Shown here: piece by piece, positions 1 to 64,000 of the stretch
Position numbering within the stretch: position 1 is the stretch's first letter
How the letters are laid out: the number at the start of each line of letters is the position of its first letter
Assembly (NCBI RefSeq): GCF_001514215.1
Contig: NZ_KQ948862.1
Coordinates: 124,001-188,000, forward strand
DNA length: 64,000 nucleotides
Source: Streptomyces bungoensis
GTDB taxonomy: Bacteria > Actinomycetota > Actinomycetes > Streptomycetales > Streptomycetaceae
Direction: 5' to 3'
Position numbers and translations under genes: made by a program
The notes under the pieces: generated by a model
The model's database searches: none
What the model was told of the DNA's origin: nothing
Seen by the model: the letters and a program-made list of their open reading frames with translations, nothing else

Positions 1-496
1 TTTCAATATCCCGATCGTCACCTTCCTGGACGTCCCCGGGTTCCTCCCCGGTGTCGACCAGGAGCACGGCGGAATCATCCGCCACGGCGCGAAGCTCCTC
101 TACGCCTACTGCAACGCGACCGTGCCGAGGATCTCGCTCATCCTGCGCAAGGCGTACGGAGGTGCCTACATCGTCATGGACTCCCAGTCGATCGGCGCCG
201 ACCTCACCTACGCCTGGCCGACGAACGAGATCGCGGTGATGGGCGCGGAAGGCGCCGCCAACGTCATCTTCCGCCGCCAGATCGCCGGCGCCGAGGACCC
301 CGAGGCCATGCGCCAGAAGATGGTCAAGGAGTACAAGGCCGAGCTGATGCACCCGTACTACGCGGCCGAGCGCGGCCTCGTGGACGACGTCATCGACCCG
401 GCGCAGACCCGCGAGGTACTGGTCAAGTCGCTGGCCATGCTGCACACCAAGCACGCCGACCTGCCGTCCCGCAAGCACGGCAACCCGCCGCAGTAA
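1..496 (+). CDS. accB: Acyl-CoA carboxylase beta subunit (carboxyltransferase), 3' part
   Basis: The open frame begins before the window at base 2 and ends with TAA at 494-496, giving the last 164 residues. It contains the carboxyltransferase core segments VPGFLPGVDQEHGGIIRHGA and LRKAYGGAYIVMDS typical of acetyl/propionyl-CoA carboxylase beta chains. These enzymes move a carboxyl group from carboxybiotin to acetyl- or propionyl-CoA, supplying malonyl- or methylmalonyl-CoA for fatty acids and polyketides in the cytoplasm. The small epsilon subunit gene follows 35 bases later, which is the usual arrangement in Streptomyces and supports an AccB or PccB identity. Which acyl-CoA is preferred cannot be judged from this end of the protein. 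Confidence 0.93.
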   Translation, partial: FNIPIVTFLDVPGFLPGVDQEHGGIIRHGAKLLYAYCNATVPRISLILRKAYGGAYIVMDSQSIGADLTYAWPTNEIAVMGAEGAANVIFRRQIAGAEDPEAMRQKMVKEYKAELMHPYYAAERGLVDDVIDPAQTREVLVKSLAMLHTKHADLPSRKHGNPPQ

Positions 497-531
497 CCCT
501 GCGGACACCTCTTCCACGGAGACTGACACCC

Positions 532-720
532 ATGGACAACGCTGAGATCCGCGTCGAGAAGGGCCACGCCGAGCCCGAAGAGGTCGCCGCCATCACGGCC
601 GTCCTCCTGGCCCGCGCGGCCGCCGCCCCCTCCGCCCCGGTGCACCGCGCCCGCCGCAGGGCCGGCTGGCGCCGCCTGGAGCGCGAGCCCGGCTTCCGCG
701 CCCCGCACAGCTGGCACTGA
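532..720 (+). CDS. accE: Acyl-CoA carboxylase epsilon subunit
   Basis: This 62-residue protein starts MDNAEIRVEKGHAEPEEVAA and ends REPGFRAPHSWH. It matches the short, poorly conserved epsilon subunits of actinobacterial acyl-CoA carboxylases, which typically have an acidic N-terminal segment, an Ala-rich middle and a terminal W-x(n)-RAP.SW-like end. Epsilon binds the alpha-beta complex and raises activity. It lies 35 bases after the beta subunit with a GGAG ribosome site upstream, so the two are co-transcribed, and a perfect hairpin terminator follows at 733-768. Identification rests on context as much as on sequence. Confidence 0.88.
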   Translation: MDNAEIRVEKGHAEPEEVAAITAVLLARAAAAPSAPVHRARRRAGWRRLEREPGFRAPHSWH

Positions 721-732
721 TCCCGCACGCGG

Positions 733-768
733 ACGAAGGGCCCCTCTCGAAAGAGAGGGGCCCTTCGT
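733..768 (+). terminator. Hairpin terminator after accE
   Basis: A perfect 16-bp stem (733-748 with 753-768) closes on a GAAA tetraloop 12 bases after the accE stop. No long T-tract follows, as is usual in Streptomyces. It also lies downstream of the minus-strand cvnD2 gene and may stop transcription both ways. Confidence 0.85.
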
Positions 769-804
769 GATGTCCGGGCGCGCCCCCGAAGGGGCGCGGA
801 ACGG

Positions 805-1386
805 CTACCGCAGCCGCGCCATCAACGCGTGCTCCACGAGGGTGATCAGCGCCGACTTGGCGTCCGCGCGGTGGCGGGCGTCGGTCGTGATGATCGGGGT
901 GTCGGGGCCGATCTGCAGCGCCTCGCGCACCTCGTCCGGCGAGTACGGCTGGTTGCCGTCGAAGCCGTTGAGGGCGATGACGAAGGGCAGACCCGAGTTC
1001 TCGAAGTAGTCGACCGCCGGGAAGCAGTCGGCGAGACGCCGGGTGTCCACCAGGACGATCGCGCCGATCGCACCGCGGACCAGGTCGTCCCACATGAACC
1101 AGAAGCGGTCCTGGCCCGGCGTGCCGAACAGGTACAGGATCAGGTCCTGGTCCAGCGTGATACGGCCGAAGTCCATGGCGACCGTGGTGGTCGTCTTGTC
1201 ACCGGTGTGGGTGAGGTCGTCGATGCCGGCCGAAGCGGACGTCATGACGGCCTCTGTGCGCAGCGGGTTGATCTCCGAGACAGCACCGACGAACGTGGTC
1301 TTGCCCACGCCGAAGCCGCCCGCCACCACGATTTTCGCGGAGGTGGTGGAGCGGGAAGGACCGCCGCTAGAGCTTGCGAAGTCCAC
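805..1386 (-). CDS. cvnD2: Conservon Ras-like GTPase CvnD
   Basis: This 193-residue small GTPase of the conservon type has a P-loop GGFGVGKTT at residues 23-31, a switch II-like FGTPGQDRFWFMW (replacing the usual DxAGQ), and ALNGFDG where a canonical NKxD base-recognition motif would be. In conservons CvnD is thought to be a peripheral membrane G-protein partner of the CvnA kinase-like protein. The GTG start at 1386 lies inside the end of cvnC (20-bp overlap), giving translational coupling. The protein differs from the second copy at 6096-6671 by only a few substitutions after the N-terminal dozen residues. Confidence 0.95.
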   Translation of the reverse strand: MDFASSSGGPSRSTTSAKIVVAGGFGVGKTTFVGAVSEINPLRTEAVMTSASAGIDDLTHTGDKTTTTVAMDFGRITLDQDLILYLFGTPGQDRFWFMWDDLVRGAIGAIVLVDTRRLADCFPAVDYFENSGLPFVIALNGFDGNQPYSPDEVREALQIGPDTPIITTDARHRADAKSALITLVEHALMARLR

Positions 1387-1936
1387 TGAGCACCCTTTCG
1401 AGCAGTGTCACGTCTGGCTGGCCACCGGCGTTCTCGTCGCCGCCGGGCTGATGGATGGCGACCAGGCCCGCCTCCGCCAAGTCGGCGACGAGGATCCTGG
1501 CCACGCCGAGGGGGATGGTCAGCAGCGCCGAGATCTCGGCGACCGACTTGATCTCCCGGCACAGGTTGCAGATCCGCTGATGCTCGGGCAACTGGCCCTG
1601 CATCTGGTGCGGAGCGGCGGTGGTGTGCACCAGCGCCTCGATGGCGAGCTGGTAGCGCGGGCGGGTCCGGCCGCCGGTCATGGCGTACGGACGCACCAGG
1701 GGGTTGTTGGCTGCCGAGGCCGGCGCCGGCTCGGGGCGGCGCTGCGGCTGGACCGGCTGGATCCGCGGGGCCGGCGGCTGGTCGTACGGCGAGGGGCCGG
1801 GGCCCTGCGGGGCGTACGGCTGCCGGTGGCCGGGGGAGGAGGGGAAGTTGTACCGGTTCGCCGAACCGTCGCCCTGGCCCTGTGCGGGGCCGTACGACCA
1901 GTTGCCCGAAGACGAACCGCCTGGGGGTGTTGCCAC
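1367..1936 (-). CDS. cvnC2: Conservon DUF742 protein CvnC
   Basis: This 189-residue protein has a Pro/Gln-rich N-terminal 70 residues (low complexity) followed by a DUF742 domain: PLVRPYAMTGGRTRPRYQL, a HQRICNLCREIKSVAEIS segment resembling a winged-helix core, and PLGVARILVADLAEAGLV. It ends LLERVLSGLRKL. DUF742 proteins are obligatory conservon partners that bind CvnD and CvnA in published work on conservons. A strong GGAGGAGG ribosome site precedes the GTG start. Compared with the second CvnC (132 residues), this copy carries a much longer N-terminal extension; the domain itself is closely similar. Confidence 0.93.
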   Translation of the reverse strand: MATPPGGSSSGNWSYGPAQGQGDGSANRYNFPSSPGHRQPYAPQGPGPSPYDQPPAPRIQPVQPQRRPEPAPASAANNPLVRPYAMTGGRTRPRYQLAIEALVHTTAAPHQMQGQLPEHQRICNLCREIKSVAEISALLTIPLGVARILVADLAEAGLVAIHQPGGDENAGGQPDVTLLERVLSGLRKL

Positions 1937-2030
1937 TTTCTCCTCCTCCGACCGTGCCGGGCACCCATACGTGTGGAGCCGCGTCCCGAAACCTTACGGT
2001 GCCGGGACGCGTATACGCACCGTTCGCCTG

Positions 2031-2444
2031 TTAGTTGAGAAGGCTCCCCTGGAGCTCCGCGCGGAGATCCGGGGTGAGAACCGTTCCCGCGCGGTCCACC
2101 AGAAGGGCCATCTCGTACCCGATGAGGCCGATGTCCGCTTCCGGGTGGGCCAGTACCGCCAGCGACGAACCGTCGGAGATGGACATGATGAAGAGGAATC
2201 CCCGCTCCATCTCCACAACCGTCTGGTTCACACTGCCGCCCTCGAAGATGCGGGAGGCGCCTGCCGTCAGAGACGTCAGACCGGAGGCGACGGCCGCGAG
2301 CTGGTCGGCGCGGTCGCGCGGAAAGCCTTCGGACATCGCCAGAAGGAGTCCGTCGGCGGAGACCACCACCGTGTGGGACACCCCCGGGGTGTTGTCCACG
2401 AAGTTGGTGATCAACCAGTTCAGGTTCTGTGCCGCCTGGCTCAT
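2031..2444 (-). CDS. cvnB2: Conservon roadblock/LC7 protein CvnB
   Basis: This 137-residue roadblock/LC7-fold protein starts MSQAAQNLNWLITNFVDN and includes GVSHTVVVSADGLLLAMSEG and the ASGLTSLT helix typical of bacterial roadblock proteins, which act as partners of Ras-like GTPases. An in-frame GTG three codons upstream (2453) is an alternative start lying one base after the cvnA stop. The first ~30 codons are identical at DNA level to the other cvnB copy. A 94-base gap separates it from cvnC. Confidence 0.95.
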   Translation of the reverse strand: MSQAAQNLNWLITNFVDNTPGVSHTVVVSADGLLLAMSEGFPRDRADQLAAVASGLTSLTAGASRIFEGGSVNQTVVEMERGFLFIMSISDGSSLAVLAHPEADIGLIGYEMALLVDRAGTVLTPDLRAELQGSLLN

Positions 2445-2454
2445 CGGGCTCACA

Positions 2455-5400
2455 CTAACGCTCCTGGTTGTAGGTGCTGTCAGGACCGAAGCCCTGGCCG
2501 TTCGTTTCACTGCCGCCTGCGCTGCGTCCGCGCTGGACGCCTCGGCGCAGGTTGCTCAGTCGGCCCCGGACGTCCTCCGGGGCGCGGGAGACCTGTGGGC
2601 CTCCCTGCGGGGTGGTCTCGGCGGCGCCCTCGACCAGATTGGCCTTGGGTACCCGCCGCGGCAGGCCGGAGGCGGTGACCCCGCCTGCCTTGGGCTTGCG
2701 GAGCTGCGCCGCCTGCTGCCAGCGCTCGTCGTTCGCCGAACGCCAGTCGCTGTCGCCGTTCACCCCCGGGGAGTCCCCGGTGGCGGGAGCCGGCGCTTCC
2801 TGCCGCACGTGCGCCGTGCCGTTCGCGCCGCCGGCGCCGCTGGACCCGTTCGCGGATCCCCGGCGGGGCAGCCCGGCGTCGGTCAGCGCGTGGCCGGCCG
2901 GAGGGGTCGGTTCCGGACTGTCGAAGCCTACGTGGTCCCGCTCACTCGCGTCAGCGGCCTGCGCCGACTCCGCTTCCGGAGCGTACTGGGCCGGATAGCC
3001 GTTCTGGTAGCCGTTCTGCCGGGGCCAGTCGTCCTGGTAGGACCCGCCCTCGTAGGAACCGAAGGCGTCGGCCGCCGCGGAGGCGTGCTCCTCCTGGGCC
3101 GGCTCCGGGTAGCCGCCGCCGGCGGAGAAGCCGTCGTTCCGGGGCAGGCCCTCGCTCGGCGCGTAGAACTGCTCGTCGTACGGCTTCTCGTACGACTGCT
3201 CCTGGTACGCCTGCCGGGGCTGCTCCTGGTACTGCTGCTCCGGGTACGCCTGCTGCGGCTGCTCCTGGTACGCCTGCTGCTCGGTGTAGCCCGTACCGCT
3301 GCCGTCGTAGGCCGCCTGCCGGGCGTCGAACTCGTCGGCGTAGGCCTGCTCGGGGCTCTCCTGCCGGGGCTGCTCCGGCTGGCCGTGCGACTGCGACTCC
3401 AGGGCCGCGCGGCGCTCCTCGCGCAGCAGCGAGCGGCCGACCGGGTCGAGCTCGCGGATGTCGTCGGGGACGTCCGCGTAACGGCTGTCGTCGAAGCCCA
3501 GCTCGGCGGCGGTGCGCAGCGGCGGCTGCTGGTGCTGGAAGCTCTCGCCCGGGAACTGCTGCTCCGGGATGATCTGCGAGACCGTGAACTCCTCGCGGTC
3601 CAGCGGCGCCTCGCCGCCACCGCCGTGCGTGATCGCGTCCGGCAGCATGACCAGGGAGGTCGTACCGGCCTGCTCGCCCGAGGGGCGCAGCTGGACCCGG
3701 ATGCCGTGCCGGTCGGACAGCCGGCCGACCACGAACAGGCCCATGCGCTGGGAGATCGCGGCGTCCACGGTCGGCGGGTTGGCCAGCTTGTGGTTGATGT
3801 CCGCGAAGTCCTCGGCGGTCAGGCCGATGCCCTTGTCGTGGATCTCGATCATCACGCGGCCGTCCGGCAGACGGGTCGCGGTGACCCGGACCTTCGTCTG
3901 CGGCGAGGAGAACGTGGTGGCGTTCTCCAGCAGCTCGGCCAGCAGGTGCACGAGGTCGGTGACCGCGCGGCCGTGGATGTCGGCCTCCGGTACGCCGGAC
4001 AGCTCGATGCGCTCGTACTGCTCCACCTCGGAGGAGGCGGCGCGCAGCACGTCGACCAGCGGGACCGGCTGGTCCCAGCGGCGGCCGGGCTCCTCGCCCG
4101 CGAGGACCAGCAGGTTCTCGCCGTTGCGGCGCATACGGGTCGCGAGGTGGTCCAGCTTGAAGAGGTTCTCCAGCTGGTCCGGGTCGGCCTCGTTGTTCTC
4201 CAGGTCGGTGATCAGGGTCAGCTGGCCCTCGATCAGCGACTGGTTGCGGCGCGACAGGTTGGTGAAGATCGCGTTGATGTTGCCCCGCAGCAGGGCCTGC
4301 TCGGCGGCGAGCCGGACGGCCTCGCGGTGGACCTGGTCGAAGGCCCGGGCGACCTCGCCGATCTCGTCCGTCGAGGTGATCGGGATGGGCGCCACCCGGG
4401 TGTCGACGCGGCCCGGGTCGGTCCGGGACAGCTGGTCGACCAGCATCGGCAGGCGCTGTTCGGCGATGCCGAAGGCGGCGTTGCGCAGCTGGCGCATCGA
4501 GCGGCTCATCTGCCGGGCCACGGTGCCGGCCAGGATGAACGCGAGCAGCAGGGCGACCACGACGATCGCACCCGTGATGATCGCGGAGGTCTTGGCGTCG
4601 TCGGCGATACCGGAGGCCTCGCTCACCGCCTTGTCGGCGAGGTTCGACTCCAGCTGGCGGTAGCCCTTGTACTTCAGGCTGTTGACCGTCCACCAGTTGT
4701 CGGCGGTGATGCCCTTGGCGGCGAGCGCCTGGCGGGTGAGCGGGTCGGTGTCCTTCAGCCCGGCCAGCATCGTGACCATCGTCTCCGGCTTCGCCGGCGG
4801 CGCGACGTACTTCGGGTCCTGCTGCTTGGCCTGCGTGACCAGCGCGGCGCCCTGCGTCTTGATCTGCTGCTTGACGGCGTCGAGGTTCTGCGCGTCCTCC
4901 TCGGTGCCACCGCCGAGGTACTCCTCCAGAGCGATGCGCTCCAGGTAGGCGTAGGCGGACAGGGAGACCCGCTGGGTCGCCAGGTTCGGGGCGTCCGGGC
5001 CGGGCTTGACCAGCATGTGCATGCCGATCGAGCGCTCCAGGGACAGCGCCGCCTTGGTGAGCGACATGGCGTAGACGGTGCGGCCGTAGGAGGTGATGTT
5101 GCCGGTGCCCAGACCGAGTTCGTTGGCGAACTCCATCAGGGGGTGGGCCACCTCGACGTAGCCCTCTTCGGTCTGTACGCCCGTGGTCTTGTCGGTGTAG
5201 GCGACCTGGCGCAGGGTCTGCAACCGGGGCTCGACCTTGCGGAACCCGGTCAGCCGGCGCTTCAGGCCCGCCTTGTCCGGCATGCTCTGCGCGGCGCGGT
5301 CGAACGCGTCGGCGGCGAGGTCCGTCTGCTTGCGGGCGTCGATGACGACCTGCTTGTTCTTCCCCAGCAGGATAGGGGCCGCGGTGACGTCACGCTCGTT

Positions 5401-5715
5401 CTCGAGGGCGTCGGCGTAGCCGAGGGCGGCCTGTACCAGGCGGGCGGTGTTCTCCGCGTCCCGGGCCTGCTGCCAGGTGTCGATCGAGTTCTTCACCTGG
5501 AAGCCGCCCATGACGAGGCCGACCGCCACGGGTATGAGCAGGATCGCGTTCAGCCGGGTCGGCACGCGCCAGTTGCGCGGCGAGAAGCGGCCGCCGCTCT
5601 TCGCGGGTGCGACCGCGGGCTCCGCGCCGGTCACGGGGGTGGGCGCCGCAGCGCGCGGCGGCGGGGTGAAGTTGCCCCGCGCCGACGGCTCGGGACCGTT
5701 CTTGCTTCGCCTCAC
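2455..5715 (-). CDS. cvnA2: Conservon sensor-kinase-like protein CvnA
   Basis: This protein of about 1086 residues heads the conservon. It has a short cytoplasmic N-terminus, a membrane segment near residue 60 (ILLIPVAVGLVMGG), an extracellular helical sensor region of nitrate/nitrite-sensing type, a second membrane segment near residue 380 (IITGAIVVVALLLAF), a HAMP linker, and a histidine-kinase-like ATPase with N-box HLLAELLENATTFSSP (~597) and G1 EIHDKGIGL (~628). After residue ~700 it turns into a Gln/Tyr/Glu-rich tail with repeated QEQP.QAYPEQ units, then ends in a conserved SGLPRRVP...RAPEDVRGRLSNLRRG motif. The GTG at 5715 was chosen because the upstream frame lacks protein character and an AGAGG site precedes it. 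CvnA proteins are orphan kinase-like sensors without a neighbouring response regulator. Confidence 0.93.
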   Translation of the reverse strand: MRRSKNGPEPSARGNFTPPPRAAAPTPVTGAEPAVAPAKSGGRFSPRNWRVPTRLNAILLIPVAVGLVMGGFQVKNSIDTWQQARDAENTARLVQAALGYADALENERDVTAAPILLGKNKQVVIDARKQTDLAADAFDRAAQSMPDKAGLKRRLTGFRKVEPRLQTLRQVAYTDKTTGVQTEEGYVEVAHPLMEFANELGLGTGNITSYGRTVYAMSLTKAALSLERSIGMHMLVKPGPDAPNLATQRVSLSAYAYLERIALEEYLGGGTEEDAQNLDAVKQQIKTQGAALVTQAKQQDPKYVAPPAKPETMVTMLAGLKDTDPLTRQALAAKGITADNWWTVNSLKYKGYRQLESNLADKAVSEASGIADDAKTSAIITGAIVVVALLLAFILAGTVARQMSRSMRQLRNAAFGIAEQRLPMLVDQLSRTDPGRVDTRVAPIPITSTDEIGEVARAFDQVHREAVRLAAEQALLRGNINAIFTNLSRRNQSLIEGQLTLITDLENNEADPDQLENLFKLDHLATRMRRNGENLLVLAGEEPGRRWDQPVPLVDVLRAASSEVEQYERIELSGVPEADIHGRAVTDLVHLLAELLENATTFSSPQTKVRVTATRLPDGRVMIEIHDKGIGLTAEDFADINHKLANPPTVDAAISQRMGLFVVGRLSDRHGIRVQLRPSGEQAGTTSLVMLPDAITHGGGGEAPLDREEFTVSQIIPEQQFPGESFQHQQPPLRTAAELGFDDSRYADVPDDIRELDPVGRSLLREERRAALESQSHGQPEQPRQESPEQAYADEFDARQAAYDGSGTGYTEQQAYQEQPQQAYPEQQYQEQPRQAYQEQSYEKPYDEQFYAPSEGLPRNDGFSAGGGYPEPAQEEHASAAADAFGSYEGGSYQDDWPRQNGYQNGYPAQYAPEAESAQAADASERDHVGFDSPEPTPPAGHALTDAGLPRRGSANGSSGAGGANGTAHVRQEAPAPATGDSPGVNGDSDWRSANDERWQQAAQLRKPKAGGVTASGLPRRVPKANLVEGAAETTPQGGPQVSRAPEDVRGRLSNLRRGVQRGRSAGGSETNGQGFGPDSTYNQER

Positions 5716-6016
5716 TCGACCAACAACCTCTCGGCGGTCGGCACCTACGTCGTGCCGCAGTCTCTCAGAGCCCGGTTCGCCACAGACCACTTGGGAGTAC
5801 GTCTTTGACTATTGGGCAGTTCAGGCATTCCAGCACGGGGCCGTGTGCACTTCCAAACAGTGGAAGCCGGGAGAGCAGCCCCTCGTGAGCCCCAGATAAA
5901 ACGGTCATAAAGAGCGAGCCCCGCCAAAAGACGGGGCGATCGTGCGCGCAGCGACACCGCCCGACCGCGTCGCGTGGCGGACTTCGGCGATTCCTCTGCC
6001 GAACTGTTATGAACAG
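5716..6016 (-). promoter_or_regulatory. Upstream region of the cvnA2 conservon
   Basis: This non-coding stretch separates the two conservons and must hold the promoter for cvnA2-D2 unless it is read from upstream. It has a small hairpin (GCCCCG 5918-5923 with CGGGGC 5932-5937). I could not pick a convincing -35/-10 pair. Short ORFs in it look like chance frames. Confidence 0.4.
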
Positions 6017-6052
6017 CGGAGCCGACCGTGTCAAAGGCCACAGCCGGCTCCG
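6017..6052 (-). terminator. Probable terminator after cvnD1
   Basis: CGGAGCCG (6017-6024) pairs with CGGCTCCG (6045-6052) across a 20-base loop, about 45 bases beyond the cvnD1 stop on the minus strand. It is a moderate hairpin and may let some transcription through to the next conservon. Confidence 0.5.
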
Positions 6053-6095
6053 TTCCGTTTACGACAACTGCCGTAGCGCACGTCGTGTTCGCGTG

Positions 6096-6671
6096 CTACC
6101 GCAGACGCGCCATCAGGGCGTGCTCGACCAGCGTGATCAGCGCCGACTTGGCGTCCGCGCGGTGGCGGGCGTCGGTCGTGATGATCGGGGTGTCGGGGCC
6201 GATCTGCAGCGCCTCGCGGACCTCGTCGGGGGTGTACGGCTGCTGGCCGTCGAAGCCGTTGAGGGCGATGACGAACGGCAGGCCGCTGTTCTCGAAGTAG
6301 TCCACGGCCGGGAAGCAGTCGGCCAGACGCCGGGTGTCCACGAGCACCACCGCGCCGATCGCGCCGCGGACCAGGTCGTCCCACATGAACCAGAAGCGGT
6401 CCTGGCCCGGCGTGCCGAACAGGTACAGGATCAGGTCCTGGTCCAGCGTGATACGGCCGAAGTCCATCGCCACCGTGGTGGTGGTCTTGTCCCCGGTGTG
6501 GGTGAGGTCGTCGATGCCCGCGGAGGCGGACGTCATGACGGCCTCCGTGCGCAGCGGGTTGATCTCCGAGACGGCGCCGACGAACGTCGTCTTGCCCACG
6601 CCGAAGCCGCCCGCCACCACGATCTTCGCGGAGGTGGTGGCCCGGCTCCCGTCAGAGCTTGCGAAGTCCAC
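6096..6671 (-). CDS. cvnD1: Conservon Ras-like GTPase CvnD, second copy
   Basis: This 191-residue GTPase is nearly identical to the copy at 805-1386 from about residue 11 onward. Visible differences include I/V, N/Q and S/T exchanges. The P-loop GGFGVGKTT is at residues 21-29, and the same non-standard FGTPGQ and ALNGFDG motifs are present. The GTG start overlaps the cvnC1 end by 20 bp, exactly as in the other conservon. A 104-bp block (6364-6467) is base-for-base identical to 1073-1176, implying recent gene conversion or strong constraint. Predicted role: G-protein output of the CvnA1 sensor complex at the membrane. Confidence 0.95.
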   Translation of the reverse strand: MDFASSDGSRATTSAKIVVAGGFGVGKTTFVGAVSEINPLRTEAVMTSASAGIDDLTHTGDKTTTTVAMDFGRITLDQDLILYLFGTPGQDRFWFMWDDLVRGAIGAVVLVDTRRLADCFPAVDYFENSGLPFVIALNGFDGQQPYTPDEVREALQIGPDTPIITTDARHRADAKSALITLVEHALMARLR

Positions 6672-7050
6672 TGAGCACCCTTTCGAGCAGCGTCACGTCC
6701 GGAGCGCCGCCGTTGTTCTCGTCGCCACCCGGCTGGTGGATGGCGACCAGGCCGGCCTCGGCGAGGTCGGCGACCAGGATCCGGGCCACACCGAGCGGCA
6801 TGGCCAGCAGCGCGGAGACCTCCGCGACCGACTTGACCTCCCGGCACAGGTGGCAGATGCGCTGGTGTTCCGGGAGCAGTCCCATCAGCGCTGCCGGGTC
6901 GGCCGTGGTGCTGATCAGCGCCTCGATGGCGAGCTGGTAGCGCGGCCGGGTCCGGCCACCGGTCATCGCGTACGGACGTACCAGCGGCTGGTCGCCCTCG
7001 TCCCCGTACGGCTCCGCGTACGGATCATGAGAGGCGGTGGGCGGGGTCAT
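6652..7050 (-). CDS. cvnC1: Conservon DUF742 protein CvnC, second copy
   Basis: This 132-residue DUF742 protein begins MTPPTASHDPYAEPYGDE and continues with PLVRPYAMTGGRTRPRYQL, the HQRICHLCREVKSVAEVS helix region and the LLERVLSGLRKL ending. The ATG at 7050 is preceded by a good GGAGG site at five- to six-base spacing; the longer upstream frame to 7269 looks non-coding. The protein is about 57 residues shorter than CvnC2 because it lacks the Pro/Gln-rich N-terminal extension. It lies 110 bases after cvnB1 and overlaps cvnD1 by 20 bp. Confidence 0.93.
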   Translation of the reverse strand: MTPPTASHDPYAEPYGDEGDQPLVRPYAMTGGRTRPRYQLAIEALISTTADPAALMGLLPEHQRICHLCREVKSVAEVSALLAMPLGVARILVADLAEAGLVAIHQPGGDENNGGAPDVTLLERVLSGLRKL

Positions 7051-7160
7051 GAATCCTCCGGGCGGGACAGCATGTCGATGAGTCGTGCCGTCTGACGGGG
7101 CCGTGGGGGGATTGTGGCGGCCGGACGGTGTTTTCGTGAGCTGGGTGGTGCCGGGGCCGG

Positions 7161-7574
7161 TCAGTGGAGCAGACTGCCTTGGAGTTCGGCACGCAGGTCC
7201 GGGGTGAGAACCGCCCCTGCGCGGTCGACGAGCAGTGTCATCTCGTAGCCGACGAGACCGATGTCGCACTCCGGGTGGGCCAGGACGGCGAGGGACGACC
7301 CGTCCGAGACCGACATCAGGAAGAGGAAGCCGCGCTCCATCTCGACGACCGTCTGCGCCACGTTGCCGCCCTCGAAGATCCGGGACGCCCCGGCCGTCAG
7401 CGAGGTCAGACCGGAGGCGACGGCCGCGAGCTGGTCGGCGCGGTCGCGCGGGAAGCCTTCGGACATCGCCAGCAGAAGGCCGTCGGCAGAGACCACCACC
7501 GTGTGGGACACCCCCGGGGTGTTGTCCACGAAGTTGGTGATCAACCAGTTCAGGTTCTGTGCCGCCTGGCTCAT
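7161..7574 (-). CDS. cvnB1: Conservon roadblock/LC7 protein CvnB, second copy
   Basis: This 137-residue roadblock protein is almost identical to CvnB2: the first half is the same and the second half differs at scattered positions (for example HPECDIG against HPEADIG, ending SLLH against SLLN). An 89-bp block at its 5' end (7489-7577) equals 2359-2447 exactly. The ATG at 7574 was preferred; an in-frame TTG three codons earlier sits directly after the cvnA1 stop. As in other conservons it probably regulates or scaffolds the CvnD GTPase. Confidence 0.95.
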   Translation of the reverse strand: MSQAAQNLNWLITNFVDNTPGVSHTVVVSADGLLLAMSEGFPRDRADQLAAVASGLTSLTAGASRIFEGGNVAQTVVEMERGFLFLMSVSDGSSLAVLAHPECDIGLVGYEMTLLVDRAGAVLTPDLRAELQGSLLH

Positions 7575-7583
7575 CGGACTCAA

Positions 7584-10500
7584 CTAACGCTCCTGCTGGT
7601 GAGTGGGGCTCGGGAAGCTGCCGGTCTGGCCGCCGCCGGCCTGACGGCCCTGAGCGATGCCCCGACGGAGATTGGTCAGCCGGCCGCGTACGTCGTCAGG
7701 CGCACGGGAGACCTGCGGACCGCTCTGGTGCTGTTGCTGCTGCGCCGTGCCCGGGACGAGGTTCGCCCGGGGCACCCGCCGCGGCAGGCCGGAGGTGGTG
7801 ACACCGCCGGCCGCGGGCTGCCGGACGCGCTCCGCCTGCCGGACGAGTTCGTCGTTCGGCGAGGTGCGCCAGGAGCCGGTGGTGGAGGAATGGTGCGGGC
7901 CCGCGGGGGCCTGCTGCTGCGGAGCCTGGGCCGGAACCGCGGCTGGTGCCGCCTCCTGCTGCCCGCCCTGCTGTCCGCCGTGGAACCAGTTGGTCTCCAG
8001 CGTGTCGTACAGCGGGGTGCGGCCGTCGCCCGGACCGCTGGCCGGCGGAAGTGCCCAGCCGTCACCCGGTCCGCGTCCGTTGTCCGGCTGCTGCCGGACC
8101 GGACGCTGCTGCGGGGCCTGCGGCGCGGGGGCCTGCGGGCGCGGGGCGCCGAAGTCGGCGCGGCCGCCCGGCTGGGGACCCTCGAACCGGCCGGTGTCCG
8201 CCGGGCCCTGGCCCGGGCGGCCGGGCAGCGCGTGCCGCCCGGTGGAGCTGCCGTCGAAGCCGCCGCCGTAGCCGTTGTCGTAGGCCTGCGGGGCCGCGAA
8301 CTGGCCCGTGCTCTGCGGGTCCTGCTGCCCGGGCGCCGGCGTGCCGAACACGTCGGAGCGGACGAACGGATCCGTGCCGCCCTGCTGACCGAACTGGCCC
8401 GGCTGCTGCGGCTGCACGTTCGGGCGCGGGAACTGGCCCGTGGAGCCGCCGGCCGTTCCGAAGTCCGGGCGCGGGAACTCGCCCGTGGCGGACGGACCCT
8501 GCCGGTCGTCGATGCGGGGCATCTCCGCGGTCGCGCCCGGGCCCTGCCGGTCGTCGATGCGCGGCATGCGCGAGGTGTGCGCCGGGTCCTGCTCGTCGTG
8601 GCCGCGCGGGGTGTCCAGCGAGGCACGTGAGAGCGGGGCGCCGTCGTTCCAGTCCGGGGTGCGCGCGGGCGGGTTGGCGCCGGGCAGCTCGGCCCGCGGA
8701 CCGCCCCGCGGCGGCAGTTGCGGCTGACGGCCCTGGTCGGGGCCGGCGGCGGCGCCGCGCGGCGCCGCCGCACCGCGACCGCCGAAGGCGTCCTGCTGCT
8801 GCGGTCCGCCGGGGTTCGCGGCCTGCAGGCCCTGCGGGGCACCCGGCGCCTGGGAGGGGCCGCCGAAGCCGCCCGCACCGGCACCCGCCGCAGCTCCCGG
8901 CCGGCCGCCCTGCTGCGGCGCACCCGGTCCCTGCGGTCCGCGTGCTCCGCCCGGCGCACCGGGACGGGCGCCGGGGCCCGAACCGGGCAGCGCGGCCCGG
9001 GGACCCTGACCGGAGCCGACCTGGCCGCGCGGGCCCGGACCGGCACCGAGGAGTCCGCCGCCGGCGGGGGCACCGCCGAGGGCGCCGCCCTGGCCGCCGT
9101 TGCCGGCCGCGCGGCGGGCGGCCGCGGCACCGGCCGCGGCCTGCGCGGCGGCCGGACCACCGGTCGGCGCGGGGGCGCCGGGCTTGCCCGGAGCGGGCTT
9201 CTTGCCGCCCTGCGCGACGTCGACGGGCAGCATGACCAGCGCGGTCGTACCACCGGAGTCGGAGGGGCGCAGCTGGATGCGGATGCCGTGGCGCTGCGAT
9301 AGCCGGCCGACCACGAACAGACCCATGCGGCGGGAGACGGAGACGTCCACGGTGGGCGGCGAGGCGAGCCGTTCGTTGATCGCCGCGAGGTCCTCGGGGG
9401 AGAGGCCGATGCCGGTGTCGTGGATCTCGATCAGCACGCGGCCGTCGGGCAGCGCGTGACCGGTGACCTTGACCTTGGTCTGCGGGGAGGAGAACGAGGT
9501 GGCGTTCTCGAGCAGCTCGGCGAGCAGGTGCACGAGGTCGTTGACGACGCGGCCGGCGACCTCGGTCGTCGGCACGGCGGCCAGCTCGATGCGCTCGTAC
9601 TGCTCCACCTCGGACGCGGCGGCGCGGAGCACGTCGACCAGCGGCACGGGGCGGGTCCAGCGGCGGCCGGGCTCCTCGCCCGCGAGGACGAGGAGGTTCT
9701 CGCCGTTACGGCGCATACGGGTGGCGAGGTGGTCCAGCTTGAACAGCGACGACAGCTGGTCCGGGTCGGCCTCGCGGGACTCCAGTTCGGAGATCAGCGA
9801 CAGCTGACGCTGGATCAGGCCCTGGGAGCGGCGCGAGAGGTTGGTGAACATCGCGTTGACGTTGCCCCGCAGCAGGGCCTGCTCGGCGGCGAGGCGGACC
9901 GCCTCGCGGTGCACGTCGTCGAAGGCCGCGGCCACCTGGCCGATCTCGTCCCGGGAGTGCACACCGACCGACTCCACGGACGTGTCCACGTCCTGCGGGT
10001 CGGACTCCGACAGCTGCTTGACCAGCTCGGGCAGACGGTCCTGGGCGACCTTGGTGGCGGTCTCCTGCAGGCGGCGCAGCGAGCGGATCATGGAGCGGGC
10101 CACCACGAAGGCGCCGACCAGGGAGATGCCGAGCACCAGCAGGATCAGCGCACCGGAGATGATCGCGTCCTGCTCGGAGGACGCCTTCAGCTCGCGGGCC
10201 TTCTGCTCCATGTCCTCGAGCAGCGAGCGCTCGACGTTCTTCATCTGCTGGATCTTGGTGGAGCTGTCGTCCAGCCAGTCCCGGTACGAGCGGGCCGGCA
10301 GGCTGTCCAGACCGCTCGGGGACTCCAGGACCCGCTTGGCGTACAGGTCCGCGGACTGGATGATCGCGTTGCCGTCCTCGATCGGCTTCAGCAGCGCGTC
10401 CGGGTTCTCGCTGCTGTAGATCTTCCGGAAGATCGAGATCTGGGAGTTCTCGCTCTGGTACGCCGACTCGCCGTAGAGCTGGTCGTTCCGGGAGAGGTGA

Positions 10501-11363
10501 CCCTTGGTGGTGTTGCTGGAGGTCAGTGCCGCGGCGATGACGGCGCGCTGCACCGAGGCGTACTCCTTGGCGGTGGAGAAGGCCGCCAGGGCACGGGTGC
10601 GCGAGATCATCTCCGGGTTGCTGGACGCCTCGGCCATGGACTGGGAGAGGTCGATCAGCTGGGTGATCAGGCGGTGGTACGCCTCGACCGTCTGCGTCGA
10701 GTTGTTCTTCGACTTGTAGGCGTCCTTGCGGATCCGGGCGAGGTCGTCGAGCTGGTTGGCGAGGCTCACCAGGGTGTCGCGGACACCCTGGAGCTGGCCG
10801 CTCTTGCTCGCCGCGTCGATCTGCTCGGACGCGTTCAGGAAGTTCTCGCGGGCCCGGTCGGTCTTGTCCTGGTAGCCCTTGACCGTGTAGTCGCTCGGCT
10901 GCAGACCGTGGGAGAGCGGACCGGCGGACTGGTCGCGCTCGTCCTGCAGCGCCTGGGCCAGTTCCGTGGCCTGCTTGGTCATGTCCGTCAGCAGCTTCAT
11001 GTTGTCGAGCTGCTGGATGTCGGTGATGTTCTGGTCGATGCGCAGCGCGCCCAGCGAGGTCGCCGCGACCACCGGAAGCGCCAGCAGCGACACCAGGCGC
11101 GTGGAGATGCGCCAGTTGCGCATCGCCATGCGCGAGCCGGGGCCGCCGGCACCCTTGGCGGGCTTCACCGCCGGCACCGGGTCCGGGGCCTTCGCGGCGC
11201 CCGCCGAGGAGGACGTGCCGAGGCGCCCGGGGCGCTCACCGCCGTCCCCGGACGGGGCCTGGCCCGGGTTCTGGGCGTGCTGGGGCGAGGAACCGCGGTC
11301 GGTCCCGCCGTGCGCCTCCGGCTCCGCCGAAGCGCTGCCATCCCTCTTGAAACGTCCCTGCAC
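7584..11363 (-). CDS. cvnA1: Conservon sensor-kinase-like protein CvnA, second copy
   Basis: This protein of about 1259 residues has the same plan as CvnA2: membrane segments near residues 94 (LVSLLALPVVAATSLGAL) and 409 (ALILLVLGISLVGAFVVA), a helical extracellular sensor between them, a HAMP linker, and an ATPase domain with HLLAELLENATSFSSP (~616) and EIHDTGIGL (~646). The C-terminal ~550 residues are low complexity, rich in Gly, Pro, Gln and Ala, with two PRIDDRQGP.AT units followed by variants, and end with SGLPRRVP...RAPDDVRGRLTNLRRG. The GTG at 11363 was chosen on the AGAGG site and loss of protein character upstream. Sensor domains differ from CvnA2 far more than the partner proteins do, so the two complexes probably sense different inputs through near-identical outputs. 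Confidence 0.93.
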   Translation of the reverse strand: MQGRFKRDGSASAEPEAHGGTDRGSSPQHAQNPGQAPSGDGGERPGRLGTSSSAGAAKAPDPVPAVKPAKGAGGPGSRMAMRNWRISTRLVSLLALPVVAATSLGALRIDQNITDIQQLDNMKLLTDMTKQATELAQALQDERDQSAGPLSHGLQPSDYTVKGYQDKTDRARENFLNASEQIDAASKSGQLQGVRDTLVSLANQLDDLARIRKDAYKSKNNSTQTVEAYHRLITQLIDLSQSMAEASSNPEMISRTRALAAFSTAKEYASVQRAVIAAALTSSNTTKGHLSRNDQLYGESAYQSENSQISIFRKIYSSENPDALLKPIEDGNAIIQSADLYAKRVLESPSGLDSLPARSYRDWLDDSSTKIQQMKNVERSLLEDMEQKARELKASSEQDAIISGALILLVLGISLVGAFVVARSMIRSLRRLQETATKVAQDRLPELVKQLSESDPQDVDTSVESVGVHSRDEIGQVAAAFDDVHREAVRLAAEQALLRGNVNAMFTNLSRRSQGLIQRQLSLISELESREADPDQLSSLFKLDHLATRMRRNGENLLVLAGEEPGRRWTRPVPLVDVLRAAASEVEQYERIELAAVPTTEVAGRVVNDLVHLLAELLENATSFSSPQTKVKVTGHALPDGRVLIEIHDTGIGLSPEDLAAINERLASPPTVDVSVSRRMGLFVVGRLSQRHGIRIQLRPSDSGGTTALVMLPVDVAQGGKKPAPGKPGAPAPTGGPAAAQAAAGAAAARRAAGNGGQGGALGGAPAGGGLLGAGPGPRGQVGSGQGPRAALPGSGPGARPGAPGGARGPQGPGAPQQGGRPGAAAGAGAGGFGGPSQAPGAPQGLQAANPGGPQQQDAFGGRGAAAPRGAAAGPDQGRQPQLPPRGGPRAELPGANPPARTPDWNDGAPLSRASLDTPRGHDEQDPAHTSRMPRIDDRQGPGATAEMPRIDDRQGPSATGEFPRPDFGTAGGSTGQFPRPNVQPQQPGQFGQQGGTDPFVRSDVFGTPAPGQQDPQSTGQFAAPQAYDNGYGGGFDGSSTGRHALPGRPGQGPADTGRFEGPQPGGRADFGAPRPQAPAPQAPQQRPVRQQPDNGRGPGDGWALPPASGPGDGRTPLYDTLETNWFHGGQQGGQQEAAPAAVPAQAPQQQAPAGPHHSSTTGSWRTSPNDELVRQAERVRQPAAGGVTTSGLPRRVPRANLVPGTAQQQQHQSGPQVSRAPDDVRGRLTNLRRGIAQGRQAGGGQTGSFPSPTHQQER

Positions 11364-11934
11364 TAGCGTCGCAACCTCTGGACCAGGCGCCCCTCCGTTC
11401 GCACGGAGGGACACGGTGTCGGCGTCTTGGAGAGCGCCCTGAATACGCCCCCCGGGTGGTCTTGAGTGACCGGCGCTGGCTCCCCCTCTCGCCGCCACTC
11501 GGCGCTGCGTTGCGCCCCCTGCGCGCCGGCTCGATCCCGCGGCGGTCCGTGGAATTCCAGCACAGTGCAGGATCTCCAACAAGGGCCGTACCCCGAGCTG
11601 TGACCTACGTGACGCACCGTGAATCACGGGTCACCGCTGGTGCAGGGTGATTCGGTGGAAAACGGGCATAGGGCTGTGAGTCGCCGCTCGGTGCCGACTG
11701 TCCCAGTCGGCATGATCAGGAGCGGAATGGCAGCTTCAGGGAGTCAATGTCCGTTTCCCTGCCGAGGGTTGTCGGCCCACATTGACCGCTTTGTCCCCCG
11801 GTTCGTGAGCAAACTCACACGAGGATCATGGGGAGTTCGCGACTGTGGCGGGGAATCGGATGTTTAGCCTGACGCTTTACGGAATGGGCGACACTGCCAA
11901 CCCCACCGGACCCGAACTCACAGGACTGACAACC
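11364..11934. promoter_or_regulatory. Divergent regulatory region between cvnA1 and a small ORF
   Basis: These 571 bases hold no recognisable gene. They contain a BldD-type box at 11609-11623 overlapping a perfect 13-bp palindrome (CCGTGA-A-TCACGG, 11617-11629), a 9-bp inverted repeat (11692-11700 with 11704-11712) and a GTGAG/CTCAC hairpin (11805-11818). The density of symmetric sites suggests a heavily controlled promoter region for the conservon and perhaps the small ORF. Confidence 0.5.
11609..11623. promoter_or_regulatory. BldD-like box upstream of cvnA1
   Basis: The 15-mer GTGACGCACCGTGAA fits the BldD consensus NTNACNC(A/T)GNGTNAN at every fixed position but one (C for G). It lies about 250 bases upstream of the cvnA1 start. 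BldD with cyclic di-GMP represses developmental genes, and control of a conservon by it would be sensible, but binding here is inferred. Confidence 0.45.
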
Positions 11935-12129
11935 GTGAAGACGACGATGATGTTCCGCACGATAGCCAACCCGCGGCGCACGACCCTGGCGCACCTCGAG
12001 GACGCCGAGGAACTGCAGGCGCCCGAGCTGCCGGAGCACGGCGTCGAGCTTCCCGCCCAGACGGCCAACCCCCGCCGCACCGTCCTGATGGAGGTTCCGG
12101 TCGCCGCCGGGGCCCCGGCCGACGCGTAG
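11935..12129 (+). CDS. Small protein of unknown function with duplicated ANPRRT motif
   Basis: From the GTG at 11935 the frame codes for 64 residues (60 from the second of two ATGs at 11950). It has no signal peptide or membrane segment. Two similar segments are visible: RTIANPRRTTLAHLED near the start and PAQTANPRRTVLMEVP near the end, separated by an acidic linker rich in Glu, Leu and Pro. An AGGA precedes the GTG, and a very strong hairpin follows 40 bases after the stop, both supporting a real transcript. I do not recognise the family. A peptide precursor or small adaptor are possibilities, but nothing nearby looks like a modifying enzyme. Confidence 0.6.
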   Translation: MKTTMMFRTIANPRRTTLAHLEDAEELQAPELPEHGVELPAQTANPRRTVLMEVPVAAGAPADA

Positions 12130-12168
12130 CAGGGCCGGAGCCGCAGCCGGGCGGGCACCACAGCCGAG

Positions 12169-12219
12169 GAGCGCGGCCCGGAAGATCACGCACCCGCGAG
12201 GATCTTCCGGGCCGCGCTC
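12169..12219 (+). terminator. Strong hairpin terminator
   Basis: A perfect 19-bp stem (12169-12187 with 12201-12219) with a 13-base loop lies just after the small ORF. It is one of the longest stems in the window. Confidence 0.85.
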
Positions 12220-13049
12220 ACTTTGCGCGCGTGCAGGCGGCACCGTGCCGTGCCGGGCGATCATCCTCCGCCGTATCGCGGCCTGCGCCCTCGGCCGCGA
12301 AGGTGAGCCGCTTCTCGCACGCCATGCCCGCCGGCGCGGTCCGCTTCTCCCGCAGCGAGTTCCGGAAGCTTTCCGGCGAGATACCGCTCGCCGCCGAGAC
12401 GCCCGCCGGATACTCGTACGGCCCGGCGAGCTTCCGGACGGCCGGACCCGGGCAGCCCACTTCCGGCGCGGGCTTTCCCCGGAACTGTGTCTTTCCCTTC
12501 CCCGGGGCCGTACCGGTCCGACATCCCATTCCGGCGGTCCGGACTCGCGCCGGGGGCGGATTTCCCGGCGAGTGCGCGGGAAAGACCGAAACGCTTCATG
12601 CGGTCGCGGGCCGGTGTCTGCCGCGCGGCCTCGACGGTGTCGTGCTCGGCGTCGCTGTAGCCGCACGCCGCGATCTGTGCGCCGCCGCGCGGCGCGGCCG
12701 TGGGGCGGTCGCTGCCCCTCGCGCCCCTGGAGGTCAGGACGGTTCACTGCCACGGAATGCGGTGAGGAGGCCGGAGGCGTCCGCTGTTGCAGAAGAAGAC
12801 CCGCGCGATGCAAAGCCGTGTTTTTCCGAGGAGGATTTCCAGGGTTCGATTCCGGCCGTGACGACAGTGGTTCCGGCCGGAGATCACGAGGCGCCCGACG
12901 TGACCGCGGGAGGAATTCGGAATTGCGGCGCGCGGGTTTCCGGACCGGAATTACCCGGCCGCCACGCGCCGCCGCCCGAACGCCGGGCGGCCCGACCGGC
13001 TAACCTGGGGCGTCAGTAAGCCGGTTCTAGTTGAGGGGCGCAGGATCCC
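12220..13049. other. Gene-poor stretch rich in TTCCGG
   Basis: I find no convincing gene here. Long open frames exist on both strands but their translations are Arg/Pro/Gly-rich without any recognisable motif, as expected of shadow frames in GC-rich DNA. The hexamer TTCCGG or its complement CCGGAA occurs about eleven times between 12340 and 12960. The last ~40 bases carry the FAH gene leader. It may be a decayed gene or a structured non-coding region. Confidence 0.5.
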
Positions 13050-13835
13050 GTGCGCATCGCCAGGTTCTCCATCGACGGGAACGTAGCCTTCGGCGCGGTC
13101 GAGGGCGACAAGCAGGACGAACTCGTCCTCGACATCATCAAGGGCATCCCGTTCGCGGACTACGAGCTGTCCGGTACCAAGGTGCCGCTGAGCAAGGTCA
13201 GGCTCCTCCCGCCGGTGCTCCCCAACAAGGTCGTGGCCTTCGGCCGCAACTACGCCGAGCACGCGCGCGAGCTGGGCAACGAGGTGCCCGACGCCCCGTT
13301 CGCCTTCTTCAAGCCCTCCACCTCGGTGATCGGGACCGGCGACGAGATCCAGTACCCGCCCTTCTCCGAGGAACTGCACCACGAGGCCGAGCTGGCCGTC
13401 GTCATCGGCCGGCTGTGCCGCGAGGTCCCGCGCGAGCGCGTCAAGGACGTGATCTTCGGCTACACCTGTGCCAACGACGTCACCGCCCGCGACGTGCAGA
13501 AGCGCGAGAAGCAGTGGGCCCGGGCCAAGGGCTTCGACACCTCCTGCCCGCTCGGCCCCTGGGTGGAGACCGACCTGGACCTCGACCGGGCGAACGACCT
13601 CACCGTCCAGCTCACCGTCAACGGCGAACAGCGTCAGCTGGGCCGCACCAGCGAGATGATCCACCCCATCGAGGACCTGGTCGTCAACATCTCCGAGGCC
13701 ATGACGCTGCTGCCCGGCGACGTCATCCTCACCGGCACCCCCGCGGGGGTCGGCCCCCTCCACGTCGGCGACGAGGTCGCCGTCACCATCGAAGGCATCG
13801 GCACTCTCACCAACAAGGTTGTCAAGCGTGGCTAG
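13050..13835 (+). CDS. Fumarylacetoacetate hydrolase family protein
   Basis: This 261-residue protein belongs to the FAH superfamily. It has the [17 protein letters not shown] entry segment, [15 protein letters not shown], the metal-site region [14 protein letters not shown] (the E..HHE.EL signature), [14 protein letters not shown] and the closing [15 protein letters not shown]. Such enzymes hydrolyse or decarboxylate acylpyruvates and related dicarbonyl compounds with a divalent metal; the exact substrate cannot be told. The GTG start fits family N-termini ([10 protein letters not shown]). The stop overlaps the gltX start by 8 bp, so the two genes are translationally coupled, an arrangement common in actinomycetes. 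Confidence 0.92.
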
Positions 13836-15312
13836 CGCACCCGGCTCACCCGTACGCGTCCGTTTCTGCCCCTCGCCCACCGGTAACCCCCACGTGGGCC
13901 TGGTCCGCACCGCCCTGTTCAACTGGGCGTTCGCCCGGCACCACCAGGGCACCCTGGTCTTCCGCATCGAGGACACCGACGCGGCCCGCGACTCCGAGGA
14001 GTCGTACCAGCAGCTCCTCGACGCGATGCGCTGGCTCGGCTTCGACTGGGACGAGGGCCCCGAGGTCGGCGGCCCGCACGCGCCGTACCGCCAGTCGCAG
14101 CGCATGGACCTCTACCAGGACGTCGCCCGGAAGCTCCTCGACGCGGGCCACGCCTACCACTGCTACTGCTCCCAGGAGGAGCTGGACACCCGCCGCGAGG
14201 CCGCCCGCGCCGCCGGCCAGCCGTCCGGCTACGACGGCCACTGCCGCGACCTGAGCGCCGCGCAGGTGGAGGAGTACGAGGCCCAGGGCCGCACCCCGAT
14301 CGTCCGCTTCCGGATGCCCGACGAGACGATCACCTTCACCGACCTGGTGCGCGGCGAGATCACGTACCTCCCGGAGAACGTGCCGGACTACGGCATCGTC
14401 CGCGCGAACGGCGCCCCGCTGTACACGCTGGTCAACCCGGTCGACGACGCGCTGATGGAGATCACCCACGTCCTGCGCGGCGAGGACCTGCTCTCCTCCA
14501 CCCCGCGCCAGATCGCGCTGTACAAGGCGCTGATCGAACTCGGCGTCGCCCGGCAGATCCCGGCCTTCGGCCACCTGCCGTACGTCATGGGCGAGGGCAA
14601 CAAGAAGCTCTCCAAGCGCGACCCGCAGTCCTCGCTGAACCTGTACCGCGAGCGGGGCTTCCTGCCCGAGGGCCTGCTCAACTACCTGTCCCTGCTGGGC
14701 TGGTCGCTCTCCGCGGACCAGGACATCTTCTCGATCGAGGAGATGGTCGCCGCCTTCGACGTCGCGGACGTGAACCCCAACCCGGCGCGCTTCGACCTGA
14801 AGAAGTGCGAGGCGATCAACGCCGACCACATCCGCATGCTCGAGGTGAAGGACTTCACCGAGCGCTGCCGCCCGTGGCTGAAGGCCCCGGCCGCCCCGTG
14901 GGCACCGGAGGACTTCGACGAGGCGAAGTGGCAGGCGATCGCCCCGCACGCGCAGACCCGCCTCAAGGTCCTCTCCGAGATCACCGACAACGTCGACTTC
15001 CTGTTCCTGGCCGAGCCGGTCTTCGACGAGGCGTCCTGGACGAAGGCGATGAAGGAGGGCTCCGACGCCCTGCTCCGCACGGCGAGGGAGAAGCTGGAAG
15101 CGGCCGACTGGACCTCCGCCGAGTCCCTGAAGGAGGCCGTCCTGGCCGCCGGCGAGGCCCACGGCCTCAAGCTCGGCAAGGCCCAGGCCCCGGTCCGCGT
15201 GGCCGTCACCGGCCGCACGGTCGGCCTGCCGCTCTTCGAGTCCCTCGAGGTCCTCGGCCGGGAGAAGACGCTGGCCCGCATCGACGCGGCGCTGGCCAGG
15301 CTGAGCGCGTAA
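13828..15312 (+). CDS. gltX: Glutamyl-tRNA synthetase
   Basis: This 494-residue class I aminoacyl-tRNA synthetase carries the HIGH-type motif [10 protein letters not shown] (residues 15-24) and the KMSKS-type motif KKLSKRD (from residue 259). The GTG at 13828 gives [17 protein letters not shown]; a TTG nine bases earlier is less likely. The enzyme attaches glutamate to tRNA-Glu, and in organisms lacking a glutaminyl-tRNA synthetase also to tRNA-Gln for later amidation by GatCAB. Notably, three tRNA-Glu and two tRNA-Gln genes lie only 0.9-1.4 kb downstream. A 19-bp hairpin terminator follows the gene. Confidence 0.96.
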
Positions 15313-15322
15313 CCGGCGCACA

Positions 15323-15364
15323 CGGCAGGGGCGGCACCCGGGACTCCGGGTGCCGCCCCTGCCG
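15323..15364 (+). terminator. Terminator after gltX
   Basis: A perfect 19-bp stem (15323-15341 with 15346-15364) closes on a 4-base loop 11 bases after the gltX stop, directly before the HAD gene. Confidence 0.88.
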
Positions 15365-15391
15365 CTTCGGTTCGGCGGTACCGTCGGGGGC

Positions 15392-16126
15392 ATGGGGATC
15401 AGAGCAGTGGTCTGGGACGTGGACGACACCCTCTTCGACTACACCACCGCCGACCGCGAGGGCATGCGCGCGCATCTGGTGGCCGAGGGGCTGCTCGCCG
15501 GGTACGGGTCGCCGGAGGAGGCCCTGGCGCGCTGGCGGGAGATCACCGACCGGCAGTGGGCCCGCTTCGCGGCCGGCGAGGTCGACTTCGTCACACAGCG
15601 GCGCGACCGCACCCGGGTCTTCCTGGACCGGCCGGGGCTGACGGACGCCGAGGCCGACGACTGGTTCCAGCGGTACGTGACGCACTACGAGGCCGCCTGG
15701 TCCCTCTTCCCGGACGTCCTGCCGGTCCTCGACGCGCTGGCCGCCAGCCACCGGCACGCGGTGCTGTCCAACTCCAGCCTGACCGTCCAGGACCGCAAGC
15801 TGCGGACGCTCGGCGTGCACGACCGCTTCGAGGTCATCCTCTGCGCCGCCGAGCTGGGCGTCTCCAAGCCGGAGCCCGGCGCCTTCCTGGCCGCCTGCGA
15901 GGCCCTCGCGCTGGCCCCGCACGAGGTGGCGTACATCGGGGACCACCCGGAGATCGACGGGCGGGGCGCGGCCGACGCCGGGCTGCTGTCGGTGTGGATC
16001 GACCGCGGCGGCGCGTACGCGACCCTCGATCCGCCCGCCGGCCCGCACCGCATCGCCTCCCTCTCCGAACTCCCCCGGCTCCTCGGCGCCGATACTCGTT
16101 TTGGAGCCCCGTCCACCTTCGGGTAA
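15392..16126 (+). CDS. HAD-family hydrolase
   Basis: This 244-residue haloacid-dehalogenase-type phosphatase has motif I DVDDT with nucleophile D9 and D11, a helical cap, motif II in VLSNSS, motif III lysine in ELGVSKPEPGAF, and motif IV YIGDHPEIDGRGAADAG. It likely dephosphorylates a small metabolite in the cytoplasm; the substrate is unknown. The ATG at 15392 has a GGGGG site before it. The stop codon overlaps the -10 element proposed for the downstream tRNA genes. Confidence 0.9.
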   Translation: MGIRAVVWDVDDTLFDYTTADREGMRAHLVAEGLLAGYGSPEEALARWREITDRQWARFAAGEVDFVTQRRDRTRVFLDRPGLTDAEADDWFQRYVTHYEAAWSLFPDVLPVLDALAASHRHAVLSNSSLTVQDRKLRTLGVHDRFEVILCAAELGVSKPEPGAFLAACEALALAPHEVAYIGDHPEIDGRGAADAGLLSVWIDRGGAYATLDPPAGPHRIASLSELPRLLGADTRFGAPSTFG

Positions 16127-16129
16127 TGT
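16101..16129 (+). promoter_or_regulatory. Probable vegetative promoter of the tRNA array
   Basis: TTGGAG (16101-16106), a 17-base spacer and TAATGT (16124-16129) form a good HrdB-type promoter. Transcription would begin near 16136, about 80 bases before the first tRNA. The -10 box shares its TAA with the stop codon of the HAD gene. Confidence 0.6.
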
Positions 16130-16218
16130 TCTTCCTGCGCCGCCGGGGAGCGGGCCGAAAGGCCGGAAACCCGAGGCGCACAGCTAGAACAAGAACCCCC
16201 CAGGGGCTTGCGTTCCAG

Positions 16219-16290
16219 TGGCCTATGGTGTAATTGGCAGCACGACTGATTCTGGTTCAGTTAGTCTTGGTTCGAGTCCAGGTAGGCCAG
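16219..16290 (+). tRNA. tRNA-Gln (CTG)
   Basis: The 72-base cloverleaf has acceptor arms TGGCCTA/TAGGCCA, anticodon loop TTCTGGT (anticodon CTG) and T-arm TTCGAGT. No CCA is encoded. It is the first gene of a five-tRNA array. Confidence 0.96.
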
Positions 16291-16329
16291 CTCGCAGAGC
16301 TTATCTGCACCCGCGGATCACATCCGCGA

Positions 16330-16402
16330 GCCCCCGTTGTGTAGCGGCCTAGCACGCTGCCCTCTCAAGGCAGTAGCGCCGGTTCGAATCCGGTCGGGGG
16401 TA
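16330..16402 (+). tRNA. tRNA-Glu (CTC)
   Basis: The 73-base gene has acceptor arms GCCCCCG/CGGGGGT, anticodon loop CTCTCAA (anticodon CTC) on a CTGCC/GGCAG stem, and T-loop TTCGAAT. CCA is not encoded. Its anticodon stem differs by one base pair from the two later copies. Confidence 0.96.
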
Positions 16403-16431
16403 CTGATCCTGATCCTGTCGGGATCGCTAGG

Positions 16432-16504
16432 GCCCCCGTTGTGTAGCGGCCTAGCACGCCGCCCTCTCAAGGCGGTAGCGCCGGTTCGAATCCGGTCGGG
16501 GGTA
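16432..16504 (+). tRNA. tRNA-Glu (CTC)
   Basis: This is the second copy of tRNA-Glu with anticodon CTC. The anticodon stem is CCGCC/GGCGG instead of CTGCC/GGCAG, a compensated change relative to the copy at 16330-16402. Confidence 0.96.
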
Positions 16505-16525
16505 CTGACTGGTCTAAACCATCAT

Positions 16526-16597
16526 TGGTCTATGGTGTAATTGGCAGCACGACTGATTCTGGTTCAGTTAGTCTTGGTTCGAGTCCAGGTAGACCAG
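16526..16597 (+). tRNA. tRNA-Gln (CTG)
   Basis: This second tRNA-Gln is identical to the first except for a compensated acceptor-stem change: TGGTCTA/TAGACCA in place of TGGCCTA/TAGGCCA. The anticodon is CTG and CCA is not encoded. Confidence 0.96.
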
Positions 16598-16625
16598 CTC
16601 GGACCTGCGGAAACGCAGTGTCCAG

Positions 16626-16698
16626 GCCCCCGTTGTGTAGCGGCCTAGCACGCCGCCCTCTCAAGGCGGTAGCGCCGGTTCGAATCCGGTCGGGGGTA
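16626..16698 (+). tRNA. tRNA-Glu (CTC)
   Basis: This third tRNA-Glu copy is the same in sequence as the one at 16432-16504 and closes the array. A hairpin terminator follows immediately. Confidence 0.96.
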
Positions 16699-16701
16699 CG
16701 T

Positions 16702-16741
16702 ACGGTGAAGGGCCCCTTCCTCGGGAGGGGCCCTTCACCGT
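16702..16741. terminator. Terminator between tRNA array and merR-type gene
   Basis: ACGGTGAAGGGCCCCTTCC pairs with the segment ending at 16741 through a stem of about 18 bp containing one T-G wobble. It lies between convergent transcripts and probably serves both. Confidence 0.8.
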
Positions 16742-16760
16742 GTACCGGCGCCCCGTCCCG

Positions 16761-17408
16761 TCACGCCCCGCCGAACCGGCGGATCGACTCCTCCGCCTCC
16801 GCCAGCCGGCGCAGGCTGAGCAGCACCGGCTCGTAGAGCACGGTCAGTGCCACCGCGGCCTCCACCTGCTCGTCCGGTGTGGCGTACCGCTCCACCACGT
16901 CCAGGTCGCTGACCGCGATCTGCTCCACGGCACGGGCGTACGGCGCCAAGTCGTCGACGGCGCAGGGATAACCGAGGCGGGTCAGCGTGACGATCGCGGT
17001 CACGAGCATGCCGTACGCCGGTCCGCGCTCCGTCCTCTCCGCCTTGTCGCGGGCCCAGCCCATCCGGTCCAGCAGCGCGTCGGCGGTGTGCCGGGCCGAC
17101 TCGGTGGCGGGGTCGGCCTCGTCCGGTGCCGGACCGTGCGGCAGGGCCCACACGGCCGTTCCCAGCCGCTCGCCGGGACCCAGTTCGTCGTCCCCCAGGG
17201 CGGCGAGCACCTCCCGGGCCGAGTTCACCGGGATCCGCCCCACCTGGATCATCGCCCGCACCAGCCGCAGTCGCCGCAGGTGCTCCTCGTCGTACTCGGC
17301 CTGGGTGGCCGTGACCCGGCGGCCGGGGTGCAACAGCCCCTCGCGCAGGTAGTACTTGATCGTCGCCGTGGACACTCCGCTGCGCGCGCTCAGCTCCGCC
17401 AGTCGCAT
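16761..17408 (-). CDS. MerR-family transcriptional regulator
   Basis: This 215-residue regulator starts MRLAELSARSGVSTATIKYY, a MerR winged-helix N-terminus, followed by LREGLLHPGRR and a LRRLRLVRAMIQVG dimerisation helix. The rest is a helical C-terminal domain without the cysteines of metal sensors, so a metal ligand is unlikely. It is divergent from the DUF4188 gene across a 10-bp-arm palindrome (17465-17488) that is a good candidate for its operator. The ATG at 17408 matches family starts. Confidence 0.9.
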   Translation of the reverse strand: MRLAELSARSGVSTATIKYYLREGLLHPGRRVTATQAEYDEEHLRRLRLVRAMIQVGRIPVNSAREVLAALGDDELGPGERLGTAVWALPHGPAPDEADPATESARHTADALLDRMGWARDKAERTERGPAYGMLVTAIVTLTRLGYPCAVDDLAPYARAVEQIAVSDLDVVERYATPDEQVEAAVALTVLYEPVLLSLRRLAEAEESIRRFGGA

Positions 17409-17464
17409 CCCGCCCCGCACCCTCTTTCCTCGTTGCGTCCTCTTGCGCCCAGTGTAGGAGAGTG

Positions 17465-17488
17465 GCACTATCCAACTATGGATAGTGC
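17465..17488. promoter_or_regulatory. Palindromic operator between merR-type gene and DUF4188 gene
   Basis: GCACTATCCA and TGGATAGTGC form perfect 10-bp arms around ACTA. A further CTATCC half-site follows at once. MerR proteins bind such dyads within long-spacer promoters, so this is probably the shared control site. Confidence 0.65.
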
Positions 17489-17537
17489 GGCTATCCAATC
17501 AGTCGGACGAGTCGGACGAGGACGGGACCGGGGAGCC

Positions 17538-18023
17538 ATGGGTGCCGAGTCGATCGAGGGGCGCATGACCGCCGAGCACGAGGAGGGGATCGTCGTCTTC
17601 CTCGTCGGGATGCGTATCAACAGCTTCTGGGCGGTGCGCAGTTGGCTGCCGGTCGCCAGGGCCATGGGCCCGATGATCGCCGAACTCGCGCAGGACCGGG
17701 ACAGCGGGCTGCTGGGGTACAAGGCCCTGCGCGCCGGGCTGCGCGAGGCGTACCTGGTGCAGTACTGGGAGTCGAAGGAGAAGCTGCTCGCCTACGCCTC
17801 CGCGCCGGACCGCAGTCACCGCCCGGCCTGGGCCGCGTTCAACCGGCGGCTGCGCGAGGGCAGGGGGAAGGTGGGCTTCTGGCACGAGACGTACGTCGTG
17901 CCCGCCGGGTCCCACGAGTCGATCTACCTGAACATGCCCGCGTACGGCCTGGCCGCGGCCACGGGGGTGGCGCCGGTCGCCCGCCGCGGGAACCGCGCCG
18001 CCGACCGGCTGGCCATCTCCTGA
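17538..18023 (+). CDS. DUF4188 (monooxygenase-like) family protein
   Basis: This 161-residue protein shows the DUF4188 pattern: GRMTAEHEEGIVVFLVGMRIN, WLPVARAMGPM, DSGLLGYKA, YWESKEKLLAYA, and a C-terminal FWHETYVVPAGSHESIYLNMPAYGL split around Gly and Ser. The fold is a ferredoxin-like dimeric barrel related to antibiotic monooxygenases; heme or flavin-free oxygenase activity is only inferred. The ATG at 17538 places about nine residues before MTAE as in relatives; an ATG at 17478 lies inside the palindrome and is less likely. Pairing with a divergent MerR gene suggests inducible expression. Confidence 0.82.
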   Translation: MGAESIEGRMTAEHEEGIVVFLVGMRINSFWAVRSWLPVARAMGPMIAELAQDRDSGLLGYKALRAGLREAYLVQYWESKEKLLAYASAPDRSHRPAWAAFNRRLREGRGKVGFWHETYVVPAGSHESIYLNMPAYGLAAATGVAPVARRGNRAADRLAIS

Positions 18024-18109
18024 GCGCGGACTGCCGCCGAGCGGCGTCCGGCTCGGCCGGGGCCGGCCCCATCCGATGCCGGTGGCGGTGCCACTGCGGT
18101 GGGGAGCGG

Positions 18110-18259
18110 TCAGCCTGAGCGGCGCGGGGCCCGCGGGAGGCGGGCCGCCGCACCGATGACCGCCTGGGCGCGCAAGCGGCCCGGGTGGCGGGACAGAGAC
18201 TCGACGGGGCCGCAGACCGGGACGGCCACTACGACGCCGTTCGACGGGCCTCGTACGAC
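18110..18259 (-). pseudogene. Decayed copy of the ndgR C-terminus
   Basis: Read on the minus strand and ending in TGA at 18112-18110, this stretch encodes a sequence co-linear with the last ~46 residues of NdgR: GPSNGVVVAVPVCGP, LSRHPGRLRAQAVIGAAARL and a final RRSG. By eye 34 of 46 residues agree and the frame is free of stops, but there is no N-terminal part or start region. It is a partial duplication of the gene at 18744-19460. Confidence 0.8.
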
Positions 18260-18299
18260 TCCCCTGAGTGCGGACGTCGCCGAACCGGCTCCCGCGCGC

Positions 18300-18743
18300 C
18301 CCGCGTCCTGCCGGAAGGGCCTTGCCGCGGCGTAGGAGCCGGTTCCTGTTGCTGGCGGTGGCGGTGGTGGTGCCCGAGGGGCCGGGCCGGCCGGAGCGGC
18401 GCGGGGCCTGCCTGTGACGGCTCGTCGTCGCTGGGCGTCCCGCTCGTCTCCCGTCCTGCCGGGAGGGCCTTGCCTATGGGCCGTCGTCGAGCGCCGTCCC
18501 GCGTTCGTCCCCCGTCCTGCCGCGGCGTTGAGGCCGGCCCTTACTGGTGGCGGTGGCGGGGTCGGGCTGGAGAGGCCGGCCAGCCGGAGCGGCGCCGGGT
18601 CTGCCTGAGACGGGTCGCCGTCGCTGGGCGTCCCGCTCGTCTCCCGTCTCTCGTCCCCCGTCCTGCCGGAAGGTCCTGCCGCGGCGTTGAGGCCGGCCCT
18701 TACTGGTGGCGGTGGTGGAGCGGGGGAGTGCCGAAGGGGTCGG
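18300..18743. repeat. Decayed tandem copies of the ndgR 3' end and its flank
   Basis: The 12-mer CCGGAGCGGCGC that marks the ndgR C-terminal codons at 18748 recurs at 18391 and 18584, each followed by a shortened, drifted version of the ndgR tail. The 3' flank recurs too: a 42-bp block at 18515-18556 is identical to 18674-18715 (offset 159), and a weaker copy starts near 18321. No gene is visible in this stretch. It is best read as repeated duplication of the ndgR end followed by deletion and drift. Confidence 0.75.
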
Positions 18744-19460
18744 TCAGCCGGAGCGGCGCAGGGCCTCCGAGAGGCGGGCCGCCGCGTCGATGACCGCCTG
18801 GGCGTGCATACGGCCCGGGTGGCGGGACAGGCGCTCGATGGGGCCGGAGACCGACACGGCCGCCACCACGCGGTTCGACGGGCCGCGCACGGGCGCGGAG
18901 ACGGAGGCCACGCCCGGCTCGCGCTCGCCGATGGACTGGGCCCAGCCCCGGCGCCGGACGCCCGACAGGGCCGTCGCCGTGAAGCGGGCGCCCTGCAGGC
19001 CGCGGTGCAGCCGCTCGGGCTCCTCCCAGGCCATCAGGATCTGCGCCGACGAACCGGCCTTCATCGTGAGCGTGGAGCCGACCGGGACCGTGTCCCGCAG
19101 ACCGGACAGGCGCTCCGCCGCGGCGACGCAGATCCGCATGTCGCCCTGGCGGCGGTAGAGCTGCGCGCTCTCGCCGGTGACGTCGCGCAGGTGGGTCAGC
19201 ACCGGGCCAGCGGTGGCCAGCAGGCGGTCCTCGCCGGCCGCCGCGGCCAGCTCCGCCAGGCGCGGGCCGAGGATGAACCGGCCCTGCATGTCTCGTGCCA
19301 CCATGCGGTGGTGTTCCAGGGCCACGGCCAGGCGGTGGGCCGTGGGTCGTGCCAGTCCGGTCGCGCCGACCAGACCCGCGAGGGTGGCCGGACCGGACTC
19401 CAGAGCGCTCAGGACGAGGGCCGCCTTGTCCAGAACGCCGACGCCGCTACTGTTGTCCAT
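18744..19460 (-). CDS. ndgR: IclR-family regulator NdgR
   Basis: This 238-residue IclR-type regulator has an N-terminal winged helix (LDKAALVLSALESGPATLAG, TGLARPTAHRLAVALEHH) and a C-terminal effector domain beginning around RFILGPRLAELAAAAG. NdgR controls leucine and other amino-acid genes, nitrogen-source-dependent growth and antibiotic production in streptomycetes. It is divergent from leuC, its known target, across a 209-base region holding an IclR-like inverted repeat at 19473-19493. Start at ATG 19460 gives MDNSSGVGVLDKA and the usual family length. Confidence 0.95.
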   Translation of the reverse strand: MDNSSGVGVLDKAALVLSALESGPATLAGLVGATGLARPTAHRLAVALEHHRMVARDMQGRFILGPRLAELAAAAGEDRLLATAGPVLTHLRDVTGESAQLYRRQGDMRICVAAAERLSGLRDTVPVGSTLTMKAGSSAQILMAWEEPERLHRGLQGARFTATALSGVRRRGWAQSIGEREPGVASVSAPVRGPSNRVVAAVSVSGPIERLSRHPGRMHAQAVIDAAARLSEALRRSG

Positions 19461-19472
19461 GAAACGATACTC

Positions 19473-19493
19473 GCGTCTCACTCTGTGAAACGC
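19473..19493. promoter_or_regulatory. Probable NdgR operator upstream of leuC and ndgR
   Basis: GCGTCTCAC-TCT-GTGAAACGC is an inverted repeat with 8 of 9 arm positions paired, lying 12 bases upstream of the ndgR start. Position between ndgR and leuC makes autoregulation plus leuCD control likely. Binding is inferred. Confidence 0.55.
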
Positions 19494-19669
19494 AAGTTCA
19501 ATTTTCCATGGAACGCGCCACTCTGGAATCACACAGCGGCCCGCGGACCATCGGGCCCGGCGGTGGACGCCCGGAATCACCACTTCATGGGGCCCGGCAG
19601 ACGGGCGGTCGCCGCATCCTCAAGATCTCTAGTTGGGCCGGTGGACGTTTGCCGGCCGGAGGGAAAGCG

Positions 19670-21094
19670 ATGGGTAGGACACTCGCGGAGAAGGTCTGGG
19701 ACGACCACGTCGTCCGGCGCGCCGAGGGCGAGCCCGACCTCCTCTACATCGATCTGCACCTGCTGCACGAGGTGACCAGCCCGCAGGCCTTCGACGGGCT
19801 GCGCAAGAGCGGCCGGCAGGTGCGGCGCCTCGACCTCACCATCGCGACCGAGGACCACAACACCCCGACCATCGACATCGACAAGCCCATCGCCGACCCG
19901 GTCTCCCGGGCCCAGCTGGAGACGCTGCGCAAGAACTGCGCCGAGTTCGGCGTCCGGCTGCACCCGCTGGGCGACGTCGAGCAGGGCGTCGTGCACGTGG
20001 TCGGTCCCCAGCTGGGTCTGACCCAGCCGGGCACCACCGTGGTCTGCGGTGACTCCCACACCTCCACGCACGGCGCCTTCGGCGCGCTGGCGTTCGGCAT
20101 CGGCACCTCCCAGGTGGAGCACGTGCTGGCCACCCAGACGCTGCCGATGGCCCGCCCGAAGACCATGGCGATCACCGTCGAGGGCGAGCTGCCCGAGGGC
20201 GTCACCGCCAAGGACCTGATCCTGGCGATCATCGCGAAGATCGGCACCGGCGGCGGCCAGGGCTACGTCCTGGAGTACCGCGGCTCCGCCATCGAGAAGC
20301 TCTCGATGGAGGCCCGGATGACCATCTGCAACATGTCGATCGAGGCCGGCGCCCGCGCGGGCATGATCGCCCCGGACGAGACGACCTTCGCGTACCTCCA
20401 GGGCCGTCCGCACGCCCCCGAGGGCGCCGACTGGGACGCGGCGGTCGCGTACTGGAAGACCCTGCGGACCGACGAGGACGCCGTCTTCGACGCCGAGGTC
20501 GTCATCGACGCCGCCGAGCTGTCCCCGTTCGTCACCTGGGGCACCAACCCCGGCCAGGGCGCGCCGCTTTCGGCGTCCGTCCCCGACCCGGCTTCGTACG
20601 AAGACGCCTCGGAGCGCCTCGCCGCCGAAAAGGCCCTGGAGTACATGGGGTTGGAGGCCGGGCAGCCGCTGCGCTCCATCGACGTGGACACGGTCTTCGT
20701 AGGCTCCTGCACCAACGGCCGCATCGAGGACCTGCGCGCCGCCGCGGACGTCGTGCGGGGCCGCAAAGTCGCCGACGGCGTACGGATGCTGGTCGTCCCG
20801 GGCTCCGCGCGCGTCGGGCTGCAGGCCGTCTCCGAGGGCCTGGACGTCGTCTTCAAGGAGGCCGGTGCCGAATGGCGGCACGCCGGCTGCTCGATGTGCC
20901 TCGGCATGAACCCCGACCAGCTGGCCCCGGGGGAGCGCTCCGCCTCCACCTCCAACCGCAACTTCGAGGGCCGGCAGGGCAAGGGCGGCCGCACCCACCT
21001 GGTGTCCCCGCAGGTCGCGGCCGCGACCGCCGTCCTGGGCCACCTGGCCTCGCCCGCCGACCTGTCCGACGCCCCCGCGCCCGCTGGAGTCTGA
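19670..21094 (+). CDS. leuC: 3-isopropylmalate dehydratase large subunit
   Basis: This 474-residue aconitase-family subunit contains the 4Fe-4S ligands C347 ([12 protein letters not shown]) and C407/C410 (GCSMCLGMN), plus the substrate-site segments [15 protein letters not shown] and [13 protein letters not shown]. With LeuD it isomerises 2-isopropylmalate to 3-isopropylmalate in leucine synthesis. ATG 19670 has a GGAGGG site. leuD follows after six bases, forming an operon controlled from the ndgR-leuC region. Confidence 0.97.
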
Positions 21095-21100
21095 TCGATC

Positions 21101-21694
21101 ATGGAAGCCTTCACCACCCACACCGGCCGGGCCGTCCCGCTGCGCCGCAGCAACGTCGACACCGACCAGATCATCCCCGCCCACTGGCTCAAGAAGGTCA
21201 CGCGCGACGGTTTCGAGGACGGGCTGTTCGAGGCCTGGCGCAAGGACCCCGAGTTCGTGCTCAACCGCCCCGAGCGGCAGGGCGCCACCGTCCTGGTCGC
21301 CGGCCCCGACTTCGGCACCGGCTCCTCCCGTGAGCACGCCGTCTGGGCGCTGCAGAACTACGGCTTCAAGACCGTGATCTCCTCCCGCTTCGCGGACATC
21401 TTCCGGGGCAACTCGCTGAAGAACGGCCTGCTCACGGTGGTCATCGACCAGAAGGTCGTGGACGCGCTGTGGGAGCTGACGGAGGCCGACCCGCAGGCGG
21501 AGATCACCGTCGACCTCGAGGCCCGCGAGGTACGCGCCGAGGGCATCACCGCCCCCTTCGAGCTGGACGAGAACTCCCGCTGGCGTCTGCTGAACGGGCT
21601 GGACGACATCTCCATCACCCTGCGGAACGAGGGCGACATCGCCGCCTACGAGGCGGAGCGGCCGTCCTACAAGCCGCGCACGCTCCAGGTCTGA
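21101..21694 (+). CDS. leuD: 3-isopropylmalate dehydratase small subunit
   Basis: This 197-residue small subunit has the family features: [20 protein letters not shown] near the start, the [17 protein letters not shown] swivel-domain segment and [18 protein letters not shown]. It supplies substrate specificity to LeuC in the leucine pathway. It starts six bases after leuC and ends at a strong hairpin. Confidence 0.97.
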
Positions 21695-21748
21695 ACCAAC
21701 GCCGGAACCGCCCCCTCCGACGGGTCGGGTTTCGGCCACCCAACGCCC

Positions 21749-21787
21749 CGGCTGTACCCCCGATCGCCCCGATCGGGGGTACAGCCG
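21749..21787 (+). terminator. Terminator of leuCD
   Basis: A perfect 18-bp stem (21749-21766 with 21770-21787) closes on a 3-base loop 55 bases after leuD. Confidence 0.85.
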
Positions 21788-21969
21788 TGTCTGCACCCGA
21801 ATGGCCCCGTCCCGCTGCCGGGCCGCTCTCAACTTGCCACGTTACGGCGGTGATTGGCGGGGTACGCGCCCTGTGGGAACGGGGCTTTCACAGGGGCCGA
21901 AAGGGCTGTCGGCGGCGGCAGTTGCCCCCTGCGCAGGCGACAACTCGCCCCAGATGGCACAATCTGTGC

Positions 21970-22200
21970 ATGGAACACGACGGCCAACTCCAGCTCTATG
22001 CGGCGGTCGCGGACCATCTCAAGGAAGCGCACTCACGGGTGCGCGCACTGCAAGTCCCGGAGGGCGTACGGATGGCGCTGACCCGGAAGCTGCTGGTCAT
22101 TACGGCCGCGGCCAAGCACGATCCCGCCGCTGCGGCGCGGCGACTCGAGCGGTTCATGACGGACCTCGACGAGGGTCGGATCCCCGACGAGGACCGCTGA
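21970..22200 (+). CDS. Small conserved actinobacterial protein of unknown function
   Basis: This 76-residue, mostly helical, charged protein begins MEHDGQLQLYAAVADHLKEA and ends DLDEGRIPDEDR. It has alternating helices (VRALQVPEGVRMALTRKLLV, AAARRLERFMTDLDEG) and no cysteine, signal or membrane segment. It sits upstream of hupS on the same strand, and I recall a protein of this kind in that position in other streptomycetes, but the function is unknown. The start was chosen because coding character begins there. Confidence 0.7.
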   Translation: MEHDGQLQLYAAVADHLKEAHSRVRALQVPEGVRMALTRKLLVITAAAKHDPAAAARRLERFMTDLDEGRIPDEDR

Positions 22201-22256
22201 ACAGCCCGGGACCACCGAGTCCGTTGCGGCACAAGGGTGATAAGCCCGTTTCGTGT

Positions 22257-22285
22257 TTGATTTGCGGTATATATCTGCCTAACGT
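22257..22285 (+). promoter_or_regulatory. Candidate hupS promoter
   Basis: TTGATT (22257-22262), a 17-base AT-rich spacer containing TATATAT, and TAACGT (22280-22285) fit a HrdB-like promoter about 50 bases before the hupS start. Confidence 0.5.
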
Positions 22286-22337
22286 GCGAAAAAGGCTTGA
22301 ACACTTTCGTTCTGGCGATGTCTCCGAAGGGGAAGAC

Positions 22338-22997
22338 GTGAACAAGGCGCAGCTCGTAGAAGCGATTGCCGACAAGGTGGGTGGCCGCCAGCAGGCAGCC
22401 GACGCCGTCGATCATGTCCTGGACGCCATCGTCCGCGCGGTCGTCGCGGGCGAGCGGGTCTCGGTCACGGGCTTCGGGTCCTTCGAGAAGGTGGACCGGC
22501 CCGCGCGTTACGCCCGCAACCCCCAGACGGGCGAGCGGGTTCGCGTCAAGAAGACCTCCGTGCCGCGCTTCCGCGCCGGTCAGGGCTTCAAGGACCTGGT
22601 GAGCGGCTCGAAGAAGCTGCCGCGCGGTGGAGAGGTCGCCGTGAAGAAGGCGCCCAAGGGCAGCCTGTCCGGCCCGCCGCCCACCATCGCGAAGGCCGCG
22701 GGCAAGAAGGCCGCCGCCAAGAAGACGAGCGCGGCGGCGGCGAAGAAGACCACCGCGGCGAAGAAGACGACGGCCAAGAAGACCACGGCCGCCGCCGCGA
22801 AGAAGACCACCGCGAAGAAGACGACGGGCACCACGGCCGCCGCCAAGAAGACCCCCGCGACCAAGGCCGCCGCCAAGAAGACCACGGCGCAGAAGGCCCC
22901 GGCCAAGAAGGTCACCGCCAAGAAGGCCCCGGCCAAGAAGTCGACGGCCCGCAAGACCACCGCCAAGAAGACCACCGCCCGCAAGGCGACGTCGTAA
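22338..22997 (+). CDS. hupS: HupS, HU-type nucleoid protein with lysine-rich tail
   Basis: This 219-residue protein has a normal HU domain in residues 1-90 (MNKAQLVEAIADK, FGSFEKVDRPARYARNPQTG, the DNA-binding arm region) fused to a ~100-residue tail of KKTT/KKAA/KKAPAK repeats resembling eukaryotic histone H1. This two-domain form is specific to actinobacteria; HupS in Streptomyces compacts spore DNA and affects dormancy and germination. The start is GTG 22338. The tail is encoded by near-repetitive AAGAAGACC codons and may vary in length between strains. A convergent hairpin follows at 23021. Confidence 0.96.
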   Translation: MNKAQLVEAIADKVGGRQQAADAVDHVLDAIVRAVVAGERVSVTGFGSFEKVDRPARYARNPQTGERVRVKKTSVPRFRAGQGFKDLVSGSKKLPRGGEVAVKKAPKGSLSGPPPTIAKAAGKKAAAKKTSAAAAKKTTAAKKTTAKKTTAAAAKKTTAKKTTGTTAAAKKTPATKAAAKKTTAQKAPAKKVTAKKAPAKKSTARKTTAKKTTARKATS

Positions 22998-23020
22998 GCC
23001 GCGAGGGCACTCAACGCGCC

Positions 23021-23049
23021 GGGCCGGACTCCCCTGGGGAGCCCGGCCC
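23021..23049. terminator. Terminator between hupS and the convergent small gene
   Basis: GGGCCGGACTCCCC and GGGGAGCCCGGCCC form a 14-bp stem with a single mismatch and a minimal loop, lying between convergent genes. Confidence 0.65.
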
Positions 23050-23071
23050 GCGGCATGTGGGGCGCCTGTGG

Positions 23072-23275
23072 CTACAGCGTCTGCAGGGTCACCAGGGTGA
23101 TCCGCGGGGCGCCGCTGTCGCCCTCCGTCTCGATCCGCACCCGCTGTCCGGGCCGCAACAGCCGCAGCCCCCCGGCGTCGAAGGCCGCGGCGTCGAACGG
23201 CACCGGGGTGCCGTCGTCGAGCAGCACCTGACCGCTGCGGGTGTCGGGGTCGTACGTGTACGCGGTCGCCTGCAT
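23072..23275 (-). CDS. Small OB-fold-like (cold-shock-like) protein
   Basis: This 67-residue protein reads MQATAYTYDPDTRSGQVLLD near its start, then GTPVPFDAAAFDAGG, RLLRPGQRVRIETEG and a final RITLVTLQTL. The order G.V..DDG..V.F......R.L..GQRV..E resembles cold-shock domains, but the RNP1 and RNP2 aromatic motifs are absent. A nucleic-acid or ligand-binding OB fold is a reasonable guess. It lies between hupS (convergent) and cofC (same strand, 71 bases upstream). Confidence 0.72.
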   Translation of the reverse strand: MQATAYTYDPDTRSGQVLLDDGTPVPFDAAAFDAGGLRLLRPGQRVRIETEGDSGAPRITLVTLQTL

Positions 23276-23346
23276 GCCGGCCAGCCTAGTGCCGGACGTG
23301 AGGGGTGCGCCCCCGGGCCCGCGGGTACCACGCGCCGGGCGGCGGC

Positions 23347-23985
23347 TCACGACCCCGGGATCAGCAACCCCGCCGACACCGCGGCCGTGTGAGGGCCCAC
23401 CCCGAGCGCCAGCGCCGCGCGCAGGTCGTCGCCGGTGTCGACGTCCTGCCGTACCGAATTCACTTCCCCGAGCTCCAGTTCCGCGGCGCCCGAAGCACGG
23501 TGCCGGGCCCGGGAATCGACGCCGAACTCCGGCCGCAATTCGGCACCCGGCCCCGCGGCCAGCAAGGTCGTGCCCGATCCCGCCGCATCCGCGAGAAAGG
23601 CCCGCGGGAATTGCGCCGCCGCCCCCAGCACCACCGCGAGTTCCGCCGGCCGCAGTGCCGGCAGATCGGCGTTCAGTGCCGCGACCGGAGCCCGCGGCCG
23701 CCGCTGCCGCACGGCGCCCGCGCCGTGGGCGAGAGCGGCGTTCAGGCCGCTTGCCGGGGCGTCGGGGACGATCCGGGCGCCCAGCTCCGCCAGCTCCCGC
23801 CCGGCCAGCGCGTCGTCCGTGACGACCGCCACATCCGACACCGCCGGACACGCCAGCGCCGCCGCCACCGTGTCCTGCGCGAACGCCAGGGCGAGCCCCG
23901 GGCGCACCCCGTCGGCGGCGGTGTCCGCAAGCCTGCTCTTGGCCCGCGCCAGAGGCTTCAGGGGGATGACCAAGGTCCACTGCAC
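23347..23985 (-). CDS. cofC: CofC/FbiD guanylyltransferase for coenzyme F420
   Basis: This 212-residue nucleotidyltransferase has the CofC entry motif LKPLARAKSRL (residues 9-19), VAVVTDD, NADLPALRP and SGTTLLAAGPGAELRPEFG. The family transfers GMP from GTP to 2-phospholactate or phosphoenolpyruvate, the first committed step of F420 side-chain assembly. The start is GTG 23985 with a GAGAGGG site. Streptomycetes use F420 for redox steps in primary and secondary metabolism. Substrate choice (phosphoenolpyruvate or phospholactate) cannot be read from the sequence. Confidence 0.9.
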   Translation of the reverse strand: MQWTLVIPLKPLARAKSRLADTAADGVRPGLALAFAQDTVAAALACPAVSDVAVVTDDALAGRELAELGARIVPDAPASGLNAALAHGAGAVRQRRPRAPVAALNADLPALRPAELAVVLGAAAQFPRAFLADAAGSGTTLLAAGPGAELRPEFGVDSRARHRASGAAELELGEVNSVRQDVDTGDDLRAALALGVGPHTAAVSAGLLIPGS

Positions 23986-24161
23986 CGGCGTACCGTCCCT
24001 CTCTCGTCGCCCTCATTCTCACCCGGCGGACCGGGTGCGAAGGGGGCGCCGGTGAGGTGCGGGCGTACGGTGTTCTCGACAGACCGGCGCCCCGGGGCGA
24101 CACTTGTGCGGCCCCCGGACCGGGTGGCAGTCCCGAAGGCCTTGTGAAGGAAGGTGTCCGC

Positions 24162-25013
24162 GTGCCCCGCCGCAGAATCGGCTTCTGGTACCGCTTCGCC
24201 GCGGTGCTCTGCAAACCGCCGCTGGTGGTTCTGATCAAGCGGGACTGGCGTGGAATGGAGCACATTCCGGCCGAGGGCGGATTTATCACCGCGGTGAACC
24301 ACAATTCCCATGTGGACCCCTTCGCCTATGCCCACTATCAGTACAACACCGGACGTGTTCCGCGTTTCCTGGCGAAGAGCGGGCTTTTCAAAAAGGGATT
24401 CGTCGGCGCCGCGATGCGCGGCACCGGGCAGATTCCCGTCTACCGCGAGAGCACGGACGCGCTCAGCGCCTTCCGGGCCGCCATCGACGCCGTGGAGCGC
24501 GGCGAGTGCGTCGCCTTCTACCCCGAGGGCACCCTCACCCGCGACCCGGACGGCTGGCCCATGACCGGCAAGACCGGCGCAGCGCGCGTGGCCCTGCAGA
24601 CCAAGTGCCCGGTGATCCCGGTGGCCCAGTGGGGCTGCAACGAACTGCTGCCGCCCTACGCCAAGAAGCCCCACCTCCTCCCGCGCAAGACGCACCGCGT
24701 CCTCGCCGGCCCGCCCGTGGACCTGTCGCGCTTCTACGACAAGGAGATGACCGCCGACCTCCTGAAGGAGGCCACCGAGGTCATCATGGCCGCCGTCACC
24801 CGCCAGCTGGAGGAGATCCGCGGCGAGAAGGCGCCCGAGACGCCCTACGACCCGCGCCGCGAGCGGATCGAGCAGCGCCGCAGGACCCGCGCGCAGGCCG
24901 AGCGGAGGGCGGCGCGCATCGGCGAGGAGCCGGTGTCCGTGACCGGCGAGGCGGCCGCCCAGGCCGCCGGGGAAGCCCCGCGGACCGGCACGGATGAGGA
25001 GAGCGGCACGTGA
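24162..25013 (+). CDS. Lysophospholipid acyltransferase (PlsC family)
   Basis: This 283-residue acyltransferase has the catalytic NHNSHVD box (H47-x4-D52) and the PEGT glycerol-phosphate site (residues 121-124), plus GTGQIPVYR in between. It acylates lysophosphatidate or a related acceptor at the membrane. The C-terminal ~60 residues are charged and disordered. GTG 24162 follows an AAGGAAGG site. The stop overlaps gpsA by 4 bp, linking acyl-acceptor supply (glycerol-3-phosphate) with acylation. Confidence 0.92.
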   Translation: MPRRRIGFWYRFAAVLCKPPLVVLIKRDWRGMEHIPAEGGFITAVNHNSHVDPFAYAHYQYNTGRVPRFLAKSGLFKKGFVGAAMRGTGQIPVYRESTDALSAFRAAIDAVERGECVAFYPEGTLTRDPDGWPMTGKTGAARVALQTKCPVIPVAQWGCNELLPPYAKKPHLLPRKTHRVLAGPPVDLSRFYDKEMTADLLKEATEVIMAAVTRQLEEIRGEKAPETPYDPRRERIEQRRRTRAQAERRAARIGEEPVSVTGEAAAQAAGEAPRTGTDEESGT

Positions 25014-26020
25014 GCAAGCCTGTCCGGGCCGCCGTCATGGGCGCCGGCTCCTGGGGCACCGCCTTCGGCATGGTCCTCGCCGACGCCGGCTGCGAGGTGA
25101 CCCTGTGGGCCCGCCGCCCCGAGCTGGCGGAGGCGGTCAACTCCACGCGGACCAACCCCGACTACCTGCCCGGCGTCGAACTCCCGGAGCGCCTGCGCGC
25201 CACCGCCGACCCCGCCGAGGCGCTGCGCGACGCGGACTTCACCGTCCTCGCCGTCCCCTCGCAGACGCTGCGCGCCAACCTCGCCGAGTGGACCCCGCTG
25301 CTCGCGCCCGGCACCGTGCTCGTCTCCCTGATGAAGGGCGTCGAACTCGGCTCCACCATGCGGATGAGCGAGGTCGTCGACGACGTCGCCAAGGTCGGCC
25401 CCGACCGCATCGCCGTCGTCACCGGCCCCAACCTGGCCCGCGAGATCGCCGCGCGCATGCCCGCCGCCGCCGTGGTGGCCTGCACCGACGAGACGGTCGC
25501 CCGGCGGCTCCAGGCCGCCTGCCACACCCCGTACTTCCGGCCCTACACCAACACCGACGTCGTCGGCTGCGAACTGGGCGGCGCCGTGAAGAACGTCATC
25601 GGTCTCGCGGTCGGCATCGCCGACGGCATGGGCCTCGGCGACAACGCCAAGGGCTCGCTCATCACCCGCGGCCTCGCCGAGACCACCCGGCTCGGCATGG
25701 CCCTCGGCGCCGACCCGCTGACCTTCTCCGGACTCGCCGGTCTCGGGGACCTGGTGGCGACCTGCTCCTCGCCGCTGTCGCGCAACCACACCTTCGGCAC
25801 CAACCTCGGCAAGGGCATGACCCTGCAGGAGACCATCGCGGTCACCCGGCAGACCGCCGAGGGCGTCAAGTCCTGCGAGTCGGTGGCGGATCTGGCGCGC
25901 CGGCACGGCGTCGAGATGCCCATCACCGAGACGGTCGTGGACATCGTGCACGAGGGCAAGCCCCCGGTGGTCGCCCTGAAGGAGCTGATGTCGCGCAGCG
26001 CGAAGCCCGAGCGACGCTGA
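25010..26020 (+). CDS. gpsA: NAD(P)-dependent glycerol-3-phosphate dehydrogenase
   Basis: This 336-residue protein has the Rossmann GxGxxG at G11AGSWG16, the catalytic-lysine region ELGGAVKNVIGLAVGIADG, and GLAGLGDLVATCSS. GpsA reduces dihydroxyacetone phosphate to sn-glycerol-3-phosphate for phospholipids. The GTG start lies within the stop of the upstream acyltransferase (GTGA overlap). ddlA follows 59 bases later on the same strand. Confidence 0.97.
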   Translation: MSKPVRAAVMGAGSWGTAFGMVLADAGCEVTLWARRPELAEAVNSTRTNPDYLPGVELPERLRATADPAEALRDADFTVLAVPSQTLRANLAEWTPLLAPGTVLVSLMKGVELGSTMRMSEVVDDVAKVGPDRIAVVTGPNLAREIAARMPAAAVVACTDETVARRLQAACHTPYFRPYTNTDVVGCELGGAVKNVIGLAVGIADGMGLGDNAKGSLITRGLAETTRLGMALGADPLTFSGLAGLGDLVATCSSPLSRNHTFGTNLGKGMTLQETIAVTRQTAEGVKSCESVADLARRHGVEMPITETVVDIVHEGKPPVVALKELMSRSAKPERR

Positions 26021-26079
26021 GCGACCCCCCTGCGTCGACGCTGTATCGGGGCCCCGCTGCCAGGTACTCTCATCGCGAT

Positions 26080-27237
26080 ATGAGCACCGAGAACCTCCCC
26101 CAGAGCCCTGAGCAGCCGTCCCGCAAGCCGCGCGTGGCCGTCGTGTTCGGCGGGCGCAGCTCCGAACACGGGATCTCCGTGGTCACCGCAGGCGCCGTCC
26201 TCAAGGCCATCGACCGGACGAAGTACGACGTCCTGCCGATCGGCATCACCACGGACGGCCGGTGGGCCCTGACGGCCGACGAGCCGGAGCGCATGGCCAT
26301 CACCGACCGCCGCACCCCGAGCGTGGCGGACCTGGCGGAGTCCACCGAGGGCGGCGTGGTGCTCCCGGTCGACCCGGCGAACCGCGAGGTCGTCTACAGC
26401 GAGCCCGGCTCGGTGCCCAAGGCGCTCGGTGAGGTCGACGTCGTCTTCCCGGTGCTGCACGGCCCGTACGGCGAGGACGGCACCCTGCAGGGCCTGCTGG
26501 AGCTGTCCGGGGTGCCGTACGTGGGAGCGGGCGTGCTCGCCTCGGCCGTCGGCCAGGACAAGGAGTACATGAAGCGGGTCTTCACCTCCTTCGGGCTCAA
26601 GGTCGGCCCGTACGTGGTGATCCGGCCCCGCGAGTGGGCGCAGGACGAGTCCGCCGCCCGCAAGAAGATCGTCGACTTCGCCGGCGAGCACGGCTGGCCG
26701 CTGTTCGTGAAGCCCGCGCGCGCGGGCTCCTCCATCGGCATCACCAAGGTCGACGACCTCTCCGGCCTGGACGAGGCGATCGCCGAGGCGCAGGCCCACG
26801 ACCCGAAGATCCTGGTCGAGGCGGCCCTGCGGGGCCGCGAGATCGAGTGCGGGGTGCTGGAGTTCGAGGACGGCCCGCGCGCCTCCGTCCCGGCCGAGAT
26901 CCCGCCGCCGGACGCGCACGCGTACTACGACTTCGAGGCCAAGTACATCGACTCCACGCCCGGCATCGTCCCGGCCCCGCTCACCGACGAGGAGACCGCC
27001 GAGGTGCGGCGGCTCGCGGTCGAGGCGTTCGAGGCGGCCTCCTGCGAGGGCCTGGTCCGCGCCGACTTCTTCCTCACCGAGGACGGCGAGTTCGTCATCA
27101 ACGAGATCAACACCATGCCCGGCTTCACGCCGATCTCGATGTACCCGCAGATGTGGCAGGCCACCGGCATCGGCTACCCGGAGCTGGTCGACCGCCTGGT
27201 GCAGGCCGCGCTGCGCCGCCCCACCGGGCTGCGCTGA
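26080..27237 (+). CDS. ddlA: D-alanine--D-alanine ligase
   Basis: This 385-residue ATP-grasp enzyme shows VAVVFGGRSSEHGISVV, FPVLHGPYGEDGTLQG, KPARAGSSIGITKV, and INEINTMPGFTPISMYP with metal-binding Glu and Asn. It joins two D-alanines for peptidoglycan precursors. ATG 26080 was chosen: MSTENLPQSPEQPSRKPR is a disordered lead before the first strand. The dipeptide-ligase signature (YDFEAKYID with Tyr/Phe) fits D-Ala-D-Ala rather than D-Ala-D-Lac ligases. Confidence 0.96.
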   Translation: MSTENLPQSPEQPSRKPRVAVVFGGRSSEHGISVVTAGAVLKAIDRTKYDVLPIGITTDGRWALTADEPERMAITDRRTPSVADLAESTEGGVVLPVDPANREVVYSEPGSVPKALGEVDVVFPVLHGPYGEDGTLQGLLELSGVPYVGAGVLASAVGQDKEYMKRVFTSFGLKVGPYVVIRPREWAQDESAARKKIVDFAGEHGWPLFVKPARAGSSIGITKVDDLSGLDEAIAEAQAHDPKILVEAALRGREIECGVLEFEDGPRASVPAEIPPPDAHAYYDFEAKYIDSTPGIVPAPLTDEETAEVRRLAVEAFEAASCEGLVRADFFLTEDGEFVINEINTMPGFTPISMYPQMWQATGIGYPELVDRLVQAALRRPTGLR

Positions 27238-27249
27238 GCCCCCGCCGGG

Positions 27250-27771
27250 TCAGCCGCGCATGGAGGCGATCCCCTGGGGGATCGCCTTCTTGACGGAGGC
27301 GGCGAGCCCCGTGAGCACGGCCGTCCCGCCGTCCTGTCCCGACATCCCCTCGGGCAGCGTGACCTGCACGTATGCCACGCGGTTCGCCGTGGTGAACCGC
27401 CAGGTGCCGTTCCCCAGCCGCTCCATCAGCCAGTCCACGCCGTTCACCCCGCCCGCGACCGCGTCCGGGTCACCGCCCTCGGCCACCTTCGGATCGACCA
27501 TCTTCGGGGGCCGTACGACACCGCAGCGCAGTATGATCGCCGGGCTTCCCCAGCCCGCCGTGTAGGCGGACCGGGGCTCGGGGTCCTCACGTCCCCGTCC
27601 GTCGAGCTTCCCGGGCAGCACCCGGTGCAGGTCCCGGCACACCTTCGCCGTTTTCGCGTCGGGGCTGGGAACCGCCACGGTCGCGCTGTCGTCTGCTGTG
27701 GAGCAGCCCGCGACCGCGATCAGCAGCGCGGGCGCGAGCAGGCCGAGTGGCCGGTGACGGAAGAAGTTCAC
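27250..27771 (-). CDS. DUF3515-type lipoprotein
   Basis: This 173-residue protein has a lipoprotein signal: MNFFRHRPLGLLAPALLIAV followed by the lipobox VAGC with C23. The mature part contains CRDLHRVLPGKL, ILRCGVVRPP and WRFTTANRVAYVQVTLPEG, matching my memory of the actinobacterial DUF3515 family. Two further cysteines may form a disulfide. It is anchored outside the membrane; function is unknown. GTG start at 27771; it ends 12 bases from ddlA in convergent orientation. Confidence 0.82.
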   Translation of the reverse strand: MNFFRHRPLGLLAPALLIAVAGCSTADDSATVAVPSPDAKTAKVCRDLHRVLPGKLDGRGREDPEPRSAYTAGWGSPAIILRCGVVRPPKMVDPKVAEGGDPDAVAGGVNGVDWLMERLGNGTWRFTTANRVAYVQVTLPEGMSGQDGGTAVLTGLAASVKKAIPQGIASMRG

Positions 27772-27791
27772 CGGCCAAGGGTAGACGGGGG

Positions 27792-28025
27792 CTACAGATG
27801 CACGACCGGGCAGGTCAGGGTGCGCGTGATGCCGTCCACTTGCTGGACCTTCGCGACCACCATGCGGCCGAGCTCGTCGACGGTGTCGGCCTGGGCGCGC
27901 ACGATGACGTCGTACGGCCCCGTCACGTCCTCGGCCTGGAGCACTCCAGGGATCTTGCTGATCGTCTCGGCGACGGTCGACGCCTTGCCGACCTCCGTCT
28001 GGATCAGGATGTACGCCTGTACCAC
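27792..28025 (-). CDS. Lrp/AsnC ligand-binding (RAM) domain protein
   Basis: This 77-residue protein is a free-standing RAM domain without a DNA-binding part: MVQAYILIQTEVGKASTVAE, IPGVLQAEDVTGPYDVIVRA, and the GITRTLTCPVV ending. Such stand-alone domains form oligomers that bind amino acids and may modulate full-length Lrp proteins. A GGAGG site five bases before GTG 28025 fixes the start. It is 20 bases upstream of the DUF3515-type gene on the same strand and divergent from thiL. Confidence 0.9.
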   Translation of the reverse strand: MVQAYILIQTEVGKASTVAETISKIPGVLQAEDVTGPYDVIVRAQADTVDELGRMVVAKVQQVDGITRTLTCPVVHL

Positions 28026-28229
28026 GGAACCTCCAGGGCGGCCACGAGGATCATGTGGGGAAAAGGAACGCCACGGTATCGCGTCGCCCCTCCCCACGGG
28101 GAGACCTGCGGGAACCGGGCTTGCGCGCCAGGGTGCGGGCACGACAGATGGTGACGGTCACCTCGACGGTATCGGGGACACTGAGGACGCGCGAGTGGGC
28201 ACGCACAGGCACAGAAGGGGCTTGACGCA

Positions 28230-29195
28230 ATGAAGGGCACTGTGGGTGAGCTGGGTGAGTTCGGGCTCATCAGGGAGCTCACCTCCCGTCTCACCACCAC
28301 CCCGGCGGTCCGGGTCGGCCCCGGAGACGACGCCGCGGTGGTCGCCGCCCCCGACCGCCGGGTGGTGGCCAGCACCGACATCCTGCTGGAGGGCCGGCAC
28401 TTCCGCCGCGACTGGTCCACGGCGTACGACGTCGGCCGCAAGGCCGCCGCGCAGAACCTCGCGGACATCGCCGCCATGGGCGCCGTGCCGACCGCGCTGC
28501 TGCTCGGCCTGGTCGTGCCCGCGGAACTCCCGGTCACCTGGCCCAGCGAGCTGATGGACGGGCTGCGCGACGAGTGCCAGGTCGCCGGTGCGTCCGTGGT
28601 CGGCGGGGACGTCGTACGCGGCGACACGATCATGGTGTCGATCACCGCGCTCGGTGATCTGCGCAACCAGGAGCCCGTCACGCGCGCGGGCGCCCAGCCC
28701 GGCGACCTGGTGGCCGTCACCGGCTGGCTGGGCTGGTCCGCGGCCGGCTACGCGATCCTGTCCCGGGGCTTCCGCTCGCCGCGCGCCTTCGTGGAGGCGC
28801 ACCGCCGCCCCGAGCCGCCGTACCACGCGGGACCGGCCGCCGCCGCGCTCGGCGCCACCGCGATGTGCGACGTGAGCGACGGGCTGATCGCCGACCTCGG
28901 GCACATCGCCGAGGCCAGCAAGGTCCGCATCGACGTCCGCTCCGGGGCGATCGACATCCCCACCCAGATGAACGACATCGGCCAGGCCGTCGGCGTGGAC
29001 CCGCTGCAGTGGGTGCTGACCGGGGGAGAGGACCACGCGATCGTGGCGACCTTCCCGCCGGACGCCAAGCTGCCGGCCCGCTGGAAGGTCATCGGCGAGG
29101 TCCTCAACCCCTCGGCGCTGCCCCAGGTGACCGTGGACGGGGCTCCCTGGACGAGCAAGGGCGGCTGGGACCACTTCGCGGACATCGAGTCGTGA
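28230..29195 (+). CDS. thiL: Thiamine-monophosphate kinase
   Basis: This 321-residue enzyme of the PurM-like ATPase fold contains [10 protein letters not shown] (D33, D34), [35 protein letters not shown] and [17 protein letters not shown]. ThiL phosphorylates thiamine monophosphate to the active diphosphate. thiD overlaps its stop by 4 bp, giving a thiamine operon. Confidence 0.96.
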
Positions 29196-29992
29196 CCCCG
29201 GCTCCGCCCCGGGTGCTGACCGTGGCCGGCTCCGACTCCGGCGGCGGCGCCGGCGTCCAGGCCGACCTGAAGACGATGCTGGCGCTCGGCGTGCACGGCA
29301 TGAGCGTGATCACCGCCGTGACCGCGCAGAACTCCCTGGGCGTGCAGGGGGCCTGGGAGCTGCCGGTGGAGGCGGTGCGGGCGCAGTACCGCAGCGTGGT
29401 GGACGACGTCGGCGTCCAGGCCGTGAAGACCGGCATGCTGGCCTCGGCCGAACTGGTCGAGGCGGTCGCCGAGTTGATCACCGGCACGGACGCGCCGGCC
29501 GTGGTGGACCCGGTCGGGGTGTCCAAGCACGGCGACCCGCTGCTGGCGGCCTCCGCCCTGGACGCCGTCCGCACGCGGCTGCTGCCGGCGGCGACCCTGG
29601 CCACCCCGAACCTCGACGAGGTGGCCCAGCTCACGGGGGTGCGGGCCGGGTCGGAGGACGACCTGCGGCGGGCGGCGGCGGCCGTGCTGGCGTACGGGCC
29701 GCGCTGGGTGCTGGTCAAGGGCGGGCACCTGCCCGGCCACGCGGACGCCGTGGACCTGCTCACGGACGGCTCCGCCGAGCACTGGCTGCGGGCCCCGCGC
29801 CTCGACAACCGGCACACCCACGGCACCGGCTGCACCCTCGCCTCGGCCGTCGCCTGCGGGCTGGCGAAGGGGCTGACCGTGCCCGAGGCCGTCACGGCCG
29901 CCAAGGAGTACGTCACCGGGGCGATCGCCGCCGGGTTCGCGCTGGGGGCCGGGATCGGCCCGGTGGACCACGGGTGGCGCCTGCGCACCTGA
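29192..29992 (+). CDS. thiD: Hydroxymethylpyrimidine (phosphate) kinase
   Basis: This 266-residue ribokinase-like enzyme has [20 protein letters not shown] at the N-terminus, the [14 protein letters not shown] segment and the catalytic [13 protein letters not shown] anion hole near the C-terminus. It phosphorylates HMP and HMP-phosphate in thiamine synthesis. GTG 29192 overlaps the thiL stop. A bidirectional hairpin separates it from rpmB. Confidence 0.96.
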
Positions 29993-30017
29993 GCGCCCGC
30001 ACGCGGGTACGGCAAAA

Positions 30018-30045
30018 AGCCGGCCCACCCGGAGGTGGACCGGCT
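30018..30045. terminator. Bidirectional terminator between thiD and rpmB
   Basis: AGCCGGCCCACC and GGTGGACCGGCT pair with one mismatch around a CGGA loop. Preceded by AAAAA on the plus strand, it gives a T-tract for minus-strand rpmB transcripts. Confidence 0.8.
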
Positions 30046-30087
30046 CAGTGCAACGGACCAGGCAGTGGCCGCGCGCTCAGCAGTGCG

Positions 30088-30273
30088 TCAGCGCGAGACC
30101 TTGCCGGCCTTGATGCACGAGGTGCAGGCGTTCACGCGCTTCGGCGTCCCGCCGACCACGGTACGCACACGCTGGATGTTCGGGTTCCAGCGGCGGGACG
30201 TACGGCGGTGCGAGTGCGAGATGTTGTTGCCGAAGCCCGGCCCCTTGCCGCAGACGTCGCAGTTGGCAGCCAC
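30088..30273 (-). CDS. rpmB: 50S ribosomal protein L28, zinc-binding form
   Basis: This 61-residue protein starts [20 protein letters not shown] and keeps both CxxC pairs (C5/C8 and C50/C53), so it is the zinc-ribbon form. Streptomycetes also carry cysteine-free paralogues induced under zinc shortage; this copy is the zinc-replete version. [15 protein letters not shown] is typical. Upstream lies a stretch with two perfect GATC palindromes that may contain the promoter. Confidence 0.96.
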
Positions 30274-30308
30274 GGGTCACTCCAAAGACTTCAGATGCAC
30301 TTACGGTT

Positions 30309-30392
30309 GATCCCGGCATGCCGGGATCGAGATCCTGAGATCCGAGATCTTGATTGGCGCTGCCAGGGGGAATGGCCCGATCAGGATCGGGC
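30309..30392. promoter_or_regulatory. GATC-rich palindromes upstream of rpmB
   Basis: GATCCCGGCATGCCGGGATC (30309-30328) is a perfect 20-bp palindrome. GCCCGATC-AG-GATCGGGC (30375-30392) is an 8-bp-arm inverted repeat. GATC occurs seven times in this span. It lies 36-120 bases upstream of rpmB and may act as operator, RNA hairpin or promoter element. Confidence 0.45.
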
Positions 30393-30532
30393 AACCGGAG
30401 CAGCATACAACGGCTGCGCCCGTAGAAGGAAACTACCACGGCAGCTCGGGGCTCCGTCCCCGGCCCTCCACCGGAGGACGCCCCCGTGGGGTCTACGCTG
30501 CGTCCCACGTCCAGCCAGTCAGGGAGGCGCAG

Positions 30533-32248
30533 GTGGCGCAGGTGCCGCAGACACTCGATGCTCTCGCGGTGCGCACCTGGTGCGGTCTGGCGCTGCGGGC
30601 GCTGGGGCGGGCCCGCGAGGAGATCGACGCGATCAACGTCTACCCCGTGGCCGACGGGGACACCGGGACGAACCTCTACCTGACCCTGGAGTCGGCGGCG
30701 ACCGCGGTGGAGGCGGTGTTCGCCGGGTACGCGGCGGGGCCGGGGGAGCCGGCGCTCGCCGACGCCGTGCGTGCCATGGCCCACGGGGCGCTCATCGGCG
30801 CCCGCGGCAACTCCGGCACGATCCTCGCCCAGCTGCTGCGCGGCATGGCCCAGGTGCTGGCCGGGGAACCGGACGGCGAGGCTCCTCACCGCAGTGACGG
30901 CACGGGGCTGCGGCTGGCCCTGCGCCGCGCCGCCGACTCCGCGCGCGAGGCCGTGGCCCACCCGGTCGAGGGCACGGTGCTGACCGTCGCCTCCGCCGCG
31001 GCCGCCGCCGCCGAGGACACCGAGGGCGACTGCGGCACGGTCGCCCGGGCCGCCTACGAGGGCGCCCGGACCGCCCTCGCGGCGACCCCCGGCCAGCTGA
31101 AGGTGCTGGAGCGGGCCGGGGTGGTCGACGCGGGCGGCAGGGGGCTGGTGGCGGTGCTGGGCGCGCTCGTGGAGGCGTTCACGGGGGAGGCGCCGGGAGG
31201 CCTCCTGCCGCGGGGCGCCTCGGATGCGCACGCGCGCGTGGAGGCCGCACAGGCCGCGCACGCCATCGCCGGGCACCTCCCGGAGGCCGGGCCGTGCGGC
31301 GAGGACACCGGCGCCGGGCCCGGCGGCGGGCCGGCCTACGAGGTGATCTACCTCCTGGAGGCCGACGACGAGGCGGTGGCCCGGCTGCGGGCGCGGCTCG
31401 ACGCCCTCGGGGATTCCCTCGTCGTGGTCGGCGGCGACGGGCTGTGGAACGTCCACGTGCACGTCGACGACGCGGGTGCCGCCGTGGAGGCCGGCGTCGA
31501 GGCCGGGCGGCCGTACCGCATCCGGATCACGCACTTCGGGCTCGGCGACGTGCACACCGGCGGTGAGCGGCCGCCGCGCGAGCGGGCCCAGCGGGCCGTC
31601 GTCGCCGTCGTGCCCGGCGAGGGCCTGGCCGGGCTCTACGCCGAGGCCGGCGCGACCACCGTGCTCGCGCGCCCCGGGGAGCCGCCGGCGAGCGGGGAGC
31701 TGGTGCAGGCGGTACGGCGCGCCCACGCGCGCGAGGTCGTCCTGCTGCCCAACGACGCGGAGCTGCGGCACACGGCCGCCGCGGCCGCGGAGCAGGCCCG
31801 CGCCGAGGGGATCCGCGTGGCCCTGATCCCGACCCGCTCGGCGGTGCAGGGCATCGCCGCGCTCGCGGTGCACGAGCCGGAACGGCGCTTCGACGAGGAC
31901 GTCGTCCAGATGACCTCGGCGGCGGGCGCCACCCGGTACGCGGAGGTCGTCGTCGCCGAGCACCAGTTCTGGACGTCGGCCGGCATCTGCCAGGCCGGGG
32001 ACGTCCTGGGCCTGATCGACGGCGACGTCGCGGTGATCGGCGCCGACGTCACCGCCATCGCCGAGACCGTCCTGGAGCGCATGCTCCAGGCGGGCGGCGA
32101 ACTGGTCACCCTCGTCGTCGGCGACGAGGCCCCGGAGACGGCCGCCGACCACCTGGAGGCACGCGTCCGCGAGTCCTACCTGGCCGTCGACACGGTGGTC
32201 TACCGCGGCGGCCGACAGGGAGCCCCGCTCCTCATCGGCGTCGAGTGA
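30533..32248 (+). CDS. DAK2/FakA-like kinase
   Basis: This 571-residue protein has a DAK2 ATP-binding domain first (INVYPVADGDTGTNLYLTLE, HGALIGARGNSGTILAQLL, DAGGRGLVAVLGALVEA), then a middle region and a C-terminal domain with LLPNDAELRHTAAAA and VTSA-like phosphate-binding segments. The arrangement fits the FakA-type fatty-acid kinase family, which phosphorylates FakB-bound fatty acids; dihydroxyacetone kinase is the older label. No fakB (DegV) gene is adjacent. GTG 30533 has a GGGAGG site. Confidence 0.85.
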   Translation: MAQVPQTLDALAVRTWCGLALRALGRAREEIDAINVYPVADGDTGTNLYLTLESAATAVEAVFAGYAAGPGEPALADAVRAMAHGALIGARGNSGTILAQLLRGMAQVLAGEPDGEAPHRSDGTGLRLALRRAADSAREAVAHPVEGTVLTVASAAAAAAEDTEGDCGTVARAAYEGARTALAATPGQLKVLERAGVVDAGGRGLVAVLGALVEAFTGEAPGGLLPRGASDAHARVEAAQAAHAIAGHLPEAGPCGEDTGAGPGGGPAYEVIYLLEADDEAVARLRARLDALGDSLVVVGGDGLWNVHVHVDDAGAAVEAGVEAGRPYRIRITHFGLGDVHTGGERPPRERAQRAVVAVVPGEGLAGLYAEAGATTVLARPGEPPASGELVQAVRRAHAREVVLLPNDAELRHTAAAAAEQARAEGIRVALIPTRSAVQGIAALAVHEPERRFDEDVVQMTSAAGATRYAEVVVAEHQFWTSAGICQAGDVLGLIDGDVAVIGADVTAIAETVLERMLQAGGELVTLVVGDEAPETAADHLEARVRESYLAVDTVVYRGGRQGAPLLIGVE

Positions 32249-32265
32249 ACGGGTACCACCCGCCG

Positions 32266-32281
32266 CCGTCCCCCGGGACGG
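32266..32281. terminator. Small hairpin between convergent genes
   Basis: CCGTCCC-CC-GGGACGG forms a 7-bp stem in the 37-base gap between the DAK/FakA-like gene and the helical-repeat gene. Confidence 0.4.
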
Positions 32282-32285
32282 GCCC

Positions 32286-35225
32286 TCACCGGCCCGGGGG
32301 CTCCTCGAGGCCCAGGATCTGCCGGGCCTCCGTGCGGCGGGACCGGGCGGGCTCGTCGTCCTCGGGGCCGTCCTCGTAGGCCGCGAGCACCGCACGCGCG
32401 CGTGCCGCCGCGTCCGCCGGCCGGCCGAGGTCGGTCTCCAGCCAGGCCGCGGCGAGCTGGGCGCCGGTGCGGCTGTCGAGCCCGTCGGCGCCCAGCGAGC
32501 CGAACACCGCGACCGCGCGGTCCATCTGGACCAGCGCCGCCTCGAACGCGCCCTGGATCACCTCGTCCTCGGCCTCCTCGGCCACGGACCGGGCCAGCAG
32601 GTCGCCGAACTGGCGGTGCGTGTGACCGAGTTCGGCGGTGAGCCCGTCCCGGGCCCTCGGGTCCCCGGCGGCCTCCAGCGCCTCCTCGCACACGCGCACC
32701 GCCCGAGCCATCAGCTCCCGCCCGCCCTCCGCGCCGTCCTCCCCGCGCAGGGCCAGCCAGGCGCGGGCACGCAGCGAGCGCACCAGGAACTGCGGATTGC
32801 CGAGCGCCCGCCACAGCTCGCCCGCGCGCGCGTACGCCCGCTCCGCCTCCTCGAGCAGACCCGCGCTGCTCAGCGACTCGGCGGCCAGATGGGCGAGGGT
32901 GGCGTGGTCCTGCTGCTCGGGCCAGTGCCGGGCGATCTCGGCGGCCTGCAGCCGCCGTTCGGCCGCCGCCCGGTGCTCGCCCAGCTCGCTCAGGCAGTCC
33001 CCGAGCCACCACTGCGCCTGGACCACCGCCCCGTCGCCGTGCGTCTCGGCGGACAGGTCCGGCAGCGCGGACTCCAGCACCTCGGCGGCCTCCGCGTACC
33101 GCCCCTCGCGCAGCAGGAGACCGCCCAGCTGGTGCCGTGCCCAGGCGCCCAGCGTGCCGCTCTCGCCCGCCTCGTCGGCCCAGTGCGCGGCCTCCAGCGC
33201 GTGCTCGGCGGCCTCGCCGGCCTCGCCGCGGCCACCGAGCACCTCCGCGAGCTGCAGGTGCAGCTGCGCCCGCCCGGTCGGCTCCACGTGCGGCCCGCCG
33301 TGCTCCAGGGCCGCCCGCAGCGCCCGCTCGGAGCCGGCGGGATCACCGAGCCGGTGGGACAGGGCGGCCACCTGGACCTCGTACTCGACCGCGAACCAGG
33401 GCAGTCCGGCAGCCACGAAGTCGGTGGCCGCCCGCTGGAACAGCTCCGCCGCCCGCACCGGATCGCCGCCGCGCTCGGCGAGCGTGGCCAGCATCCCCCG
33501 CGCCTCGGCGCCCCGCGCGGTCAGCCGCACATCGCCGCCCGCATGCCCGCGCACGAGCGCCAGCACCTCCCGCACGGCCTGCTCGGCCTCCGCGAGCACC
33601 CCGGGGGACACGAGGCCCGAAGTCGCGTCCTCCGCGCCCTCGTACACCCGGCGCATCAGGATCCGCGCCCGGCTCATCAGCACCGACGCGGTCTGCCGCG
33701 CACCGGTGCCCTGCCCGGCGTACAGCGCGAGCACCTCGTCGTACAGCCCGGCCACCGCGGCGGCCGCCGCGTCCACCTCACCGGCCAGCGCCCGCACGTA
33801 CGCCCCGCGCGCGCGTGCCGCCAGCGCCTCCCCGGGGTCGCCCGCCTCCGCGTACAACCCGGCGGCCCGCTCGAACAACGCGGCACCCTCCGGGCCCTGG
33901 GACATCGCCTTGTGCTCGGCCAGCTCCGCGCGGTCGCGCACGTCCAGCTCGGCCCCCTCGGCCGCCCGCGCGACCGCCGCCCACGCCTCCAGGGCGTGCG
34001 GCTGCAGCGTGTCCGACAGCCGGCGCGCCTCGGCCAGCAGGGCGGCCAGACCGGGCGCCCCGGACTCCGCGGGCCCGGCGGGCGCGGCCACGGGCGCGGG
34101 CGGCGCGGAACGCACCGTCCGCACGCCCAGCGGCAGGCGCTCCACCAGCGGGCGCTGCGCCATGCGCGCGCGGACCCACTCGCCGATGTGCGCCGTGCCG
34201 TTGCGCCGGTCGAACCGCCCGGCCAGCTCCAGTGCCTCCGCGCGCGCGTGGGCGGCCAGTTCCGCCGCCGTCCAGGTCCGCCCGGCCGGCCCCGGCACCC
34301 GCTGCCCGCCCAGGCCCACCTCGCCCAGCCGGTCCATCAGCAGCGCCACCACCGCCAGGTACTCCATCCGGCTGCGCGGATGCCCGGTGTCCGTGAAGTA
34401 CGCCGGCCGCTCGGCGAGCAGCTCCAGGCCGCGCGCCTCGTTGCCGGTCAGCGCACAGAACTCCACGTGGGCGGCGTAGGCGCCCCGCATGCTCTCCATG
34501 GCCCGCACCAGCCGGAAGCCCCGCAGGTGGTGCGCGCGCGCCTCCTCCAGGCGGCCCAGGCGCAGCAGCGGCCGCAGCGACGAGGCCAGGACCGTGTGGG
34601 GCTCGTGCGCGCAGCTGTACTCGCCCTCCAGCACCGGCCGCCACAGCTCCAGGGCCTGCGCGTCCCGGCCGCACTCGACCTGCCAGGCGCCCTGCCCGTG
34701 CAGCTCGCAGGCGTGGCAGTCGGCCATCCGGTCCCGGTCCGCGGCCAGCCACGCGGCGTACGCGCGCTCCGCCCGGTCCCGGTCCCCGACATGCGCGGCC
34801 ACGCTGAACTCCGCGCTGCGCACCGCCCGTTCGGAGTGCCCGGCCAGCCGGTAGCGGTGCTCCATCTCGCCGAGCCACTTCTCGACCGAGGCCAGCGGGA
34901 TGTGCGGCTGGTCCAGCATGCCGGCCGAGACCCACTTGAAGACCCAGTGCAGCGAGTGCGTCTCGTACTCGTCGAAGTCCTCCGGCCGTTCGTCCCACAT
35001 GCGCAGCAGGCGCGCGAACGGGACGAACATGCGGTCCTTCTCGGAGCTGTAGTTGTAGACCTTCAGCTGGTGCCCGAGCGCCTCGATCACGGCGAGCGGC
35101 ACGTTCAGCCGCTCGGCGGCGGCGAGCAGCTCCTCCGCGCGCGCGTTGCGGGCCGGGCCCTCCGGCTGCTCGGAGTTCTCCGCCATGGCCCGGCGCAGTG
35201 CGTCGAAGTCCGTGATCCCCGTCAT
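32286..35225 (-). CDS. Large helical-repeat (TPR-like) protein coupled to an HSP90 homologue
   Basis: This 979-residue, Ala/Glu/Leu/Arg-rich protein is built of helical pairs throughout, with repeated TPR-like spacing such as AERAYAAWLAADRD, RAAELFQRAATDFVAAGLPW, AGEAAEHALEAAHWADEAG and LEEAERAYARAGELWRALGN. No catalytic motif, signal or membrane segment is visible. Its ATG start overlaps the stop of the upstream HSP90-family gene by 4 bp (ATGA), so the two are translated together. A scaffold or client-binding cochaperone is a reasonable inference, since TPR proteins dock on eukaryotic HSP90, but this protein lacks any recognised role. It contains HACELHGQG-like Cys/His residues of unclear meaning. 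Confidence 0.85.
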   Translation of the reverse strand: MTGITDFDALRRAMAENSEQPEGPARNARAEELLAAAERLNVPLAVIEALGHQLKVYNYSSEKDRMFVPFARLLRMWDERPEDFDEYETHSLHWVFKWVSAGMLDQPHIPLASVEKWLGEMEHRYRLAGHSERAVRSAEFSVAAHVGDRDRAERAYAAWLAADRDRMADCHACELHGQGAWQVECGRDAQALELWRPVLEGEYSCAHEPHTVLASSLRPLLRLGRLEEARAHHLRGFRLVRAMESMRGAYAAHVEFCALTGNEARGLELLAERPAYFTDTGHPRSRMEYLAVVALLMDRLGEVGLGGQRVPGPAGRTWTAAELAAHARAEALELAGRFDRRNGTAHIGEWVRARMAQRPLVERLPLGVRTVRSAPPAPVAAPAGPAESGAPGLAALLAEARRLSDTLQPHALEAWAAVARAAEGAELDVRDRAELAEHKAMSQGPEGAALFERAAGLYAEAGDPGEALAARARGAYVRALAGEVDAAAAAVAGLYDEVLALYAGQGTGARQTASVLMSRARILMRRVYEGAEDATSGLVSPGVLAEAEQAVREVLALVRGHAGGDVRLTARGAEARGMLATLAERGGDPVRAAELFQRAATDFVAAGLPWFAVEYEVQVAALSHRLGDPAGSERALRAALEHGGPHVEPTGRAQLHLQLAEVLGGRGEAGEAAEHALEAAHWADEAGESGTLGAWARHQLGGLLLREGRYAEAAEVLESALPDLSAETHGDGAVVQAQWWLGDCLSELGEHRAAAERRLQAAEIARHWPEQQDHATLAHLAAESLSSAGLLEEAERAYARAGELWRALGNPQFLVRSLRARAWLALRGEDGAEGGRELMARAVRVCEEALEAAGDPRARDGLTAELGHTHRQFGDLLARSVAEEAEDEVIQGAFEAALVQMDRAVAVFGSLGADGLDSRTGAQLAAAWLETDLGRPADAAARARAVLAAYEDGPEDDEPARSRRTEARQILGLEEPPGR

Positions 35226-37051
35226 CGGTGACCGTTCTCCCCGTGTGTGGCCCACTCCAGCAGGCCTATGAACGCCCGGTTGAGCAGTGCGGAGTCGGCC
35301 GGCCTGAGCGGGCGCTGCGCCATCAGCAGGGCCTGCCCGTACAGCGACTCGGTGGCGGTGCCGACCAGTTCGGCGTCGCGCAGCGAACTGATGCGCCGGA
35401 TCAGCGGATTGAGGTGGTTGAGCACCAGGCGGGCGCGCGGCGCGCTGCCGCGCAGGGAGCCCAGGATGCCCGCCCACAGGTCGTCGGCCTGCTCCTCGGC
35501 CTCCGCGCGGGCCTGCTCGTGCCGGGCGGCCCGGTCGTCCAGGTGCAGCGCGGGCACGGACAGCGGGTGGAAGGCCCGCAGGACGACGTCGCAGCCCAGC
35601 GGATCGAGCTTCGCGCGCGCGGCCGCCAGGAAGCCGGCGAGCGCCAGCTCCTCGGCCGGGTCGACCGCGTCCAGGTGCGCGGTCACGGTGTCGGCGTCCA
35701 GTTCGGCGACCACCGTGCCCGGCCGCACCGACGGCAGCGCCTCGACCAGCTCGCTGTCGTAGGTGTAGCCGCCGTTGACCACCCCGACGCCCTGCGCGGA
35801 GGCGATCGGCGCGACCTGCCGGTACTCCTCGACCGTGCGCGTGAAGTGCACCACCGGGTGCCGGAGCGCGAACTCCTCCAGCGACAGCTGCCCGTCGGTC
35901 GTCTCGAACGGCAGCCACGGCAGCATCGTGCGCAGCATGTCCGAATCGTGCCGTGCCAGGGACTTCACGCCCAGGTGGTGCACGGCGAGGAACGCGGCCA
36001 GCCGCTGCGGATCGCCCGCCGCGAGCCCGGTCAGCCAGGACCGGATCCGCTCGCCGAGCGCCTCCCGGACGGCGGCCAGCGTCTCGTCCTCGTACAGCGA
36101 CTCGCGCGAGGCGGTGGGCCGCAGAGTGTCGGTGTCCAGCACGCAGCGCACGAAGAACGTCCAGTCGGGCAGCAGCTGTTCGGCACGCTCGGTGAGCAGC
36201 ATGCCCTTCAGGTGCACCCGGTGGGTCGCCCGCTGCGCGGGACTGACCGCCGACGGCAGCACGTACGCCACCCCGCGGATCCCGGCCACCGGCACGTCCA
36301 GGTCGATCGAGTCCAGCGGCGTGAACCCGAACAGCTCGTGGCAGTGCCGGGCCAGCGCCACCCTGCGGGCGGCCGGGCTCGGGTACGGGCGGTCCCAGGG
36401 TGCCGGGAGGTCCGTGACCGCCTCGTCGCCGATCCGGACGTCGTAGGGCAGCAGCGAGCCGAAGTCGCGGGCCAGCGTGAGCACCCGCTCGGGCGCCAGC
36501 CACTCGGCGGCCCCCGCCCGCGCCACCAGGTGCACGGTGGTGCCGGGCTCCGGCCGCTCCGCGTCCGGCAGCGTGCGCACGGTGTACGAGCCGTCGTCGC
36601 GTGCCGTCCACTCCACCGGCGGGGCATCGGGTGTCCGGGCGCTGCGGCTGACCACGCGGATCCGCTCGGCGACCACGAAACAGGCCAGCAGGCCGATGCC
36701 GAACTGGCCGAGGAAGTCGGAACGGGCCTCCTGCAGGCCCTCCGCCCGCTTGGAGCTGCGGCCGATGGTCGCCAGCAGGCTGTGCACGTCCGACTCGGTG
36801 AGCCCGACGCCGCTGTCCTCCACCCGCAGGGTGCCGTCGGACGCGTGCAGCCGCACCCGTGCCGGGGCCTCGGGGTCCTCGGCCCGCCGGGCGGTGATGG
36901 CGTCCACCGCGTTCTGCAGCAGTTCGCGCAGGTAGACCCTGGGGCTGGAGTAGAGGTGATGGGAGAGCAGGTCCACCAGACCGCGCAGGTCGACCTGGAA
37001 CGTGTGGGGTGACTGGGATGCCTGGGATGACTGTGAGGTCTGGGAGTCCAT
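35222..37051 (-). CDS. HSP90 (HtpG) family protein
   Basis: This 609-residue protein has the GHKL ATPase elements of HSP90: LRELLQNAVDAI (N47, D50), DSGVGLTESDV (D79), IGRSSKR and GQFGIGLLACFVVAERIRVV (lid and G2). The middle region keeps HRVHLKGMLLTERAEQLLPD, RCVLDTDTLRPTASRESLYE with the catalytic-loop arginine. It is about 20-30 residues shorter than canonical HtpG and divergent at the C-terminal dimerisation domain, ending EWATHGENGHR. It forms a two-gene unit with a 979-residue TPR-like protein. A specialised, not general, chaperone role is inferred. Confidence 0.88.
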   Translation of the reverse strand: MDSQTSQSSQASQSPHTFQVDLRGLVDLLSHHLYSSPRVYLRELLQNAVDAITARRAEDPEAPARVRLHASDGTLRVEDSGVGLTESDVHSLLATIGRSSKRAEGLQEARSDFLGQFGIGLLACFVVAERIRVVSRSARTPDAPPVEWTARDDGSYTVRTLPDAERPEPGTTVHLVARAGAAEWLAPERVLTLARDFGSLLPYDVRIGDEAVTDLPAPWDRPYPSPAARRVALARHCHELFGFTPLDSIDLDVPVAGIRGVAYVLPSAVSPAQRATHRVHLKGMLLTERAEQLLPDWTFFVRCVLDTDTLRPTASRESLYEDETLAAVREALGERIRSWLTGLAAGDPQRLAAFLAVHHLGVKSLARHDSDMLRTMLPWLPFETTDGQLSLEEFALRHPVVHFTRTVEEYRQVAPIASAQGVGVVNGGYTYDSELVEALPSVRPGTVVAELDADTVTAHLDAVDPAEELALAGFLAAARAKLDPLGCDVVLRAFHPLSVPALHLDDRAARHEQARAEAEEQADDLWAGILGSLRGSAPRARLVLNHLNPLIRRISSLRDAELVGTATESLYGQALLMAQRPLRPADSALLNRAFIGLLEWATHGENGHR

Positions 37052-37252
37052 CGTCGCTGCGCCGGTGGCGGGGAGAGGGCGTTCGGCGCGGGGTCGGGCG
37101 GTCCCGGAGGGACGGTGACCGCGGGGGTCGGCCGGAGCGCGCCATCCTAGAGCCGGACCGTCCCGCCTGACCAGCGGTTTCCCGGATCCGTACGGCGAGG
37201 GGCAGGAATCCGCAGGGCGGCGTGTACCGCTTTGTCAGTGCCGTGGTGTGCA

Positions 37253-39460
37253 ATGGATCTCGTGCCCGCACTGGAAGAACCACTGAAGAAGGTGCTCGGC
37301 CCCGCCACCGCGAAGGTGATGGCCGAGCACCTCGGCCTGCACACCGTCGGCGACCTCCTGCACCACTACCCGCGCCGGTACGAGGAGCGCGGCCAGCTCA
37401 CCCACCTCGCCGACCTGCCGATGGACGAGCACGTCACGGTGGTCGCCCAGGTCGCCGACGCCCGCCTGCACACCTTCGCCTCCGCCAAGGCCCCGCGCGG
37501 CAAGGGACAGCGTCTGGAGGTCACCATCACCGACGGCAGCGGCCGGCTCCAGCTGGTCTTCTTCGGCAACGGCGTGCACAAGCCGCACAAGGACCTGCTG
37601 CCCGGCACCCGCGCGATGTTCTCGGGCAAGGTCTCCGTCTTCAACCGCCGCCTCCAACTGGCACACCCGGCCTACGAGTTGCTGCGAGGTGACGGCGAGG
37701 AGACGGTCGAGAGCTGGGCCGGCGCCCTCATCCCCCTCTACCCGGCCACGGCCAAGCTGGAGTCCTGGAAGATCGGCAAGGCGGTCCAGACGGTCCTGCC
37801 CCACGCGCAGGAGGCCCTCGACCCCCTGCCGCCCTCCCTGCGCGAGGGCCGCGGCCTGGTCACCCTCCCCGAGGCCCTCCTCAAGATCCACCGCCCGCAC
37901 ACCAGGGCCGACATCGCCGACGCCCGCGCCCGCCTGAAGTGGGACGAGGCCTTCGTCCTCCAGGTCGCCCTGGCCCGCCGCCGGCACGCCGACAGCCAGC
38001 TGCCGGCCGTGCCCCGCACCCCGGCGCCCGACGGCCTCCTGGCGGCCTTCGACGACCGGCTCCCCTTCACCCTCACCGAGGGCCAGCGGAAGGTCTCCCG
38101 GGAGATCTTCGACGACCTGGCGACCGACCACCCGATGCACCGGCTGCTCCAGGGCGAGGTGGGCTCCGGCAAGACCCTGGTGGCCCTGCGCGCCATGCTC
38201 GCCGTGGTCGACTCCGGCGGCCAGGCGGCCATGCTCGCGCCCACCGAGGTGCTCGCCCAGCAGCACCACCGCTCCGTCACCGAGATGATGGGCGAGCTGG
38301 CCGAGGGAGGCATGCTGGGCGGCGCCGAGCACGCGACCAAGGTGGTGCTGCTCACCGGCTCCATGGGCGCCGCCGCCCGCCGCCGCGCCCTGCTCGACCT
38401 GGCCACCGGGGAGGCCGGCATCGTCATCGGCACCCACGCGCTGATCGAGGACAAGGTGCAGTTCCACGACCTCGGCCTGGTCGTCGTGGACGAGCAGCAC
38501 CGCTTCGGCGTCGAACAGCGCGACGCCCTGCGCGGCAAGGGCAAACAGCCCCCGCACCTCCTCGTCATGACCGCCACCCCCATCCCGCGCACGGTCGCCA
38601 TGACCGTCTTCGGCGACCTGGAGACCTCCGTCCTCGACCAGCTCCCGGCGGGCCGCTCCCCGATCGCCACCCACGTCGTCCCCGCCGCCGACAAGCCCCA
38701 CTTCCTCAGCCGGGCCTGGGAGCGGGTGCGCGAGGAGGCCGGCAACGGCCACCAGGCCTACGTGGTCTGCCCCCGCATCGGCGACGAGGAGGACGACCCG
38801 AAGAAGCCCGGCGGGAAGAAGTCCCCCGAGGACGAGGCCGAGAAGCGCCCGCCGCTGGCCGTCCTGGAGGTGGCCGAGCAGCTCACCAAGGGCCCCCTGA
38901 AGGGCCTCGGGGTCGAGGTCCTCCACGGCCGTATGCACCCCGACGACAAGGACGCGGTGATGCGCCGCTTCGCCGCCGGCGAGACCGACGTCCTGGTCGC
39001 CACCACGGTCATCGAGGTGGGCGTGAACGTCCCCAACGCCACCGCCATGGTGATCATGGACGCCGACCGCTTCGGCGTCTCCCAGCTCCACCAGCTGCGC
39101 GGCCGCGTCGGCCGGGGCTCGGCGCCCGGCCTGTGCCTGCTGGTCACCGAGATGCCCGAGGCCGGCGCGGCCCGCCGGCGTCTCGACGCGGTCGCCGCCA
39201 CCCTCGACGGCTTCGAGCTCTCCCGCATCGACCTGGAGCAGCGCCGCGAGGGCGACGTCCTCGGCCAGGCCCAGTCCGGTGCCCGCTCCAGCCTCCGCGT
39301 CCTCGCGGTCATCGAGGACGAGGAGGTCATCGCGGAGGCGAGGGAGGAGGCGGCCGCACTCGTGGCCGAGGATCCCGGCCTCGAGCACCTCCCGGGCCTG
39401 CGAACGGCCCTGGACGCCCTGCTGGACGAGGAGAGGGAGCAGTACCTGGAGAAGGGCTGA
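37253..39460 (+). CDS. recG: ATP-dependent DNA helicase RecG
   Basis: This 735-residue helicase has an N-terminal OB-type wedge domain, Walker A GEVGSGKT (301-308), motif Ia MLAPTEVLAQQH, motif II DEQHRFGV (D413), motif III MTATPIPRT, motif V/VI ATTVIEVGVNVPNAT and LHQLRGRVGRG. RecG remodels stalled forks and Holliday junctions. A lysine/glutamate-rich insertion (DEEDDPKKPGGKK) lies between the helicase lobes, as in other actinobacteria. ATG 37253 gives MDLVPALEEPLKK. Confidence 0.96.
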   Translation: MDLVPALEEPLKKVLGPATAKVMAEHLGLHTVGDLLHHYPRRYEERGQLTHLADLPMDEHVTVVAQVADARLHTFASAKAPRGKGQRLEVTITDGSGRLQLVFFGNGVHKPHKDLLPGTRAMFSGKVSVFNRRLQLAHPAYELLRGDGEETVESWAGALIPLYPATAKLESWKIGKAVQTVLPHAQEALDPLPPSLREGRGLVTLPEALLKIHRPHTRADIADARARLKWDEAFVLQVALARRRHADSQLPAVPRTPAPDGLLAAFDDRLPFTLTEGQRKVSREIFDDLATDHPMHRLLQGEVGSGKTLVALRAMLAVVDSGGQAAMLAPTEVLAQQHHRSVTEMMGELAEGGMLGGAEHATKVVLLTGSMGAAARRRALLDLATGEAGIVIGTHALIEDKVQFHDLGLVVVDEQHRFGVEQRDALRGKGKQPPHLLVMTATPIPRTVAMTVFGDLETSVLDQLPAGRSPIATHVVPAADKPHFLSRAWERVREEAGNGHQAYVVCPRIGDEEDDPKKPGGKKSPEDEAEKRPPLAVLEVAEQLTKGPLKGLGVEVLHGRMHPDDKDAVMRRFAAGETDVLVATTVIEVGVNVPNATAMVIMDADRFGVSQLHQLRGRVGRGSAPGLCLLVTEMPEAGAARRRLDAVAATLDGFELSRIDLEQRREGDVLGQAQSGARSSLRVLAVIEDEEVIAEAREEAAALVAEDPGLEHLPGLRTALDALLDEEREQYLEKG

Positions 39461-39542
39461 AGCGGAGTCACCAAGGGGCGCGGGGCCGTACCCCATGTGC
39501 GGCTACCGCCGCGCAGGCGCGACCAGCCACAATGAACCGTAA

Positions 39543-40661
<1,119 letters not shown>

Positions 40662-40705
40662 TGGGGCTACAGTCGTCCCGTCCGTCTCCAACACAGCTGT
40701 AGAGA

Positions 40706-41806
40706 GTGGCGAGCAAGGTGGACGTCCAGAAGAAGCTCGACGAGATCGTCGCCGCGGTCTCCGGCGCCCGGTCCATGCCCATGTCGGCCTCCTGCGTGGT
40801 CAACCGCGCCGAGCTGCTCGCGCTGCTCGAAGAGGTCCGCCAGGCGCTGCCCGGCTCCCTCGCCCAGGCGCAGGAGCTGATCGGCGACCGCGAGCAGATG
40901 GTCGAACAGGCCCGCCTGGAGGCCGAGCGGATCATCGAGAGCGCGCACGCCGAGCGCGGCTCGCTGATCGCCGGCACCGAGATCGCCCGCCGCTCGCAGG
41001 CCGAGGCCGACCGGATCCTCGCCGAGGCCCGCAAGGAGGCCGAGGAGATCCGCGCCGAGGCCGACGACTACGTCGACTCCAAGCTCGCCAACTTCGAGGT
41101 CGTCCTCACCAAGACCCTCGGCTCGGTCGGCCGGGGCCGCGAGAAGCTGCTCGGCACCGGGCCCGGCCTGGACGAGAACGGCTACGAGGACGAGGACGCC
41201 CCCGAGCGCAGCCTGGACCCCGAGACCCTGCGCCACAACGCCGACGCGTACGTCGACACCAAGCTCGGCGCCTTCGAGGCGGTCCTCGCCAAGACCCTGG
41301 ACGCCGTCGGCCGGGGCCGGCAGAAGCTGCACGGCAGGATCGCCACCGACGACCTGGGCGCCCTCGCCGACGACACCACGACGTTCCAGCACTCCAGCGA
41401 CGCCGACTACCTCGCCGACCTCGCGGCCCTGGCCGACGCCCCGGCCGAGCGCCCCGCCGCCCGGTCCCAGCAGCCCCCGCAGCCCTCGCAGCCGGAGCCG
41501 CCGCAGCCGTCGTACGAGCCGCAGCCCGCCTACGGCTACGACCAGCAGCCCGACCCGTACGCGGGCTTCCCGCAGCAGACCGACTACGCCCAGCAGGACC
41601 CGTACGGCTACCAGCAGGCCGACCCGTACGCCTACCCGTACGACCCCCAGCAGGCCGCCTACGACTCCCAGCAGCACCAGCAGCACCAGCAGCACCAGCA
41701 GCCTCAGCACCAGCAGTACGCGGCGCTCGACGAGACCAGCCTCTTCGACACCAGCATGATCAGCGCCGAGCAGTTGCGCGCCTACGAGCAGGGCCGGGGA
41801 CTGTAG
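40706..41806 (+). CDS. Coiled-coil protein with internal repeat and Gln/Tyr-rich tail
   Basis: This 366-residue protein has an N-terminal helical region (VQKKLDEIVAAVSGARS), a coiled coil resembling ATP-synthase b subunit and DivIVA-type proteins (EQARLEAERIIESAHAERGS, EADRILAEARKEAEEIRAEA), then two similar 31-residue units at about 120-150 and 180-210 (DYVDSKLANFEVVLTKTLGS and AYVDTKLGAFEAVLAKTLDA). The last ~110 residues are rich in Gln, Tyr and Pro with SLFDTSMISAEQLRAYEQG at the end. No enzyme motif. A GTG at 40718 is an alternative start. A cell-envelope or division scaffold is possible; the function is unknown. Confidence 0.85.
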   Translation: MASKVDVQKKLDEIVAAVSGARSMPMSASCVVNRAELLALLEEVRQALPGSLAQAQELIGDREQMVEQARLEAERIIESAHAERGSLIAGTEIARRSQAEADRILAEARKEAEEIRAEADDYVDSKLANFEVVLTKTLGSVGRGREKLLGTGPGLDENGYEDEDAPERSLDPETLRHNADAYVDTKLGAFEAVLAKTLDAVGRGRQKLHGRIATDDLGALADDTTTFQHSSDADYLADLAALADAPAERPAARSQQPPQPSQPEPPQPSYEPQPAYGYDQQPDPYAGFPQQTDYAQQDPYGYQQADPYAYPYDPQQAAYDSQQHQQHQQHQQPQHQQYAALDETSLFDTSMISAEQLRAYEQGRGL

Positions 41807-41935
41807 CCGGGGCCGGATTGGGCCGAGAGCGAAAGGTCCAGTATCCTGGCTCTTCGGTCGCGCGTATGTCCGCGATCACCGCTGCCCGGAACACCACGGG
41901 CGGCGCCCCTCCGAGTTCGAAGACCGAAAGCAGGA

Positions 41936-42580
41936 ATGGCCTCCAACGCACGCCTCGACCACCGCAACCCCCTCGTGTTCGACACGCATGAGCTGGGCCG
42001 GCGTCCTGGTGCGCTGCAGCGCCTGCCCCGCACGGTCGACGCCCCCGCCGATCTCGGTCTCCCGGACGTCATCGGAGTGCCGGAAGGCGCCCCGGTGGAA
42101 CTCGAACTCCGGCTCGAGTCGGTCATGGAAGGTGTGCTCGTCACAGGCACCGCCCGTGCACGGGCCGAGGGGGAGTGCGTAAGGTGTCTGGAGCCGGTCG
42201 GGCTGGAGCTCGAAGCGGACTTCCAGGAACTGTTCTCGTACCCTGACGCCGACGACCGGGGCCGCGTGATCGCGGAACCGGGCGACGACGCCGAGGACGA
42301 CGAGGACAGGTACTACCTCGAGGACGGACTGTTCGACCTCGAACCTCTGCTGCGCGATGCGGTGGTGCTCGCACTGCCGATGCAGCCGGTGTGCCGGGAA
42401 GACTGCCCGGGCCTGTGCTCCGAGTGCGGAGCGCGGCTCGCGGACGACCCGGACCACCACCACGACGCCGTCGACATCCGTTGGGCGGCTTTGCAGGGAC
42501 TCGCCGGCACCATGCAGGACGGCGAGAAGGACGAGATGAGCGGCGCCGAAGCGGGCGTCGACGAGAAGCAGGAGAAGTAG
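41936..42580 (+). CDS. DUF177 (YceD-like) protein
   Basis: This 214-residue protein of the YceD/DUF177 family contains [16 protein letters not shown], the ECVRCLEPV knuckle and [13 protein letters not shown], giving cysteine pairs fit for zinc. The family sits upstream of rpmF in most bacteria and has been linked to 23S rRNA accumulation. rpmF begins three bases after its stop. Confidence 0.92.
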
Positions 42581-42582
42581 CC

Positions 42583-42756
42583 GTGGCTGTTCCGAAGCGG
42601 AAGATGTCGCGCAGCAACACGCGCCACCGCCGGTCGCAGTGGAAGGCTGCGGTCCCCACCCTGGTTGCGTGCGAGCGCTGCCACGAGCCCAAGCAGCAGC
42701 ACATCGCGTGCCCGTCTTGCGGCACCTACAACAAGCGCCAGGTCCTCGAAGTCTGA
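42583..42756 (+). CDS. rpmF: 50S ribosomal protein L32
   Basis: This 57-residue protein reads [20 protein letters not shown] at the start and has a CERC...CPSC zinc ribbon before [14 protein letters not shown] 42583 lies three bases after the DUF177 gene with AGGAGAAG upstream. rnc follows closely. This is the zinc-binding L32 version. Confidence 0.97.
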
Positions 42757-42776
42757 GCGGGCTGGTGAGAGGCACT

Positions 42777-43559
42777 GTGTCCAGTCCCAAGAAGGCGACG
42801 GAAAACCAGGCCTCGTCCCACACGCTTCTGGAAGGGCGGCTCGGCTACCAGCTCGAGTCCGCCCTTCTGGTGCGCGCGCTGACCCACCGTTCCTACGCGT
42901 ACGAGAACGGCGGTCTGCCGACGAACGAGCGGCTGGAGTTCCTGGGGGACTCCGTGCTCGGCCTCGTCGTCACGGACACGCTGTACCGCACCCACCCCGA
43001 CCTGCCCGAAGGCCAGCTGGCCAAGCTGCGGGCCGCGGTGGTCAACTCGCGTGCGCTGGCGGAGGTCGGACGTGGCCTCGACCTGGGCTCCTTCATCCGG
43101 CTCGGCCGCGGTGAAGAGGGCACGGGCGGCCGGGACAAGGCGTCCATCCTCGCCGACACCCTTGAAGCGGTGATCGGCGCGGTCTACCTCGACCAGGGCC
43201 TCGACGCGGCGTCCGAGCTGGTGCACCGGCTCTTCGACCCGCTGATCGAGAAGTCCTCGAACCTCGGAGCCGGCCTGGACTGGAAGACCAGTCTCCAGGA
43301 GCTCACCGCGCTGGAGGGGCTCGGCGTGCCCGAGTACCTCGTCACGGAGACCGGCCCCGACCACGAGAAGACCTTCACTGCTGCCGCCCGCGTCGGAGGC
43401 GTCTCGTACGGCACCGGCACCGGCCGCAGCAAGAAGGAGGCGGAGCAGCAGGCCGCCGAGTCCGCCTGGCGGGCCATCCGGGCCGCGGCGGACGAGCGCG
43501 CCAAGGCGGTCGAGGAGGTCGCCGCCCAGGACGGCGACCCGTCGTCCGCCACCGCCTGA
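42777..43559 (+). CDS. rnc: Ribonuclease III
   Basis: This 260-residue enzyme has the RNase III signature [13 protein letters not shown] at residues 50-62, a second metal-site segment [20 protein letters not shown], and a C-terminal double-stranded-RNA-binding domain ([31 protein letters not shown]). It cleaves dsRNA in rRNA and mRNA processing; the S. coelicolor gene is known as absB for its effect on antibiotic synthesis. GTG 42777 has a GAGAGG site; a GTG at 42765 is possible. Confidence 0.96.
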
Positions 43560-43572
43560 CGAACAGCAGCAC

Positions 43573-43612
43573 CGAGCGCCCGCCCCGCCGTTCCCGCCGG
43601 GGCGGGCGCTCG
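43573..43612 (+). terminator. Terminator after rnc
   Basis: A perfect 15-bp stem (43573-43587 with 43598-43612) with a 10-base loop is followed by CTTTC. It separates rnc from mutM. Confidence 0.85.
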
Positions 43613-43644
43613 CTTTCATCCCACGGTCCGTACGGGGGTTCCCG

Positions 43645-44517
43645 ATGCCCGAGTTGCCCGAGGTCGAGGTCGTCCGGCGCGGTCTGGAACGGTGGGTCGC
43701 CCACCGCACCGTCGCCGACGTGGAGGTCCTGCACCCACGTGCCGTACGCCGGCACGTCGCGGGCGCCGACGACTTCGCGCACCGGCTCAAGGGCCGGCAC
43801 GTCGGCGCGCCCCGCCGGCGCGGCAAGTACCTGTGGCTGCCGCTGGAGGAGACGAACCAGTCCGTCGTCGCCCACCTCGGGATGAGCGGCCAGCTGCTGG
43901 TGCAGCCGCAGGAGGCACCGGACGAGAAACACCTGCGCGTCCGGATCCGGTTCGCCGACACCGTCGGCACCGAGCTGCGCTTCGTGGACCAGCGCACCTT
44001 CGGCGGACTCTCGCTGCACGACAACACCCCGGACGGCCTGCCCGACGTCATCGCGCACATCGCACGGGACCCCCTCGACCCGCTGTTCGACGACGAGGCC
44101 TTCCACCTGGCGCTGCGCCGCAGGCGGACCACCATCAAGCGGGCCCTGCTGGACCAGACGCTGATCAGCGGCGTCGGCAACATCTACGCGGACGAGGCCC
44201 TGTGGCGCGCCCGCATCCACTACGAGCGCCCCACGGCCGGCTTCACCCGCCCGCGCACCGCCGAACTCCTCGGCCACGTGCGGGACGTGATGAACGCGGC
44301 CCTCTCCGTCGGCGGCACCAGCTTCGACAGCCTGTACGTCAACGTCAACGGCGAGTCGGGGTACTTCGACCGCTCCCTGGACGCCTACGGCCGCGAGGAC
44401 CTGCCGTGCCGGCGCTGCGGCACGCCCATGCGCCGCCGCCCGTGGATGAACCGGTCCAGCTACTTCTGCCCGAAGTGCCAGCGCCCGCCGCGGCCCGGCG
44501 GCCCGGGCCGCGGCTGA
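43645..44517 (+). CDS. mutM: Formamidopyrimidine-DNA glycosylase
   Basis: This 290-residue Fpg protein has the catalytic N-terminus [14 protein letters not shown] (P2, E3), K61 in [24 protein letters not shown] and a C-terminal zinc finger with C255/C258 and C275/C278. It removes oxidised purines such as 8-oxoguanine. Slightly longer loops than E. coli Fpg are typical of actinobacteria. The next small gene begins 13 bases after the stop and is probably co-transcribed. Confidence 0.96.
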
Positions 44518-44530
44518 GAGGAACGGCGCC

Positions 44531-44968
44531 ATGGCGCTTCCCGGCGGCGACGGCGACTTCTCGCTCGTCCTGCGCACCGACTTCTCCGACGACGCGGCGT
44601 GGCGGGCGGTGTGCGCGGAACTCGAGGCGGCGGAGGAGTTCTCGACCGCCGTCCTGGAGGACGACCCGCGGTTCTCCGGCGCCACCGTCCGGGCGCTGCT
44701 CGACGAGGAGGCTGCCGCCGCGGAGGCGGACAGGGTCTTCCACGTCTTCCTCGCCGACGCCTTCACCATGACCGACCCCGAGCACCGGCTCCTGGCCGTG
44801 GACCTCGCCGACGAGCCGGGCCGGACCTTCCGGGTGCCGCCGCGGTGGTTCCCGGACATCTCCGTCAACCTGGCCATCGCCAACATGGACTTCGCCGAGT
44901 TCGCGGACGAGGTGGACGGCTCGGGGACGTACCGCGGCCTCAGCGACGGGGGCCGGGACGAAGCCTGA
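44531..44968 (+). CDS. Small protein of unknown function (DUF6924-like)
   Basis: This 145-residue acidic protein begins MALPGGDGDFSLVLRTDFSD, with WRAVCAELEA, VFHVFLADAFTMTDPEHRLL, RTFRVPPRWFPDISVNLAIA and MDFAEFADEVDGSGTYRG. It resembles the DUF6924 family from memory. No catalytic motif is visible. It follows mutM by 13 bases. Confidence 0.78.
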   Translation: MALPGGDGDFSLVLRTDFSDDAAWRAVCAELEAAEEFSTAVLEDDPRFSGATVRALLDEEAAAAEADRVFHVFLADAFTMTDPEHRLLAVDLADEPGRTFRVPPRWFPDISVNLAIANMDFAEFADEVDGSGTYRGLSDGGRDEA

Positions 44969-44980
44969 CGCGGACCGGGT

Positions 44981-45388
44981 TCACGCCGGCTGCGACGGCT
45001 GCCGGGCGTCGTACACCTCACGGGAGGCGAGGACGTCGTCCATCGCTCCCTCGACGCAGTGGATGAGCGCCAGCAGCCGCTCGGCGATCCGGCGGCCCAG
45101 GGGCGTCAGCTCGTAGTCCACGCGGGGCGGGTTGGTCGGCTGGGCCTCGCGGTGCACCAGCCCGTCGCGCTCCAGCGCCTGCAGCGTCTGGGACAGCATC
45201 TTCTCGCTCACGCCGTCGACGCGGCGGCGCAACTCGTTGAAGCGCAGCGACCCCTCGTACAGCGCGCCGAGCGTCAGCCCGCCCCATCGGCCGGTGACGT
45301 GCTCCAGGGTGCCGCGGGACGGGCACGCCTTGGCGAACACGTTGTAGGCGAGGTCGTCCTCGGGGCTGGGTGCACGGGTGCTGTCCAT
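44981..45388 (-). CDS. HxlR-family regulator
   Basis: This 135-residue winged-helix protein has C22 in NVFAKACPSRGTLEHVTGRW, LRFNELRRRVDGVSEKMLSQ and LVHREAQPTNPPRVDYELTP, the HxlR pattern. A single cysteine near the N-terminus suggests thiol/redox or electrophile sensing, as in related HypR/QorR proteins. It is divergent from a flavodoxin-like quinone reductase across a palindrome at 45430-45450. Confidence 0.93.
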   Translation of the reverse strand: MDSTRAPSPEDDLAYNVFAKACPSRGTLEHVTGRWGGLTLGALYEGSLRFNELRRRVDGVSEKMLSQTLQALERDGLVHREAQPTNPPRVDYELTPLGRRIAERLLALIHCVEGAMDDVLASREVYDARQPSQPA

Positions 45389-45429
45389 AGCACACGAGCG
45401 TACGCCAGCGCAGCGCTAACCACCAGGTT

Positions 45430-45450
45430 GCACTAACTAGAAGTTAGTGC
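45430..45450. promoter_or_regulatory. HxlR operator candidate
   Basis: GCACTAAC-TAGAA-GTTAGTGC is a perfect inverted repeat with 8-bp arms midway between the hxlR-type gene and the reductase gene. Weaker GCTAAC and GTTAGC half-sites flank it. Confidence 0.65.
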
Positions 45451-45495
45451 TTTCCTTTTGTCATCGTTAGCGAGCTGCCCCTTCGAGGAGTTCTT

Positions 45496-46080
45496 ATGAG
45501 CACCCCTGTCGTCTCCATCGCCTACCACTCCGGTTACGGCCACACCGCCGTACTGGCCGAGGCCGTCCGGGCCGGTGCCGTGGAGGCCGGTGCCGAGGTG
45601 CACCTGATCAAGGTCGACGAGATCACCGACGAGCAGTGGGAGACGCTGGACCGCTCCGACGCGATCGTCTTCGGCTCGCCCACCTACATGGGCACCGCCT
45701 CCGGCGCCTTCCACGTCTTCGCCGAGGCGTCCTCCAAGCGCTGGTTCGGCCAGGACTGGAAGGACAAGCTGGCGGCCGGCTTCACCAACTCCGGCTCCAA
45801 GAGCGGCGACAAGCTGCACACCCTGCAGTTCTTCCAGATCCTCGCCGGCCAGCACGGCATGCACTGGGTCAACCTGGGCCTGCACCCCGGCTGGAACAGC
45901 AGCGAGGCCTCCGAGCACGACCTCAACCGCCTCGGCGTCTTCGCCGGCGCCGCCGCCCAGACCAACGTCGACGAGGGCCCGGAGGCCGTCCACAAGGCCG
46001 ACATCGCCACCGCCGAGCACCTGGGCCGCCGGGTGACGGAGACGGCCCGGACCTTCACGCGGGGCCGCGCGGCCGCCTAG
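45496..46080 (+). CDS. Flavodoxin-like NAD(P)H-quinone oxidoreductase
   Basis: This 194-residue protein shows the flavodoxin FMN phosphate loop AYHSGYGHTAVLAEAV, VFGSPTYMGTASGAF and FTNSGSKSGDKLHTL, like WrbA/NQO-type reductases. It probably reduces quinones by two electrons. Divergence from an HxlR regulator fits induction by quinones or diamide-type stress. ATG 45496 follows GAGGAG. Confidence 0.9.
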   Translation: MSTPVVSIAYHSGYGHTAVLAEAVRAGAVEAGAEVHLIKVDEITDEQWETLDRSDAIVFGSPTYMGTASGAFHVFAEASSKRWFGQDWKDKLAAGFTNSGSKSGDKLHTLQFFQILAGQHGMHWVNLGLHPGWNSSEASEHDLNRLGVFAGAAAQTNVDEGPEAVHKADIATAEHLGRRVTETARTFTRGRAAA

Positions 46081-46117
46081 CCGGCGGCGCCGGCCCCCGG
46101 GTGGCCGCGGGGTGCGG

Positions 46118-47275
46118 TCAGTAGCCGAAGTCCTGCGTCCACCACGGCCCGCCCGCACCGAAGTGCACGCCGACGCCGAGGGTCTTGAAGTCGCAGTTCA
46201 GTATGTTGGCGCGGTGGCCGGGGCTGTTCATCCAGGCCTGCATCACGGCCGCCGCGTCCGCCTGGCCGCGGGCTATGTTCTCGCCGCCGAGGCCGGTGAT
46301 GCCCGCCTTCGCCGCCCGGTCCCAGGGGCTCGCGCCGTCGGGGTCGGTGTGGTCGAAGAAGCCCCGCGCCGCCATGTCGTCGCTGAAGCCCTCGGCCAGC
46401 CCGGTCAGCGAGGAGTTCGCGGCCAGTGCGCTGCACCCGACCTTCGCCCGCTCCTCGTTCACCAGCCGCAGCACCTCGGCCTCGGCGGCGGCCCGCGCCG
46501 ACACCGCGACCGGTGCGGACGAAGCCGCCGGCGCCCTGGTCGCCGCACGCGACGGGGCGGTCGTCGGCGGGGTGGCCGGCGCGGGCTTCTTCGAGGAGGT
46601 CTTCGCCGGGCTCTCGGCGGGGCTCTCGGAGGGCTTCTTCGCCGGGGTCCGGGAGGCCGGGGCGGAGGGGGAGGAGGCCGAACGGGACGCGGAAGCCGAG
46701 GGTGCCGGCGAGGCCGCGGTGCCGGGAGCGCTGCCCGTGGGTGCGCCGCCGGTCCGGCTGTCCGCGCTGCCCGAGGTGCCGCCCTGCTCGGCGGCCGTGT
46801 TGCTGGGCGAGACCGCCCCCTGCACCCGCTCGCCGCCGGTGGTGTGCGTAGCGCCCCCGAGCTGGTAGTTCTCCAGGCCCGGCACCACACCCGTGGCCAC
46901 TGCCGCCGTACCGAGGGCGACCGCGGCGGAGACGCCGAGCAGGCCCGTGCGCACCGGCCGCGCGCCCGCCTTGCGGCGCCGGTGGCCCTGCGACGGCGAC
47001 GTGCCGCCGCCCGGGGCGGAACCGCCACCGGCGGCCGGCGGGGTCCGGTCGTCGACCGCGTACAGGTAGGCCGTGCTCCTGGCGTTGGCGTCGGCGTACG
47101 CCTCGGGGTTCAGGTACGGCGCGATGCCCATGGGCACGCGGTCACGCGTGAAGCGGGCCCTGGTGAACGAGTCCGGCGGAGCCTCGCCGCCGGCGCCCGA
47201 GCGGTGTGCGTGCGTGCCCCCCGCGGCGCGGCCCGTGGCGGCGCGGCCGGCGTCCGAGCGTCGGTGGCGTCCCAT
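46118..47275 (-). CDS. Membrane-anchored CAP/SCP-domain protein
   Basis: This 385-residue protein has a cytoplasmic N-terminal ~105 residues, one membrane segment (TGLLGVSAAVALGTAAVATG), a Ser/Pro/Thr/Ala-rich extracellular linker of ~130 residues, and a C-terminal CAP domain: RLVNEERAKVGCSAL, GFFDHTDPDGASPWDRA, GENIARGQ, WMNSPGHRANILNCDFKTLG and WWTQDFGY. The CAP histidine and glutamate (DHTD, GEN, GHR) are kept. Two conserved cysteines probably form a disulfide. ATG 47275 is favoured over 47281 by spacing from AAGAAGG. Function of bacterial CAP proteins is largely unknown. Confidence 0.88.
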   Translation of the reverse strand: MGRHRRSDAGRAATGRAAGGTHAHRSGAGGEAPPDSFTRARFTRDRVPMGIAPYLNPEAYADANARSTAYLYAVDDRTPPAAGGGSAPGGGTSPSQGHRRRKAGARPVRTGLLGVSAAVALGTAAVATGVVPGLENYQLGGATHTTGGERVQGAVSPSNTAAEQGGTSGSADSRTGGAPTGSAPGTAASPAPSASASRSASSPSAPASRTPAKKPSESPAESPAKTSSKKPAPATPPTTAPSRAATRAPAASSAPVAVSARAAAEAEVLRLVNEERAKVGCSALAANSSLTGLAEGFSDDMAARGFFDHTDPDGASPWDRAAKAGITGLGGENIARGQADAAAVMQAWMNSPGHRANILNCDFKTLGVGVHFGAGGPWWTQDFGY

Positions 47276-47466
47276 GCCCATGCCTTCTTCCTCGTCCTCG
47301 CGATCGGCCGGCGCTACCAGGCGCCTCGGCGGTGAGCGACTCCCTCTGGCCGACCCGACTCACTCGAACGAGTGAGTTTCATATGAGATTCATTGGGTCC
47401 GGACGGTACCCCATGGCACCGAGGGCGGCTGTGTTCTGAGCGACATCGGCCGGTTAGGTTGCACCC

Positions 47467-47748
47467 ATGAACGAGGATGTGCGACTGCTCGCCTGGGTGC
47501 GGGGACGGGTCCAGGGCGTGGGTTTCCGCTGGTTCACGCGGGCCAAGGCGCTGGAGATCGGCGGTCTGAGTGGTTTTGCTCTCAATTTGGGCGACGGCCG
47601 GGTCCAGGTGGTCGCGGAGGGGGCGCGCGAGGGCTGCGAGGGACTGCTCGCCTGGCTGCAGGACGGCGACACGCCCGGACATGTAGCCGGAGTCACCGAG
47701 ATCTGGGACACACCTCGCGGCGGCTACGACGGCTTCGCCATCCGCTGA
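47467..47748 (+). CDS. Acylphosphatase
   Basis: This 93-residue enzyme has the signature [12 protein letters not shown] with catalytic R21 and the second catalytic residue N40 in [17 protein letters not shown]. It hydrolyses acyl phosphates. It is a normal-length family member and lies alone upstream of the smc region. Confidence 0.95.
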
Positions 47749-48131
47749 GTCGTTTCTCCGGAAGGGCCGCCCGGCGTCGGGCGAAAGCCGCCCCCGAGGC
47801 CCGCCCCGGGCGGAAACCGGCAGGTGGTTGCCAAGAAGAGCCCGGCATGGCAGGCTCCGCTGGTACAGCTGATCGCCACGCCCTGAGGGCCCCGCAGGAG
47901 ACGCAGCACCGCCGCCCGCCGGCCGTGCGCCCCGGGTTCGCCCCCCAATACAGGGCGTGATCGTGTTGACCGTCAAACTTTTTGGTGAGACGCTGAAAGC
48001 CCCGCGCACCTTGGCTGTTTGGCATGACGAGAACGGCAGAGCAACACTCGAGTGTGCCAAGCACCCCGGGTGCGAATCCCTCACGACCCACACCGCATCG
48101 GTCGGTCACTCATTGTGGAGGACCATCCATC
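47749..48131. other. Non-coding stretch before the small coiled-coil gene
   Basis: I see no convincing gene. A TTGACC at 47966-47971 could be a -35 box, but no good -10 lies 16-18 bases downstream. The frame starting at 47957 runs through and beyond the next small gene and looks like chance coding. A GGAGG near 48118 belongs to the next gene. Confidence 0.5.
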
Positions 48132-48335
48132 ATGGCAAAGGCGCTTCTCGGTTACGTCGGCGGCTCCGACCCTCGACTCCTCGCCGAGATGCGACGGTTG
48201 CAGCAGCGCGTTCAGGACCTGGAGTCCGAGCTCGTACGGATCCAGGCGGAGAACGAAGCGCTGGCGGCCGCCGCCTCTCAGGACAGGATCATGGAGAGCA
48301 TCGACGCACACCAGGCGGAGCCTGCGCTCACCTGA
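48132..48335 (+). CDS. Small coiled-coil protein upstream of smc
   Basis: This 67-residue protein has MAKALLGYVGGSDPRLLAEM at the N-terminus then a leucine-heptad coiled coil (RLQQRVQDLESELVRIQAEN, EALAAA). A GGAGG site precedes ATG 48132. From memory similar small proteins precede smc in other streptomycetes. An association with chromosome organisation is only suggested by position; the function is unknown. Confidence 0.85.
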   Translation: MAKALLGYVGGSDPRLLAEMRRLQQRVQDLESELVRIQAENEALAAAASQDRIMESIDAHQAEPALT

Positions 48336-48432
48336 TCGCTGCACCGCTCCACGACAGCAGTCGCAGTGGTAGGGCTGCCCGTATCAACCGCTCACGTTGA
48401 TCAAACGGCCGCGACCCGGCCGTCAGAGTTGC

Positions 48433-48454
48433 AAGGGACGCTCCGGCGTCCCTT
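48433..48454 (+). terminator. Intrinsic terminator upstream of smc
   Basis: AAGGGACGC-TCCG-GCGTCCCTT forms a perfect 9-bp stem followed by a pyrimidine/T-rich tract (CTTTCTTTC...CTTTTCTT). It is one of the few classical terminators with T-tail here. Confidence 0.85.
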
Positions 48455-48595
48455 CTTTCTTTCCCCCGCTTTTCTTCCCCCGCGCATCCTTTCAGACTCT
48501 TCAACGTTTGAGATGCCCTGGATGTTCATCGGTGAAACCGTGGGGTTGCGAGTGTTCGTGGAGTGAGATAGCGGCGAAAGGTAAAGTCCAGCGGC

Positions 48596-51500
48596 GTGCA
48601 CCTCAAGGCCCTGACCCTTCGCGGGTTCAAGTCGTTCGCCTCGGCGACCACACTCCGGTTCGAACCCGGGATCACGTGTGTCGTCGGACCGAACGGCTCG
48701 GGCAAGTCCAACGTCGTGGACGCCCTCAGCTGGGTCATGGGCGAGCAGGGCGCCAAGTCGCTGCGCGGCGGCAAGATGGAGGACGTCATCTTCGCCGGCA
48801 CCACCGGCCGCCCGCCGCTGGGCCGCGCCGAGGTGTCCCTCACCATCGACAACTCCGACGGTGCGCTGCCCATCGAGTACGCCGAGGTCACCATCACGCG
48901 GATCATGTTCCGCAACGGCGGCAGCGAGTACCAGATCAACGGCGACACGTGTCGCCTGCTGGACATCCAGGAACTGCTGTCCGACTCCGGCATCGGCCGA
49001 GAGATGCACGTCATCGTCGGCCAGGGGCAGCTCGACTCCGTCCTGCACGCCGACCCGACGGGCCGCCGCGCCTTCATCGAGGAGGCCGCGGGCGTCCTCA
49101 AGCACCGCAGGCGCAAGGAGAAGGCGCTCAGGAAGCTGGACGCGATGCAGGCCAATCTCGCGCGCGTGCAGGACCTGACGGACGAGCTGCGCCGCCAGCT
49201 GAAACCCCTGGGCCGCCAGGCGGCCGTAGCCCGCCGGGCCGCCGTCATCCAGGCGGACCTGAGGGACGCGCGGCTGAGGCTGCTCGCCGACGACCTCGTA
49301 CGCCTGCGCGAGGCGCTGAAGTCCGAGATCGCCGACGAGGCGGCCCTGAAGGAGCGCAAGGAGGCCGCCGAGCAGGAGCTGAGGAAGGCGCTCCAGCGGG
49401 AGGCCCTGCTGGAGGACGAGGTGCGGCGGCTCGCGCCGCGCCTGCAGCGCGCCCAGCAGACCTGGTACGACCTGTCCCGGCTGGCCGAACGGGTGCGCGG
49501 CACCGTCTCGCTGGCCGACGCGCGCGTGAAGAGCGCCACCTCGGCGCCGATCGAGGAACGGCGCGGCCGTGACCCCGAGGACATGGAGCGCGAGGCCGCC
49601 CGGGTCCGCGAGCAGGAGGCCGAGCTGGAGGCGGCCCTGGAGGCCGCCCAGCGCGCCCTCGACGACACGGTCGCGCACCGGGCCGAACTGGAGCGCGAAC
49701 TGGCCGTCGAGGAGCGCCGGCTGAAGGACGTCGCCCGCGCCATCGCCGACCGCCGTGAGGGCCTGGCCCGCCTGTCCGGGCAGGTCAACGCGGCCCGCTC
49801 GCGCGCCGCCTCCGCCCAGGCCGAGATCGACCGGCTGGCCGCCGCCCGCGACGAGGCCCGCCAGCGTGCCGTCCAGGCCCAGGAGGAGTACGAGGCGCTG
49901 AAGGCCGAGGTCGACGGCCTCGACGCGGACGACGCCGACCTCGCCGAACAGCACGAGGCGGCGAAACGGCGGCTCGCCGGCGCCGAGTCCGCGCTGGGCG
50001 CGGCCCGGGAGGCCCGGACCACCGCCGAACGCCGGCGCGCCGCCACCCAGGCCCGCCACGAGGCCCTGGCCCTGGGCCTGAGGCGCAAGGACGGCACCGG
50101 CGTCCTCCTCGACGCCCGCGACCGCCTCACCGGCATCCTCGGCCCGGCCGCGGAACTGCTCACCGTGGCCCCCGGCCACGAGACCGCCCTGGCCGCGGCC
50201 TTCGGCGCGGCGGCGGACGCCGTCGCCGTGACCACCCCGGCCGCGGCGGCCGAGGCGATCCGGCTGCTGCGCAAACAGGACGCTGGCCGCGCGGCCCTCC
50301 TCCTGACGGGAACGCGGGACGCCCCCGGCGCGTGCCCCGGGGACGACACCCCTGAGCTCACCGGCCCTGGCCTCGCCCGCCACGCCGCCGACCTGGTCAC
50401 CGGCCCCGCCGAGCTCATGACCGCCGTGCGGCGGCTGCTCCGCGGGATCGTCGTCGTCGGGTCCCTGGAGGACGCCGAGGACGTCGTCCGCGACCATCCC
50501 CGACTGACCGCCGTGACCGCCGAGGGCGATCTGCTCGGGGCGCACTTCGCGCACGGCGGGTCGGCCGGGGCGCCGAGTCTTCTGGAGGTGCAGGCCTCCG
50601 TGGACGAGGCCGCCGCCGAGCTGGAGGAACTGGGCGTGCGGTGTGCGGAACTGGCCGAGGCCCAGCAGGAGGCGGACGAGCACCGGGTGCGGGCGGCCGC
50701 GCTGGTGGAGGAGCTGGGGGAGCGGCGCCGGGCCGCCGATCGGGAGAAGTCGGCCGTGGCCCAGCAGCTCGGGCGGCTGGCCGGGCAGGCGCGCGGCGCG
50801 GCGGGGGAGGCCGAGCGGTCCGACGCGGCGGCGGCACGCGCGCAGGAGGCGCTGGAGAAGGCCGTCCAGGAGGCCGAGGAGCTGGCCGAGCGGCTCGCGG
50901 TCGCCGAGGAGATGCCGGGGGAGGAGGAGCCGGACACCTCCGTGCGCGACCGGCTCGCCGCCGACGGCGCCAACGCCCGGCAGACCGAGATGGAGGCCCG
51001 GCTGCAGGTCCGTACGCACGAGGAGCGCGTCAAGGGACTCGCCGGCCGGGCCGACTCCCTCGACCGGGCAGCCCGCGCGGAGCGCGAGGCACGCGCGCGT
51101 GCCGAGCGGCGGCGGGCCCGGCTGCGCCACGAGGCCGCCGTCGCCGAGGCCGTCGCCTCCGGTGCCCGGCAGCTGCTCGCGCACGTCGAGGTGTCCCTCG
51201 GCCGGGCCGAGCGGGAGCGGGTCGCCGCCGAGGCCGGCAAGACCGCCCGGGAGCAGGAGCTGGCCGCCGCCCGCACCGCCGGACGCGAACTCAAGGCCGA
51301 GCTGGACAAGCTGACTGATTACGTTCACCGAGGCGAGGTACTAGGAGCAGAGAAACGGCTGCGTATCGAGCAGCTGGAGGCGAAGGCCCTGGAGGAACTG
51401 GGTGTCGAACCGGCAGGACTGGTGGCGGAGTACGGGCCGCACCAGCCCGTGCCTCCCTCGCCCCCCGCCGAGGGCGAGGTGCTGCCCGAGGATCCGGAGC

Positions 51501-52174
51501 ACCCGCGCAACCAGCCACGGCCCTTCGCGCGGGCCGAGCAGGAAAAGCGGCTCAAGGCCGCCGAGCGGGCGTACCAGCAGCTGGGCAAGGTCAACCCGCT
51601 GGCCCTGGAGGAGTTCGCGGCGCTGGAGGAGCGGCACAAGTTCCTCAGCGAGCAGCTGGAGGACCTGAAGAAGACCCGAGCCGACCTGCTTCAGGTGGTG
51701 AAGGAGGTGGACGAGCGGGTCGAGCAGGTCTTCACGGAGGCCTACCGCGACACGGCCCGCGAGTTCGAGGGGGTCTTCAGCCGCCTCTTCCCGGGCGGCG
51801 AGGGGCGCCTGGTGCTGACCGACCCCGACAACATGCTCACCACGGGCGTGGACGTCGAGGCGCGGCCGCCGGGCAAGAAGGTCAAGCGGCTCTCCCTGCT
51901 CTCCGGCGGCGAGCGGTCGCTGACCGCCGTGGCCCTGCTGGTGTCGATCTTCAAGGCCCGGCCGAGTCCGTTCTACGTGATGGACGAGGTCGAGGCGGCG
52001 CTGGACGACACCAACCTCCAGCGGCTGATCCGGATCATGCAGGAGCTGCAGGAGAGCTCGCAGCTGATCGTGATCACGCACCAGAAGCGCACGATGGAGG
52101 TCGCCGACGCGCTGTACGGCGTCTCCATGCAGGGTGACGGTGTGTCCAAGGTCATCTCCCAGCGGCTTCGTTAG
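48596..52174 (+). CDS. smc: Chromosome segregation protein SMC
   Basis: This 1192-residue SMC has Walker A GPNGSGKSN (31-39), the QGQLDSVLHADP Q-loop region, long coiled coils on either side of a hinge around residues 510-670, the ABC signature LLSGGERSLTAVAL (near 1102-1112) and Walker B FYVMDEVEAALD (~1128). It compacts and segregates chromosomes with ScpAB, important for sporulation septa. GTG 48596 gives MHLKALTLRGFKSFAS. The ribosome site is weak (AAAGG about 15 bases upstream). The codons around 51320-51360 (ACTGATTACGTTCACCGAGG...) are less GC-rich than neighbours. Confidence 0.97.
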   Translation: MHLKALTLRGFKSFASATTLRFEPGITCVVGPNGSGKSNVVDALSWVMGEQGAKSLRGGKMEDVIFAGTTGRPPLGRAEVSLTIDNSDGALPIEYAEVTITRIMFRNGGSEYQINGDTCRLLDIQELLSDSGIGREMHVIVGQGQLDSVLHADPTGRRAFIEEAAGVLKHRRRKEKALRKLDAMQANLARVQDLTDELRRQLKPLGRQAAVARRAAVIQADLRDARLRLLADDLVRLREALKSEIADEAALKERKEAAEQELRKALQREALLEDEVRRLAPRLQRAQQTWYDLSRLAERVRGTVSLADARVKSATSAPIEERRGRDPEDMEREAARVREQEAELEAALEAAQRALDDTVAHRAELERELAVEERRLKDVARAIADRREGLARLSGQVNAARSRAASAQAEIDRLAAARDEARQRAVQAQEEYEALKAEVDGLDADDADLAEQHEAAKRRLAGAESALGAAREARTTAERRRAATQARHEALALGLRRKDGTGVLLDARDRLTGILGPAAELLTVAPGHETALAAAFGAAADAVAVTTPAAAAEAIRLLRKQDAGRAALLLTGTRDAPGACPGDDTPELTGPGLARHAADLVTGPAELMTAVRRLLRGIVVVGSLEDAEDVVRDHPRLTAVTAEGDLLGAHFAHGGSAGAPSLLEVQASVDEAAAELEELGVRCAELAEAQQEADEHRVRAAALVEELGERRRAADREKSAVAQQLGRLAGQARGAAGEAERSDAAAARAQEALEKAVQEAEELAERLAVAEEMPGEEEPDTSVRDRLAADGANARQTEMEARLQVRTHEERVKGLAGRADSLDRAARAEREARARAERRRARLRHEAAVAEAVASGARQLLAHVEVSLGRAERERVAAEAGKTAREQELAAARTAGRELKAELDKLTDYVHRGEVLGAEKRLRIEQLEAKALEELGVEPAGLVAEYGPHQPVPPSPPAEGEVLPEDPEHPRNQPRPFARAEQEKRLKAAERAYQQLGKVNPLALEEFAALEERHKFLSEQLEDLKKTRADLLQVVKEVDERVEQVFTEAYRDTAREFEGVFSRLFPGGEGRLVLTDPDNMLTTGVDVEARPPGKKVKRLSLLSGGERSLTAVALLVSIFKARPSPFYVMDEVEAALDDTNLQRLIRIMQELQESSQLIVITHQKRTMEVADALYGVSMQGDGVSKVISQRLR

Positions 52175-52198
52175 CCCGCGTCAAGATCACCTGACTCC

Positions 52199-52217
52199 GT
52201 GTTCACAACTTGAACAC
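52199..52217. promoter_or_regulatory. Inverted repeat between smc and glcP
   Basis: GTGTTCA-CAACT-TGAACAC has perfect 7-bp arms. It lies ~160 bases upstream of the glcP start and 25 bases after smc, in unusually AT-rich sequence. It could be an operator for sugar control; a terminator is less likely given its low GC. Confidence 0.5.
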
Positions 52218-52259
52218 GAGTGGCTTGGGCCTATCTCAAAACTCACAGCAGTCGAGGTA

Positions 52260-52287
52260 TTGACTTCGATACTTGAAGGCATAGTCT
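52260..52287 (+). promoter_or_regulatory. Candidate glcP promoter
   Basis: TTGACT (52260-52265) and TAGTCT (52282-52287) with a 16-base spacer form a plausible HrdB-type promoter about 90 bases before the glcP start. Confidence 0.4.
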
Positions 52288-52377
52288 CTGCAACGTTGCT
52301 TTTACCTTCAGGTCTCACCTGGAAGGGTTCATCCCCCCCCCACCCCGGCAGCGTTGCCGTGGCCCGAGGAGTTTCTC

Positions 52378-53796
52378 GTGACCAGCACTACGCAGGCACC
52401 TCAGTCAGGAGCCAGGACGGCTCACCCCGAGCATCTCGGGCACGTCATCTTCATCGCGGCCGCGGCCGCCATGGGCGGCTTCCTCTTCGGCTACGACAGC
52501 TCCGTCATCAACGGCGCCGTCGAGGCCATCCGCGGTCGCTACGACGTAGGCTCCGCCGCCCTGGCCCAGGTCATCGCCATCGCCCTGATCGGCTGCGCCA
52601 TCGGCGCCGCGACGGCCGGCCGCATAGCCGACCGCATCGGCCGCATCCGGTGCATGCAGATCGCCGCGGTCCTCTTCACGGTGAGCGCCGTGGGCTCCGC
52701 GCTGCCCTTCGCGCTGTGGGACCTCGCCCTCTGGCGCGTCGTCGGCGGCTTCGCCATCGGCATGGCCTCGGTCATCGGCCCGGCCTACATCGCCGAGGTC
52801 GCCCCGCCGGCCTACCGCGGCCGCCTCGGCTCCTTCCAGCAGGCCGCGATCGTCGTCGGCATCGCCATCTCCCAGCTGGTCAACTGGGGCCTGCTCAACG
52901 CCGCCGGCGGCGACCAGCGCGGCAAGCTGATGGGCCTGGAGGCCTGGCAGGTCATGCTCGGTGTGATGGTCGTCCCGGCCGTCCTGTACGGCCTGCTCTC
53001 CTTCGCGATCCCCGAGTCCCCGCGCTTCCTGATCTCCGTCGGCAAGCACGACCGCGCCCGCCAGATCCTCGCCGAGGTCGAAGGCGACCACGCCGGCCTG
53101 GACGGCCGCGTCCGCGAGATCGAGACCGCGATGAAGCGCGAGGAGAAGTCCAGCTTCCGCGACCTGCTCGGCGGCGGCTTCTTCTTCAAGCCGATCGTCT
53201 GGATCGGCATCGGCCTGTCGGTGTTCCAGCAGTTCGTCGGCATCAACGTCGCGTTCTACTACTCCTCGACGCTGTGGCAGTCGGTCGGCGTCGACCCGAC
53301 GGACTCGTTCTTCTACTCCTTCACGACGTCGATCATCAACATCGTCGGCACCGTCATCGCGATGATCTTCGTGGACCGCGTCGGCCGCAAGCCGCTCGCG
53401 CTCATCGGCTCCGTCGGCATGGCCGTCGGCCTCGCGCTGGAGGCCTGGGCGTTCTCCTACGACCTCGTCGGCGGCAAGCTCCCCGCCACGCAGGGCTGGG
53501 TCGCCCTGATCGCCGCCCACGTGTTCGTCCTCTTCTTCGCCCTGTCGTGGGGTGTGGTCGTCTGGGTCATGCTCGGCGAGATGTTCCCGAACAAGATCCG
53601 TGCCGCCGCCCTGGGCGTCGCCGCGGCCGCGCAGTGGATCGCCAACTGGGCCATCACCGCGAGCTTCCCGTCGCTGGCCGACTGGAACCTCTCCGCCACG
53701 TACATCATCTACACGGTCTTCGCCGCGCTCTCGATCCCGTTCGTCCTGAAGTTCGTCAAGGAGACGAAGGGCAAGTCGCTGGAGGAGATGGGCTGA
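52378..53796 (+). CDS. glcP: Glucose/sugar permease of the major facilitator superfamily
   Basis: This 472-residue sugar porter has 12 predicted membrane spans, the GYDSSVINGA start, GRIADRIGR between spans 2 and 3, PESPRFLISVGK, the glucose-site QQFVGINVAFYYSS and VDRVGRK, ending VKETKGKSLEEMG. Length and sequence fit Streptomyces GlcP, the main glucose-proton symporter tied to glucose-kinase-dependent repression. GTG 52378 has GAGGA upstream. A related paralogue exists in S. coelicolor, so the exact paralogue is uncertain. Confidence 0.93.
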   Translation: MTSTTQAPQSGARTAHPEHLGHVIFIAAAAAMGGFLFGYDSSVINGAVEAIRGRYDVGSAALAQVIAIALIGCAIGAATAGRIADRIGRIRCMQIAAVLFTVSAVGSALPFALWDLALWRVVGGFAIGMASVIGPAYIAEVAPPAYRGRLGSFQQAAIVVGIAISQLVNWGLLNAAGGDQRGKLMGLEAWQVMLGVMVVPAVLYGLLSFAIPESPRFLISVGKHDRARQILAEVEGDHAGLDGRVREIETAMKREEKSSFRDLLGGGFFFKPIVWIGIGLSVFQQFVGINVAFYYSSTLWQSVGVDPTDSFFYSFTTSIINIVGTVIAMIFVDRVGRKPLALIGSVGMAVGLALEAWAFSYDLVGGKLPATQGWVALIAAHVFVLFFALSWGVVVWVMLGEMFPNKIRAAALGVAAAAQWIANWAITASFPSLADWNLSATYIIYTVFAALSIPFVLKFVKETKGKSLEEMG

Positions 53797-53865
53797 CCCC
53801 ACCGGTCGCCGCCCCCGGTCCCGAGGAGACGGGCCAAGTCCCCGCTGCCCCTCTCCTCGTACCCG

Positions 53866-53907
53866 CCGCCGCCCCCGCCCGGCCACTGCCCGGGCCGGGG
53901 GCGGCGG
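53866..53907 (+). terminator. Terminator after glcP
   Basis: CCGCCGCCCCCG (53866-53877) pairs with CGGGGGCGGCGG (53896-53907), followed by TCTGTCTTCT. Confidence 0.8.
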
Positions 53908-54187
53908 TCTGTCTTCTGCCCCCCTTTGAGTCCCCGAGGGCCGGCAGCACTCGCTGTGCGAGCAGCCTGAAGCTTCGCCACCCTTACTCCACCGGCATGC
54001 GGATGCGGGACGGGGCTGCCCGGGCGCGTCCCCGGCGCCGTGCACCGCTCCGGCGTGAGGAGGCGGTACCCGGATGCCGCGCTCGCCGGCGTACCCGGCC
54101 CTCTACAGGGCGGCCCGGTGGCGGGCGGAGAGCCCGGCGGGTCCGGCGCCGGGCGTGAGGAGGCTGACGCCGTACGTCCCTGACGGA

Positions 54188-54247
54188 CAGCCGACGTCCC
54201 CCTCCGACGCGCACGCGAGGCGACGCGACGGAGAGGGACGTCGGCTG
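54188..54247. terminator. Long hairpin after the NCS1 permease gene
   Basis: A 13-bp perfect outer stem (54188-54200 with 54235-54247) continues inward with 5 more pairs after one mismatch. It lies 35 bases beyond the permease stop on the minus strand. Confidence 0.8.
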
Positions 54248-54282
54248 AGGGGGAGCCGGATGGTCATGGGCACGAGCGCGGT

Positions 54283-55734
54283 TCAGACGCCCACGACGGC
54301 GGGTTCCTCGACGCGCTCACGGGCCGGCCGCTCACGGACCACCGCCGGCTTGGGCAGCACCGCGTACAGCGCGCCCGAGATCAGAACCGTCGCCACCCAG
54401 CCGAGGCCGTACTCCCCGACCACGTTGTTCTTCGCCAGCGGCCCCGTGAACCAGTCCGACGTGGTGAACATCAGCCCCGAGACCAGGCCCGCGGCCCACG
54501 CGGCGACGGCGGCGGGGGAGAAGCCGCCCCGGTACCAGTAGGCGCTGGTGCGGGTGGTGTCGGTCATCGCCTCGCCGTCGTACTCCGTCCTGCGCAGCAT
54601 GTCCGCGCCGAACACGCCGACCCAGGCGGAGAAGGCGACCGCCAGCAGGGAGAGGAAGGCGATGAAGGAGCCCATGAAGCTCGTCGCCACCAGCATCAGC
54701 ACCCCGCCGAGCGCCAGCGAGATCACGGCGTTCACCGAGACCGCCCAGTGCCGCGGCACCCGGAAGCCGAGGGTCTGCGCGGTGAAGCCCGCCGAGTACA
54801 TGGACATCGCGTTGATCAGCAGCATGCCGATCAGTGCGATGAACAGGTACGGCACCGCGATCCACGTCGGCAGGATCTCGCCCAGGAAGGACACCGGGTC
54901 GGTCGCCGAGGCCAGGTCCGGCGTGGAGACCGCCATCACCGCGCCCATCAGGACCATCGGCAGGACGACGACACCGGCGCCGCCCACCGCCGTGCCCACG
55001 ATCGCCCTGGAGGACGCCGTGCGGGGCAGGTAGCGGGTGAAGTCCGGCGCGGACGGGATCCAGCTGACGCCGCCCGCCGCGATCATGCCGATCCCGGTGA
55101 TCACCGAGGCCGTCGAGCCGGCGCCGTGGTGCGCCACCCGCGACCAGTCGGTGTTCGCCACCAGGTAGCCCAGGACCAGCACCGAGAACAGACCGAAGAG
55201 ACAGGTCGCGTACGTGTTGCACCGCTGCACGGCGTTGATGCCGAGCCCGGAGATCGCGAAGGTCGCCACGACGAACACCAGCAGCGTCGCCAGGTCCAGC
55301 ACGCCGCCGGCCTTCAGGCCGAACACGATGTCCAGGATGGTGAGCATCGCGTAGGCGCCGGTCACCGCGTTGATCGTCTCCCAGCCCCAGCGCGCGACCC
55401 AGATCAGCGAACCGGGCAGCAGGTTGCCGCGCTGGCCGAACACCGCCCGCGACAGCGCCATGCCGGGCGCCCCGCCGCGCTTGCCCGCGATGCCGACCAG
55501 CCCGACCAGGCCGTACGACACGGCCGGCGCGGCCACCGCGACGACGAGCGCCTGCCAGATGTTCAGGTGGTACGCCACGACCAGGCTCGCGCCCATGGTC
55601 AGCAGCAGCACGCTGATGTTGGCGCCGACCCAGGTCGGGAACAGCTGCCGGGTCCTCGCGGTCCGCTCGTGTTCCGGGACCTGCTCGATGCCGCGGGTCT
55701 CGAGGGCGCCTTCGGTCTCGACGGTTTCGCTCAT
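54283..55734 (-). CDS. NCS1-family nucleobase/cation symporter
   Basis: This 483-residue transporter has about 12 membrane segments. TRQLFPTWVGANISVLLLTM, GALLP-like GNLLPGSLIWVARWGWETIN, SAPDFTRYLP and MYSAGFTAQTLG match the cytosine/purine/allantoin permease family. The likely substrate is a nucleobase or hydantoin. ATG 55734 gives MSETVETEGALETRG, a disordered cytoplasmic lead. It ends PAVVGV. The gene is divergent from ftsY. Confidence 0.9.
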   Translation of the reverse strand: MSETVETEGALETRGIEQVPEHERTARTRQLFPTWVGANISVLLLTMGASLVVAYHLNIWQALVVAVAAPAVSYGLVGLVGIAGKRGGAPGMALSRAVFGQRGNLLPGSLIWVARWGWETINAVTGAYAMLTILDIVFGLKAGGVLDLATLLVFVVATFAISGLGINAVQRCNTYATCLFGLFSVLVLGYLVANTDWSRVAHHGAGSTASVITGIGMIAAGGVSWIPSAPDFTRYLPRTASSRAIVGTAVGGAGVVVLPMVLMGAVMAVSTPDLASATDPVSFLGEILPTWIAVPYLFIALIGMLLINAMSMYSAGFTAQTLGFRVPRHWAVSVNAVISLALGGVLMLVATSFMGSFIAFLSLLAVAFSAWVGVFGADMLRRTEYDGEAMTDTTRTSAYWYRGGFSPAAVAAWAAGLVSGLMFTTSDWFTGPLAKNNVVGEYGLGWVATVLISGALYAVLPKPAVVRERPARERVEEPAVVGV

Positions 55735-55906
55735 GAATAAGGGAGGCCAGACGTGGGGGGAGGGGAACGTTCGGGACTCTACGCGCGTGGATGGAGCCCC
55801 CCACCATCGTACTTTGGTCCGAGTCCTGATGATAAGTGGCCTTTGTCTCTCAGAGGAAGCCACAAACCGGCTCACGCGCTGCCCCATGGCCGATACTGGT
55901 CGGGTT

Positions 55907-57109
55907 ATGGAAACCGTCATCCTTGCTGTAGTCATCGCCGTGGTCGTGCTCGCGGCGCTCGGCGGGCTGCTGGTGGGCACCACACGGCGCAGGAAGCCGC
56001 TGCCCCCGCCGCCCCCCAAGGCGCCCGACATCACCGCGCCCCCGGCCGAGCCGCACGTCGGCGAAGAGGCCGAGACGCCGCGCGACGAACCGCGCCGGAC
56101 GATCGAGGAGGTGGATCTCCCGGGCGGCCCCGCGGTCGTCATCGAGGAGCCCCCCGTGGTCGAGGCTCCCGCGATCGAGATCCCGGAGCCCACCGCAGGC
56201 CGGCTGGTCCGGCTGCGCGCCCGCCTGTCCCGTTCCCAGAACGCCCTCGGCCAGGGCCTGCTCACGCTGCTGTCGCGCGAGCACCTGGACGAGGAGACGT
56301 GGGAGGAGGTCGAGGACACCCTGCTCACCGCCGACGTCGGTGTGCTGCCCACCCAGGAGCTGGTCGAGCGGCTGCGGGAGCGGGTGAAGGTGCTCGGCAC
56401 CCGCACGCCCCAGGAGCTGCGCGGCCTGCTGCGCGAGGAACTGCTCAAGCTCATCGGCACCGACGTCGACCGCACGGTGAAAACCGAGCCCGCGGACCGC
56501 AAGCCGGGCATCGTGATGGTCGTCGGCGTCAACGGCACCGGCAAGACCACCACCACCGGCAAGCTCGCCCGGGTGCTGGTCGCCGACGGCCGCACCGTCG
56601 TCCTCGGCGCCGCCGACACCTTCCGTGCCGCCGCCGCCGACCAGCTGCAGACCTGGGGCGAGCGGGTCGGCGCCTACACCGTGCGCGGTCCGGAGGCCGG
56701 CGACCCCGCCTCCGTTGCCTTCGACGCGGTCAAGGAAGGCAAGGAGATGGGGGTCGACGTCGTCCTCATCGACACCGCCGGCCGGCTGCACACCAAGACC
56801 GGCCTCATGGACGAGCTCGGCAAGGTCAAGCGCGTGGTGGAGAAGCACGCGCCGCTGGACGAGGTGCTGCTCGTCCTCGACGCCACCACCGGCCAGAACG
56901 GCCTGGTGCAGGCGCGGGTCTTCGCCGAGGTCGTGGACATCAGCGGTATCGTGCTGACCAAGCTGGACGGCACGGCCAAGGGCGGCATCGTGATCGCGGT
57001 CCAGCGCGAGCTGGGCGTGCCGGTCAAGCTGGTCGGGCTCGGCGAGGGCGCGGACGACCTGGCGCCGTTCGAGCCGGAGGCGTTCGTGGACGCCCTGATC
57101 GGCGAGTGA
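55907..57109 (+). CDS. ftsY: Signal recognition particle receptor FtsY
   Basis: This 400-residue receptor has an N-terminal membrane span (METVILAVVIAVVVLAALGG), an acidic/Pro-rich linker, the N domain and a GTPase with GVNGTGKT (207-214), DTFRAAAADQLQTW, DTAGRLHTK and TKLDGTAKGG. It docks ribosome-SRP complexes at the membrane. The N-terminal TM is typical of actinobacterial FtsY. An ATG at 55886 is an alternative start. Confidence 0.97.
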   Translation: METVILAVVIAVVVLAALGGLLVGTTRRRKPLPPPPPKAPDITAPPAEPHVGEEAETPRDEPRRTIEEVDLPGGPAVVIEEPPVVEAPAIEIPEPTAGRLVRLRARLSRSQNALGQGLLTLLSREHLDEETWEEVEDTLLTADVGVLPTQELVERLRERVKVLGTRTPQELRGLLREELLKLIGTDVDRTVKTEPADRKPGIVMVVGVNGTGKTTTTGKLARVLVADGRTVVLGAADTFRAAAADQLQTWGERVGAYTVRGPEAGDPASVAFDAVKEGKEMGVDVVLIDTAGRLHTKTGLMDELGKVKRVVEKHAPLDEVLLVLDATTGQNGLVQARVFAEVVDISGIVLTKLDGTAKGGIVIAVQRELGVPVKLVGLGEGADDLAPFEPEAFVDALIGE

Positions 57110-57142
57110 CGAACGGCCGCCGGCCCTGGTACGAGGTGAGAA

Positions 57143-57174
57143 GCGCCCGCTCCGGACACACCGGGGCCGGGCGC
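57143..57174 (+). terminator. Terminator after ftsY
   Basis: GCGCCCG (57143-57149) pairs with CGGGCGC (57168-57174), followed by CTCGCTTTG. Confidence 0.65.
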
Positions 57175-57195
57175 CTCGCTTTGTCCGGACGGCGT

Positions 57196-57227
57196 CACAC
57201 TCCCCCGCGCGAGCGCGGGGGAGTGTG
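57196..57227. terminator. Second strong hairpin between ftsY and the prim-pol-like gene
   Basis: CACACTCCCCCGCGC and GCGCGGGGGAGTGTG are perfect 15-base complements almost without a loop. Placed between convergent genes, it can end both transcripts. Confidence 0.8.
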
Positions 57228-57274
57228 GGCGAGGCGCCGCGGAGCAGACGGGAAGGGCCGGACGGGGCAGGTCC

Positions 57275-57934
57275 TTAAGCCCGTGCCCCCGACCGGTGCG
57301 CCACGAACGCCAGCGTGCCCAGCAGCAGCCGGGCCGCCGGCGGCCTCGCCGAGTCCAGGGCCGGCGGGCGCAGCCAGCGCACCGGGCCGAGGCCGCCCCG
57401 GTCGGAGGGCGGGGCGGTGATGAACGTGCCCGAGCCGAGACCGCGCAGGTCCAGCGCGGACGGGTCGTCCCAGCCCGTCCGGTACAGCAGCCGGGGCAGG
57501 TCGGCGGCGGCGCCCGGGGCGACGAAGAACTGCGCGCGGCCGTCCGGGGTCGCGGCGACCGGGCCGAGGGGCAGGCCCATGCGCTCCAGCCGGACCAGGG
57601 CCCGGCGCCCGGCGGCCTCGGCGACCTCGATCACGTCGAACGCCCGGCCCACGGGCAGCATCACGGACGCGCCCGGGAACCGGGCCCAGGCCCGGGTCAC
57701 CTCGTCGAGCGTGGCCCCGGCCGGCACCCGCGGCGCGAAACCGAGCGGGTGCGCGCCCGGCGCCGGGCAGTCGGCGCGCCCGCAGGAGCACGCTCCCGCG
57801 GCGGCCCGGGCACCCGGCACCACGTCCCAGCCCCACAGCCCGGTGAACTCGGCGACGGTGGTGCAGTCGGACGACCGGCCGCGCCGACGCGTGCCGGAGC
57901 GGATCTCGCGAATGCCGCCGATCGTGAAGCCCAT
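57275..57934 (-). CDS. Prim-pol N-terminal-domain-like protein
   Basis: This 219-residue protein begins MGFTIGGIREIRSGTRRRGR and has WGWDVVPGARA, the cysteine cluster ACSCGRADCPAPGAHP, LPVGRAFDVIEVAEAAGRRA and a C-terminal LRPPALDSARPPAARLLLG. It resembles the bifunctional DNA primase/polymerase N-terminal family used in plasmids and phages, but no helicase or primase C-terminal part follows and the catalytic DxD is reduced to DVIEV. It is a chromosomal relative with probably a regulatory or lost activity. GGAGGGGG precedes ATG 57934. It is divergent from nsdA. Confidence 0.75.
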   Translation of the reverse strand: MGFTIGGIREIRSGTRRRGRSSDCTTVAEFTGLWGWDVVPGARAAAGACSCGRADCPAPGAHPLGFAPRVPAGATLDEVTRAWARFPGASVMLPVGRAFDVIEVAEAAGRRALVRLERMGLPLGPVAATPDGRAQFFVAPGAAADLPRLLYRTGWDDPSALDLRGLGSGTFITAPPSDRGGLGPVRWLRPPALDSARPPAARLLLGTLAFVAHRSGARA

Positions 57935-58390
57935 GCCCCCTCCAACGGGTCCTGCGCGCCGGTGGTTACGCCGCGGAACGAAGCGGAAGCGGAACGTGAC
58001 GCTACGACTCCGGTTCCCCGTCTCCCGTGGGATCAGGGCGGCGCCTTGCAGCGCCACGGGTGGTACACGGGCTGTCGTGCGCCCCTTCGCGCCTCACTCC
58101 GCCTACTTCCGGCTGTCCTATGTCAAGTGAATCGCGTAGGTGCCACCGGGAGTTCATTCGAAGGGGTGGCGAATGGTGGCGTTTACGGGATAGCCGTGGC
58201 TGGACGGGTGATCGTAGGACTACTGTGAGTGTGCGAGCACTGAGGGCACATGCAGCTGTGAGTATGCCGGGGGCAAGTCGTCAGCTCGTTCGAAGGGTGA
58301 GAACCGGCGGACGGGAAGCCCTATTTACCGGCATTCTGATAGGGCTTGGCGCACTCGGCGACAAGTGGTCTCAGGGATGGGGGCGTTCCA
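57935..58390. promoter_or_regulatory. Divergent region between prim-pol-like gene and nsdA
   Basis: About 450 bases with no recognisable gene. The sequence from 58110 to 58330 is less GC-rich than the average and probably contains the nsdA promoter (a TAGGAC near 58215 could be a -10). I could not find a convincing -35. Confidence 0.4.
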
Positions 58391-59869
58391 GTGGGCGGCA
58401 ACGGCGGTAGTGGGACGAACGCTGACAAGCGCCCCAACGAGCTGCTCGGATCGTGGTTCGTGCGCAGCGGCTGGTCGAAGGGCGAGCTGGCCCGCCAGGT
58501 CAACCGCAGAGCACGCCAGCTGGGCGCCAACCACATCTCCACCGACACCTCCCGTGTCCGCCGCTGGCTGGACGGGGAGAACCCGCGCGAGCCGATCCCG
58601 CGGATCCTCTCCGAGCTGTTCTCCGAGCGCTTCGGCTGCGTCGTGTCCGTCGAGGACCTCGGACTGCGCGCCGCCCGCCAGTCACCCTCCGCGTCCGGTG
58701 TCGACCTGCCCTGGACGGGCCCGCAGACGGTGGCTCTGCTCAGCGAGTTCTCGCGCAGCGACCTGATGCTGGCGCGGCGCGGCTTCCTCGGAACCTCGCT
58801 GGCCCTGTCCGCGGGCCCGTCCCTCATCGAGCCCATGCAGCGCTGGCTCGTGCCCACCCCGGCCTCCCCGGTCCCCGCCGAGCCCGGGCCCGTCCTCGAC
58901 GCGCGCAGGCCCGGCCGGCTCTCCAAGCCCGAGATGGACCTCCTGGAGTCCACCACCCGGATGTTCCGCCAGTGGGACGCCCAGTGCGGCGGCGGCCTGC
59001 GCCGCAAGGCGGTCGTCGGCCAGCTGCACGAGGTCACCGACCTGCTCCAGGAACCCCAGCCCGAGGCCACCACCCGGAAGCTCTTCAAGGTCGCCGCCGA
59101 GCTCGCCGAGCTCGCCGGCTGGATGTCGTACGACGTCGGACTCCAGCCCACCGCGCAGAAGTACTTCGTCCTCGCCCTGCACGCGGCCAAGGAGGCCGGC
59201 GACAAGCCGCTCGGCTCCTATGTCCTGTCCAGCATGAGCCGCCAGATGATCCACCTCGGCCGGCCCGACGACGCGCTGGAGCTGATCCACCTCGCGCAGT
59301 ACGGCAGCCGGGACTGCGCCGGCCCCCGTGTCCAGTCCATGCTGTATGCGATGGAGGCCCGCGCCTACGCCAACATGGGCCAGCCCGGCCGGTGCAAGCG
59401 GGCGGTGCGGATGGCCGAGGACACCTTCGCCGAGGCCGACGAGTGGGACGAGCCGGATCCCGACTGGATCCGCTTCTTCTCCGAGGCCGAGCTGTTCGCG
59501 GAGAACTCCCACTCCTACCGCGACCTGGCCTACGTGGCCGGCCGCAGCCCCACCTACGCCTCCCTGGCCCAGCCGCTGATGGAGCGGGCCGTGGACCTGT
59601 TCGCGGACGACCACGAGCACCAGCGGTCGTACGCGCTGAACCTCGTCGGCATGGCCACCGTGCACCTGCTGCGGCGCGAGCCCGAGTGCAGCGCGGACTA
59701 CGCCTTCCAGGCCATGGGCATCGCCAAGAAGGTGCGCTCCGAGCGGGTGAACACCCGCATCCGCAAGACGGTCGCCACGGCCGTCCGCGACTTCGGCGAG
59801 CTGTCCGCCGTCGTCGACCTCTCCGAGCAGCTCGCCGTCGACCTGCCCGAGACCGCCGAGGCGGTCTGA
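58391..59869 (+). CDS. nsdA: NsdA, negative regulator of differentiation
   Basis: This 492-residue protein reads MGGNGGSGTNADKRPNELLG then a helix-turn-helix-like region (WSKGELARQVNRRARQLGAN, STDTSRVRRWLDGENPREP) and a TPR-like helical C-terminal half (LALHAAKEAGDKPLGSYVLS, RPDDALELIHLAQYGSRD). It matches my memory of NsdA, whose loss raises antibiotic output and sporulation in S. coelicolor. GTG 58391 is the best start. It acts in the cytoplasm, presumably through partner binding. Confidence 0.92.
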   Translation: MGGNGGSGTNADKRPNELLGSWFVRSGWSKGELARQVNRRARQLGANHISTDTSRVRRWLDGENPREPIPRILSELFSERFGCVVSVEDLGLRAARQSPSASGVDLPWTGPQTVALLSEFSRSDLMLARRGFLGTSLALSAGPSLIEPMQRWLVPTPASPVPAEPGPVLDARRPGRLSKPEMDLLESTTRMFRQWDAQCGGGLRRKAVVGQLHEVTDLLQEPQPEATTRKLFKVAAELAELAGWMSYDVGLQPTAQKYFVLALHAAKEAGDKPLGSYVLSSMSRQMIHLGRPDDALELIHLAQYGSRDCAGPRVQSMLYAMEARAYANMGQPGRCKRAVRMAEDTFAEADEWDEPDPDWIRFFSEAELFAENSHSYRDLAYVAGRSPTYASLAQPLMERAVDLFADDHEHQRSYALNLVGMATVHLLRREPECSADYAFQAMGIAKKVRSERVNTRIRKTVATAVRDFGELSAVVDLSEQLAVDLPETAEAV

Positions 59870-60050
59870 CCACCGAGGCGCCCCACACCCCGGCCGCGGC
59901 CGGCCCTCCAGAACAGCCCGACTCGGCTCCCCCGTGCCAGGTCACCGGAGAGGCCCGCCGCGGCCGGTTTCCGTTCCCGCGCCGATCCCTCCGAGAAGGT
60001 TGCGCCACGATAACGATCGGCGTGCCCGGTATCAGGCAGTTCATGGACGC
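59870..60050. other. Spacer between nsdA and the amtB control region
   Basis: No gene or strong hairpin is visible. Together with the next element it forms a 343-base gap before amtB. Confidence 0.4.
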
Positions 60051-60086
60051 GTAACACGCCAGTCGCCTTCGTCACCCCGGCGAAAC
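60051..60086 (+). promoter_or_regulatory. GlnR-type site upstream of amtB
   Basis: GTCAC-CCCGGC-GAAAC (60071-60086) matches the GlnR half pattern gTnAc-n6-GaAAc exactly. A GTAAC lies 20 bases upstream (60051-60055), with a degenerate partner GTCGC after six bases. The phase (20 rather than 22) departs slightly from the usual tandem array. GlnR activates amtB-glnK-glnD under nitrogen limitation in streptomycetes. Confidence 0.7.
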
Positions 60087-60136
60087 AACGAGGGGCTTCC
60101 ACCGAAACCGCGCTGCGCCAGTCTCATGGCGCATAA

Positions 60137-61897
<1,761 letters not shown>

Positions 61898-61922
61898 CCG
61901 GACCGAGGACAGGAGTCGCCGG

Positions 61923-64000
61923 GTGACGGGAACGAACGTGCAGAACGAAGCGGAACACTCGGGACCCAGCGGCTACGCGGCGGCCCGGCTGCGCCTCCTC
62001 ACCGAGGGGGCGCGGTCCGGGCCGCCGCGCCGTGCCGCCCTCGCCGAGCTGACCGACGACTGGCTCGCCGGACTGTTCACGGCCGCGGCCGGCGAGGTGA
62101 AGGGCGCCTCGCTCGTCGCCGTCGGCGGCTACGGCCGCCGGGAGCTGTCCCCCCGCAGCGACCTCGACCTCCTGCTGCTGCACGACGGCGGCGACCCCGG
62201 AGCGGTCGCCGCCCTCGCCGACCGCATCTGGTACCCCGTGTGGGACCTCGGCCTGGCCCTCGACCACTCCGTGCGCACCCCGGCCGAGGCCCGCAAGACG
62301 GCCGGGGAGGACGTGAAGGTCCAGCTCGGCCTGCTCGACGCCCGCCACCTCGCCGGCGACCAGAGCCTGACCGCCGCCCTGCGCACGACCGTCCTGACCG
62401 ACTGGCGCAACCAGGCACCCAGGCGCCTTCCCGAACTCCAGGAGCTGTGCGCCGAACGCGCCGCGCGCCAGGGCGAGCTGCAGTACCTGCTGGAACCCGA
62501 CCTGAAGGAGGCCCGCGGCGGCCTCCGGGACGCCACCGCCCTGCGCGCCGTCGCCGCGTCCTGGCTGGCCGACGCCCCGCGCGAGGGCCTCGAGGACGCG
62601 CGCCGCCGCCTGCTCGACGTCCGGGACGCCCTCCACCTGGCCACCGGCCGGGCCACCGACCGGCTCGCCCTGCAGGAGCAGGACCAGGTGGCCGCCGAGC
62701 TGGGGCTGCTGGACGCCGACACCCTGCTGCGCCAAGTGTACGAAGCGGCCCGGGTCATCTCCTACGCCAGCGACGTCACCTGGCGCGAAGTGGGCCGCGT
62801 GCTGCGCTCGCGCGCCGTCCGTCCCCGTCTGCGCGCCATGCTGGGCGGCGGCAAACCCGGCGCCGAGCGCTCCCCGCTGGCCGAGGGCGTCGTGGAGCAG
62901 GACGGCGAGGTGGTGCTCGCCCGCGCCGCACGCCCCGAACGCGACCCCGTGCTCCCGCTCCGCGCGGCGGCCGCCGCCGCCCAGGCCGGCCTCCCGCTCT
63001 CCCTGCACGCCGTGCGCCGCATGGCGGCCACCGCCCGCCCGCTGTCCGTGCCCTGGCCCGCCGAGGCGCGCGAGCAACTGGTCACCCTCCTCGGCTCCGG
63101 CCGACCCACCGTCGACGTCTGGGAGGCCCTGGAGGCGGAAGGCCTGATCAGCCGCTTCCTGCCGGACTGGGAGCGGGTCCGCTGCCGCCCGCAGCGCAAC
63201 GCCGTCCACCTCTGGACGGTCGACCGGCACCTGATCGAGACGGTGGTCCGCGCCTCCGAGTACACCCGCCGCGTCAGCCGCCCCGACCTGCTCCTCGTCG
63301 CCGCGCTGCTGCACGACATCGGCAAGGGATGGCCCGGCGACCACTCGGTGGCCGGCGAGATCATCGCCCGGGACGTGGCCACCCGCATCGGCTTCGACCG
63401 CGCCGACGTGACCGTGGTGTCCACCCTCGTACGGCACCACCTGCTGCTCATCGAGACGGCCACCCGGCGCGACCTGGAGGATCCCGCCACGGTCCGCTCG
63501 GTCGCCGAGGCGGTCGGCACCCCGGGCACCCTGGAACTGCTGCACGCCCTGACCGAGGCCGACGCGCTGGCCACCGGCCCGGCGGCCTGGTCCTCCTGGC
63601 GCGGCTCCCTCGTCGCCGACCTGGTACGGCGCGTGGCCGCCGTCCTCGCCGGCGACGCCCCCGCGGAACCCGAACCGGACGCGCCCACCGCCGCACAGGA
63701 ACGCCTCGCCATCGAGGCCTTCCGCACCGGCAGCCCGGTCCTCGCGCTGCGCGCCCAGACCGAACCGGCCGCCGACGAGGACCCCGCCCGGGAGCCCGAG
63801 CCGCTCGGCGTCGAACTGCTCATCGCCGTACCCGACCAGCCGGGCGTGCTGCCCGCCGTCGCCGGCGTCCTCGCCGTGCACCGGCTGACCGTCCGCACCG
63901 CCGGACTGCGGGCCCTGCGCCTGCCCGACGACGTCGACGAGGGCTCGGTGCTCCTGCTGAACTGGCGCGTCGCCGCCGAGTACGGCGCCCTGCCCCAGGC
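61923..64000 (+). CDS. glnD: PII nucleotidyltransferase GlnD, 5' part
   Basis: The gene runs off the window; 692 codons are visible. The nucleotidyltransferase motif is GGYGRRELSPRSDLD (about 68-82, D80/D82), the HD hydrolase site is LLHDIGKG (H464, D465), and an ACT domain begins near residue 629 (GVELLIAVPDQPGVLPAV). The enzyme adds and removes AMP (UMP in enterics) on GlnK. GTG 61923 has CAGGAG upstream; GTG 61938 is an alternative. It follows glnK by 25 bases in the amtB operon. Confidence 0.95.
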   Translation, partial: MTGTNVQNEAEHSGPSGYAAARLRLLTEGARSGPPRRAALAELTDDWLAGLFTAAAGEVKGASLVAVGGYGRRELSPRSDLDLLLLHDGGDPGAVAALADRIWYPVWDLGLALDHSVRTPAEARKTAGEDVKVQLGLLDARHLAGDQSLTAALRTTVLTDWRNQAPRRLPELQELCAERAARQGELQYLLEPDLKEARGGLRDATALRAVAASWLADAPREGLEDARRRLLDVRDALHLATGRATDRLALQEQDQVAAELGLLDADTLLRQVYEAARVISYASDVTWREVGRVLRSRAVRPRLRAMLGGGKPGAERSPLAEGVVEQDGEVVLARAARPERDPVLPLRAAAAAAQAGLPLSLHAVRRMAATARPLSVPWPAEAREQLVTLLGSGRPTVDVWEALEAEGLISRFLPDWERVRCRPQRNAVHLWTVDRHLIETVVRASEYTRRVSRPDLLLVAALLHDIGKGWPGDHSVAGEIIARDVATRIGFDRADVTVVSTLVRHHLLLIETATRRDLEDPATVRSVAEAVGTPGTLELLHALTEADALATGPAAWSSWRGSLVADLVRRVAAVLAGDAPAEPEPDAPTAAQERLAIEAFRTGSPVLALRAQTEPAADEDPAREPEPLGVELLIAVPDQPGVLPAVAGVLAVHRLTVRTAGLRALRLPDDVDEGSVLLLNWRVAAEYGALPQ

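Follow-up and report, generated by a model that had tools for sequence, protein, structure and literature searches.

The window analysed here, a 64,000-nucleotide stretch of the Streptomyces bungoensis genome, carries ndgR, a gene for an IclR-type regulator (Pfam IclR_C, 6e-24; HTH_IclR, 2e-8) that is divergent from leuC on one side and convergent with an af470-like monooxygenase gene on the other (Table 1). The NdgR protein is 97-100% identical across the 80 best named loci, which are the top 80 by likeness to NdgR and not a random draw, and whose titles all name Streptomyces except that of L022, a Kitasatospora. In relatives the monooxygenase gene is contiguous with the ndgR tail and anchors the ancestral junction: in many loci it lies ~20-140 bp past the ndgR stop codon, with longer gaps of 289 bp (L071), 412 bp (L152), 427 bp (L045) and 822 bp (L151) occurring too. 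In S. bungoensis the ndgR stop codon is trailed by four units, numbered 0 to 3, which read in the orientation of ndgR and consist of adjacent copies in the same orientation and in register.

Table 1. Features of the ndgR locus, in window coordinates, with the evidence for each; R1 is a model of the hairpin that follows ndgR.
Feature	Position	Strand	Evidence or remark
ndgR, IclR-type regulator, original gene	18744..19463	-	stop codon 18744-18746, ATG at 19460
Unit 0 hairpin, directly after ndgR; stem weak in own genome, loop intact	18660..18710	-	R1 53.6 bits (sequence is part of the model)
Unit 1 decayed ndgR tail copy	18578..18640	-	alignments to ndgR end
Unit 1 hairpin, lower 3' arm lost	18501..18551	-	R1 38.5 bits
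Unit 2 decayed ndgR tail copy	18385..18468	-	self-alignment
Unit 2 mutated hairpin, loop changed	18306..18356	-	R1 14.5 bits, beside background 13.8 and 12.8 bits
Unit 2 far end	18260..18312	-	resembles flank into monooxygenase stop (18016-18068)
Unit 3, 148-bp ndgR 3'-end copy; pseudogene fragment where the ndgR tail lay ancestrally	18110..18257	-	ndgR nt 573-720
Unit 3, ndgR 3' flank remnant, loop lost	18059..18109	-	alignment extends to 18061
Monooxygenase (af470-like) gene, convergent neighbour of ndgR	17538..18023	+	Pfam PF13826, 6.8e-42

An earlier, sequence-only reading of this DNA had described a 150-bp copy of the ndgR C-terminus lying 634 bp from the original, with an open frame and its stop codon kept. 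The copy, its distance, its frame and its stop codon all stand; its size and start do not, since the copied stop codon occupies 18110-18112, and unit 3 thus begins at 18110 instead of 18108. Unit 3 matches the corresponding end of ndgR over 148 nt at 84.5% identity (E 3e-41 against the locus set), and the high likeness claimed for its translation holds once the figure of 34 in 46 residues is corrected to 36 in 48. Self-alignment of the region, the check proposed with that reading, returns significant direct repeats, of which 18095-18257 repeats 18729-18891 over 163 nt at 83% identity and a spacing of 634 bp. When the whole genome of the strain was searched with 18024-18743, two places were returned at E <= 0.001, namely the query itself and the end of ndgR (E 5e-43).

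Two shorter and more decayed copies do lie between these ends, and in the self-comparison of the locus they rise above chance, over 112 bp at 82% (E 7e-29) and 114 bp at 76% (E 5e-18). Within unit 1, the segment 18581-18620 corresponds to ndgR nt 680-719 at 82.5% identity, and 18581-18640 aligns to 18745-18805 with a score of 27.3 against 19.8 for the best of 300 shuffles; the tail of unit 2 scores 21.4 against a top of 19.8 in 300 shuffles and is weak beyond its last 20-30 nt. Units 1 and 2 are 92% alike over 71 nt (18385-18455 in unit 2). CCGGAG-type marks at 18748, 18584, 18391 and 18114 have exactly the spacings first reported (164, 193 and 277 bp), and the identical block found 159 bp apart in units 0 and 1 proves to be 43 bp long, not 42 (18673-18715 and 18514-18556); it is also no plain flank, as had been assumed, and belongs to a hairpin that 72 of the 80 named loci have behind ndgR. 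The resemblance of the far end of unit 2 to the flank running into the monooxygenase stop codon is a modest match (score 21.0, with one in 1000 shuffles as high), the alternative source, further upstream in ndgR, scoring 12.2, a value equalled by 577 of 1000 shuffles. Modest as it is, this likeness would show where the duplicated unit ends. Only the sequence divergence among the array's copies excludes an assembly error. Between unit 3 and the monooxygenase gene, at 18030-18092, a stable minus-strand hairpin is predicted (-36.8 kcal/mol, z -1.4).

The hairpin that follows ndgR is itself widely kept. Within 200 nt of the ndgR stop codon, CAACGCCGC occurs at 118 of 146 loci (not all of them from different genomes), and in 117 of these 118 carriers the loop starts 22-64 nt past the stop codon, the remaining one having it at 117 nt. 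The loop, YCAACGCCGC, shows little or no variation. Seventy-nine sequences were aligned without gaps (A1, comprising the window and 78 of 81 picked sequences); in this alignment ten of the eleven stem pairs show changes on both sides, with 125 such cells where shuffling gives 40, and the covariation is lost when the partner arm is slid. A1 leans towards regular members because the variants L059, L075 and L086 were left out of it, and in 44 of the 79 sequences the stem pair at columns 17-34 is not formed. The model built from A1, R1, matches right after ndgR in 72 of the 80 named loci, a count that is partly so by construction because R1 was built with many of these same loci. Under strict filters, a separate draw gave R1 matches in 19 of 246 genomes of the class; within the genus 15 of 22 did so and seven did not, and at four weak matches from outside the genus (G474, G510, G574 and G602) the fetched stretches held neither ndgR nor the full loop.

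Beyond the ndgR locus, R1 finds one chance-level match in the strain's own genome (E 1.35), and a 16-mer of the loop occurs there twice, both times inside the array. Among family genomes the same 16-mer is present in 152 of 297, matches that are no proof of presence because a backwards control also matches a good number. Set beside other genes by their first 120 nt of 3' flank, ndgR shares CAACGCCGC in 72 of 80 loci, leuD a 9-mer in 51 of 79 and gltX a 9-mer in 32 of 69, in a comparison where a tRNA gene lies in the HAD flank and the leuC sample (13) is unreliable; the ndgR loop stands out, yet not beyond all comparison. The 3' flank of leuD (L001-L080) has a GTACCCCCGATC-like string common to ~62-65% of its 79 loci. 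Inside the array the full stem survives in the unit 0 copy only, and even there it is weak (fold z +0.73). The loop and upper stem of unit 1 fall within the 43-bp block, and the best R1 match in the flank of unit 3, at 11.1 bits, equals background, with no hairpin there.

Comparison with ndgR downstream regions elsewhere, a further check suggested at the outset, found no comparable second tail among 135 other distinct ndgR loci (best 44 nt, 75%) in a survey of 136 distinct loci, the window included, with four others too short to test. Six further loci have one tail each and no second; among the matches listed, none of 294 other genomes exceeds one tail-sized stretch of 18024-18743 (best 150 bits), and those listed in 80 additional genomes hold no array. 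Smaller self-matches do exist: L160 repeats 44 nt of tail at 75% some 1 kb downstream (E 7e-4) and L047 repeats 52 nt of an inner part of ndgR (E 5e-5), both of which we take for chance, while the match in L167 comprises 25 nt of the hairpin. Just after ndgR in L156 (G443) there is a short tandem repeat of 16 bp and GGGAGCCGTCACGCCC type, and CAACGCCGC is absent from that place. In G196:C12 the entire ndgR locus is found twice (L201 and L202), ~44 kb apart and in opposite orientation, the two being 99.2-99.5% identical over ~5.2 kb and both including a complete ndgR with its hairpin; this doubling is a large inverted duplication or an assembly effect, and no tandem array.

The relatives also disclose which copy holds the old position. 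In a search of 392 genomes, a single match in each of G144, G153 and G234 spans the monooxygenase gene, the spacer and the true ndgR tail, and it aligns to window positions 17600/17605-18257 at 77-79% identity. From this continuity it follows that unit 3 lies where the ndgR tail originally stood, and that the DNA from unit 3 to the present ndgR stop codon was added. Elsewhere the added DNA has short matches only, the longest among those listed for 150 genomes, its own included, being ~105 nt at 71%.

A copy at the ancestral monooxygenase junction is also what would be left if a foreign ndgR had replaced most of the resident gene, by homology at one end and illegitimate joining at the other, leaving the resident tail as unit 3; a tree built from 67 of the 141 tails likewise fails to join unit 3 with the strain's own gene. 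That tree is undecided because unit 3 forms a very long branch, and an AU test on it does not reject grouping the two (p 0.39). What speaks against such a replacement is the detail of the sequence. Of 150 sites compared, nine set the strain's own ndgR tail apart from the majority state among 139 distinct orthologous tails, and unit 3 has the state of its own gene at eight of the nine, including states seen in 1% and 7% of orthologues, where orthologues reach seven at most (mean 2.8) and none of the 139 attains eight. The sequence nearest to unit 3 is the strain's own ndgR (125 of 148 positions), the next nearest reaching 121, and the two middle copies would go unexplained. With eight of nine states shared and its own gene nearest, import is unlikely, and we consider the replacement of a resident gene very improbable; the array appears, on the evidence of these shared states, to have been born in its own lineage and not imported. 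Could unit 3 instead be a coding fragment, young or functional, that selection has retained? Its open frame had been read as a hint of youth or selection, and frame, stop codon and 36 identical residues of 48 all lend themselves to that view. The 23 differences from ndgR, however, are spread evenly over codon positions (7, 7 and 9), where orthologues pooled from loci that are non-independent, some sharing one genome, give 269, 63 and 1608; frame and stop codon are kept in 39% of neutral simulations, random sequence of the same composition leaves the frame open in 69%, and the 36 identical residues lie slightly above a neutral mean of 32.9 (P 0.078). Given that even spread, and with an open frame likely enough by chance, nothing points to coding constraint: unit 3 has decayed without it, the reading as a selected fragment is barely credible, and unit 3 would be no expressed gene. 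In high-G+C DNA, an open frame is no indicator of selection.

It is somewhat easier to imagine, if still unlikely, that selection has kept the array for its extra hairpins, which would act behind ndgR as additional sites of termination or regulation. The hairpin behind ndgR is conserved, with a covarying stem and a nearly invariant loop, and the loop-bearing 43-bp block is identical in units 0 and 1 despite diverged flanks. Yet the copies do not look maintained: unit 1 lacks the lower 3' arm and scores well below unit 0, unit 2 scores in the background range, unit 3 has no hairpin, and no such array was seen at the other ndgR loci examined.

The locus is very probably, in our judgement, a degenerate tandem array that arose in its own lineage when the ndgR 3' end was partially duplicated and has since drifted neutrally, and the original suggestion of repeated tandem duplication is borne out by the in-register repeats, by the strain's own gene being nearest and by the ancestral junction at unit 3. 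A segment running from about ndgR codon 191, through the stop codon and hairpin, to about the monooxygenase stop codon would have been duplicated head to tail, by slippage or illegitimate recombination; because the end of unit 2 resembles the flank of the monooxygenase stop codon, the first segment probably reached from codon 191 to the end of the neighbouring gene, or ~240 bp. The copy on the ndgR side would then complete the gene and the far copy, as its position at 18110-18257 attests, retain the old monooxygenase junction. The two middle units may stem from later, smaller duplications or from conversion between copies, the 92% likeness of units 1 and 2 and the identical 43-bp block implying later steps of other sizes and ages; uniform decay would not have left that block so intact, and the account needs conversion, a recent step or selection besides. 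The hairpin would have been carried along, to be kept in unit 0, to lose its lower 3' arm in unit 1 and to lose its loop in units 2 and 3. The bases missing from the unit 1 arm lie, in unit 0, between two GGCAGGAC repeats, and their loss may resemble a slippage deletion between them. Partial tandem gene duplications are known to decay into pseudogene fragments. The array is like them in being head to tail and in register, nearest to its own neighbouring gene, unseen in relatives and subject to neutral decay; it differs in that several steps, unequal in age, came together at a single place and in that the unit includes a conserved 3' hairpin. It is a small record of how a gene tail is duplicated and eroded in a high-G+C chromosome.

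The better value of the array may be as a pointer to a conserved, fixed-loop 3' hairpin behind a global regulator of amino-acid and stress functions, and the hairpin may be more interesting than the array itself. Searched against Rfam, the whole window yields tRNAs only; the hairpin belongs to no family at gathering score, and the two matches within 18020-19700 both fall far below it. Five consecutive tRNA genes stand at 16219-16699 in the order Gln-Glu-Glu-Gln-Glu, the Glu genes being 97-100% alike, and a 99-nt tRNA-Gly called by ARAGORN at 9053-9151, absent under the Rfam tRNA model, is probably spurious. Intrinsic transcription terminators consist of a G+C-rich stem-loop and then a T run. 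The ndgR hairpin resembles them as a G+C-rich stem-loop shortly past a stop codon, and differs in having a nearly invariant loop and no T run, the longest run in the ten bases after the stem being 0-2 T in 78 of 79 sequences and three in one; a separate terminator scan found none, with loops of 3-8 nt allowed, against 10 nt for this loop. REP and BIME elements are hairpin-bearing intergenic repeats with many dispersed copies per genome, and the array, likewise made of hairpin-bearing repeats between genes, differs from these and from MITEs in not being dispersed, its loop 16-mer being confined to the array in this genome.

No description of the hairpin was found among titles and the openings of abstracts (ndgR with terminator; conserved Streptomyces 3' RNAs), a scope outside which most subscription journals lie, and the main text of PMC8269248 does not mention ndgR. 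From its covariation and fixed loop, the hairpin is a candidate new RNA element. We suggest, tentatively and as a possibility that we would not favour over its opposite, that it is an RNA element kept widely in Streptomyces, with a loop, YCAACGCCGC, that a specific small RNA or protein partner reads, so deciding what becomes of the ndgR mRNA or of an RNA derived from its 3' end; the present genome would then amount to a natural experiment, the element having been multiplied here and mostly lost afterwards. Pairing of the loop with ndgR codons 4-9 (GCGGCGTC, CGGCGTT), which are unusually conserved, was considered and rejected, since these codons are equally conserved in genomes without the loop and no matching codon change accompanies loop variants. 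At the 5' end of ndgR, codons 1-45 (19326-19460) are under strong synonymous constraint, and rare codons persist there: of 138 orthologues, 130 have GTT at codon 9 (background 6%), 131 have GCA at codon 37 and 117 have CGA at codon 38.
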